Shown here in pieces: positions 1 through 40,786 of a stretch of DNA of 40,786 bases. Both the position numbers and the translations under genes were made by a program. The notes below the pieces were generated by a model. That model did not search any database. It worked only from the letters and a program-made list of their open reading frames with translations, and was not told the DNA's origin. The stretch is from Verrucomicrobiales bacterium (GTDB lineage: Bacteria > Verrucomicrobiota > Verrucomicrobiia > Limisphaerales > UBA9464): the NCBI GenBank assembly GCA_005805505.1, contig SYMJ01000241.1, forward strand, positions 1 through 40,786. The letters are read 5' to 3'. Every line of letters begins with the position of its first letter. Within the stretch, counting starts at the first letter, position 1.

Positions 1-44
1 GACCCGGCGTTCCCCGGCCCCCCGGTGCTTCCGGATCACCGACC

Positions 45-68
45 GCCCGGTGAGGGCACCGGGCCTAC
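45..68 (-). repeat. REP-like element 1 (minus orientation)
   Basis: The 8-bp arms GCCCGGTG (45-52) and CACCGGGC (57-64) pair perfectly around the loop AGGG. CTAC follows at 65-68, so the minus strand reads GTAG then the palindrome. Confidence 0.75.
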
Positions 69-100
69 AACATGTCCGTTGCCAACCAATAGCCCACCGT

Positions 101-124
101 GTAGGCCGGGTCCCAGGACCCGGC
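101..124 (+). repeat. REP-like element (plus orientation)
   Basis: GTAG at 101-104 is followed by GCCGGGTCC (105-113), CA, and GGACCCGGC (116-124), a perfect 9-bp inverted repeat. It faces opposite to the other elements in the array, giving a BIME-like pair. Position 1-8 (GACCCGGC) matches its right arm, so another copy is probably cut by the window edge. Confidence 0.72.
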
Positions 125-160
125 GTTCCCCGGCCCCCCGGTGCTTCCGGATCACCGACC

Positions 161-185
161 GCCCGGTGAGGGCACCGGGGCCTAC
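161..185 (-). repeat. REP-like element 2 (minus orientation)
   Basis: The hairpin GCCCGGTG-AGGG-CACCGGG is the same as in element 1. One extra G lies before the CCTAC, so the tetranucleotide CTAC is at 182-185. Confidence 0.75.
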
Positions 186-199
186 AACACGTCCAGACC

Positions 200-223
200 G
201 CCCGGTGAGGGCACCGGGCCTAC
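200..223 (-). repeat. REP-like element 3 (minus orientation, partial unit)
   Basis: The hairpin and CTAC tail match element 1, but the 5' part of the 116-base unit is missing. It ends 8 bases before the pilT stop codon. Confidence 0.75.
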
Positions 224-231
224 AACAAGAT

Positions 232-1314
232 TCATTTGCCGTTCGGCTTGAAACGATCGGGGTCTCGGGCCCGGGAAATCGCGGCATCGTAAGAAATTAG
301 ACACTTCGAATAGAGGTCGTAGAGACAGTTGTCCATCAGCACCGAACCATCCCGGCCGCCCAACTGCATAATCGTGTAAAGTTGATGCAATTGATTCTCG
401 CGAATCACCGACCGAGCGGCCGCAGTCATCATCAAGAGTTCGTAAGCCAAGACTCGGCGAGTCCGATCGATGGCAGGCATCAGATCCTGGGCGATGACGC
501 CCTGAAGAGAATTGGCCAACTGCAGCACAACCTGTTTCTGAGCGCTCCCCTCGAAGATCCCGACGATCCGCTCCAGCGCATGCATCGCGCTGGGGGCATG
601 GAGCGTAGCCAGCACCAGATGCCCGGTTTCCGCTGCGGTGAGCGCGGTCTGGATCGTCTCATGGTCGCGCATCTCGCCGATGCAAATAATGTCGGGATCC
701 TGCCTCAGGGCGTGGATGAGCGCATGGTTAAAGGAACGCACATCGGTCAGCACCTCCTGCTGCACCACGATGGCCCGACGGTTTTCATGAACCCGTTCGA
801 TGGGATCTTCAATGGTCAGGATCTTGCAGCGCCGCTCCCCATTGATGAGGTCGACCATGTAGTTCATGGTCGTGGTCTTGCCCGCTCCGGTGGGACCAGT
901 GATCAGGATTAACCCGTTGGTCTTACGAGCCAGTTCATCGATGCGAGACGGAAGGCCAAGTTCCTCGCGAGTCGGAAAGAGCTTTCCACAGAACCGGCAA
1001 CTCAGCTCGGTGACCCCATTGCGCCGGTAGAACGTGACCCGGATCCGACCGGCCACCGCGTGGCGGATGGAAATACACAGTTCCCAAAGCTGATCAAGCT
1101 TCTGCCGCTGCAAGTCGGTCAGGAGCGATTGGGCCATGACTTCGCAGTCCTCGGGCGACACGGCGTCTTCATCGGCCAGGAGGATCTCGCCGGTCACCCG
1201 AAAGGCGGGCGGAACTCCGACGATCACATGCAAATCGGAGGCACCCATCGACACGGCTTCGATGAGCAGTCGATCCATCCGGGAGTGGATGGCGTCGGCG
1301 ATATGAGGGTTCAT
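232..1314 (-). CDS. pilT: PilT-family twitching motility ATPase
   Basis: This is a hexameric ATPase of the type IV pilus retraction family, acting at the cytoplasmic face of the pilus machine. The 360-aa length is normal for PilT/PilU. Walker A is GPTGAGKT (140-147). The Asp-box region follows (about 168-176), the Walker B region contains DPDIICIGEMRD (about 206-217) and the His box is TGHLVLATLH (230-239). The C-terminal AIRNLIRE-like motif of PilT appears in altered form as AARSVIREN. The start overlaps the stop of the upstream TPR gene by 4 bp (1311-1314), so it is the last gene of the minus-strand run. No other pilus gene is in the window, so PilT and PilU cannot be told apart. Confidence 0.9.
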   Translation of the reverse strand: MNPHIADAIHSRMDRLLIEAVSMGASDLHVIVGVPPAFRVTGEILLADEDAVSPEDCEVMAQSLLTDLQRQKLDQLWELCISIRHAVAGRIRVTFYRRNGVTELSCRFCGKLFPTREELGLPSRIDELARKTNGLILITGPTGAGKTTTMNYMVDLINGERRCKILTIEDPIERVHENRRAIVVQQEVLTDVRSFNHALIHALRQDPDIICIGEMRDHETIQTALTAAETGHLVLATLHAPSAMHALERIVGIFEGSAQKQVVLQLANSLQGVIAQDLMPAIDRTRRVLAYELLMMTAAARSVIRENQLHQLYTIMQLGGRDGSVLMDNCLYDLYSKCLISYDAAISRARDPDRFKPNGK

Positions 1315-2087
1315 GATCTAAGAAATCGTCGAAAAACACCGGCGCACCGCTCCAGGAAGCCCGGGCGCTGAGAACGGCTCAAACCATCGCTCGCTGCCAG
1401 GGAATCGGGCTGGATTTGCCAAGCCTGAGTGAAGGAAACCCGGGCCTCGTCATGGAAACTCAGCAGAAGCTGGCAGTCTCCCGCCAGTAGCCATGGCGAA
1501 ATCTCACCCGGGGCCAGACTGCAGGCGTCGCGGGCCGATTGCAGCGCCTTGGCGAACTGGCCGTGGAATCGGCGGATCCGCCCGATCAACCAGAGGCAGG
1601 TCCAGTCGGACGGAAGAATACTGCGGGCCCGTTCGAAGCAATGGTCAGCCTGTTTTTCGCGGCGCGACAAGAACACATCGCCCCGAGCCAGCCAGACATA
1701 GGCCGAATCACCCCGCTCCTCAATGCTGGCATCGGAGAAGGCGATGGCATTGTCGTGGTCCCCCAAGCGCCCGAGAGCGACGGCCTTCGCGGCCAACAAC
1801 TCCGGCGCCTGCGGGAATCGCTCCAGAGCCTTGTCGGCCCACAACCGGGCTTCACGGAATTCGCCCAACTCAATCAAAGACCGCACCTGCCCCGCCCAGG
1901 CCGGAATGCTCGTCGGATTGTGCTCGAGCACGCGGGCGAAAAGCCGCAGGGCCAATTCGAAGTCACCCAGGCAGAATGCGCGCGCGGCCTCCGACGACCA
2001 GTGTGTCTCTCCGGCCGCCGGCCGCAGAGACTGCTGCCCGGAAGAGTCCGGACCTGTTTCAAATTCCAGTTTCCCAAAGCGGCTCAT
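1311..2087 (-). CDS. TPR-repeat protein
   Basis: The 258-aa protein is built of helical tetratricopeptide-like repeats, for example ALRLFARVLEHNPTSIPAWA and EARLWADKALERFPQAPELL, and has no clear signal peptide. A longer reading up to 2261 is open, but the start at 2087 is preferred: its ATG overlaps the upstream TGA in the ATGA pattern used by many pairs in this window, and the extra N-terminal residues look like an out-of-frame reading of the upstream gene. It also overlaps pilT by 4 bp. TPR proteins commonly act as scaffolds in pilus systems (for example PilF/PilW), so a pilus role is possible but rests only on position. Confidence 0.8.
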   Translation of the reverse strand: MSRFGKLEFETGPDSSGQQSLRPAAGETHWSSEAARAFCLGDFELALRLFARVLEHNPTSIPAWAGQVRSLIELGEFREARLWADKALERFPQAPELLAAKAVALGRLGDHDNAIAFSDASIEERGDSAYVWLARGDVFLSRREKQADHCFERARSILPSDWTCLWLIGRIRRFHGQFAKALQSARDACSLAPGEISPWLLAGDCQLLLSFHDEARVSFTQAWQIQPDSLAASDGLSRSQRPGFLERCAGVFRRFLRS

Positions 2088-3040
2088 GGCTGTGTTTGAT
2101 CGTGGAAAAACCATCGGCCATAGACCCGACCTAGGAAATCGGAATGTCGCACCGCCGACATGCGGTGGAAGGCCTCTGCGAAGGGTGCCTCGGCATTGCG
2201 GCGGACTCCGCCGACCATAACGCCCTGCCGTGGCACCCGCACCGTGGGCCAAACAAACCACTGTCCGGGTTCCACCACTTGCTCGCCCTCCATCGGCATG
2301 CCCTCCAGGCGCGGCACCTCACGACCGTTGACTCGCACCAACTTCGGCGTGAAGACGATCCGGTCGCCCGGAAGCCCAAACACCCTGCCGAAAGTTGGGC
2401 CCGGCGCGAAAACCCAGGCAATCTCCTCCTGAGGTTGGATGCGGAACCCCTCTTGATGGAATGCGATCAAATCCCCGCGCTCCACTTTGGAGACCCGGAC
2501 CCGAGGGTTGAACACCGCAGCCATGGTTTGATCCTCAGTGGTGATTCGCAAGGGGGTGGCCACGCGAAGCCGGAACTGATCGAAGCCCGGCAGGTAGACC
2601 AACCAGTAATAAATCGCCCAGCACACCAGCGGCAGCAGGATCCGCTCGGCGAGGCTGGCCGGGTGGCCCTGGTTCGCTTCATGCTGACGCAGCATCAGGA
2701 AGGCCAGTCCGCTGGAATGGCAGGAAGCCATGCCTCCCAAAAACCATCCCATGGTCGGATTGCACAGCAGGATCACGGTGGCCACCGCGCTCAGCCACCA
2801 ACCCACCAAGAAGACCCGGCCCAAGGTCCGCTGACCCAACAGCGCATAACCTCGGCCCGGAATGAGGGCTGCCAAGAACCACTGGAATCCCGTCACCAAC
2901 CTCATCCATTGGCCTAGCGGGCTACTCCTCCACATCCGCCGGAGCGCCAGCCCGAGACGATCGATCGACTGGCCCAGTCGCGGGGAGATCCACCGACGCC
3001 CAGCGCGCGGCGGGTAATAGCTTGAGGTCTCGGAATCCAT
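2084..3040 (-). CDS. S26 signal peptidase homologue, probably catalytically inactive
   Basis: The C-terminal half of this 318-aa protein aligns by eye with type I signal peptidases: a GD box (VERGDLIAF, 187-194), the GRVFGLPGDRIVF block (218-230), a following VRVNGREV strand, and a terminal SDFLGRVYGR segment (300-309). The N-terminal half has several hydrophobic segments (about 50-62, 75-93, 97-117, 133-151), more than the usual one or two. In active enzymes the block reads KR-VGLPGD and the nucleophile lies in SM-P. Here the Lys position is Gly218 and the Ser position reads Thr172-Met173, followed by AAVFNP. Both catalytic residues therefore seem lost. It is co-transcribed with the TPR and pilT genes, with a 4-bp overlap downstream. 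Confidence 0.75.
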   Translation of the reverse strand: MDSETSSYYPPRAGRRWISPRLGQSIDRLGLALRRMWRSSPLGQWMRLVTGFQWFLAALIPGRGYALLGQRTLGRVFLVGWWLSAVATVILLCNPTMGWFLGGMASCHSSGLAFLMLRQHEANQGHPASLAERILLPLVCWAIYYWLVYLPGFDQFRLRVATPLRITTEDQTMAAVFNPRVRVSKVERGDLIAFHQEGFRIQPQEEIAWVFAPGPTFGRVFGLPGDRIVFTPKLVRVNGREVPRLEGMPMEGEQVVEPGQWFVWPTVRVPRQGVMVGGVRRNAEAPFAEAFHRMSAVRHSDFLGRVYGRWFFHDQTQP

Positions 3041-3061
3041 CCGCCGAAGAAGTTGGGAACC

Positions 3062-3262
3062 TCAGTGCTGCTGCTTGTTGTGCAAGGTCACATCCTCCTC
3101 CGGTTCATAATATCCAGAGGTGTGCCGCAATTCTTGGGTTTTTCCGATCATCTGCTCGAAGAACCGGAGGACCTCGACACAGCCTTTGCCTTGGAACCCT
3201 TCGACATGAATTTCGACCTCTCCGGTGGGGCCTATGGTGATTTCGTATTCGCGCGCTTTCAT
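3062..3262 (-). CDS. DUF2997 family protein
   Basis: This 66-aa protein has the DUF2997 pattern: a short beta-hairpin opening (EITIGPTGEVEIHVEGFQGKGC) and then a helix beginning VEVLRFFEQMIGK. Family members are small proteins of unknown function that I recall as lying next to Ycf35/DUF1257 and AAA ATPase genes, as here. The C-terminal part has YYEPEED and a Gln/His-rich end. Gaps are 55 bp to the Ycf35-like gene upstream and 21 bp to the signal peptidase homologue downstream, which fits one transcript. The function is unknown. Confidence 0.8.
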   Translation of the reverse strand: MKAREYEITIGPTGEVEIHVEGFQGKGCVEVLRFFEQMIGKTQELRHTSGYYEPEEDVTLHNKQQH

Positions 3263-3317
3263 GGGGCTGTTGGTCGGTTGGAATCTACTGGGGGGATGAC
3301 TGCGTCAGGACCGCACC

Positions 3318-3791
3318 TTAATTCTGCCAATGTCGGACCCGGAGACGGATAGACTGATTCTGTTCTACGGTCTCCTCGACCAAATCCATCCCCTTGCCCG
3401 CCATCTCGGATTTGAGCTTCGCCAACACATAGTGCTGAACCGTCCGACCGGCGATCTCGTCGCCAATGGCACGCAGCTGCACCTCGGAGAGTCCCTCTCC
3501 GGTGACACACACCGAATCACGCCCGCGGGCATCACGGCTGAACTCGACATTCACCCCGTCGCGAGCCAACTGGATCCGCTGATCCCGACCCAACGTGCCC
3601 GTCACGGCCGAACAGTTCGGCACATCGAGGGTCACTGTGTTTGAGCCGGTACGGAGGTCCTGGTTCAGGCCTTGTTGGGCGACCTCTCGGGCCACGCTGA
3701 AACCCATCGACACCGCCGCCGAGGCGACTGCGGCGCTAATGGCAGGCCAAGAACTAACGACGATGGGGGCGATGATGGCGACGGCACTCAT
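3318..3791 (-). CDS. Ycf35-like (DUF1257-related) protein
   Basis: The last 45 residues of this 157-aa protein (around VQHYVLAKLKSEMAGKGMDL and SIRLRVRHWQN) resemble the end of cyanobacterial Ycf35/DUF1257 proteins, which show a Q-RYA helix, a K-GF turn and a final IRL-V-RW strand. The N-terminus differs from Ycf35. It has a small-residue-rich segment (about 1-35) that could be a signal or membrane helix, then VTLDVPNCSAVTG and a charged region. Its place between the Ycf46-like ATPase (78-bp gap) and DUF2997 (55-bp gap) supports the assignment, because these families are known to cluster. The function is unknown. Confidence 0.6.
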   Translation of the reverse strand: MSAVAIIAPIVVSSWPAISAAVASAAVSMGFSVAREVAQQGLNQDLRTGSNTVTLDVPNCSAVTGTLGRDQRIQLARDGVNVEFSRDARGRDSVCVTGEGLSEVQLRAIGDEIAGRTVQHYVLAKLKSEMAGKGMDLVEETVEQNQSIRLRVRHWQN

Positions 3792-3869
3792 AGTTTTTTG
3801 GGGGATGTCAGGACGTTATGTGGTTGGACCGGGCTCGCTTAGATTCGTCACGCAGGATCGATCCAATGA

Positions 3870-5435
3870 TCAGAACTCCATCTTTCTCGGCAAATGTTCC
3901 CCCAGACCCGCGTTGCGGGGAGTGCTGGCATTGCGCGCCCGACCCTCGGCCCAACTGCGAAGCCGGTTGATTTGCTCATCCATGGTGCGGGCCAGCGGGA
4001 CGGTTTGACGGATGGAATTCAGGACATGCTCGGTCGTCAGATCTCCCCCATCGTAGAAGGCCTCGTACAAAGCGCTGTTGATGGCTTCTTCAATCTCGGC
4101 ACCACTGAAGTCGGTTGAGGCTGCCGCCAAGACGGGTAAATCAAAGTTTTCGGGAAACCGACCCCGCCGCCCGATGTGTACTTTAAAGATATCGGCGCGC
4201 TCGGGTTCTGCTGGAAGATCCACGAAGAAGATCTCGTCGAGGCGGCCTTTGCGGAGCAACTCCGCCGGTAAGTGCGAGATGTCATTGGCCGTGGCGACGA
4301 CGAACACCGGCGCATTCTTCTCGCTCAACCAAGTGAGGAAAGTACCAAAGACGCGGGCGGCCGTGCCCCCATCACTCGAACCACTCCCCTGGGAACCGGA
4401 AAAGGCCTTGTCGATTTCGTCTACCCACAAGATCGCCGGGGCAACTGACTCAGCGACCGCGATGGCGCGGCGCACGTTCTCTTCCGACGAGCCCACCAGG
4501 CTTCCAAACATCCGCCCCATGTCGAAGCGCAGCAACGGCAACTGCCACTGGCTCGAGATGGCCTTAGCGCAAAGGCTTTTGCCGCACCCCTGCACGCCCA
4601 GCAGCAGCACTCCCTTGGGGAACGGTAAACCAAAGATCCGCGCTTCCGGCGAGAAGGCCGATGACCGTTTAACCAGCCAGTCCTTGAGAATGGTCAGGCC
4701 ACCCACGCTGCTGAAGTTCTCGGTGGTGGCGTAATACTCCAGCAGGCCGCTCTTGCGGATAATTTGCTGCTTCTCGGCGAACACCTCGTTGACGTCGTCT
4801 CCGCAGAGGCGCGCGTCCTTAACGATGATCTTGGCGAATACGTTCTCAGCCTCGCCGAGCGTCAAACCCAGGGCCGCTTGCAGCAACCGATCACGACCCG
4901 CCGCGTCGAGATTAATGACCACTTCCTTGATAGAGCGCACATCCTCCAGAATTCGATCCAGCAACGCACCCAGGTCTTCCTTAGTGGGCAATGGGAAACT
5001 CAAGACGGTAATTTCCTTGTCCAATTCCGCGGGAATCTCCAGCAGTGGCGACACTAGGATGACCGTCTTGAAACTGTTCTTCAGGTTCAGCGCGATATCC
5101 TTGAGCTTACGGATGACGGCGAAATTGGACTTCGCTAGGAACGGATGAAAATCCTTGAAGAGGAAAATCGCCGGTTCCACCTGTTCGAGCACCTGATCCA
5201 GAGCGGCCAGCGGGTCTTTGGTGGCACCCGAGCGCCCCTTCTGACTTTGGATATTCGTGCCCGCCGCTATGATGCCCGTGGAATAAGACCACTCGAAGGC
5301 CTTCTTGCCCCGGCGGGCGGCGATGTCCATCACCACAGGGATCACGCGCAGCTCCTCGCTGGTCTGGATATAGATCAGCGGATACCGAGCTCGGATGAGC
5401 ACCTCGAGTTCAGAGGCAAACGTGTTGGAGGTCAT
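3870..5435 (-). CDS. ycf46: Ycf46-like AAA ATPase
   Basis: The N-terminal region of this 521-aa protein (1-230), opening with LEVLIRARYPLIYIQTSEE, is typical of Ycf46. A classic AAA module follows: Walker A GVQGCGKS (280-287), Walker B ILWVDEID (335-342), and second region of homology ATANDISHLPAELLRKGRLD (381-400) with candidate arginine fingers. A linker helix around 245-275 carries SSVGGLTILKDWL. The protein lacks protease or membrane domains, so it is probably a soluble remodelling ATPase. In cyanobacteria the homologue affects photosynthetic and inorganic-carbon physiology; the biochemical substrate is not known. The start overlaps the upstream 80-aa gene by 4 bp. With the Ycf35-like and DUF2997 genes it forms a conserved uncharacterised module. 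Confidence 0.88.
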   Translation of the reverse strand: MTSNTFASELEVLIRARYPLIYIQTSEELRVIPVVMDIAARRGKKAFEWSYSTGIIAAGTNIQSQKGRSGATKDPLAALDQVLEQVEPAIFLFKDFHPFLAKSNFAVIRKLKDIALNLKNSFKTVILVSPLLEIPAELDKEITVLSFPLPTKEDLGALLDRILEDVRSIKEVVINLDAAGRDRLLQAALGLTLGEAENVFAKIIVKDARLCGDDVNEVFAEKQQIIRKSGLLEYYATTENFSSVGGLTILKDWLVKRSSAFSPEARIFGLPFPKGVLLLGVQGCGKSLCAKAISSQWQLPLLRFDMGRMFGSLVGSSEENVRRAIAVAESVAPAILWVDEIDKAFSGSQGSGSSDGGTAARVFGTFLTWLSEKNAPVFVVATANDISHLPAELLRKGRLDEIFFVDLPAEPERADIFKVHIGRRGRFPENFDLPVLAAASTDFSGAEIEEAINSALYEAFYDGGDLTTEHVLNSIRQTVPLARTMDEQINRLRSWAEGRARNASTPRNAGLGEHLPRKMEF

Positions 5436-5674
5436 GGAGAAGTCGATTCAGTGGAGGGGGAGGCGTCGCTCGAATCCAGCGCGGTCTGAAGAAAAAACGC
5501 CAGTTCCGGAGTCAAGTTGTGGGCAAGGATGCGCCCGTCGGTCAGCAGCATTAGCTCCGAAATCACCGGAACCAACTCAGGGCCTGGAACAGAAATAGTG
5601 GACCCGGATGGTTCCGGCCCCGCGGTCAGTCCACAGGGCTCGGTTTCATTTGATCCTTCAGAGAGCGGCGTCAT
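5432..5674 (-). CDS. Hypothetical 80-aa protein
   Basis: I do not recognise this protein. The first 30 residues are Pro/Gly/Ser-rich and look disordered. The centre (ISELMLLTDGRILAHNLTPE) could form a strand-turn-strand, followed by a helix (LAFFLQTALDS) and a Ser-rich tail. There is no signal peptide or membrane helix. It is accepted as a gene because it lies 12 bp after the radical SAM stop and its own stop overlaps the ycf46 start as TCAT on the plus strand (ATGA), the coupling pattern seen throughout the window. It may be a partner or adaptor of the ATPase. Confidence 0.6.
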   Translation of the reverse strand: MTPLSEGSNETEPCGLTAGPEPSGSTISVPGPELVPVISELMLLTDGRILAHNLTPELAFFLQTALDSSDASPSTESTSP

Positions 5675-5686
5675 GCAGTGAGTCTT

Positions 5687-6655
5687 TCAGTCAATGAACC
5701 GCAGTCCGGCCTCCATCCCAATACGGGTGGCCTCCTGGGCCTCACTCAACCGGCCGGGTGCCTTCAGTTCCGCATGACGGCTGCTGAACCAACCCGGCCA
5801 GAAGCCGGTCCTCAAGCTCACCTCCACCTGGGGCAGGTGCTCGGCCATCCACGCCGCAGCCGGGCGCCAGCAGCATTCGAGGTGCCCCGGCAAAAGGAGG
5901 TGCCGCACAATCAGGCGGGTCTGCCCCGCCGCCCAGAGCAGGTTGTCCTGGACGGTCGAGCAGTAACCCTCCACGCGGGCGATGCGACGAGCGCAATCGT
6001 CGTTGCCAAACTTGAGGTCTGCCACCCAACTATCGAAGATCCCATCCAACAGGGCATTGGACACCGAAGTGCCATGGGCGTTGGTTTTCCACACCACAGG
6101 CAATCCGTCCGGCAGGGCCGCCACGAGTTCCAAGGCCGAAGCCAAATGAATCGTCGGCTCGCCCCCGAGGATCATCAGGCTGCGCACCGCACCGGATTCC
6201 CAAGCCCGACCGATGCGGCTCAGCAGAGCCTCCCGCTCGAGCCCTTCGGGAACGGAACCCGCCGACGCATCCCAACTCTCGCGACCGGTGTTGCAGAAAT
6301 CGCACCGGAGATCGCACCCGCTGAAGGCCACCGCAAAGACCGGACACAAATCAGATTCATCCCCCACTTCGATCTGGGCACTGAAAATACGCCCCACGGG
6401 ACCGGCATGACAGGGGCCTCTTTGGCCGGCCAGACGATCCACCCCGCAGCGATGCGCGCACCAATGACAATGACGCAATTGTTCGCGTGCGATGGCGGCC
6501 CGTTGGGATGCCAACCCAGCGCGCGAACCCGTCTCCGAGTGCCCGGGTCCAACACATCGAATCGGGTTCCGGCCGCGGCTCGGGCTCGCAACATAAAACC
6601 CCTCTCGCAAACCCGGTTTCTGGACCGAAGACAGGCTCAAAAGAGTTGCCTCCAC
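5687..6655 (-). CDS. PflX-like (COG1313) radical SAM protein
   Basis: Cys114, Cys118 and Cys121 (GCDLRCDFCN) form the CxxxCxxC site that holds the radical SAM 4Fe-4S cluster. A second cysteine set at 63, 66, 70 and 82 (CHWCAHRCGVDR, then GPCHAG) matches the N-terminal motif of COG1313 proteins, described as pyruvate formate-lyase activase-like but without a proven substrate. GGEPTIH (about 164-170) is the usual SAM-binding GGEP motif. The start at 6655 overlaps the upstream 82-aa gene by 19 bp. The first 60 residues before the cysteines are poorly conserved in style, so the true start could be further downstream. No formate-lyase gene is in the window. Confidence 0.85.
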   Translation of the reverse strand: MEATLLSLSSVQKPGLREGFYVASPSRGRNPIRCVGPGHSETGSRAGLASQRAAIAREQLRHCHWCAHRCGVDRLAGQRGPCHAGPVGRIFSAQIEVGDESDLCPVFAVAFSGCDLRCDFCNTGRESWDASAGSVPEGLEREALLSRIGRAWESGAVRSLMILGGEPTIHLASALELVAALPDGLPVVWKTNAHGTSVSNALLDGIFDSWVADLKFGNDDCARRIARVEGYCSTVQDNLLWAAGQTRLIVRHLLLPGHLECCWRPAAAWMAEHLPQVEVSLRTGFWPGWFSSRHAELKAPGRLSEAQEATRIGMEAGLRFID

Positions 6656-6885
6656 CAGGGTTTTAAGTCGGCACCGATCGGCGGAGCGCCACCCGCCGGA
6701 TTCGCGAGGCTCGCTGTCACGCGCGCTCGCAAATCTTCCGGAACCGGCGTCTGGGACCGGTCCCAGGCGATCAGCGCCTCAGGAGTCTCGAAGTCGACCG
6801 GCGTCCGACCCTCCGTGTGCTGAGTGGACGCACTTTCCAAGTTCGCCTGAGTGACTGTTTGAAGTCGTTGGGACGGGGTGCTCAT
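6637..6885 (-). CDS. Hypothetical 82-aa protein downstream of sigma factor
   Basis: The gene begins 24 bp after the ECF sigma factor stop and runs into the radical SAM gene. The protein is Thr/Gln/Ser-rich at first, then has FETPEALIAWDRSQTPVPED and a predicted helix ending with WWRQLF. It has no clear membrane segment, and the zinc-binding HxxxCxxC of ZAS anti-sigma factors is absent. The position suggests an anti-sigma or regulatory partner, but nothing in the sequence proves that. Confidence 0.6.
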   Translation of the reverse strand: MSTPSQRLQTVTQANLESASTQHTEGRTPVDFETPEALIAWDRSQTPVPEDLRARVTASLANPAGGAPPIGADLKPWWRQLF

Positions 6886-6909
6886 GGGGGAATTGGCAAA
6901 AATAGGGGT

Positions 6910-7503
6910 TTAGCCGGTCTTGACGAATGCAGCCGAGAAGGCTCGGCGGGCTCGGTGCAGTTTACCACGGACGGCATCGGAACTCTGTTGGGTAATCTCG
7001 CCGACCTGTTCGTAGCTCAGATCTTGATCAGCGACCAAGAGCAGCAGGCACCGGTACTCCTCCGGCAGGCAGTCTAAGGCGTTTTGAATTCGTTGACCCA
7101 GTTCCTTGGTCTCGAGGGCACGGAGAGGGTCCCCAGCCGTGGAAGGCTGAGACTCCAAGAGCGAGGTGTCGTCGGTGAGGTGGATATTTCGCGCAGACCA
7201 TCGCTGCCGCAAGTTGGTGCAATGGTGGAGGGTGATCCGGTAGAGCCAGGTCCGGATCTCGGAGTCACCCCGGAAAGATCCAAAATTCCGGAAGGCCTTC
7301 ACGAACACGTCATGGGCGGCGTCTTGCGCCTGCGCCGCATCCCCCAGAAACCGCAACGCCAAATAATACACCGGCTGCGCATGGGCTGCGTAAACCGCCT
7401 CGAAATCGGCCGACAACCCTCTGTGTTCACCCACACCGCCCCCGACTTCAGGATCCTTCCCCTGCTCTACGCAGGCGATCTCCTTGGGTTCGGGCGCGAT
7501 CAT
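6910..7503 (-). CDS. ECF RNA polymerase sigma factor (RpoE-like)
   Basis: This is a group IV sigma-70 protein of 197 aa from the chosen start. Region 2 begins near FEAVYAAHAQPVYYLALRFL and contains the core-binding DAAHDVFVKAFRNF and the -10-recognising RTWLYRITLHHC segment. Region 4 has ALDCLPEEYRCLLLL and a helix-turn-helix ending in AVRGKLHRARRAF. The ATG at 7503 is chosen because a full AAAGGAGGTG precedes it, although the spacing is only 2 bases. A longer GTG start at 7539 is also open, and a TTG just before SADFEAVY would give a more typical ECF N-terminus. It heads the ten-gene run, so it may control its own operon. Confidence 0.88.
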   Translation of the reverse strand: MIAPEPKEIACVEQGKDPEVGGGVGEHRGLSADFEAVYAAHAQPVYYLALRFLGDAAQAQDAAHDVFVKAFRNFGSFRGDSEIRTWLYRITLHHCTNLRQRWSARNIHLTDDTSLLESQPSTAGDPLRALETKELGQRIQNALDCLPEEYRCLLLLVADQDLSYEQVGEITQQSSDAVRGKLHRARRAFSAAFVKTG

Positions 7504-7513
7504 CACCTCCTTT
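7504..7513 (-). promoter_or_regulatory. Extended Shine-Dalgarno abutting sigma factor start
   Basis: The minus strand reads AAAGGAGGTG directly before ATG, a complete match to the anti-Shine-Dalgarno end of 16S rRNA. Only TG separates AGGAGG from the ATG, shorter than the usual 5-9 bases. Most genes in this window have no recognisable Shine-Dalgarno at all. Confidence 0.6.
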
Positions 7514-7668
7514 GGACAAGGCCACCGCCCAAGTGTCACGCAGGAAAAAATTCCATCGAATCACTTCGGGTGCGCCCTCAACCGCGAAACCTCGTCGGAG
7601 TTGTGCCCGGCGATCCATTCCTCCCCAATCCTTCCCTCCAAGACGTTTGATGCCTAGGGTTCGCGCCT

Positions 7669-8439
7669 GTGTTTCGGCCGTGCATTGATTTGCGCAATGG
7701 GAAGGTGGTCCAGATCGTGGGGGGAACCCTCGACGATGCGGGCACCTCGACGCTCACTCGCTTCCAGTCGGAGCACCCGCCCTCCTGGTATGCGGAACTC
7801 TACCGGAAGGACGGCCTCACCGGCGGGCATGTCATCGCCTTGGGTCCGGGCAACGAGTCCGCCGCACGCGATGCCCTCGGCGCGTGGCCCGGCGGCCTGC
7901 AGTATGGCGGTGGCGTGAACCTCGACAACGCGTCGACCTGGCTGGAGGCCGGGGCCTCTCAGGTGATCGTCACCTCGTGGGTTTTCCGCGACGGACTCCT
8001 CGACCGCCAGCGCCTGGCCGACCTGGTTGACCGCGTGGGCAAGGAACGTCTGGTGCTCGACCTGAGCTGCCGCAAGCGCGACGGCCGCTATTGGGTGGTG
8101 ACCGACCGGTGGCAGCGATTCACCTCGCTGGAGGTCAACGAGGCGGTCTGCCACGACCTAGCCCAATCGTGTTCCGAGTTTCTCATCCATGCCGTCGATG
8201 TCGAAGGCCTGTGTCAGGGCATCGACCTTGGATTGGTCGAATCGCTCGCCCGTTGGTGCCCCATCCCGGCGACGTATGCCGGTGGGGCCAAGTCGATGGA
8301 CGACCTTAAAACGGTGGAACACGCAGGCGGCGGCCGGATTCACCTGACCATTGGATCCGCCTTAGACATCTTTGGCGGCTCCGGCGTGCGCTACACCGAC
8401 TGCGTCGAGTTCAACAAATCCAGCACCCACCCACACTAA
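7669..8439 (+). CDS. hisA: Phosphoribosylformimino-5-aminoimidazole carboxamide ribotide isomerase, eukaryotic type
   Basis: This is the fourth step of histidine synthesis, an Amadori isomerisation on a TIM barrel in the cytoplasm. The sequence follows the fungal/plant HIS6 pattern rather than the usual bacterial HisA: FRPCIDLRNGKVVQIVGG at the start, HPPSWYAELY, GGHVIALGPGN, IVTSWVF, LVLDLSCR, FLIHAVDVEGLCQGID and LTIGSALDIFGG near the end. Asp7 and Asp131 are the likely catalytic pair. The start is GTG at 7669; an in-frame TGA at 7648 rules out a longer protein. The glutaredoxin gene follows after 5 bp. No other his gene is in the window. Confidence 0.92.
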   Translation: MFRPCIDLRNGKVVQIVGGTLDDAGTSTLTRFQSEHPPSWYAELYRKDGLTGGHVIALGPGNESAARDALGAWPGGLQYGGGVNLDNASTWLEAGASQVIVTSWVFRDGLLDRQRLADLVDRVGKERLVLDLSCRKRDGRYWVVTDRWQRFTSLEVNEAVCHDLAQSCSEFLIHAVDVEGLCQGIDLGLVESLARWCPIPATYAGGAKSMDDLKTVEHAGGGRIHLTIGSALDIFGGSGVRYTDCVEFNKSSTHPH

Positions 8440-8444
8440 TCTCC

Positions 8445-8699
8445 ATGATCCCAAAACATGTTCGCCTTTTCATCAAGCCCGGTTGTCCCTGGTGCGACGA
8501 AGCCATCGAGTGGCTCGACGCCCGCAAGATCGGCTATGAAACGCTCGATGTGATCCGCGACGCGGCCGCCCGGGCGGAGATGCGCGAATTGACCGACCAG
8601 ACCAAAGCTCCCTCCATTGAGCTGGATGGCCATGTGCTGGCCGACTTCGGGGCCGATGAGCTGGAAGCGTGGATGGCTCAGTTGGGCTACGCGGTGTAA
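8445..8699 (+). CDS. Glutaredoxin family protein
   Basis: The 84-aa protein has a thioredoxin-fold layout: first strand VRLFIKPG, then the redox motif CPWC at 14-17, helix, second strand, the cis-Pro loop TKAPSIE, and the terminal GH-LADFGADELEAWM segment that replaces the GG-DD motif. CPWC is slightly unusual compared with CPYC. It is probably a dithiol glutaredoxin that reduces protein or glutathione mixed disulfides in the cytoplasm. It is likely co-transcribed with hisA (5-bp gap). Confidence 0.88.
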   Translation: MIPKHVRLFIKPGCPWCDEAIEWLDARKIGYETLDVIRDAAARAEMRELTDQTKAPSIELDGHVLADFGADELEAWMAQLGYAV

Positions 8700-8702
8700 T
8701 CA

Positions 8703-8733
8703 GGCTCACGACGCGGAGGCGCCGCAGTGAGGC
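8703..8733. other. Hairpin between convergent genes
   Basis: The outer arms GGCTCAC and GTGAGGC pair with one mismatch, and the inner arms GCGG and CCGC pair. It lies just after the glutaredoxin stop and 33 bases from the CotH gene stop on the opposite strand. No T-run follows on either strand, so it is not a standard intrinsic terminator but may stabilise the 3' ends. Confidence 0.35.
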
Positions 8734-8765
8734 ACGTCTCTTGGCCTATCCACGAACCACTCCGC

Positions 8766-11700
8766 TCACGGATTGGCCGCACCCGGCGATCCACCGATCC
8801 GAGTAGAGACCCTCCAGTCTCCGGGTTGATCGGAGTAAGCCTGAACGCTCCGAAGTTGCAGAGTGTACCCGCGGCCATCGGCTTCGACTGGCCAAGGGGC
8901 GGAATCGTCGTAGGCGAGCTTAAGCACCAGCGTGCCGTCAGCCGCGTGGATTCGCAGCGTGTCGCCGCCATTACCCAAGCCAAACCCAAACTCGCCCAGC
9001 GGCTTGGGCCCGAGCGGAAACGTCCGCTGAAACCGGAGACTGTCCTGACAGAACACGGCGTATCCGCCGGCAGGAATCACTCCACTAGAAACCACACTCA
9101 CGTGAGTATCGGTGACATCGCGCAGAAGCCATCCGGTGAGATCCACGGCCTCGGTCCCCGGATTGTGCAACTCAAACCAATCGCCCGAATCGGCGGCGGC
9201 CGACGGATTGTATTGAATCTCACTCAAGATCAACGGAGGCCGAGCCGGAGCCACCGGAGAATAGGCCTCCAGACGCACGGTCAGCGTGTTGGTTCCTGTT
9301 GAGGGATTAAATTGCCAGCGCGGCCCCGTCACATCGACGCCCCAACCGCTCCAACCGACGACACGAAATCCCGGTGCGGGAATTACCGTGGCCACCACGG
9401 GCGCGTCCCGAAAAAAGGTTCCCACCCAGGGAGGCGGCGCGGCCACCGAGCGATTCAACCTCACCTGCCCCGCCCCGGCCGGCGAAACGACCGCCTGCAG
9501 TTGCGCCAACCCCTGCTTCAAGCCGAAGTGATCGAGGCAATCTTGCCGGAGCTTGGCGGGGCGTCGGCGAGCGAAGTCGCTCAAGGAATCGAGGTTCTTT
9601 TCCCAGGTCGCTGCCGTGAAGGGTTCGTACTCCAATTGGTAAGGCTTGCCGTAACCGCGCTTCTGCAACTCGGCGAAGCTCCAGCGTTGGAGATGCCGCG
9701 GAATTTCGGGCCGGATCACCGCGGCCATGGAACGGATCGTCGCCTCCACCCGCTCTTCACGAAAAGGCCCGTTCAGAAAGTCCGCACAGCGCTGGATAAA
9801 GCGGGTCCGCACCCCGGGGTTGGTCAGCAACCGGCGGAGCATCAAGGTGCGCCCACCTTCATTAGGCCAACCGGTGCCTGAGCCGGTGCTGGCAGTCGAG
9901 AAGGCAAAGATATTGTCATAGTTCCCGTAATCGCGGGCCATGGCCGGCACGTAGACCTCGGGCCTCCACAAATTGAAGCCGTAGTCCTGATCGTAGACGA
10001 TCCATCGGAACCGCCCGTTCGGAACCCGGGGGCGCCAGCACTTGATGTTGCCGATGTCGAAGTTCTGGAAGTAGACCAGCGAGGCTTGGTAATCGAGGAA
10101 GTTGTCCAAATCGAGGTACCGGTCGAGGAGCGTTTGGAGATTAGTTTGGATCGTCAGGTCCTTCGAGGACACGAACGAGCGCATCGCCGTGTAAGTCTGG
10201 CTGTCACCGGCAATCACCGCGCCGTAGCCCTCGATCAGGTCGAGCCCACCGCGGGGCACCTCATGGTTCCCGATGATGTGATGCTCATTCAGCTTCTCTC
10301 GCAGGTTGTGAATCCCCCAGTAGTCGCCATTGAGGTACACCACGGTTGGCCGGTAGGCCTGGGTGTCGAGGCCGGTGTCCGCGATCAGGCGCTCCATCAT
10401 CGCGTCGCGCATGAGCGTGAACTGGCCGTTCACGAAGTAACTGCCATACGAAGTCACCGGCCCGAATTGGGTGATGGGCGACCGCACCGCCGTCTGGTGG
10501 GTGCTCTGGTTGTCGTTGCCGGAATTGCGCAGCACCAAAGCCTCGAACTGCTCCATCGGTCGGTCCGGAAAGAAGCGGTACGCCAAGTTGCCATCCCCGT
10601 ACTTGGCCCGTGCCGAAAGCGCGTAGGACTTCTGCGGATAACCCCGCGAACCCCATCCGCCATACACCGACATCCCCACCTTTTGACGAACCTTGGACTG
10701 GCGGTCGGTGTCGAAGAATTCGAAACCCACCTCGATCTCCCGATCCTTCCAGGCGTTGGACCCCGAGTACGGATAACTCTGGAGCACCTGCCCGCTGGTG
10801 CTGAGCACACCCGTGCCCATGCCAATGAGATAGCCGTTCTTGAAGTCGAAGTTCGAGGCCGCCGCCGCCAGCGAGATAACGGGCAGATCGTGGGAAACCC
10901 CGAAAAAATAACTTCGCAGCGACTCCGCACTGGAACGCGCCTCCAAATAAGCCTTAGCCCGAACCACCTGAGAGCGTTGGATGCGCAGCGGACCTGTCCA
11001 CGTCGGCGAGACAACCGTGACGGGGTCGCCATTGGTCGTGTAGCGGATCAGGGCATTGGTCGGTGAGGCTTGCAAATTGAGCACCACCTCGGCCCCCGCA
11101 GCGTAGAAACCCGAATCTACCGAGAACACGGGCGGCGGCACCGGAGGCCCCAGCGAAACAACCCCATTGGCAGCACCGGGTGTCGCCTGCGACTTGGAAT
11201 ACACCGTCCACTCCCCAGCTTCTGGATTGGGAGGTCGGCCCAGCGACTCATTGGGGCCCAATCGAGGCACCACCACCTGGTCCACGACCCGCCCCTCGGC
11301 ATCGCTCAACGTCAGGGTCTCGCCGGCGGCATCGAGGCGGAAATCGGTGTGCAATTCGTTGCCGGGGCCGATGCGATCGAGATCTGAAGCATAGACCACG
11401 AGGGATTGCCCGGGCTGGATCCACCGCTCTGGGAATCGCCATCGCCCCGGCTTCAGCGGGTCCTCTGAGAGGGCGAATCTCGCCAGCGCAATGGCTCGGT
11501 CCTGCGGATTGGAAATCTCAATCCAATCCCAGAAGGCCCCAGCGGCATCGGGAAACACCGCGGCGTTGTCGCTCATCACCTCGGTGATCTGAAGCAACCC
11601 GGCGGCAGAACCTTCGGTCAGGATGCGGTAGAAGAGGAGCGTTGTTCCGGCAGGTTCAGGAATGCGCACCTGGAAGCGACCCAGTGCCGACTCGTTCACC

Positions 11701-11939
11701 GTGGCCGTGGAGTCCAACGACCACACCATCGGGGTTTGCCACCCGGCGGCGACTTGCACCCGATAGTCCTTCGGGTCATCGGAATTGGCCGTGAACTCGA
11801 AAACGAACCCTTTGCCAGCGGAACTCTGAATCGACTCGCGCAGGATGAGCGGCGCGAGGGGCTGCGCCAGTAACCACACGGGAAACACAGCGGACAGCAA
11901 AGCCACCCACCAGTGCTTCCCGTGTGAGAAAATTTTCAC
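8766..11939 (-). CDS. Exported CotH-kinase/lamin-tail-domain protein
   Basis: From the GTG at 11939 the protein is 1057 aa. It starts with a signal peptide (KIFSHGKHWWVALLSAVFPVWLLAQ). It then has a first lamin-tail domain (about 115-220, ITEVMSDN, WDWIEISNP), a chitobiase/hexosaminidase C-terminal-like domain (about 265-340, IRYTTNGD), a CotH kinase-like domain (about 350-690, with YPQKSYALSAR, LRNSGNDN, YWGIHNLREK and FRWIVYDQDYGF) and a second lamin-tail domain near the C-terminus (LILSEIQYNP, DWFELHNPG). CotH of Bacillus phosphorylates spore-coat proteins; the role of these large exported forms is unknown. The GTG overlaps the upstream TPR stop by 4 bp, which decides this start over the ATG at 11975. 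Confidence 0.85.
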   Translation of the reverse strand: MKIFSHGKHWWVALLSAVFPVWLLAQPLAPLILRESIQSSAGKGFVFEFTANSDDPKDYRVQVAAGWQTPMVWSLDSTATVNESALGRFQVRIPEPAGTTLLFYRILTEGSAAGLLQITEVMSDNAAVFPDAAGAFWDWIEISNPQDRAIALARFALSEDPLKPGRWRFPERWIQPGQSLVVYASDLDRIGPGNELHTDFRLDAAGETLTLSDAEGRVVDQVVVPRLGPNESLGRPPNPEAGEWTVYSKSQATPGAANGVVSLGPPVPPPVFSVDSGFYAAGAEVVLNLQASPTNALIRYTTNGDPVTVVSPTWTGPLRIQRSQVVRAKAYLEARSSAESLRSYFFGVSHDLPVISLAAAASNFDFKNGYLIGMGTGVLSTSGQVLQSYPYSGSNAWKDREIEVGFEFFDTDRQSKVRQKVGMSVYGGWGSRGYPQKSYALSARAKYGDGNLAYRFFPDRPMEQFEALVLRNSGNDNQSTHQTAVRSPITQFGPVTSYGSYFVNGQFTLMRDAMMERLIADTGLDTQAYRPTVVYLNGDYWGIHNLREKLNEHHIIGNHEVPRGGLDLIEGYGAVIAGDSQTYTAMRSFVSSKDLTIQTNLQTLLDRYLDLDNFLDYQASLVYFQNFDIGNIKCWRPRVPNGRFRWIVYDQDYGFNLWRPEVYVPAMARDYGNYDNIFAFSTASTGSGTGWPNEGGRTLMLRRLLTNPGVRTRFIQRCADFLNGPFREERVEATIRSMAAVIRPEIPRHLQRWSFAELQKRGYGKPYQLEYEPFTAATWEKNLDSLSDFARRRPAKLRQDCLDHFGLKQGLAQLQAVVSPAGAGQVRLNRSVAAPPPWVGTFFRDAPVVATVIPAPGFRVVGWSGWGVDVTGPRWQFNPSTGTNTLTVRLEAYSPVAPARPPLILSEIQYNPSAAADSGDWFELHNPGTEAVDLTGWLLRDVTDTHVSVVSSGVIPAGGYAVFCQDSLRFQRTFPLGPKPLGEFGFGLGNGGDTLRIHAADGTLVLKLAYDDSAPWPVEADGRGYTLQLRSVQAYSDQPGDWRVSTRIGGSPGAANP

Positions 11940-12709
11940 AACCGGCTCTCCAGTTTTCGGGCGCGGCGAATCCACACTGCATTGCGAGATTTCTCGAAGG
12001 CCGGGGAATGGTTCTGGTCGGCCAGCACTTCATCGATCTCGGCTTGGGCCTCATCGACCATCCCTCGCGAGGCGAGCAACTCGGCATACTGGACGCGGGC
12101 CCTGGGATAGCTGTTGTTTTCGAGCACGCGCTTCCAATTCAGGAGAGCGGCGTCCACTTCGCCGAGGGCCGTCTGGGTCTCAGCCAAGGCCATGAGTGTG
12201 TAGCCAAAATCGTGTCGCGGGTCGGACTTCAGAATCTTCTCCAAGAGGGGCTTGGCCTCGGCGGCTTTGCCTTGTCGTAGGAGGCACTGCCCCAAATGGC
12301 TAACGGTGTCGTCATCCTCCGGATCCCGCTCCAAAGCCCGCCGGTAGGAGGCCTCTGCCTTGGTCAGTTTGCCCTGCGAAAAATAAAGATCGGCTAAATC
12401 TGAATGATCGCGGGCCTTGTCGAGGTGATGAATGCGGCTCTCCAGTTCCTTAATCCGGCGGCGATCGGCCGCACCCGGCAATTCGAAGCCTCGGAGTCCC
12501 ATTCCGCCGCTGGCTGATGCCTGCGCCCGATACACCATGAAGTAATAAAACACCGCGCTGAAGACGCTGAAGAAGAGGATACACGCCGCCCAGATCCACT
12601 CTTCGCGGCGCAAGGCATCCACCATCATCCAAAGCTGAAAAGCAGCCCCGATCAGCAGGAGAGGGTTCTCCAGGGACAACTGCATCAAATCGTTAATCAA
12701 GCCGATCAT
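11936..12709 (-). CDS. Membrane-anchored TPR protein
   Basis: From the ATG at 12709 the protein is 257 aa. Two hydrophobic helices at about 14-31 and 36-60 (LLLIGAAFQLWMMVDAL, WIWAACILFFSVFSAVFYYF) resemble the N-terminal membrane module of phospholipase D-like proteins. A coiled linker (RRRIKELESRIHHLDKA) follows, then about five TPRs such as AEASYRRALERDPEDDDTVS. A longer start at 12805 is open, but the extra residues are not protein-like. The repeats are probably cytoplasmic. It overlaps the CotH gene by 4 bp, so the two products are likely made together. Confidence 0.8.
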   Translation of the reverse strand: MIGLINDLMQLSLENPLLLIGAAFQLWMMVDALRREEWIWAACILFFSVFSAVFYYFMVYRAQASASGGMGLRGFELPGAADRRRIKELESRIHHLDKARDHSDLADLYFSQGKLTKAEASYRRALERDPEDDDTVSHLGQCLLRQGKAAEAKPLLEKILKSDPRHDFGYTLMALAETQTALGEVDAALLNWKRVLENNSYPRARVQYAELLASRGMVDEAQAEIDEVLADQNHSPAFEKSRNAVWIRRARKLESRL

Positions 12710-13053
12710 CGCCTTAAGACTAAGCCGGAACGATTCCGTTGGGAAGAAAGGGACCGCGCCGCGGATTCTTTCGCAAGACGAGGCGAGAGCGAAGGCACGG
12801 GCCATACTGAGGTTTGCGCTTAAGGCCCGTAACGAGCGAACAACGACGCTCTTGCAGAAGGAGACGCAGCCAGCACAACCGATTTAATGGAATTGTTCCC
12901 GCTAATCCCTACTCCAAAAAAATAAAATACTCGGAATGAAAACCCAGGCGCTCTGGTAGCGAAGGCGTCGGGGCCATCCCGGTCCTGTTCCAGTCGTCCG
13001 GCGATTTTCCCGCCGCTGTAATCCATTGAGATCGAGTCCAGTTTTACCGTTTC
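12710..13053. promoter_or_regulatory. Divergent intergenic region, TPR gene and thrB
   Basis: These 344 bases separate divergent genes and must carry promoters for both. An A/T-rich patch at 12914-12929 (AAAAAAATAAAATAC) is the only clear low-GC stretch and could hold a -10 element, but no well-spaced -35 was found. CCCGCCGCTGTAA near 13010-13022 resembles the end of a cobalamin riboswitch but lacks its other conserved blocks. No gene was found here. Confidence 0.4.
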
Positions 13054-13959
13054 ATGCCTCTCATGACATCCGCCACCGTGCGCATTCCGGGGACGACCGC
13101 CAATTTGGGCTCGGGCTTCGATACTCTGGGACTGGCCGTCGCGCTCTACAACCGGGCCACGGTCCGCCGCCGGGACGACCGACGTGTCGAGATCACTTCC
13201 CCCATCGCCGAGGATGCGCGGGCCGGAGCCCTCGCCATGCTGGAGGAGGCCGCTGCTGCGTTCTTCAAAAAGACTCGCTCCCAACGCTTCGGAGTGGATC
13301 TTCACCTGGCCGGCGACGTGCCGATCGCGCGGGGGCTCGGATCTAGCGTCACCGCCCGACTCGGCTGCGTGGCCGGACTCAACGCCCTAGCAGGCAGCCC
13401 GCTAGATCGACAAGGATTGCTAGAAGTCGTGGCGGCTCTGGAAGGCCATCCCGACAACGCGGCTCCGGCGGTCTTTGGTGGATTCACGGCCGCAGGATTT
13501 GTCGGTTCTGAGGTCCGATGCATTCGGGTACCACTCCCGAGTCGGATCCGCTTGGTGACCCTGATTCCGCACTTCGAGGTCAGCACGCCGGAGGCTCGGA
13601 AGCGAGTGCCGCAGACCTTTTCCAAGGCCGATACGATTCATATTCTCAACCGAGCTTCCCTGGTCACCGCCGCATTCGCCACGGGCCGACTGGAGAGCCT
13701 TCGAGGCTGCTTCGATGACCGCATCCACCAACCCTATCGGGCTGCGCTCATTCCAGGCATGGACGCCATTCTGGCGGCCGGCGTGAAAGCCGGAGCCATC
13801 GGTGGCTGGCTCAGCGGCAGCGGCTCCACCTTGATGTGCTTGGCCTTGGACAACCCCGAAGCCATCGCAGCGGCCATGCAGCGAAAAATGCCCAAGGCCG
13901 CCGTCCACATTCTCAAGCCCGACAACGCGGGCCTGAAGGTGAGCCTCAAAAAAGGCTGA
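13054..13959 (+). CDS. thrB: Homoserine kinase
   Basis: This GHMP kinase of 301 aa phosphorylates L-homoserine to O-phosphohomoserine in threonine synthesis. The N-terminal substrate strand reads RIPGTTANLGSGFDTLGLAV (10-29). The ATP-binding glycine-rich motif is PIARGLGSSVTA (90-101). EGHPDNAAPAVFGGF (about 130-144) is characteristic of ThrB, and the C-terminal GHMP motif is GGWLSGSGSTLMCL. A second ATG at 13063 is equally possible. No thrA, thrC or asd is nearby. Its last codons overlap the terminator of the opposing glutamine-synthetase-like operon. Confidence 0.92.
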   Translation: MPLMTSATVRIPGTTANLGSGFDTLGLAVALYNRATVRRRDDRRVEITSPIAEDARAGALAMLEEAAAAFFKKTRSQRFGVDLHLAGDVPIARGLGSSVTARLGCVAGLNALAGSPLDRQGLLEVVAALEGHPDNAAPAVFGGFTAAGFVGSEVRCIRVPLPSRIRLVTLIPHFEVSTPEARKRVPQTFSKADTIHILNRASLVTAAFATGRLESLRGCFDDRIHQPYRAALIPGMDAILAAGVKAGAIGGWLSGSGSTLMCLALDNPEAIAAAMQRKMPKAAVHILKPDNAGLKVSLKKG

Positions 13960-13969
13960 ATTTTCAGCC
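13948..13969 (-). terminator. Intrinsic terminator of the gamma-glutamyl operon
   Basis: On the minus strand a GGCTGA-AAAT-TCAGCC hairpin (13969 to 13954) is followed by six T residues (13953-13948). It lies 24 bases past the stop of the glutamine-synthetase-like gene. It overlaps the last codons of thrB on the other strand. Confidence 0.7.
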
Positions 13970-13992
13970 CGTCCAAGGAGCCGATCTGAAAC

Positions 13993-15339
13993 TCAGATTT
14001 GCTCGAAGTAGCGCTGCTTTTCCCAGTCGGTCACCGCGTTGCTAAAAGCCTGATGTTCGAGGCGGGCGTGGTGCACTGAAAAGTCGACAACCCCGTCGCC
14101 GAAGGCCTCGCGGGCCAGGCGCGACCCGTTGAAGAGGTCGGCAGCCTCGATCAGACTCGAGGGCAGGCGCGGCAACTTCGGATCGATATAGGCATTGCCG
14201 GAATACGGCTCACCGCAGTCGAGCCCCTCATCGATGCCCGCCAACCCCGCCGCAATCATGGCCGCAAAAGCCAGGTATGGATTGGCATCAGCCCCGGGCA
14301 TGCGGTTCTCCGGGCGGTAACCATTACCCTGCCCCACCACGCGGAACCCGGTGGTCCGGTTGTCCTGGGCCCAAGCCATGCGGGTCGGAGCCCAGCTCCC
14401 GGCCTGATAGCGTTTGTAGCTGTTAATCGTCGGACCGTAGAACAGGCACAACTCAGGAGAATATTTCAGCAACCCGCCCAAGAATTGCCGGAACATCGTG
14501 GAACCCGTCTTGGCCTTCGGATCCCAGAACAAGTTGCGGCCGGCCTTCCACAGGCTCATGTGAATATGACAGGAGTTCCCCGCCTCGGTCGGTGCCACCT
14601 TGGCCATAAAGCTCACCGACTTGCCGTGCTGTCCGGCGATCTCTTTGACCCCCTGCTTAAAGACGACATGTCGATCGGCCATCTCCATGGCCTCGCCGTA
14701 GGTGAAATTAATCTCATGCTGACCCCGGCTCCACTCGCCCTTGCTGCTCTCGATCGGCACACCCGCGGCCGTGAGTCCGTTGCGGATGGCCCGCATCAGC
14801 GGCTCATCGCGGCCGGGCTGCATCAAGTGGTAATCGATGCGGTAATCGCTCGAAGGTTTGAGATTCCGATAACCGGCTTCGAAGGCAGCACCGTAAGTCT
14901 GCTCATAGAGATAAAACTCCAACTCGCTGGCGCAGAAGCAGGTGAGCCCGCGTTCCTTGAGCCGATCCAACTGGCGGCGCAACACCGAGCGCGGAGCTTC
15001 GGCCACCGGCGACCCGTTGGCGTGGCGGAAGTCGCAAAGGACCAACGCCGAACCCGGAAGCCAGGGCATCAGCCGGAACGTGGCCGTATCGGGCAGCATC
15101 TCAAAATCACCGAAACCCGAATCCCAATTGGCGACGGCAAACCCATCCAGCGGATCCATGTCGAGGTTGACCGTGAGCAAGTAGCTACAGCCATGGGTCC
15201 CATGGGACACCACTGACTCCAGAAAATGGCCTGCATGGAAACGCTTGCCCACGAGTCGGCCAAACGGATCGGGGATGGCCACGAGGACCGTGTCGACGGC
15301 ACCCGACTTAACCTGGGCCTTGAGCTGTTGGAGAGTCAT
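13993..15339 (-). CDS. Glutamine synthetase family gamma-glutamyl-amine ligase
   Basis: The 448-aa protein has the GS fold: N-terminal beta-grasp with DPFGRLVGKRF, the metal/Glu-binding SELEFYLYE, EWSRGQHEINF, the KVAPTEAGNSCHIHMS block, arginine-rich SWAPTRMAWAQDNRTTGFRV, and the terminal RPENRMPGADANPYLAFAA. These features match PuuA-like ligases, which join glutamate to an amine, rather than housekeeping GlnA. The adenylylation-site loop of GlnA is not evident. The ATG at 15339 is chosen over longer readings, which would overlap the aldehyde dehydrogenase gene. It is the last gene of a four-gene operon (28 bp after the aldehyde dehydrogenase). The ligase probably activates an amine or amino alcohol as its gamma-glutamyl amide. 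The exact substrate is not readable from sequence. Confidence 0.85.
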   Translation of the reverse strand: MTLQQLKAQVKSGAVDTVLVAIPDPFGRLVGKRFHAGHFLESVVSHGTHGCSYLLTVNLDMDPLDGFAVANWDSGFGDFEMLPDTATFRLMPWLPGSALVLCDFRHANGSPVAEAPRSVLRRQLDRLKERGLTCFCASELEFYLYEQTYGAAFEAGYRNLKPSSDYRIDYHLMQPGRDEPLMRAIRNGLTAAGVPIESSKGEWSRGQHEINFTYGEAMEMADRHVVFKQGVKEIAGQHGKSVSFMAKVAPTEAGNSCHIHMSLWKAGRNLFWDPKAKTGSTMFRQFLGGLLKYSPELCLFYGPTINSYKRYQAGSWAPTRMAWAQDNRTTGFRVVGQGNGYRPENRMPGADANPYLAFAAMIAAGLAGIDEGLDCGEPYSGNAYIDPKLPRLPSSLIEAADLFNGSRLAREAFGDGVVDFSVHHARLEHQAFSNAVTDWEKQRYFEQI

Positions 15340-15367
15340 ACTGAGATGGAGTGGGAAGAGATGCTGG

Positions 15368-16795
15368 TTATTCGGCCACGTACACGTTCTTAACCTCTGA
15401 GTAGCCTTCCATCGCAGCCATGCCGAGGTCGCGGCCCAGCCCGCTCTGCTTGAAGCCTCCGAACGGAGCCTCCACATGAACGCTGCTGTGACTGTTGATA
15501 GAGAGCACGCCACTCTGAATCGCTCGGGTCACCCGAAATGCGCGAGAGAGATTGTTTGTCCAGACCGAGCCGCTCAGGCCATACGGCGATGCGTTCACGT
15601 CGCGCAGCATTGCCGCCTCGTCATCAAACGGAACCACCGCTGCAACCGGGCCGAAAATCTCCTCGCGCCAGCAGCGGTCTTCGGGAGCGACACCCGTGAG
15701 GATCGTGGGCTCCAGATAGAAGCCCGCCGAGGGCAAGCGCCCTCCCCCGCACACCACCGTGCTGCCGCACCGTCGCGCGTCTGCAAGATAGTCTTCGACC
15801 ACCTGCCGCTGCGCGGAGGAGACCAAAGGGCCCAGTTGGGTTGCCTCATTCAAAGGATCGCCCACGATGAGCTTGCGGGTGGCCGCCGCGAATCGTTCCA
15901 CGAATTGTTCGTACACCGGGCGTTCGACATAGACCCGGCTTCGGGCGCAGCAGTCTTGGCCCGTGTTAGCGAAGACGGACATCGGTGCGGCATCGGCCGC
16001 CTTCTCCCAGTCGGCATCAGCGAAGATAATGTTGGGTGATTTACCCCCCAATTCGAGCGAGATCCGAGTCAGGTTCCGCGCGGCCAGCTCCATGATCCGG
16101 CGCCCCACCTCGGTGGAACCGGTGAAGGACACCTTACGGACCAGCGGGTGAGTCACCAACGCGTCACCCAGAGTTCCGCCAGGACCGGTGATTACCTGCA
16201 GAACGCCCGCGGGCAGTCCGGCCGCGTGGGCCAGTTCTCCCAATTTCAGCGCGGTGAGCGGCGAAATGGAGGCTGGTTTCAGCAACACGGCATTCCCGGC
16301 GGCCAGCGCCGGAGCTACCTTCCAGCAGGCGATGGCAAAGGGGAAATTCCACGGCACGATGGCTGAGATGACTCCCAGCGGTTGGCGCAGTGTGAAGTCG
16401 AGGCCTCCGCGGGCGACCGGAATGGTCTGACCGTAGAACCGGCTAATGCCTCCCGCGTAATATTCAAAAACCCGCGCCCCCAGAGCGACTTCATCTCGTG
16501 CATCGGCCAGTGGCTTGCCCACCTGCAGAACCTCTAGCCGAGCCAACTCCTCGGCATTTTCTCGGATCACAGCGGCGATCTTAAAAAGCACCGAGGCTCG
16601 CTTGCCCGGGGCCAAATCACGCCAACCACTCTCAAACGCCTGGTGGGCAGAGATCGCGGCTGCATCGACTTCCTTCACCGTGGCGGCATCGATTTCCGCG
16701 AATACTTCGGCCGTGGCAGGATTAATCAATCGCGTCTTCGGAGTGCCGTCGACCCCGATGTAGCGGCCGTCCAGAAACAATTGGTGAGGAATCAT
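15368..16795 (-). CDS. NAD(P)-dependent aldehyde dehydrogenase
   Basis: The 475-aa protein is a full-length ALDH-superfamily enzyme. Asn150 (VPWNFPF), Glu248 (LELGGKSPN) and Cys282 (NTGQDCCARSR) form the catalytic set, FTGSTEVG (224-231) binds the cofactor, and EEIFGPV and PFGGFKQSGLGRDLG lie near the C-terminus. It is closest in style to the betaine/aminoaldehyde dehydrogenases, which include PuuC. Oxidation of a gamma-glutamyl-aminoaldehyde to the acid would fit the neighbouring ligase, alcohol dehydrogenase and amidotransferase genes. The gap to the alcohol dehydrogenase upstream is 50 bp. Confidence 0.92.
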   Translation of the reverse strand: MIPHQLFLDGRYIGVDGTPKTRLINPATAEVFAEIDAATVKEVDAAAISAHQAFESGWRDLAPGKRASVLFKIAAVIRENAEELARLEVLQVGKPLADARDEVALGARVFEYYAGGISRFYGQTIPVARGGLDFTLRQPLGVISAIVPWNFPFAIACWKVAPALAAGNAVLLKPASISPLTALKLGELAHAAGLPAGVLQVITGPGGTLGDALVTHPLVRKVSFTGSTEVGRRIMELAARNLTRISLELGGKSPNIIFADADWEKAADAAPMSVFANTGQDCCARSRVYVERPVYEQFVERFAAATRKLIVGDPLNEATQLGPLVSSAQRQVVEDYLADARRCGSTVVCGGGRLPSAGFYLEPTILTGVAPEDRCWREEIFGPVAAVVPFDDEAAMLRDVNASPYGLSGSVWTNNLSRAFRVTRAIQSGVLSINSHSSVHVEAPFGGFKQSGLGRDLGMAAMEGYSEVKNVYVAE

Positions 16796-16845
16796 GGGAG
16801 GAGTTGAGGAAAAGGATTGGGGAAGCAGGTATGGAGCGTCGTTTG

Positions 16846-18000
16846 TCAGAGAACTTCGAGGTACAGAGCTCGCAAGTCTTCGATAGTGACTGGCACGGCA
16901 TTGGTCCGGTGGCAGGGGTCTTCCCAGGCCTGGGCCACCAGTGCGTCGAGATGCTCGGGGCGCACCCCGTGCTGCGAGAGCTTCTTATTCAAGCCCAACC
17001 CCGCCAAGAAGGACTCCACGAAGGCGATCGTAACTTGGTCTACTTCGACGTCGGAGAGTTTGACTACCTCCAGCCCAGCGGCCTGTCCCACACGTCGGTA
17101 TATCCCCGGACGGCGCGCACTACAGAAACGCATGCTGGCCACCAAGCACAGGGCGTTGGCCAATCCATGGTGCATTCCGCAGATGGAAGACAGCGGGTGC
17201 GCCAATGAGTGGACCACTCCCAGATCCTTCTGAAAAGCCACAGCGCCCATGGCTGCCGCCACGAGCATATGGCCGCGGGCTTCCAGGTCCTTGCCATCGC
17301 GATACGCCTTGGGAAGCGCTTCAAAGATCAACCGAACCCCCTCGAGAGCAATGCCATCGCACATCGGATGGAAAGACGGACAGGTGAAGCTTTCGATGCA
17401 GTGGGTCAGTGCATCGGCCCCGGTCGCAGCGGTCAGGTGAGGCGGCAATCCCACCGTCAGCGCTGGGTCCAGGATCACCAGTTTGGCCAACATTTCAGGA
17501 TTGAAGAGCACCGCCTTACGGTGAGTGGAATCGAGGGTGATCACTGAGCTGCGCCCCACCTCACTACCAGTGCCCGCGGTGGTGGGGATGGCCACCAACG
17601 GCAGCAGGCCACTCCAGTCGGACTCCTCGTAGAACTTCGAGAGATCGTAGCCGGGGCGAAGCGCCAACAGACGCGCGGCCTTACCGGCATCCAAGGGGCT
17701 TCCACCGCCAATGGCGATCACCCCGTCGCACTGATGATCCCTCAGAGCGGCGGCCGCCTGACGCACATCTTCCTCGACCGGATTGGGATGAACCCCATCA
17801 AAGACGAACCACGTCTTGCCTTGATTATCGGCACCCATTACCGCAGCGAGCTGGGCGAAAGCATCGGTCTTCACCAGTCCCCCATCGGTGACCACGAGCG
17901 GACGGTGCACACCCAGTTTAACTAGGGCAGCCGGCAATTCAGCCAGCGCGCCAGCGCCGTAGAGAGTTCGAGTCGGGAAAGAAAAGGCAGTCAGGCTCAT
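16846..18000 (-). CDS. Iron-containing (group III) alcohol dehydrogenase
   Basis: This 384-aa Fe-ADH has the NAD-binding GGGSPLDAGKA (98-108) and PTTAGTGSE (139-147). The metal ligands appear intact: Asp196 and His200 (GADALTHCIES), His268 (HSLAHPL) and His278 (GMHHGLAN). The C-terminal DPCHRTNAVPV corresponds to the D-C-TNPR motif of the family. Such enzymes interconvert primary alcohols and aldehydes. Between an aldehyde dehydrogenase and a gamma-glutamyl ligase, it probably oxidises the hydroxyl group of a gamma-glutamylated amino alcohol, a step that an FAD amine oxidase performs in putrescine operons. Confidence 0.92.
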   Translation of the reverse strand: MSLTAFSFPTRTLYGAGALAELPAALVKLGVHRPLVVTDGGLVKTDAFAQLAAVMGADNQGKTWFVFDGVHPNPVEEDVRQAAAALRDHQCDGVIAIGGGSPLDAGKAARLLALRPGYDLSKFYEESDWSGLLPLVAIPTTAGTGSEVGRSSVITLDSTHRKAVLFNPEMLAKLVILDPALTVGLPPHLTAATGADALTHCIESFTCPSFHPMCDGIALEGVRLIFEALPKAYRDGKDLEARGHMLVAAAMGAVAFQKDLGVVHSLAHPLSSICGMHHGLANALCLVASMRFCSARRPGIYRRVGQAAGLEVVKLSDVEVDQVTIAFVESFLAGLGLNKKLSQHGVRPEHLDALVAQAWEDPCHRTNAVPVTIEDLRALYLEVL

Positions 18001-18049
18001 GTTGTTTAGGTCGAAGGAGATTGTTGCAATCGGGTCATTGGGCCAAGGG

Positions 18050-18793
18050 TCATCCCTGAACGAAATGGTGCAGAAAATTGTGCAAAATTTTCTGTCCCCA
18101 GGGTGTCGACTGCAAGTTGTCCAACACCTCGTCTAGATTAAAACGAACACGCGGGCGCCACAACTCGCGTCGTGGATTCCAAATTAAGCGAAGTATTTCA
18201 GGATCCGTCTCTGGGTGGAACTGGACCCCATGGAGCAGTTGCGTGGAGTCTTGAATTCCCTGAATTGGTGCAAAGGTGCCGGCCACCGTATGGGTCACCC
18301 CACTTGGAAGATCGGACACCACATCGGAATGGCTCGAGAGCACATCAAAGCTGTCTGGAATTTTATCAAACAACTTCGACATTCGACCAGCTGGAGTGAG
18401 TGTCACCGGAGTATTTCCCAGCTCCAGGCCTTGCGGATCTGGCGCCACCTTCGCTCCCAAAACTCGGGCCATGAGTTGGTGGCCATAGCACACCCCAAGA
18501 ACCGGCACCCCGGAATCTCGGCATCGAAGAATCCACTCGCCCAACTGCACGTTGACCGGGTCGTCATTCCAAGCATCTCGGGGCGAGCCACTGAGAATGA
18601 CCCCGTCCCATTCCGCCGGCGAATGCAACGGATTGATGTCCGATTCGACACCGACCCTGCACCACTCCACCGGCATAGATTTGGGAGTCCACCGGGTAAA
18701 CCAACCGCAGACATCCCGACGGAGATCCGGCTCCAAACCCGGCGGCCAAATCACCGAATCCACCAACAACACCCGTCTAGTGCGCATTGCCAT
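18050..18793 (-). CDS. Class I glutamine amidotransferase-like hydrolase
   Basis: This is a stand-alone GATase1 domain of the GuaA-like type, 247 aa. The triad is visible as Cys102 (LGVCYGHQLMA), His193 and Glu195 (GVQFHPETD). There is no synthetase domain, so it is more likely a hydrolase of gamma-glutamyl amides, as PuuD-type enzymes are, releasing glutamate from the end product of the operon. It is the first gene of the minus-strand operon and lies 49 bp before the alcohol dehydrogenase. ATGs at 18793 and 18787 are both possible starts. Confidence 0.85.
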   Translation of the reverse strand: MAMRTRRVLLVDSVIWPPGLEPDLRRDVCGWFTRWTPKSMPVEWCRVGVESDINPLHSPAEWDGVILSGSPRDAWNDDPVNVQLGEWILRCRDSGVPVLGVCYGHQLMARVLGAKVAPDPQGLELGNTPVTLTPAGRMSKLFDKIPDSFDVLSSHSDVVSDLPSGVTHTVAGTFAPIQGIQDSTQLLHGVQFHPETDPEILRLIWNPRRELWRPRVRFNLDEVLDNLQSTPWGQKILHNFLHHFVQG

Positions 18794-18959
18794 TGTCTTC
18801 CAACAGGAAACGGCACCCGGTCAACCCATTGCCAGAGGATTCTCGCGACAAGCCAAACTAGACACTTTTGAAACCCTGAGCACCGACATTACTACTGAAG
18901 ACTTCCTCATCCTAAACAGTCCTAAACAGCCAGTCCCAATCAGCGATTCATCGAGAAAC

Positions 18960-19937
18960 TTACCCGAGCGCATCGACCCGTAGATCTCGAAGCGTCGACA
19001 GATCTGACCAAGGTGCACCACGGATAGGACGCGCCCCGTCTCGGCGTTTAGACCCAAAGGACGCACGGTATCGGAAGAAAACTGCATCAACGAACTTGCG
19101 GGAGCCCAGCGCCACCCCATCGGTCAAGTGTCGGACCCTGAGTCGCAGGATTTCAGCCTCGCTCAACTTTCCTCCCTTCAAGAGCACCGAACGAATGGTT
19201 TCCCGATCCAATTCCCGCTTTGAGCTATGCCCACCAACGCCTGCCTGAACGAACATAGATTCCCTATAACGAGCTGCTGCTTGCCCCCAATTCGGCATCG
19301 AGAAAACCCTCATAATTCCTCGTTGCAAATCCCTTTGCCCTACCAAAGCCGCCGAGTAGCCGCAGAATCGATAATCCTTAGGATCACCCACCAGACCTGC
19401 CCGCACTGGATTGAGATCAATGTAAGCAGCGACCGTCCGCAAAGCCCTAGGCGAGTCCTCCACCAGCACACTTTTGAAGCGTTCCGCCCAAAGAGTACCA
19501 AAGCGTTCCGTCCGTCGATTGTACCAGCGACTGAAACGCTGTTTGAATTCCTTCATAAACACCGACACATCGCCCATTCGCCCTAGAAGCGTCTGGCGAA
19601 TGTGTCCCGGCATCTGGCCCTTGCCCTGCCCCATCATCGCATCCCGCGCCAGAACCACCAAAAAACCTTGCGACCCATAGAAACCTTCGGCCCTAAGGAA
19701 CAGCTCCTCATCACTCAACGCCACAGCCTTTGGAACCCGCAACAGCAGATGGAAATGATTCCCCATCATGCAATAAGTGATCACCTCCAACCCGCAGAAC
19801 CGAGCCAGCGGCATCAACAGATCCACCAACCGAGCCTTGCACAAATCATCCAGCAGCATCTGCCCGCCCACCGTCCGTGAAACGCAGTGGTAGACAGCAC
19901 CTTCAGAGCCCCCCCCTTTAATCCGCGCCAACCTCAT
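18960..19937 (-). CDS. RAYT-type Y1/HUH transposase
   Basis: This 325-aa protein is of the REP-associated tyrosine transposase / IS200-like Y1 family. The HUH metal motif is His61-Phe-His63 (MGNHFHLLLR), and the probable nucleophile is Tyr139 (FSRWYNRRTERFG). FGTLWAERFKSVLVED and YIDLNPVRAGLV are family hallmarks. A further 110-residue C-terminal extension includes LTDGVALGSRKFVD. The frame is intact. The flanks (18794-18959 and 19938-20040) show no GTAG palindromes. They share only a loose TTTTGAAA...CCCTGAG similarity, and CCTAAACAGT/C repeats in tandem at 18911-18930. RAYTs process REP sequences; a REP-like array is present 18.7 kb away at 1-226. Confidence 0.88.
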   Translation of the reverse strand: MRLARIKGGGSEGAVYHCVSRTVGGQMLLDDLCKARLVDLLMPLARFCGLEVITYCMMGNHFHLLLRVPKAVALSDEELFLRAEGFYGSQGFLVVLARDAMMGQGKGQMPGHIRQTLLGRMGDVSVFMKEFKQRFSRWYNRRTERFGTLWAERFKSVLVEDSPRALRTVAAYIDLNPVRAGLVGDPKDYRFCGYSAALVGQRDLQRGIMRVFSMPNWGQAAARYRESMFVQAGVGGHSSKRELDRETIRSVLLKGGKLSEAEILRLRVRHLTDGVALGSRKFVDAVFFRYRASFGSKRRDGARPIRGAPWSDLSTLRDLRVDALG

Positions 19938-20040
19938 ATTTTGAAATCTAGACCCTGAGACCCAAGCAAGTCAAAAATATTGAACCTGTCACTTTATTTG
20001 GGTTTGACTGGTTGACTGTTGGGAACTGGTGCTCTATCGA

Positions 20041-21297
20041 ATGCTCCTTCACTTTATGAGGGTTTTAAATTCTTGGGTTTCGTTCGCTTTGGGTTCGTTG
20101 GTGGCTTTGTCTGCTTTCGGGGCGGATTGGCCTCAGTGGCGGGGTGATTCCCGCAGGGACCATTCTCCAGACAAGGGCTTGCTGGCTCAGTGGCCTCAGG
20201 AGGGGCCAAAACAGGTCTGGTCATTCAACAATGCAGGCTTGGGTTATGCCGGCTTCGCGATTGCGAAAAACTCTCTGTTCACAATGGGTCTGCGGGATGG
20301 ACAGGAATTTCTGATAGCAGTGGATGCTTCCACTGGAAAAGAATTGTGGAGCTCTTCAGCGGGCCAAAAATACCCGAATGGTTGGGGAGATGGCCCTCGA
20401 ATGACTCCGACGGTGGATGGTGATCGAGTCTTCGCAATCGGTGGACAGGGCTTGCTGATTTGCGTCGAGGCCAAGAACGGAAAATTAATCTGGTCCAAGA
20501 ATCTGGTGACCGATCTGGGCGGTCAGCTCCAAGATTGGGGTTATACGGAATCCCCACTGGTGGTGGGCGATATTGTGATCTGTACCCCGGGCGGAGCTCA
20601 GGGAACTCTCGCAGGGTTGGACAAATCCTCCGGTGCAGTCCGATGGCGCACTTCAGGGCTTACGGACAAGGCTCAGTATTCTTCTCCAATCTTGATCCAA
20701 CACGACGGCCAACCTCAGGTCGTCCAGTTGGTGATGAATCGCTTCTTCGGGGTTTCCCCCAAGGATGGCTCCGTTCTATGGAAGAAAGACTTTCCAGGAC
20801 GGGTGGCCGTCATTCCTACCCCCATCTATGAGGACGGGATCGTTTATGTGACCGCTGGATATGGTGTGGGATGTGAGGCGGTTCGCCTGGGCACAAATAA
20901 CTCAATCGCTCCACTTTACTCCAACAAGGTGATGAAAAATCACCATGGCGGGGTTGTTTGCGTCGACGGATACCTTTACGGCCACTCCGACGGGGCCGGT
21001 TGGGTCTGCCAAGAACTCAAAACCGGCAAAGAAATATGGTCCCACAAGGGTTTTGGGAAGGGATCAGTCACCTACGCCGATGGAAAGCTCATTTGCCTCG
21101 ATGAGCGCAATGGGGATGTCGCTCTGGTGGAGGCCAGTATTCAGGGGTGGAAGGAGTTGAGCCGCTTCAAACTGGCTCCTCTGAGCTCCAAACGGAGTTC
21201 TCAGGGGGGGATTTGGCCGCACCCGGTCGTCGTCAACGGACGACTCTACCTGCGCGATCAGGAGTTGCTCCATTGCTTCAACGTGAAGTCCCCGTGA
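20041..21297 (+). CDS. Exported PQQ-like beta-propeller protein
   Basis: The 418-aa protein has a signal peptide (VLNSWVSFALGSLVALSAFG), then DWPQWRGD, a mature N-terminus common to PVC-group propellers. Repeated blades follow with AVDASTGKELWS, CVEAKNGKLIWSK and GLDKSSGAVRWRT, each carrying the A-D-TGK--W signature. It belongs to the BamB/PQQ-like group without evidence that it binds PQQ. The start is uncertain: GTG at 20029, ATG at 20041 or ATG at 20056. A paralogue lies at 37087-38394. It is probably periplasmic; the function is unknown. Confidence 0.82.
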   Translation: MLLHFMRVLNSWVSFALGSLVALSAFGADWPQWRGDSRRDHSPDKGLLAQWPQEGPKQVWSFNNAGLGYAGFAIAKNSLFTMGLRDGQEFLIAVDASTGKELWSSSAGQKYPNGWGDGPRMTPTVDGDRVFAIGGQGLLICVEAKNGKLIWSKNLVTDLGGQLQDWGYTESPLVVGDIVICTPGGAQGTLAGLDKSSGAVRWRTSGLTDKAQYSSPILIQHDGQPQVVQLVMNRFFGVSPKDGSVLWKKDFPGRVAVIPTPIYEDGIVYVTAGYGVGCEAVRLGTNNSIAPLYSNKVMKNHHGGVVCVDGYLYGHSDGAGWVCQELKTGKEIWSHKGFGKGSVTYADGKLICLDERNGDVALVEASIQGWKELSRFKLAPLSSKRSSQGGIWPHPVVVNGRLYLRDQELLHCFNVKSP

Positions 21298-21318
21298 CGG
21301 TCTCTGGATTGAAGATCA

Positions 21319-21415
21319 ATGACCGGTAGGCCTCTATCTCTCTATTGGCCGACTCTTCTTCCCCTGCTCCTTTTGGCTTGCTCCGCCGATTCCCCACCCA
21401 CTAGGCCACTGTTCA
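21319..21415 (+). pseudogene. Possible truncated lipoprotein gene
   Basis: An ATG 21 bp after the propeller gene opens a frame beginning MTGRPLSLYWPTLLPLLLLACSADS, a convincing lipoprotein signal with the lipobox LLAC. About 33 residues in, it enters the region antisense to the FkbM methyltransferase gene and stops at 21501 without protein-like sequence. This looks like the 5' end of a former lipoprotein gene cut when the neighbouring gene arrived. It could also be a chance hydrophobic frame. Confidence 0.4.
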
Positions 21416-22249
21416 TTACTCCCGCGAGGCATGAAGGTCGCACCAAAACTCGCGTCCATGGGAGGTCCAGTGCCGATAATGGCGGTGCCACAGGGCTTTG
21501 ACCGCATCACCGGACACCCATGTTCCCGTCAGGTTTGATCCAAAATCGCCTGAGGAACCGATCGGAAAATCACGACCCGGAAACCGCCGGGACCGCTGCC
21601 CCAATGCCCGGATCCGTTGATAACCCGCCAGTTTGCGGATGAGGCGGAATGGCCACGCCCGATGCGCCGTCAGGATTCTGGGAAATTGTGCCGTCCAACC
21701 CAATGGCCCAGACCAATCGTCGATCGGAAGCAATGAACTTTGCTCCACTAGCATAAATCGTCGGTAGCCCAGCGCCTCACAAGCATCCACCAAGGCCACA
21801 TCGGAGACCTCCACCGACAGGTAATCGGGCAAGCCCACTTCGCGGAGTCCATCGAGGCAGAAATGGTCAGCACTTTCGATGTCCACTTTGAGGTAGTGCG
21901 GAACCCCGTGTTGACGCAGTAGATCTCCAAAGCGGAGGGCGGGCACTGTCACCTTCCGATGCCGATGGCCGCCGCGAGCCGCGCTGGCCACGTCGAGTGC
22001 GCTCCATTCCGGATGATCTTCGTTGATCCAGAACTCCACTTCGCCAGGTTCTCCCGCCACGGCCACGTTCTGAATCACCAACCGGCCATCGCGAACGGCT
22101 TCTGGAAAACGGGCCGCTACTTGACCACAGAAAGCCTCGTTGGCCTCAACGGCAACGACTCTGAAACCGCATTCGAGATAGAATCCCGCGTCGTCACCAT
22201 TGTTCATCCCCACATCAAAGATGAGGTCCGGAGTGGGTGACGTGTTCAT
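21416..22249 (-). CDS. FkbM family methyltransferase
   Basis: The 277-aa protein has a SAM-dependent methyltransferase fold. IFDVGMNNGDDAGFYLECGF is the SAM-binding loop, VVAVEANEAFCGQVAARF is motif II, and LKVDIESADHFCLDGL is the usual FkbM D-EG/S-D region. The mid part (SVEVSDVALVDACEALGYRR) matches the family's C-terminal domain. FkbM proteins O-methylate sugars or natural products. The substrate cannot be deduced: the gene stands alone between a propeller gene and the LamG gene, with no glycosyltransferases nearby. Confidence 0.85.
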   Translation of the reverse strand: MNTSPTPDLIFDVGMNNGDDAGFYLECGFRVVAVEANEAFCGQVAARFPEAVRDGRLVIQNVAVAGEPGEVEFWINEDHPEWSALDVASAARGGHRHRKVTVPALRFGDLLRQHGVPHYLKVDIESADHFCLDGLREVGLPDYLSVEVSDVALVDACEALGYRRFMLVEQSSLLPIDDWSGPLGWTAQFPRILTAHRAWPFRLIRKLAGYQRIRALGQRSRRFPGRDFPIGSSGDFGSNLTGTWVSGDAVKALWHRHYRHWTSHGREFWCDLHASRE

Positions 22250-22702
22250 TGGGGGAAAAGCTAATGACGCCCGCGCTTGGAGAACAGATTTTTGGTAAGA
22301 GCACCGGGCTCCACGAATCGAACCTCGGAAACCAGATCGTAAATCGGCGAAGGGGCGACTGATTGAGCCCCAGATCAGCTAGCAGCCCGATTTCCCACCG
22401 GCACGAAAAGCGACAATCAGCCATCAAGTCTGTTTAACGCACCGTTATCCACCATTTGTTCAAATCCATACTTATCAGCGTCAAAATTTTCCTAGTACTG
22501 CGACCTCCCTTGACTTGAAGCGCACCGGCTGAAATCTCGTAACCCAAGGTTCATGCAATCGTGACACTCCATAAAATCGCTTTTTAAATTTCCGGCATCG
22601 CCTGGTAGGCGAATCGTCAGAAACAAAGGCGTTTTGGGGGAAAACGGGGTCCATCGGCTACTAACCCGGCCGGCGGTATCTGAGGCAAACCTTGTAACAA
22701 CC
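22250..22702 (+). promoter_or_regulatory. Upstream region and leader of the LamG protein gene
   Basis: These 453 bases lie between the divergent FkbM and LamG genes and hold no gene I can support. Weak promoter candidates for the LamG gene are TTCATG (22550-22555) with TAAAAT (22572-22577), spacing 16, and TTGACT at 22510-22515 without a good -10. After TAAAAT there is a leader of roughly 120 bases containing a TCGCC/GGCGA hairpin near 22600-22616 and a CCGGCCGG segment near 22670. No known riboswitch consensus was recognised. Confidence 0.35.
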
Positions 22703-25700
22703 ATGAAACGCAAAATCCTAAAACTGACGGGAATGCTAGCGCTGATCGCAAGCGCGGCGCCGACCTTGACTGCGGACTACGCATCAACGGTCTCCAACCT
22801 CAAGCCGGTCGCCTTCTGGCGCCTGAATGAGACCACGCAACCTCCCGCTGCTGACGTAGCGGTGAACGCCGGTTCCCTGGGCAACGCTGCCGTTGGTTAC
22901 TATTTGGGGACAGCCCAGCACCCGGTTCCAGGCGCACTCAATGGCCGCACCGACAGCGCCGTGGGCTTCGATGCCACTGCCAACTCGGTGACCATGGTAC
23001 CCTACATGCCGGAAATGAATCCCAAGGCCCCCTTCACGGTGGAAGCCTGGCTGAGCCCGAATATCGAGCACGCTGTGGGATCCGGCACCCTGACTTGCGC
23101 CATCTCTAGCGGCCAATTTGCCGCCCCCCGCACCGGTTGGTTAATCTACCAATCTGAGAGCGGTTGGAACCTCCGCATGTACAACAACAACGGAACGGCC
23201 ACCTCGGTGAACATCAGTGGTGGAACGGCTCCCGTGTCTGGAATGTGGTACCACGTGGCGGCGGTTTACGACGGTGCGACCGCCAAGTTGTTCGTCAACG
23301 GTGCCAAGGCGGCTGAAGCAGCCCAAACTAGCTATGTGCCCGGCCAATCAGGCGGTTTCGCTATTGGCGGCCGCGCGGACGGTTCCTTCTGGTGGAATGG
23401 TTCCGCCGATGAAGTGGCTCTCTACAGCAAAGCCCTGACGGCTGAAGAAGTCTCCGCTCACTACGCCAACGGCACCGCCACCAGCCCGAGCGCCACCTAC
23501 CAGAGCCTCGTTCTGGCCCAGGCTCCCATCGCCTACTACCGACTGAACGAAGGAGCCTACACGGCACCGGCCAGTGTGCCTCCGGCCGCCAACACCGGAA
23601 CGGCGGGCGCTGCCATCGCAGGTTCCTACAACCCCGGCATGAAGGCGGGCGCGGAGGCCCCAAAGCCCCCGATTTACACCGGGCTCGAAGCCTCCAACGT
23701 CGGTGGCGGGTTCAATGGTGCGGCCGGCTACGTCGGCACTCCGTTCCAGATGAATGACCTGACCGAATTCACCATGATGGGCTGGATCCAGCGCGGAGCC
23801 ATTAAGAGCGGTCGTGGCGGCTACTTCGGCCAGAACGACCTGCTCGAGTTCGGCGACGTGGATGGCGGTGCCAACATCGAGCTGTGGGTCAACGCCCGGG
23901 GCGGCAACATCAAGGCTGCTTATCCCTTCAAGGACAACGATTGGGGCCACTTCGCCGTCATCGGCAGCGCCACCTCCACCGTCCTGTATGCCAACGGCAA
24001 AGAAATCGGCCGTCTGAGTGGCCCGGTGGCCAGCTACGGCACCAGCAGCTTCAACTTCAATATCGGCGGAGGCGGCATCTTCAACGCGGCCGGCGACTAC
24101 TTCAAAGGCAACATCGATGAAGTCGCGGTTTTCGATAAGGCGCTGAGTGCGGCCGACATCCAGTCGATTTACTTCTCGGCCAATGTGGCTCCGACCATCA
24201 CCCAGCAACCGACCCTCCCGAGCCGCACCCTCTATGCGGGTTACTCGGTCAGCTTGACGGCTGCCGCCAGCGGCACCCCACCGCTGACCTACCAGTGGCG
24301 CAAGGACGGCCAGAATCTGGCCGGCAAGACCTCGACCACCCTGTCGCTGACCGGCGTGACTGCAGCGGATGCAGGCGCCTATGACATCGTGGTGACGAGC
24401 ACCTACGGCTCCACCAGCAGCACCCCGGTCGCCCTGGTGGTGACGCCTGCCGACACAGTGGCTCCGACGCTCCAGTATGCGGCGGGCGTTGCCAGCTTCG
24501 ATAAGGTGCGGGTCTGGTTCTCGGAACCCTTGGATCCGACGACCGCTCAGTTGGCGGCCAACTACAAGATCGAAGGTCTCACCGTCACCGGTGCTGCCTT
24601 GAAGGCCCCGGCGGGCAGTATCGGCGACAACATCGTCGAACTGACGACCTCCAAGCAGACCGCCGGTCAGAGCTACAAGATCACGGTCACTGGCGTGAAG
24701 GATCAGATGGTACCCGCCACCGCGATTGCCGCAAACTCGACGATCAGCTTTGGCTCCTGGCAACTGGCTTCCGGCGCGCTGCGCTTCGAGCACTACGACA
24801 ATCTCCCGAGCGCTAGCGACGCCGCCATTACAACCGCACTGGATGACCCCCGCGTGGTCGCCGGCACACCGACAACGCTCGGAACCATCACCGGTCGTTT
24901 CGACACCCGCACGGTGTTCCCGGATGACAGCCATGAAAACTACATGGCCCGAATCACCGGCTTCATCACCCCGACCGAGTCGGGTGACTACTACTTCTTC
25001 GTGGCCTCCGATGACGCATCCCGCGTTTATCTCAGCGCGAATGAAACGATGCCCAACCCGGCCACCGACACCCCGATCGTCAATGAACTGGGTTGCTGCA
25101 AAGGATTCCTGGAACCCGAATCGGGATCAACGCAAACCACGGCCGCCCCGATCAACCTGCTGGCCGGCAAGAAGTATGCGATCCTGACGCTGCTCAAGGA
25201 AGGCGGCGGCGGCGACTGGCTCAAGTTGGCTTGGCGCAAGTCCACCGATACCACTGCGTCGGCCGCATTGGCCCCCATCGAGGGCAAGTACCTTTCCACC
25301 TACGTGGATCCGAATGCCGAAGTGGAATTCACCAAGCAGCCGACCAATCAGGAGGGCGCTCTCTCCACTTCAGCGGTCAACTTCCTGACCCAGGCCTTCA
25401 CCTCCAGCGACGGCGGCTTCACGGTCACCAACACCACCCCAGAGCCTCCGGGCCCCTGGGTGTATGACCCGGCCAATGGCGTTTGGTCGGCCGACGGTTC
25501 CGTGGACGGTTGCGGCGGCCCTTACAACTCGCGCCTGAATTCGGCGACCTACACGGTGCCGGAGTCCCTGGCCGTGACCCTAAACTTCTCGCACCGCTAT
25601 TCCTTCGAGGGTGACTTCTATGATGGCGGCCAAGTGCTCGTCAGCGTCAACGGCGGGGCCTTCACCGTGGTTCCGGGTGACAACTTCACGGCCAATGGCT

Positions 25701-26341
25701 ATGCCAACAGCGTGATCCAGGGAAGCGGTGTCCTCAAGGGGCTGCGCGCCTTCAATGCGGATTCTGCGGGCTATGCGGCTGGCAGCTTCATCACCAGCTC
25801 CGCGATCCTTGGCACCTTTACCAAGGGCGACAAAATTGTGGTCCAATTCCTGGGCGGCTGGGACGACTGCTCCAAGGCCAGCACCCCGAGCTGGCAAATC
25901 AAGGAAGTCAAACTGACTGTCAGCTCGCCGCCCACCGCGGTGACCTTCGACGGCACCGCCAAGGTGACCCGCCAAGGTGTGGCCACCTCGTTCAGCTACC
26001 AATGGCAGCGCAACGACGGCTCAGGCTTCGTCGACATCGCCAACGCGACCGGCACCTCGTACCGGTTCTTCCCGACCACCCCGTCGGATATCGCCGCGAG
26101 CTACCGCCTGTTGGCGGGTGTCCCGGGCAAGATGGTCTCCAGCTCCGACGTGAAGGTCACTCCTCCGCGCCCGACGCTCTCGCTCAGCCGCACCGCCGAC
26201 GTGATCACAGTCACCTTCACAGGCAGCCTGCAGTCGTCCACCTCGCTCACCGGACCGTTCTCCAACGTGACCGGCGCGACGAGCCCCTACGCGGTGCCCG
26301 CCCCAACCGGCGGCAGCCTGTTCTTCCGCAGCATCAAGTGA
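22703..26341 (+). CDS. Large exported LamG/Ig/PA14 domain protein
   Basis: From the ATG at 22703 the protein is 1212 aa. Its signal peptide is LTGMLALIASAAPTLTA. Domains in order: LamG-like concanavalin fold (about 30-255; AFWRLNE, FTVEAWLSP, WYHVAAVYDG, DEVALYSKALTAEEV), a second LamG (about 265-500; FTMMGWIQRG, IDEVAVFDKALSAADIQ), an Ig-like domain (about 505-580; LTYQWRKDGQNL), an Ig/Big-type domain (about 585-685; DKVRVWFSEPLDPTTA), a PA14-like domain (about 690-845; RFEHYDNLPS, SGDYYFFVASDDASRVYLS), then beta-rich regions and a final Ig-like segment. The C-terminal LQSSTSLTGPFSNVTGA...FFRSIK motif recurs in Verrucomicrobia exported proteins. It is probably a surface or secreted carbohydrate-binding or adhesive protein. 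Codons appear strongly biased to C-ending forms, suggesting high expression. Confidence 0.85.
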   Translation: MKRKILKLTGMLALIASAAPTLTADYASTVSNLKPVAFWRLNETTQPPAADVAVNAGSLGNAAVGYYLGTAQHPVPGALNGRTDSAVGFDATANSVTMVPYMPEMNPKAPFTVEAWLSPNIEHAVGSGTLTCAISSGQFAAPRTGWLIYQSESGWNLRMYNNNGTATSVNISGGTAPVSGMWYHVAAVYDGATAKLFVNGAKAAEAAQTSYVPGQSGGFAIGGRADGSFWWNGSADEVALYSKALTAEEVSAHYANGTATSPSATYQSLVLAQAPIAYYRLNEGAYTAPASVPPAANTGTAGAAIAGSYNPGMKAGAEAPKPPIYTGLEASNVGGGFNGAAGYVGTPFQMNDLTEFTMMGWIQRGAIKSGRGGYFGQNDLLEFGDVDGGANIELWVNARGGNIKAAYPFKDNDWGHFAVIGSATSTVLYANGKEIGRLSGPVASYGTSSFNFNIGGGGIFNAAGDYFKGNIDEVAVFDKALSAADIQSIYFSANVAPTITQQPTLPSRTLYAGYSVSLTAAASGTPPLTYQWRKDGQNLAGKTSTTLSLTGVTAADAGAYDIVVTSTYGSTSSTPVALVVTPADTVAPTLQYAAGVASFDKVRVWFSEPLDPTTAQLAANYKIEGLTVTGAALKAPAGSIGDNIVELTTSKQTAGQSYKITVTGVKDQMVPATAIAANSTISFGSWQLASGALRFEHYDNLPSASDAAITTALDDPRVVAGTPTTLGTITGRFDTRTVFPDDSHENYMARITGFITPTESGDYYFFVASDDASRVYLSANETMPNPATDTPIVNELGCCKGFLEPESGSTQTTAAPINLLAGKKYAILTLLKEGGGGDWLKLAWRKSTDTTASAALAPIEGKYLSTYVDPNAEVEFTKQPTNQEGALSTSAVNFLTQAFTSSDGGFTVTNTTPEPPGPWVYDPANGVWSADGSVDGCGGPYNSRLNSATYTVPESLAVTLNFSHRYSFEGDFYDGGQVLVSVNGGAFTVVPGDNFTANGYANSVIQGSGVLKGLRAFNADSAGYAAGSFITSSAILGTFTKGDKIVVQFLGGWDDCSKASTPSWQIKEVKLTVSSPPTAVTFDGTAKVTRQGVATSFSYQWQRNDGSGFVDIANATGTSYRFFPTTPSDIAASYRLLAGVPGKMVSSSDVKVTPPRPTLSLSRTADVITVTFTGSLQSSTSLTGPFSNVTGATSPYAVPAPTGGSLFFRSIK

Positions 26342-26363
26342 TCTAGCGGAAACGGTTTCTTAC

Positions 26364-26395
26364 AGCCCGGGAAGGTTCGCCTTCCCGGGCTTTTT
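26364..26395 (+). terminator. Intrinsic terminator after the LamG gene
   Basis: AGCCCGGGAAGG pairs perfectly over 12 bp with CCTTCCCGGGCT around a TTCG tetraloop, and a T5 tract ends at 26395. It lies 22 bases past the LamG stop and is the clearest terminator in the window. Confidence 0.92.
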
Positions 26396-26514
26396 GTCGC
26401 CTTAACGCCCCGATTGGACGAACCCCATCGCCGGGAGAGCCCTCTGCCCTAGCTAAAAATCTGGTCTCCCAGTTTGCCGACCCGATGGAGGCAAGCCATC
26501 TTTCAGGTCACGAC

Positions 26515-27165
26515 ATGATGATCACGTCCCCTGAGCAACTCCTCGGTGCCCTGAATTGGCGCTACGCCACCAAGAAATTCAACGCATCGGCCCTCATCCC
26601 GGCCGAACTCTGGAACACCCTCGAAACAGCCCTCGTCCTAGCTCCTTCGAGCTTCGGCCTGCAGCCGTGGAAATTTGTGGTGGTCACCGATCCCCAGGTT
26701 AAAGCCCAGCTGGTGCCCCATTCTTGGGGACAATCCCAACCGGCCGACTGCTCTCACATGGTGGTTTTTGCGGTTAAAACCGGTCTGGATCAGGGCCATG
26801 TGGATCAATTTTTGGCCCGTCAAATCGAAGTCCGCGGCGGATCCTTGGAGGCCTTGGCCGGCTACCGCGGCATGATGCTGGGAAGCCTTCAGAAAGCGGC
26901 CGATGCGGGCTACCTCGACGTCTGGCAAACCCATCAGCTCTACATCGCGCTGGGGCAGTTCATGACGGCGGCGGCATTGCTGGGTGTAGATACTTGCCCG
27001 ATGGAAGGCATCGCTCCGGTAGAATACGACCGAATCCTGGGACTCACCGATTCCGGCTACAAAACCGTGGTCGCCTGTGCAGCGGGTTATCGCGCGGATG
27101 ACGATAAATATGCGTCCCAGAAGAAGGTCCGCTTTCCCGTCTCCGAGGTAGTGAAGCACGTCTGA
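26515..27165 (+). CDS. Nitroreductase-family NAD(P)H oxidoreductase
   Basis: The 216-aa FMN-dependent protein is of the NfsB/NfnB group. WRYATKKFNAS is the phosphate-binding N-terminal motif, APSSFGLQPWKFVVV is the conserved S-N/G-QPW block, and GVDTCPMEGI near the C-terminus corresponds to the family G-D-CPMEGF flavin-contacting motif. Such enzymes reduce nitro compounds, quinones or flavins in the cytoplasm. An ATG at 26485 would add 10 residues; the ATGATG at 26515 places WRYATKKF at the usual distance. It is a single gene between the LamG terminator and a convergent gene. Confidence 0.9.
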   Translation: MMITSPEQLLGALNWRYATKKFNASALIPAELWNTLETALVLAPSSFGLQPWKFVVVTDPQVKAQLVPHSWGQSQPADCSHMVVFAVKTGLDQGHVDQFLARQIEVRGGSLEALAGYRGMMLGSLQKAADAGYLDVWQTHQLYIALGQFMTAAALLGVDTCPMEGIAPVEYDRILGLTDSGYKTVVACAAGYRADDDKYASQKKVRFPVSEVVKHV

Positions 27166-27181
27166 GTGTCGACCACGCAGC

Positions 27182-27214
27182 CGGTGACCCTCCGCCCCCG
27201 CCGGAAGGTCACCG
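27182..27214. other. Long hairpin downstream of the nitroreductase gene
   Basis: CGGTGACCCTCCG pairs with CGGAAGGTCACCG with one C-A mismatch in 13 positions, loop of 7. It starts 16 bases after the stop codon. No T-run follows it directly, so it may act as an RNA-stabilising or Rho-assisted 3' structure. The rest of 27166-27385 holds nothing recognisable. Confidence 0.45.
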
Positions 27215-27385
27215 CTGCAGCTCTGGCTTTGGCCGCGCCCGCCGACATTCCCTGAGCCCTTTTTTGTCAGTCCTGCCCCTCTGGACCGCATTGAGCGATG
27301 GAGGGCCCGCGGTTCCATCAGTCGCGGCGCAGTTCCCAACAACAAACTTAAACACCGTCGATCAAACACCGTCGACCGAGGGAAA

Positions 27386-28453
27386 TCACGGCTGGCGACG
27401 ACGCGGGCGGCTTGGGTTCTCTCCATCAGCACCCCCGCCTTTTCCGGAAGGTAGCGAGTAAGTCTCGGTGGCGGTTTGACCGTCCCCATCGGCCCAATCG
27501 AAGGTCACGGTCTGGTTGGTGTTCATGCGATATCGAAGGTGATGCGTTTGGGTAGCGGTCTTCACCTCGACATGAAAGTGATTGGAAGGACTGTGATCAA
27601 ACCCCGTGATCCGAGCCCCGCGCCACGGCTGCAGCGCCGGTCGCACCGGAAACGCCCGGGGCTGAGGGTCCACCTGTCCCTCTCGCTCAACGACCTCGCC
27701 GTGGAATCCGCCGTTGAGGTAGGGGTACTTCCGGGTGGCATGGTAATGGTAACCGAGGGCCGGAGTGCTGTGACCGTTGAAGGTATCTAGCGGACCCACC
27801 GGAGATCCATCGGGTTCGGTAAACCCGTAAATCCAATAGCCGTCGAGGGCGACGGCAATGGGCTGCCCCGGACCCACCCGCTCCTGCAAGTGAGTTGGAG
27901 CGATGTGGTAATGATAATCGTCGGCGCGGCCGCAGTGTCCGCCGAATTCGTCCAGCTCGCCGGCCAGGAGGGTGTCGGTACGGCCATCGTTCTTGATCGG
28001 ATTGAAAATCGGCACGCCGTTGACCGCCATCGCGATGGCCCCGCGAAAGAAATGGTCTTTGGCCGACAACGGTTGCGCGGCCGGCACCGGAAACCGCGGA
28101 ATCCTCCACGCATTGTCACCCACATAAGGCTGCGGCAAGGGCACCTGCTGCTGCCAGGCGGTGATGCCCACCATCATGCGATGATCGGGCATGCCATCGC
28201 TCTCCACGATCCAATGGGTGGCATTGGTTGAAGCACGAACCTTCGGACCAAACCGGCCGAACAAGCTCAAACGTTGAGCCTCAGCATCAGCCACCTTGAG
28301 CGGCAATCGGGACCGACGGAGAGAACTGCTTTGCGGACGCACGTCCCCGTGGGGTGTCTCGACATCGGAAAGGTCATGAGCCCAGAGGCCCGATCCACCG
28401 ACCAGCAGGGTCAGCAACGCAGTGAGGCAATGGAGTGGTTTCATGGAAAACAT
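27386..28453 (-). CDS. Exported YHYH-domain protein
   Basis: The 355-aa protein has a signal peptide (MKPLHCLTALLTLLVGGSGLWA) ending before HDLSD. Two copies of the signature YHYH are present (DDYHYHIAP and LGYHYHATRKYPYLNGGFHGEV), along with FNPIKNDGRTDTLLAGELDEFGGHC-type sequence that is standard for this family. The histidine clusters suggest metal binding. The family is widespread in PVC and marine bacteria, and its function is unknown. Starts at 28453 and 28444 are both open; a far longer frame to 28564 lacks protein-like sequence. The final residues are Arg/Pro-rich. Confidence 0.82.
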   Translation of the reverse strand: MFSMKPLHCLTALLTLLVGGSGLWAHDLSDVETPHGDVRPQSSSLRRSRLPLKVADAEAQRLSLFGRFGPKVRASTNATHWIVESDGMPDHRMMVGITAWQQQVPLPQPYVGDNAWRIPRFPVPAAQPLSAKDHFFRGAIAMAVNGVPIFNPIKNDGRTDTLLAGELDEFGGHCGRADDYHYHIAPTHLQERVGPGQPIAVALDGYWIYGFTEPDGSPVGPLDTFNGHSTPALGYHYHATRKYPYLNGGFHGEVVEREGQVDPQPRAFPVRPALQPWRGARITGFDHSPSNHFHVEVKTATQTHHLRYRMNTNQTVTFDWADGDGQTATETYSLPSGKGGGADGENPSRPRRRQP

Positions 28454-28835
28454 AACGAAGCAGTTTCGGCAACGACGCGGAAGAATCTCATTCAATGCAA
28501 CATCGCGGCTCCCTCGTTCTTTCCGATCAGGCAGGAAGTCCGGAAAATCGCTAACCCTCCTCAAATCTTTTTCCGAGGAGGTTTGAGCTGTAGAGGCGAT
28601 GCACGCTGTTGGAATTCCTGCCCAGTTCGACGTTCAACCCATGCCAAATTCTCGATGGAGGGAGTGGTGATCGGCCTTGTATGCACACGGAGTCATTCCT
28701 GATGTCCGACCGGAAGCCGATCCTCATCTCCAAGACGCAACCCATGCTGAAAGAAGCAAGTTGTGCCGTATTTTTCAGGCCCACCACTTCTGCGTGGCAA
28801 GACCCCCAAGGCCACCGCCACCATCCTCTCCAAGA
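28454..28835. promoter_or_regulatory. Divergent intergenic region, YHYH and FAD oxidoreductase genes
   Basis: These 382 bases separate divergently transcribed genes. A hairpin is visible at 28560-28587 (CTCAAATC pairing with GGTTTGAG, one wobble). No convincing sigma-70 promoter, operator or riboswitch was found. The frame upstream of 28836 is open back to 28677, but its residues do not resemble the oxidoreductase family. Confidence 0.35.
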
Positions 28836-30089
28836 ATGCGTGGACACGTGGTCATTGTGGGAGGTGGAGTCATCGGGCTAAGTACGGCCTATTACTGTGC
28901 CAAGGCCGGTTACTCAGTGACGGTCATCGATCGAAATCCGCCAGCCCGTAACGGCTGCTCTTTCGGCAACGCCGGCATGGTGGTGCCTAGCCATTTCATC
29001 CCGTTGGCCGCGCCAGGCATGGTCGCCTTAGGCCTCAAGTGGATGTGGAATCCAGAGTCCCCATTCTACATCCGCCCCCGCTTCGACCCGCAACTCTTCG
29101 AGTGGGGATGGCGTTTCTGGCGAGCCAGCACGGCCGCACGGGTCCAGAAGGCCGCGCCGCTGCTCCGGGACATCAGCCTGGCCAGCCGGGCGGCGTTCGA
29201 AGAATTGGCGGCCCTACCCCACTTCGACTTCGGCCTCGTGAAAAAGGGCCTGCTCATGCTGTGCCGCAGCCAGCACGCCCTCGACGAAGAAGCCCATACC
29301 GCGACCCAAGCCCGCGCTTTGGGCATCCCGGCCGACGTCCTCGATGCCCGGCAAACCGCGGCTCTGGATCCGGCCATAACGATGACTGTGGCCGGATCGG
29401 TCCACTTCCCGCAGGACTGTCACCTGAGCCCCGACCGCTTCATGGCCGGCTTGCAACACGAACTCGAACGCCTCGGGGGCCAGTTCCGTTGGAAGGCCGA
29501 AGTGCGCGGCTGGCAAACCGAACACGGTCGGGTTCGAGCAGCCTGGGTCGACGGCGAAGCTCTGGAAGCCGATGAGTTCGTGCTGTGCGGTGGATCTTGG
29601 TCGCCTCAAACAACCGCCCAACTCGGACTCAATTTGCCCATCCAGGCGGGCAAGGGTTACAGCCTGACCCTCCGAAACCCCCGGGAATTGCCGAACCTTT
29701 GCTCCATTTTCACCGAAGCCCGGGTGGCCATCACCCCCATGAACGGCCAGCTTCGCTTTGGGGGAACCATGGAAATTGGAGGCCTCAACGACACCATCAA
29801 CCCGGTCCGAGTCCGGGGCATTATCAAGTCGGTGCCGAAGTATTTTCCGCGATTCGAGGAAAGCGATTTTGAGGGTATCGAACCGTGGTTCGGCCTGCGC
29901 CCGGTGCCTCCGGATGGGCTCCCCTACATCGGTCGAACAAAGCGACTGGCCAATCTCTCCCTAGCCACCGGACACGGCATGATGGGTATCAGCTTGGCTC
30001 CCATCACGGGACAGCTCATCGCTGACACCCTCACCGGGGCTCGGCCTCGCTTCGACCTATCGCTCCTCTCACCCGATCGGCATTCCTGA
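28836..30089 (+). CDS. DadA-like FAD-dependent oxidoreductase
   Basis: The 417-aa protein begins with the dinucleotide-binding motif VVIVGGGVIGLSTAYYCAKA, followed by the acidic strand end VIDR. SFGNAGMVVPSHFIPLAAPGM is typical of the DadA-type D-amino-acid dehydrogenases of the DAO superfamily. The C-terminal GLRPVPPDGLPYIGR and ATGHGMMGISLAPITGQLIAD close the FAD site. It probably oxidises a D-amino or secondary amino acid at the inner membrane. The ATG at 28836 puts the Rossmann motif at residue 4, as usual for the family. PuuB of putrescine operons belongs to the same superfamily, but this gene is 10 kb from the ligase operon. Confidence 0.88.
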   Translation: MRGHVVIVGGGVIGLSTAYYCAKAGYSVTVIDRNPPARNGCSFGNAGMVVPSHFIPLAAPGMVALGLKWMWNPESPFYIRPRFDPQLFEWGWRFWRASTAARVQKAAPLLRDISLASRAAFEELAALPHFDFGLVKKGLLMLCRSQHALDEEAHTATQARALGIPADVLDARQTAALDPAITMTVAGSVHFPQDCHLSPDRFMAGLQHELERLGGQFRWKAEVRGWQTEHGRVRAAWVDGEALEADEFVLCGGSWSPQTTAQLGLNLPIQAGKGYSLTLRNPRELPNLCSIFTEARVAITPMNGQLRFGGTMEIGGLNDTINPVRVRGIIKSVPKYFPRFEESDFEGIEPWFGLRPVPPDGLPYIGRTKRLANLSLATGHGMMGISLAPITGQLIADTLTGARPRFDLSLLSPDRHS

Positions 30090-30433
30090 TGAGGTTTTTG
30101 GACGAGGGTTTTTGAACGATGGGTCTGGAGAAGTGGATCGAATCGGTGGATCAGATGGGGCAAAGCGGATGGGTTAAAAACACGATGGGTTAAAAACGGA
30201 CGGGGGCCGGCCTTTTGAGCCGACCCCCAAGTGACGGAAGCAATTACGCCTTCACTCTAGGCGCTATAACCACGACGAGGCAAACACCCAACCCCTACCC
30301 GCGCCCCGCCGTCAGCACGCTTCCTTTGCCAACCCTTAGCGGATAGTTACCAACCACCTACTCCGACTCGGAAACTTCCGGATTGCTCAAAGTATTTTAA
30401 GAAATCTCGGCCGGAGCCTAAAGCTCTGGAAAA
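30090..30433. other. Intergenic region with tandem repeat and hairpin
   Basis: GATGGGTTAAAAAC occurs twice (30168-30181 and 30184-30197), a 16-base period. Next to it GGGGGCCGGC (30202-30211) pairs with GCCGACCCCC (30219-30228), one mismatch. On the minus strand this hairpin is followed after GTCCG by five T residues, so it could be a weak terminator for the SOUL gene about 200 bases upstream on that strand. No gene was seen in the remaining sequence. Confidence 0.4.
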
Positions 30434-31072
30434 TCACCGAACAGCCGGCTCAGAAATCCTCAACATAACCTCATTCCGCCGAAGAACCGAGGGGGTCCAA
30501 GGCGGGTCGAAGTAGCCATACACCGGCATAGCATCGACGACCGAAAGCCCCCGAGCCGCCAGCCAGGCCTGCAATTCACCCAGAACTGCCACCTCCCGCT
30601 CGGAGGACCGGGTTCCGCGGAACCGATAAATAGCAAACCGGCCGGCCGAAACCTCCCGTCGGCGCAAGGCCCCATCATTGGGCACAGGCACGGACGTCGC
30701 CGCCATCGCCTTGGGCATGACGAAGGCCATCACCCGTTGAGATGCCGGGTCGGCGGTCGGAGACCCAGCCATGTAGACCGGCGTGGTCATGGCGATTTTT
30801 TGCTGGGACTGATTACGCCCGGTGATAAATCCGAACAATCGACCGAAACTGCCGTCTGAATTGCCCATTCCCGACCCCATGGTGGTCTCCACCCATTGCA
30901 TCGCGGGATACTCCCGAATCTGGAACGCTCCATCGGACTCCAGCACCCGGTACGGAGCGGTTTCATATCCGGCCCGAATCACCTGACACCCGCCGGCCGA
31001 CACCAAGATCACGGCCAACAGCGCCGCCGAAGAAAGAGCAATCCACTGGGTCTTCATGAGTTTCATCTTCAA
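30434..31072 (-). CDS. SOUL-family heme-binding lipoprotein
   Basis: The 212-aa protein has a lipoprotein signal with lipobox SAGGC (Cys29). The mature part opens YETAPYRVLESDGAFQIREY, the standard SOUL start, continues with GRLFGFITGRNQSQQKIAMT-type sequence (the family's K-AMTTPV motif follows) and ends near the C-terminus with YGYFDPPWTPSVLRRNEVM. SOUL proteins bind heme or related tetrapyrroles; the bacterial role is unclear. It is predicted to be anchored in a cell-envelope membrane. It is a single gene, with a 72-bp gap to the downstream end of the DUF1501 gene on the same strand. Confidence 0.9.
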   Translation of the reverse strand: MKMKLMKTQWIALSSAALLAVILVSAGGCQVIRAGYETAPYRVLESDGAFQIREYPAMQWVETTMGSGMGNSDGSFGRLFGFITGRNQSQQKIAMTTPVYMAGSPTADPASQRVMAFVMPKAMAATSVPVPNDGALRRREVSAGRFAIYRFRGTRSSEREVAVLGELQAWLAARGLSVVDAMPVYGYFDPPWTPSVLRRNEVMLRISEPAVR

Positions 31073-31144
31073 CCGGGATCGGTCAAACGCAACTGCGACG
31101 CAGTCCGTTACGCCCCCTCCCTCCCGGCCGTGGGCAGGCTTATT

Positions 31145-32590
31145 TCAGGCCAAAACCGCTCGAATCACCTCTCCGTGGACATCGGTCAAACGGCGATTTG
31201 CCCCCTGGTGAAGGACATTCAGTCGCTCGTGGTTCAGACCCAACAAGTGCAATGCCGTGGCGTGAAAATCATAGGTGGTGGTGATGTCACGGGCCGCCTT
31301 CCAAGACCACTCATCGCTTTGGCCGTAAGACACTCCCGGGCGCACCCCCGCCCCAGCCATCCAACCGACGAAGGTCCCACCATTGTGATCGCGACCTTCA
31401 CTGCTCTGGGCAAAAGGCATCCGTCCAAATTCCGTGTTCCAGAGGACCAAGGTGTCTTCGAGCAACCCGCAAGACCTAAGGTCCTGAAGAAGTCCGGCAA
31501 TCGGAAGATCCGTCGACGCGCACATGGGCGGGAGTTCCTTAGCCATATTGGCATGGTTGTCCCAATTGCCCGTGGGCCCACCGGTACCACTCCAAACTTG
31601 AACGAAGCGAACCCCGCGCTCCACCAACCGACGGGCCATCAGGCAACGGCGACCAAACTCCTCAGATTCAGGGCGATCCATGCCATAAAGCCGGCGAGTG
31701 GCCGGACTTTCTACGCTCAAATCGAAGGCCTCCGGCGCACTCAATTGCATGCGGGCAGCCAACTCGTAGGCTTGGATTCGAGCTTCTAAACGCGGATCTG
31801 AATCATTGGACTCGAGGTGCCGGCGATTCCACTGTTGGAGCAAGGTCAACCCTTCGCGACTGGCCTCCGGCGTGACGCTCAGAGCGGAGGCGGGTGGCCT
31901 CAGATAAGCCATCGGGGACGGGTTGCCTGCATGAATGAGGGTTCCCTGATGAGCCACGGGCAGAAATCCCGCCGAGAAATTGCCCCGCTGATTGTACGGG
32001 AGCCCTTTGGTGTCTGGCAGCACCACGAAGCCCGGAAGGTTGTCGGCCTCGCTGCCCAGGGCATAGCCGACCCAGGCCCCGAAGGCGGGGAATCCGGGCA
32101 ACAAAGACCCGGTGTTCATAAGGTAACTGGCCGGCCCGTGGACATTGGTCCGAGACTGCATGGCCATCAGGAAGGCTATGTCATCCACGCATCGCGCCAG
32201 GTTCGGCATCAGGTCGCTGACCCAGCGCCCACTCTGGCCGTGCTGCCGCAGAGGGACCGGCGGTTTGAGCACCTTACCCGGTTCACTGGTTGGGGCCTCG
32301 ATCCGCACACTAGAACCAGGATCGAAGGGTTGACCGGCCCGACGGAACAACTCCGGTTTGTGATCAAAGAGGTCCATCTGGCTGGCCCCGCCATTCATGA
32401 ACAATTGGATCACCCGCTTGGCTCGGGGCCGGTGGTGCGGACGGTGCCCCACGGCTTGAGGATCTAGGCGAGAAGCGTTGTCGCTGGCCAAGAGTTGGCC
32501 CAAAGCAACACTTCCAAAACCAGCCCCCAACCGACTAACAAAGTCGCGCCGAGAAACCCCGGGGCCCAGATTCAATCCAGTGGTGTTCAT
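31145..32590 (-). CDS. DUF1501 family protein with Tat signal
   Basis: The 481-aa protein has a twin-arginine signal (SRRDFVSRLGAGFGSVALGQ, Arg14-Arg15), consistent with folded export. The body has the DUF1501 pattern: RAKRVIQLFMNGGASQMDLF, PGFVVLPDTKGLPYNQRGNF, TLVLWNTEFGRMPFAQ and GRDHNGGTFVGWMAGAGVRPG. The fold resembles alkaline phosphatase/sulfatase proteins, but the reaction is unknown. The start overlaps the stop of the DUF1549/DUF1553 gene by 4 bp. These two families form an almost obligate pair in Planctomycetota and Verrucomicrobiota. Confidence 0.92.
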   Translation of the reverse strand: MNTTGLNLGPGVSRRDFVSRLGAGFGSVALGQLLASDNASRLDPQAVGHRPHHRPRAKRVIQLFMNGGASQMDLFDHKPELFRRAGQPFDPGSSVRIEAPTSEPGKVLKPPVPLRQHGQSGRWVSDLMPNLARCVDDIAFLMAMQSRTNVHGPASYLMNTGSLLPGFPAFGAWVGYALGSEADNLPGFVVLPDTKGLPYNQRGNFSAGFLPVAHQGTLIHAGNPSPMAYLRPPASALSVTPEASREGLTLLQQWNRRHLESNDSDPRLEARIQAYELAARMQLSAPEAFDLSVESPATRRLYGMDRPESEEFGRRCLMARRLVERGVRFVQVWSGTGGPTGNWDNHANMAKELPPMCASTDLPIAGLLQDLRSCGLLEDTLVLWNTEFGRMPFAQSSEGRDHNGGTFVGWMAGAGVRPGVSYGQSDEWSWKAARDITTTYDFHATALHLLGLNHERLNVLHQGANRRLTDVHGEVIRAVLA

Positions 32591-35262
32591 GGTAGGAACA
32601 GAAACTCGTTGCTGTTGAACAGCAGCCGGCAGGCGTTGGCCAAACCATACTGTTGCGCGTAGCGAGCCAGCGACTCCCTTTCAGAGGGCGTGGGTGGGCG
32701 ACCCCAAACCCAAGCAACGGCCTCCTCCCACGGAATCTCGCCTCCGCCCCCGATTTCTTTGCCACGGGCCTCCAGAGCCCGGGCCCAGTGCTCCGCCTGA
32801 CGAATGGAAAAGTCATGGTTCCACAAGGCCAGCGCCTGCTGAAGGGTCACCGAGTTGTCCCGAGCGGGCACCAGTTGATCACCCGCCGGACAGTCCAGAG
32901 CTTCCATCCAGGGATCGGGCAGCGTCCGGAACAAAAAGCGGTGCACGCTCCGTCGCCGACCCTCAGGCGCATCCGGATCGAATCGCGTGTAGTCCACCCG
33001 GGGTGTCACATGAATACCCGGCTTCAAGTCGAATTGACGGTCACCCGGCCCGCCCATCCTCAAGTCCAGTCGCCCACTAATGAGCAGCATGCCGTCTCGC
33101 ACGCATTCGGCGTCCAACCGAGTCCGATTCATCCGGCTAAGCCACTGATTCTCCCCATCGGAGGCTGCCGCGACCTCTGTGCCCACGGCGCCCTTCTGGC
33201 TGCTCTGGCGGTAGGTCGCGCTGGTGAGCAGCAAGCGGTGCAACGCCTTGAAGGAACCTTGGGCCTCATCTCGAAACCATACGGCCAACCAATCGAGCAA
33301 CTCCGGGTGGGACGGCGCGGCGCCCATGCGACCAAAGTCGTTGGGAGTATTGACCAAACCGCGTCCGAAATGGTGGAGCCAGACCCGATTGACGATGGAG
33401 CGCCAGGTTAACGGATTGTCTCGATGGGACAGCCAACGGGCCAGCGCTGCGCGCCGATCCCCTTCCTCGGATCCCTCTGACACCGCAAACCGGGAGGGCA
33501 GGCCTGCGATGCACGACAAGGTCCCCGGACCGACCTCTTCACGAGGCTGGGTAATTTCGCCCCGGTTCAAGCGGTGGATCGTCCGGGGCCGCAAGGACGG
33601 TTTGAGTCCCCCGTCGGGTTCAAAATTACTTGCGGCGGCGTAGACCTTCGACGGCTCGGGCAACGTAGCCAATTGCTCCCGAAGACGCTCCCTTAAAACG
33701 AAGGTCGCCACCAAGCGCTGTTGATCCCGGGTCCACTCCTTGGGCGAATGCTCGAGGATCGAGTCGATCTGGGCCGGCACCACTCGACTGGCCTGACCTG
33801 ACGCGTCGGTCACCGAGACACGGAATCGGCCGATCACATGCGACTCTCCATGAGCCTGGCGCAAGATCAGGCTCAGTTGGTCTCCAGGACGGGACTGAAG
33901 CGGTTCGGCCAACTCAAAGACCGCGCGGTGCGGTTGCCCCTCCTTGGGATGAATACCCCAGGCCGTCTTTTCTTGGCCGTCGATGGCATGAGCCGCCGTC
34001 CATCCATCCTGGTCGAAACTGGACGTGGCTCGCGCCCAACGGAGCCGCCGGGGTTCCGTGGCTCCCACAGAAAAAACCCATAATTCAATTTCGCTCAGGT
34101 GAAGATTCCCATTTTGCTCATTCCGACCCGGACCTCGATGGGGCAACGAATCGTCCGGCAAAAGTTCCAACTGAATCGCACTCACCGGACGCCCGCCGGC
34201 AGACCGCGTCAGCGTGTAAACGTCTCGTTCGGGCCGAGTTCCGCTGACCCGATATGAGCCGTCCGATTGCCGTTGGAGCGTGGCCTTGCCTGCCGAAACA
34301 AACGTCTGAGCCTCCCAGGTTGCCCAGACTGCAGGTCGCACACGGCGCTGGTCCGACCACTGCCGAACCTCGTCGCGAACCTGGGGTGATTCCAGCAAGT
34401 CCGCGTCACCCCGCTCCAACTGACGTTGCTGGTGCATCCAACGCTGCCGCCGGACGTGCACCGACGGGTCCCGATCAAAGACCCGGTTCGCGCGTTCGAC
34501 GCCAGAGAACACCGCCTGCAGGGCGTAATAATCCGACTGCGGAATGGGATCAAACTTGTGGTCGTGGCATCGGGCGCAATGAACCGTGGTACTATTAAAC
34601 ACCGAGAGGACCGTACTGATCATGTCATCGCGATCCACATACCGACCTAATTGGCGATCGAGCGTGTCCTCTCGAATGTCGCGCAGGGAACTCTCGTCCC
34701 AAGGGCCCGCGGCGATCATGCCTAGTGCGACGGTGGCCTCGGGGCGATCGGGATACAGCACGTCTCCAGCGACCTGCTCCTCGACGAAGCGTCCATAAGG
34801 CCGGTCGGAATTAAATGCCTCCACCAAATAATCCCGGTACGGCCAAGCCTGTTCGCGAATGCGGTCCTGATCGTGGCCGTGTGTCTCAGCAAAGTGGACC
34901 ACGTCCATCCAGTGACGAGCCCAGCGTTCCCCGTAGCGGGGCGACGCCAGCAGCCGATCGATCTCCCGCTCGTAGGCCTGCGGCGATGTGTCCGCCAAGA
35001 ATCGCTGATAGTCGCTCGGCGACGGGGGCAGACCGATTAAGTCCCAATAAATCCGCCGTAAAAGCGTCGACCGATCGGCTTCCGGGGAGGGCTTCAGGCC
35101 CCGCGCCTTCCATTGCGCCCGAATAAAAGTATCCACTGGCTGGAAAACCTCGGCCTCGGCCTCGGTAACCCGGGGCGAACGCAGTGGCGCGTACGCCCAA
35201 TGCGGTTCGACGGCCCAAACGGCCATGCTCGTCCAAATTAGGAGGATCCACAGGTATCTCAT
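32587..35262 (-). CDS. DUF1549/DUF1553 domain protein
   Basis: From the ATG at 35262 the protein is 891 aa with a signal peptide (MRYLWILLIWTSMAVWA). DUF1549 (about 45-245) contains LLRRIYWDLIGLPPSPSDYQ, RYGERWARHWMDVVHFAET and CARCHDHKFDPI, a CxxCH site that could bind heme c. A central region (about 340-520) resembles a carbohydrate-binding beta domain. DUF1553 follows with NPLTWRSIVNRVWLHHFGRG, LVNTPNDFGRMGAAPSHPEL and the terminal LLFNSNEFLFLP. An N-terminal planctomycete cytochrome C domain, present in many relatives, is absent. The longer frame to 35442 lacks a sensible N-terminus. It is co-transcribed with DUF1501; the function is unknown. Confidence 0.9.
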   Translation of the reverse strand: MRYLWILLIWTSMAVWAVEPHWAYAPLRSPRVTEAEAEVFQPVDTFIRAQWKARGLKPSPEADRSTLLRRIYWDLIGLPPSPSDYQRFLADTSPQAYEREIDRLLASPRYGERWARHWMDVVHFAETHGHDQDRIREQAWPYRDYLVEAFNSDRPYGRFVEEQVAGDVLYPDRPEATVALGMIAAGPWDESSLRDIREDTLDRQLGRYVDRDDMISTVLSVFNSTTVHCARCHDHKFDPIPQSDYYALQAVFSGVERANRVFDRDPSVHVRRQRWMHQQRQLERGDADLLESPQVRDEVRQWSDQRRVRPAVWATWEAQTFVSAGKATLQRQSDGSYRVSGTRPERDVYTLTRSAGGRPVSAIQLELLPDDSLPHRGPGRNEQNGNLHLSEIELWVFSVGATEPRRLRWARATSSFDQDGWTAAHAIDGQEKTAWGIHPKEGQPHRAVFELAEPLQSRPGDQLSLILRQAHGESHVIGRFRVSVTDASGQASRVVPAQIDSILEHSPKEWTRDQQRLVATFVLRERLREQLATLPEPSKVYAAASNFEPDGGLKPSLRPRTIHRLNRGEITQPREEVGPGTLSCIAGLPSRFAVSEGSEEGDRRAALARWLSHRDNPLTWRSIVNRVWLHHFGRGLVNTPNDFGRMGAAPSHPELLDWLAVWFRDEAQGSFKALHRLLLTSATYRQSSQKGAVGTEVAAASDGENQWLSRMNRTRLDAECVRDGMLLISGRLDLRMGGPGDRQFDLKPGIHVTPRVDYTRFDPDAPEGRRRSVHRFLFRTLPDPWMEALDCPAGDQLVPARDNSVTLQQALALWNHDFSIRQAEHWARALEARGKEIGGGGEIPWEEAVAWVWGRPPTPSERESLARYAQQYGLANACRLLFNSNEFLFLP

Positions 35263-35495
35263 GGGATACTGACGAGCATGCCCATCCCGGATCCGATGAC
35301 CAGCGAGGATCCATTCCTGACGAGAAAACCTCGGCTGAAAACAACCCAACCTACCCCCACGGATTGCAAATTGAAGCCCCCTCAGAGGGGGAGAAGGCCC
35401 TGGGTAATGCAGTCGGGTCCCGCCCCTCACTCGGAGTTCCACCGTTGACCCCTGCGCGGGCTTACTTAGCCTCAGCAGCCGTGAGCCGATTTTCC
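35263..35495 (+). promoter_or_regulatory. Divergent intergenic region with candidate promoter
   Basis: This 233-base region lies between the divergent DUF1549 and bamD-like genes. TTGACC (35445-35450) and TAGCCT (35467-35472), spacing 16, form a weak sigma-70 candidate that would start transcription just before the bamD-like ATG. A CCCCCTC/GAGGGGG hairpin lies around 35379-35393. Confidence 0.3.
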
Positions 35496-36557
35496 ATGCG
35501 TCTGTTGCTGGTGATGACTTGTCTATGGATCGGGGTAATGAATTGCCCCGCGCCCTTGATCTATCGACCCGGTGAGGGCTGGACCTACGAAGCCGTGGGC
35601 GCCGGGGCGGCCTGGCAACGCAAACGGGCCAAAGACCAATTGGTGGTGGCTCAAGAGGCTTTTGACGCTGGCCAGTACCGACTTGCCCTCAAGGCCGCCA
35701 AACACACCACCAAGACTTGGCCGCTTTCGGATTCTTCCGGCCGCGCCCAGTACCTGATCGGCCGCTGCTACGAAGCCCGGAAGATGGATGAGCGCGCCTT
35801 CAAAGAGTACCAGAAGGCACTGATCAAATATCCCAAGTTGGACAACTACTCAGAGATCCAACAACGCCAATTCGAGATCGCCAACCGCTACCTCGGCGGA
35901 CAGTGGTTCAAACTGTGGGGCTACATCCCCTTCTTTCCGTCGATGGACCGCACCGCCAAGCTGTTCGATCAGGTTAACAAGAATGGCCCCTACAGCGAAA
36001 TCGGACCCAAGGCATTGATGAACATCGGTGCCGCCCGGGAAAAGCAGAAGGACTTCCGCCAGGCGGTGCGCGCCTACGAGCGGGCCGCCGACAAGTACTA
36101 CGATCGCCCCAAGGTGGGTGCCGACGCCATGTATGCCGCGGGCATCGCCTGGAACCGCCTGGCCCGGCGCGCTGAGTACGATCAATCCATCGCAGGCAAC
36201 GCCATCAACTTCCTTAATGACTTCAAGGCGCTCTATCCCGACGACCAGCGGTCCGAGGAGGCCACGAAGATCGTCGCCTCACTGAAGACCGAGCAGGCCC
36301 GGGGCGCTCTGAAGACCGCCGAGTTCTACGAGAAGTACAAGCGCTACCAGGGTGCGCTGGTCTATTACAACGAAGCGCTCTTGATGGACCCGAACTCCAC
36401 GTTTGCGGCCCAGGCTCGCGAACGGATCGAATTCCTCAAGCCCAAGGCCCAGAAACAAGTGCGGCGGTGGTCCGAGGTCGATGCCCGCCAATTGCAGCGT
36501 GAGCGCGTCAACGCGACCAACGCACCCGCCAGCCAGACCCAAAAACAATCCAAATGA
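35496..36557 (+). CDS. BamD-like TPR outer-membrane assembly protein
   Basis: The 353-aa protein has a hydrophobic signal (MRLLLVMTCLWIGVMNCPAP), then TPR-type repeats: KDQLVVAQEAFDAGQYRLAL, AQYLIGRCYEARKMDERAFK, GPKALMNIGAAREKQKDFRQ and a late ALVYYNEALLMDPNSTFAAQ. This matches the BamD/YfiO and Tol-Pal TPR family. Cys17 might be lipidated, but VMNC is a poor lipobox. The start at 35496 follows a plausible promoter; GTG at 35481 is the alternative. The next gene overlaps by 4 bp and encodes an LptE-like protein, which supports a role in outer-membrane assembly. Confidence 0.78.
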   Translation: MRLLLVMTCLWIGVMNCPAPLIYRPGEGWTYEAVGAGAAWQRKRAKDQLVVAQEAFDAGQYRLALKAAKHTTKTWPLSDSSGRAQYLIGRCYEARKMDERAFKEYQKALIKYPKLDNYSEIQQRQFEIANRYLGGQWFKLWGYIPFFPSMDRTAKLFDQVNKNGPYSEIGPKALMNIGAAREKQKDFRQAVRAYERAADKYYDRPKVGADAMYAAGIAWNRLARRAEYDQSIAGNAINFLNDFKALYPDDQRSEEATKIVASLKTEQARGALKTAEFYEKYKRYQGALVYYNEALLMDPNSTFAAQARERIEFLKPKAQKQVRRWSEVDARQLQRERVNATNAPASQTQKQSK

Positions 36558-37090
36558 GCACCGCAGCCAACCCCACCCGCTGGTCGACCATGGCCTCCTT
36601 GCTCGCCGTGACCTTGGGACTCGTGGTCGGCTGTGGTGGTTACTCACTAGGCCCCAGCAATGGACAATCGGCGGGTGTTCGAGCCATTCGCATCGGCCAC
36701 GTCGCCAACGGGACCGACGAGCCCCGCCTGGCCGACGCGGTCAGCCACGCCCTCCGCGCACAAGTCCATGTCGATGGCACGTTTCGCTTAGCCACCCAGG
36801 ACGACGGCGACATTGTCATCACCACCGCACTTCAAAAATTCCAGCGCAATCCTCTGACCTTCCAATCGAAGGACATCATCGCCACCCGCGACTATGACGT
36901 TGTCCTCACGGCCCACGTCAAAGCGATCGAGGTAGGCAGCGGCAAGGTGTTGCTCGATCAGGAAGTCATCGGACGGACCTCCATTCGCAGCACGGCAGAC
37001 TTGGGTTCCGCCGAGCGTCAGGCCGCCCCTCTGCTAGCCGAAAACCTCGCACGCAACATCATCAGCCGCCTCTCCGAAGGTTCCTGGTGA
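36554..37090 (+). CDS. lptE: LptE-like LPS-assembly lipoprotein
   Basis: The 178-aa protein has a lipoprotein signal ending LGLVVGC with Cys27, followed by GGYSL, the sequence that typically opens mature LptE. The body has the family's alpha/beta layout: IRIGHVANGTDEPRLADAVS, ALQKFQRNPLTF, a late strand KVLLDQEVIGRTSI and a terminal helix with APLLAENLARNIISRL. LptE plugs the LptD barrel that inserts lipopolysaccharide in the outer membrane. It overlaps both neighbours by 4 bp. No lptD is in the window. Confidence 0.85.
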   Translation: MSTAANPTRWSTMASLLAVTLGLVVGCGGYSLGPSNGQSAGVRAIRIGHVANGTDEPRLADAVSHALRAQVHVDGTFRLATQDDGDIVITTALQKFQRNPLTFQSKDIIATRDYDVVLTAHVKAIEVGSGKVLLDQEVIGRTSIRSTADLGSAERQAAPLLAENLARNIISRLSEGSW

Positions 37091-38394
37091 TTCCTGCTCC
37101 CCTAATGGCCACCGCTTCGTTCTGTCGGCGGACTCTTCTCGCCCGAATAGGCACCGCTCTCGGGGCCGCCATCCTCCTCGGCTCAGCGACACACGCCGCT
37201 GAAACTCAGGCCAACGACTGGCCCGGGTGGCGGGGTCGAAATCGTGATGGTCATGCCGCCGATCCTTTGCCTGCGCGTGTCGATTCCGCCCCCAAGCCGC
37301 TCTGGCGCAAATCCATTGGTCATGGGTATTCCGGAGTCGTCGTGTCGGGCCAGCACCTGGTCTTTCTGGACGATTCCAGCGGTCAGGAAACCGCCCATTG
37401 CCTCGATGCCGCGACCGGTCGGGAATTGTGGTCTCAGCCCTTCGCCGAGCAGTACTCCGATGAATTCGAAGCAGGCCCTCGATGCACACCACTCATCGAT
37501 GGCAATCGGATCTATGTGCAGAGCTGCTTTGGTGAGTTCGCCTGTCTTTCTCTCGACGACGGCAAGAAGCAGTGGGGCTTCCATTTTCGCGACTACGGAA
37601 TGTTCTGGGTGAAGGACCGCTCGGGTGGCCCAGGAGCCGCAAACCGACGGGGCAATTCCGGATCGGCAGCCATCTCGGGCGATCGAATCTTCATCCAGAT
37701 CGGCTCAACCAATGGGGCGAGCATCGCCGCCTTCGACAAACTGCAGGGCCGACTGCTCTGGAAATCCCAGAACGACCTCACCAGCTACGCCTCCCTGATA
37801 ACCGGAACCTTGGGCAATCGCCACCAAGTGATCGGCGTCACCTGCGAGGGATTATTGGGATTAGAGGCTACCTCCGGAGACGCCTTGTGGCGGGTCCCCT
37901 TCAAGACCGGAGCCAACCGCAACGTGCTCACCCCGGTGCTCGACGGCGACGGCATCGTGTTTGCCAGCTACACCACCGGACTGCGACGGGTCGTTATCGA
38001 GGCTGATGGATCGAAAGTCCGAGCCAGGCAGTCCTGGCTCAATGCGAACCTCAAGATCAACTTGTCCACGCCTGTTCTCGTGGGACGACACCTTTACGGT
38101 CATGGCCCCGACAAAGATTTCGTCTGCGTCGATGCCTCCACGGGAGCAATTCAGTGGCGACACACTGGCTTCAACCAATACGCCTCGACCTTGGCTTCGG
38201 GTTCCCGATTGCTGGTGCTCAACGATACGGGTGAAGTCATTCTGCTCGAGGCCAGCCCCACTCGGTATACAGAACTCGGCCGCTTTCAGGCCTGCGGCAA
38301 GACCTTCAGCCATCCGGCCTACGCCCACGGCGTCCTCTACACCCGGGATAGTCGCGAACTAGTCGCCTGGCCCCTCCAGCCCTCGGCGCGCTGA
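37087..38394 (+). CDS. BamB-like PQQ-type beta-propeller protein
   Basis: This 435-aa exported protein (signal around LLARIGTALGAAILLGSATHA) starts its mature part with DWPGWRGRNRDG and continues with blades such as CLDAATGRELWSQ, CLSLDDGKKQWGF and CVDASTGAIQWRH. Its propeller is of the BamB/PQQ-like group. The GTG start overlaps the lptE stop by 4 bp; ATG at 37105 is the alternative. BamB is an accessory of the outer-membrane BAM complex, and the BamD-like and LptE-like genes upstream make that role plausible here. No lipobox is visible, unlike BamB lipoproteins. Confidence 0.82.
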   Translation: MIPAPLMATASFCRRTLLARIGTALGAAILLGSATHAAETQANDWPGWRGRNRDGHAADPLPARVDSAPKPLWRKSIGHGYSGVVVSGQHLVFLDDSSGQETAHCLDAATGRELWSQPFAEQYSDEFEAGPRCTPLIDGNRIYVQSCFGEFACLSLDDGKKQWGFHFRDYGMFWVKDRSGGPGAANRRGNSGSAAISGDRIFIQIGSTNGASIAAFDKLQGRLLWKSQNDLTSYASLITGTLGNRHQVIGVTCEGLLGLEATSGDALWRVPFKTGANRNVLTPVLDGDGIVFASYTTGLRRVVIEADGSKVRARQSWLNANLKINLSTPVLVGRHLYGHGPDKDFVCVDASTGAIQWRHTGFNQYASTLASGSRLLVLNDTGEVILLEASPTRYTELGRFQACGKTFSHPAYAHGVLYTRDSRELVAWPLQPSAR

Positions 38395-38421
38395 GTCCAG
38401 CCCCTCAAGAGCTTCCCTCCA

Positions 38422-39216
38422 TTGAAACCGATCCTCCTCGAACTCGGCAGCTTCCGGCTTCACTCCTTTGGCCTACTGGTGGCCCTTGGTTTCCTCGCCG
38501 GATCCTGGATCGCCAGTCGTCGGGGGCGGGCCATGGGCCTGGATCCTCAGGCCATCCAAGACATTGTGTTTCCCTGGCTGCTGGTGGGCGGCCTGATCGG
38601 CGCACGCATCCTCTACGTCCTCAGCTATTGGCAACGGGATTTTGCCGGGCAACCCCTCGTTGAGGTACTGGCCATTTGGAAAGGGGGGCTCGTGTTCTAC
38701 GGAGGTCTGATCGGAGCCACGATCGCCGGAGCCATCGGAATTCGCCGCAAGGGGCTACCGCTTTGGGCCACGGCGGACTGCCTGGCAATCGGTCTGGCCC
38801 TGGGGCACTTCTTTGGACGCTTGGCCTGCCTGCTCAACGGCTGCTGCTTTGGGCGGGCGTGTGTCCTGCCCTGGGGCATTCGCTTCCCGGCCGATCACGC
38901 CACCGGTGGCGTCTGGGTGCACCCCTCTCAACTGTACGAGGCCGCCCTCAACCTCCTGCTGTGCGGAGGTCTCATCGTCTGGCAATCCCGACGCCCGCAT
39001 GGCCCTGGGCAACTCTTTGCCCTCTACCTAATGGCCTATTCGGGAATCCGGTCTTTCACCGAATATTTTCGCGGAGATTACGGCGTCCAGAGCGCTCCCA
39101 CGGCCGGCGTGTTTACCCCGGGCCAATCCACCAGCGTGTTTATTTTTGCTGCCGGACTTGCCGTGTGGTTTCTGCGACGGCCCCGCTCCGGTTCCACCGG
39201 TCCGCGCGTCGACTAA
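38422..39216 (+). CDS. lgt: Prolipoprotein diacylglyceryl transferase
   Basis: This 264-aa integral inner-membrane enzyme attaches diacylglycerol to lipobox cysteines. Conserved blocks: HSFGLLVALGFLAG (14-27), GGLVFYGGLIGA (88-99), the Lgt signature GRLACLLNGCCFGR (132-145), HPSQLYEA (167-174) and YSGIRSFTEYFRGD (206-219). The start is TTG at 38422, giving KPILLELGSF at the expected N-terminus; no ATG or GTG fits better. It is 27 bp after the propeller gene, at the end of an outer-membrane assembly operon whose LptE-like product is itself a predicted lipoprotein. Confidence 0.93.
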   Translation: MKPILLELGSFRLHSFGLLVALGFLAGSWIASRRGRAMGLDPQAIQDIVFPWLLVGGLIGARILYVLSYWQRDFAGQPLVEVLAIWKGGLVFYGGLIGATIAGAIGIRRKGLPLWATADCLAIGLALGHFFGRLACLLNGCCFGRACVLPWGIRFPADHATGGVWVHPSQLYEAALNLLLCGGLIVWQSRRPHGPGQLFALYLMAYSGIRSFTEYFRGDYGVQSAPTAGVFTPGQSTSVFIFAAGLAVWFLRRPRSGSTGPRVD

Positions 39217-39232
39217 CCAACGGACAAGCCGT

Positions 39233-40786
39233 TCATGACAGCCGGTTCAGTGCACTAATCACCGCCTGAATCGAAGCCAGTTCGATGTTCGTGTTCACGC
39301 CCGCTCCCCAGCGGGTCATGCCTTCGGCGGCGCGGATCTGGATGTAGGCGATGGCGCTGGCCGCCTCCCCCTCCGAGAGCGAGTGCTGTTTAAACTGAGT
39401 GACCTCGAACCGAGGAACACCCGCCTCGGCCAAGGCATGGACAAAGGCGGCAATTGGGCCATTGCCACGACCGCGCATCGACACTTCCTGCCCCCCGCGC
39501 CTCATTGACGCCCGGCATTCAAAGAGACCATCCACGCCATCGGCATGGAAGTGAATGAGCGACCAAGGCTCGGTCCGTTGGACGTACTCCACCCAGAACA
39601 TGGCTTTTAGTTCCTCGCCCCGGACCTCCCGGCCCAACGCATCCACCTGATCGTTGGCAATGGGACCAAACTCCCGCTGCATGTCCTTGGGCAATTCGAT
39701 GCCGAACTCCGTCTCGAGCAAGTAAGCCACGCCGCCCTTGCCCGACTGACTATTAACCCGGATGACCTCGCGGTACTCGCGACCAATGTCTGCAGGATCC
39801 AGTGTGAGGTAGGGAACATCCCACTGACTGCGCGTGCCGGTCTCCCACTCGGCCAAGCCTTTCTTAATGGCATCCTGGTGAGAACCGCTGAACGCCGTGA
39901 AAACCAACTCGCCGGCGTAAGGCTGCCGCGGCGGCACCGTCAAGCCCGTGCAACGCTCATAAACCTCGCGGATCTGCCCCAAATTGGAGAGGTCGAGATT
40001 CGGATGAATGCCGAGCATGTAGAGGTTCAGGGCCACCGCGACCACATCCAGATTGCCCGTGCGCTCGCCGTTGCCGAAGAGAGTTCCCTCCACCCGGTCC
40101 GCGCCGGCCAAGAGCCCCAGTTCGGTGGCGGCCACACCCGTGGAGCGATCGTTGTGGGTGTGCAGGCTGACAATGAGGCTGTTCCGGTCGCGGATGTGGC
40201 GGCACATCCATTCGATCTGATCGGCGTACACATTCGGCGTCGCCACCTCCACCGTGCAGGGCAAGTTCAGGATCATCTTCCGCTCCGGGGTCGGCTGCCA
40301 CACGGCCATCACCGCTTCGGAGATATCCAACGCGAACTCCAGTTCGGTGGCGCTGAAGCTTTCCGGAGAATATTGCAACCGGACATCCGTGCCCTTCAAC
40401 CGGTGCAGGCGCTCTTGGACCCAACGCGCTCCCTGGATCGCGATGGCCTTAATCTCTTCGCGACTTTTCCCGAACACGACTCGGCGCTGAGCGGGCGAGG
40501 TGGAATTGTACAGGTGGATGATCACCCGTTTGGCACCCATCAACGACTCGATGGTCCGCTCGATCAAATCTTCCCGGGCCTGGACCAGCACCTGGATGGT
40601 CACGTCTTCCGGAATCCGATTTTCCTCGATGAGCCGCCGATTGAAGGCGAACTCGGTGTTCGATGCCGATGGGAATCCGACCTCGATCTCCTTGAAGCCG
40701 CAGTTCACCAGCGTCTGGAAGAGCTCGAGCTTCTGGGCCACATTCATGGGTACCGCCAGCGCCTGATAGCCGTCGCGAAGGTCGAC
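39233..40786 (-). CDS. leuA: 2-isopropylmalate synthase, type 2 (5' end outside window)
   Basis: This condenses acetyl-CoA and 2-ketoisovalerate in the first step of leucine synthesis. The frame runs off the window end, so the N-terminus is missing. The first codons seen read VDLRDGYQALAVPM, which aligns with the family's DLRDGNQAL. SLHTHNDRSTGVAA carries the metal-binding HxH, followed by GNGERTGNLD. The C-terminal regulatory domain is present, with GLFECRASMRRGGQEVSMRG and GPIAAFVHALAEAG, so leucine feedback is likely. The length and layout fit the yeast/actinobacterial LeuA2 type. A Tyr stands where I expect Asn in DGNQ. An internal ATG at 40747 is unlikely to be the true start, because DLRDG lies upstream of it. 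Confidence 0.92.
   Translation of the reverse strand, partial: VDLRDGYQALAVPMNVAQKLELFQTLVNCGFKEIEVGFPSASNTEFAFNRRLIEENRIPEDVTIQVLVQAREDLIERTIESLMGAKRVIIHLYNSTSPAQRRVVFGKSREEIKAIAIQGARWVQERLHRLKGTDVRLQYSPESFSATELEFALDISEAVMAVWQPTPERKMILNLPCTVEVATPNVYADQIEWMCRHIRDRNSLIVSLHTHNDRSTGVAATELGLLAGADRVEGTLFGNGERTGNLDVVAVALNLYMLGIHPNLDLSNLGQIREVYERCTGLTVPPRQPYAGELVFTAFSGSHQDAIKKGLAEWETGTRSQWDVPYLTLDPADIGREYREVIRVNSQSGKGGVAYLLETEFGIELPKDMQREFGPIANDQVDALGREVRGEELKAMFWVEYVQRTEPWSLIHFHADGVDGLFECRASMRRGGQEVSMRGRGNGPIAAFVHALAEAGVPRFEVTQFKQHSLSEGEAASAIAYIQIRAAEGMTRWGAGVNTNIELASIQAVISALNRLS

Follow-up and report, generated by a model that had tools for sequence, protein, structure and literature searches.

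A GTAG-tagged REP family and its candidate RAYT transposase in an uncultured member of the Verrucomicrobiota

The stretch of DNA analysed here (the window, positions 1–40786 of contig C226, position 1 being the contig end) opens with an array of hairpins (1–226) that belongs to a genuine GTAG-tagged REP family with many dispersed, mainly extragenic copies in its own genome, G000, an uncultured Verrucomicrobiota draft of 3.62 Mb in 247 contigs, about 80% complete. We put at roughly 85% the probability that this is a BIME-type array of GTAG REPs, i.e. of non-autonomous hairpins spread as inverted A/B pairs and likely copied by the REP-associated tyrosine transposase (RAYT) encoded on contig C74. 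The features of the array and its neighbour gene are as follows:

1–8, plus strand: truncated B-type REP, 3' stem arm GACCCGGC, identical to 117–124 and cut by the contig end
1–179: tandem repeat with a period of 116 (1–63 equals 117–179, 100%)
45–68, minus strand: A-type REP GTAG-GCCCGGTG-CCCT-CACCGGGC, 0 mismatches to the genome-wide pattern
69–100: 32-base spacer between a tail-to-tail A and B, whose GTAG ends face each other
101–124, plus strand: B-type REP GTAG-GCCGGGTC-CCAG-GACCCGGC, with a 9-bp stem and a 2-base loop in this copy
125–160: head-to-head spacer, 36 bases
161–185, minus strand: A-type REP carrying one inserted base (GTAGGCCCCGGTGCCCTCACCGGGC; an additional C within the stem)
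200–223, minus strand: A-type REP, 8 bases from the pilT stop, at the position of the single REP of the congener G010
232–1314, minus strand: pilT, the neighbour gene outside the element (TIGR01420 372 bits, cut-off 319; stop at 232–234)

The three CTAC-ended hairpins reported from the letters of the window alone all carry GTAG on the minus strand (45–68, 161–185 and 200–223), and the one hairpin of opposite orientation (101–124, plus strand) does have the perfect 9-bp stem ascribed to it, GCCGGGTCC-CA-GGACCCGGC, within the general B-type form GTAG-GCCGGGTC-N4-GACCCGGC. The array also adjoins the pilT stop as claimed, TIGR01420 confirming the gene. The proposed 116-base unit had to be redrawn: the repeat is exact and its spacing is indeed 116, but the unit comprises two hairpins, one A and one B, and the third A (200–223) lies outside it. 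Because the window opens at the contig end and 1–8 is a truncated B, the array is longer than the visible part. In the head-to-head spacer, read on the minus strand, a stretch (CGGTGATCCG..CACC) similar to the resident sequence beside G010's single A is joined to GGGGGGCCGGGGAAC. The hairpins are short and GC-rich, with an unpaired GTAG at one of the feet, and outside the array the 40.8-kb window has no perfect GTAG-tagged hairpin of 7 bp or more. The array folds better than dinucleotide shuffles (z = -3.3; a single strand exceeded 200 of 200 shuffles), and no known RNA family scored above threshold at this place.

Copies of these units are scattered over the genome. A consensus scan of fetched stretches gave 62 A, B and C units (26, 31 and 5, respectively) in 33 clusters; our counts derive from pattern searches and this 24-mer scan, which misses the extra-base A unit at 161–185. 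Twenty places genome-wide match the A core 12-mer exactly; a few of them lie in ordinary sequence without a second stem arm and are not REPs. The B 24-mer was found at 23 places with at most one mismatch (reversed-pattern control 0), and the B pattern with at most three mismatches gave 60 matches genome-wide, both readings of the palindrome being counted (reversed pattern 0). A general pattern, GTAGGCCSSGTSNNNNSACSSGGC, fits 40 places without mismatch and also picked up the C-type REP, GTAG-GCCGCGTG-CCCT-CACGCGGC, which is rare (five units, including C130:3999), so that the copy number is carried by A and B. Many units are degenerate. By a home-made hexamer-based gene caller, on which the intergenic calls rest, one of the 62 units lies in a predicted gene (that of the RAYT), one lies across a gene edge and all remaining units are intergenic. 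Thirteen of the 33 clusters fall within 700 bases of a contig end, against an expectation of 9.5%, the share of the sequence lying there (P = 5e-6); the repeats broke the assembly, and the copies are therefore under-counted, 62 being a lower bound. Neither a single locus nor a set of copies mainly inside genes, the two outcomes that the original prediction had set against itself, was found: copies are many, nearly all intergenic and of alternating orientation, and together with a RAYT gene that has REPs of matching stem type on its flanks they bear out its reading of the array as REPs.

Two further observations concern the same genome. A second tandem BIME array (G000:C93:323–607), near a contig end, has seven alternating B and A units with an 87-base period. 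There is also a second GTAG REP family, D (e.g. L266–L275), of the form GTAGGGACCGATCTCCGAGCGGTCC, with 57 places within three mismatches (32 of them exact; control 0) and none in the window. Family D flanks a different RAYT in G010 (L182), of which no close copy was found in our 80%-complete genome.

The units are arranged and conserved as paired hairpins. Among 28 pairs of neighbouring units, 22 are inverted A/B heterodimers (12 tail-to-tail and 10 head-to-head), and no inverted A/A or B/B pair occurs. All 12 tail-to-tail pairs have spacers of 28–40 bases; head-to-head spacers vary from 10 to 58 bases. At the three stem pairs that the search pattern leaves free, 28 of the 31 distinct perfect-fit units are complementary throughout, where 3.9 would be expected, and six fully paired stem versions exist among the perfect-fit units. 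Of the listed A, B and C units, more than 90% have T before GTAG and every one has G after the stem. As for a fixed cleavage dinucleotide, CT stands immediately before GTAG in no more than about 18 of the 42 A and B units, and because of this inconsistency we claim no cut site.

PF01797 matches occur at 12 places in the genome. One of them, on contig C74, is a RAYT by its NF047646 score (81 bits, cut-off 80), has intact catalytic HUH and Tyr motifs (PDHIH and YVRLNPVRAG) and carries C-type REPs on either side, accompanied by a B-like partner. The RAYT genes of G000, G002, G004, G031 and G048 all have flanking REPs of this stem type, the G048 protein being more distant (52% identity). The RAYT core is under purifying selection, with a dN/dS of 0.11–0.12. 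The sole PDB relative of a close ortholog (L093) is the E. coli TnpA-REP (4ER8), with a similarity of only 24.6 bits; residues W94, Q95 and R104 of the E. coli enzyme, which contact the GTAG motif there (PMC6006769), are matched in the L093 ortholog. Because the flanks of the C74 gene are C-type, not A or B, we infer its action on A and B from their common GCC-stem and GTAG features and from the B unit inside the gene, on which grounds it most likely acts on both.

In each of the five genomes that carry a close RAYT there are five or more REP matches, as there are in 9 of the 54 other genomes. Many such REPs are present without a close RAYT in G030, G046, G010 and G014, in which the RAYT may have been lost, may be missing from the draft, or may be replaced by another enzyme. 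G030, a relative from the same family, has 165 matches to the GTAGGCC REP pattern; its best NF047646 match, L195, has no GTAG hairpins around the gene, and the RAYT-like genes L174 and L177 have no flanking GTAG hairpins either. Other RAYT types in the order are flanked by GTAG hairpins of their own (G010, G014, G046, G040, G034 and G051). We also considered as mobiliser the Y1 transposase of the window (18960–19937, minus strand) and rejected it: it has no nearby GTAG hairpin, its NF047646 score is 55.5 (cut-off 80), and in length and motifs it is like the TnpA-REP subclasses without REPs. This IS200-like protein (325 aa, motifs NHFH and YIDLNP) has similar proteins on C122, C245, C228 and C87. 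Y1 genes are cut at the ends of C87, C171, C228, C231 and C245, which suggests repeated copies.

Between their HUH and Tyr motifs, the RAYT proteins of G000, G004, G002 and G031 are longer by some 32 residues, encoded in frame by a B-type REP (G000, G004 and G002) or by two other REPs (G031); the insert is absent from the G048 protein. In-gene REPs of this kind (L042:554–577, L180:1750–1773 and L197:1168–1229) were seen in four genomes of one family. With a dN/dS of 0.5–1.45 the insert is not constrained as protein. Between G000 and G002 it has dN 0.19 and dS 0.13 (over only 32 codons), compared with dN 0.04 and dS 0.34 for the core; high dN with low dS is expected if the DNA hairpin, not the peptide, is kept. 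An in-frame REP between these motifs has been described as a hallmark of TnpA-REP subclass 2.4 (Quentin et al. 2018, PMC6006769). That the in-gene REP might be a self-limiting device, by which the enzyme would cut or bind its own gene or mRNA and so set the REP copy number, strikes us as very doubtful.

Orthologous places differ among the congeners. An orthologous pilT was identified in nine of them; the gap between pilT and tpiA is free of REPs in G001, G011 and G016, and holds one intact A in G010, one unit without the full tag in G014 and one decayed unit in G017. The right end of C74 matches the tpiA side of G010 (94.5% over 1,517 bases) and finishes in two A units and the spacer also seen in the window. 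This synteny makes C74 and the window the two flanks of a single array that the assembly split; the array lies between pilT (in the window) and tpiA (on C74), with the RAYT gene about 17 kb away. Among the lineages with 99%-identical PilT, only G000 has the expanded array. At a second locus (C162), the REP pair is present in G004, decayed in G010, G006 and G018, absent from G002, G009, G011 and G016, and replaced by another REP family in G014. Gain, decay and replacement of this kind at orthologous places fit mobile elements, as far as sequence comparison can tell. At C241 there was no clean empty site, the flanks of most congeners not being alignable across the gap, and exact insertion ends are unreadable because the flanks of the REP-free congeners are too diverged.

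On this basis, the following course of events may be proposed. The HUH-tyrosine RAYT would bind a single-stranded hairpin through its GTAG, cut it and rejoin it, and would mobilise inverted REP pairs in trans in the manner of REPINs, for which mobilisation in trans by a RAYT is itself a proposed model (PMC3116915). Cleavage of cognate REP strands in vitro has been demonstrated for the enzymes from E. coli, Stenotrophomonas and Marinomonas (PMC8266576). At the present locus, a B unit would have landed beside a single A unit downstream of pilT, and slippage or unequal recombination would then have amplified the joint 116-base segment in tandem. At the RNA level, the hairpins may serve as a putative protection of the 3' end of the pilT transcript.

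Such a role at transcript ends could also be taken for the origin of the hairpins: they would then end the transcription of pilT and similar genes as intrinsic terminators, or stabilise the 3' ends of their mRNAs, and selection instead of transposition would have spread them. The position of the REPs directly downstream of pilT agrees with this, as does the finding that, of about 17 clusters for which the genes on either side were called, 7 are situated between convergent genes. We nevertheless regard it as quite improbable: no site with a hairpin and a T-run was found, GTAG and the loop are conserved as sequence, the same units turn up in unrelated places, and orthologous places show no element, a single one, a decayed one or another family instead. 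Nor would it account for the REPs that surround the RAYT gene. A local, minisatellite-like tandem duplication with GTAG ends arising by chance would account for the 116-base direct repeat. It is hardly credible in view of some 60 dispersed units in 33 clusters, which refute it, and of the compensated stems, the regular A/B pairing and the REP-flanked RAYT; duplication accounts for no more than the array's local growth.

It is also conceivable, if unlikely, that these REPs are fossils, of a family that has ceased to move and whose RAYT has decayed or been domesticated for some other function. Domestication has been ascribed to TnpA-REP proteins elsewhere (PMC8266576), and the many degenerate units, the REP inside the RAYT gene and the several congeners that keep REPs without this RAYT would suit such a history. 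It is at odds with the core dN/dS of 0.12 and the intact HUH and Tyr motifs, with the 40 perfect fits to the family pattern, and with the confinement of the array to G000 among the lineages that share 99%-identical PilT. We favour non-autonomous REP pairs that are likely copied by the C74 RAYT.

The start GTAGGCCGG is, we presume, common to E. coli REPs and the present ones. The alternating layout is likewise that of the E. coli REP/BIME (Y, Z), and W94, Q95 and R104 are matched (4ER8). The resemblance to E. coli REPs that had been noted ends with that start: the stem of the E. coli (GTAG-3) REP has a bulge, which its enzyme requires (PMC8266576), whereas the present stems are perfect and have no conserved bulge. 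With the REPINs of Pseudomonas fluorescens SBW25 (PMC3116915) our elements share inverted doublets, ordered tandem clusters and a cognate RAYT; they differ in that tail-to-tail spacers are constant and head-to-head spacers variable, and in that the pairs are A/B heterodimers. TnpA-REP subclass 2.4 has in common with the present system the in-frame REP between the motifs, a stem foot of three G-C pairs and the WQ motif, but its HuH and Tyr motifs are NH[IFV]H and YIxNNP (PMC6006769), in place of which we find DHIH and YVRLNP, and because of this misfit we do not place the RAYT in subclass 2.4.

GTAG REPs have been described in the PVC group by Di Nocera et al. 2013 (PMC3733652), who found Opitutus terrae (Verrucomicrobia) "highly enriched" in them and reported REP dimers, clusters and REP-flanked RAYTs in the GTAG super-family. 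The features given there recur here: the GTAG tag, a 6–13 bp stem, a short loop, mostly intergenic location, head-to-head and tail-to-tail heterodimers, groups, and RAYT genes flanked by REPs; it is by these described features, not by consensus sequence, that we liken our family to the 24 numbered GTAG families (PMC3733652). O. terrae is rich in intragenic REPs (PMC3733652), in contrast to the one unit of 62 seen here. The expectation of a REP family in the Verrucomicrobiota thus holds, in that a genome-wide family is real, but the novelty implied is unsupported, since GTAG REPs of Verrucomicrobia were published in 2013 with O. terrae (PMC3733652) and in-gene REPs in 2018. The novelty lies in the present REP family, in its RAYT and in the set of orthologous sites; the kind of system was already known, and the prevailing view of REPs is unchanged by it. 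The family provides a well-resolved REP/RAYT system outside the Proteobacteria, with congener sites that are empty, single, decayed and expanded, and, with 13 of 33 clusters at contig ends, it explains part of the breakpoints of the draft genome. One order of Verrucomicrobiota holds several types of RAYT and of REP.
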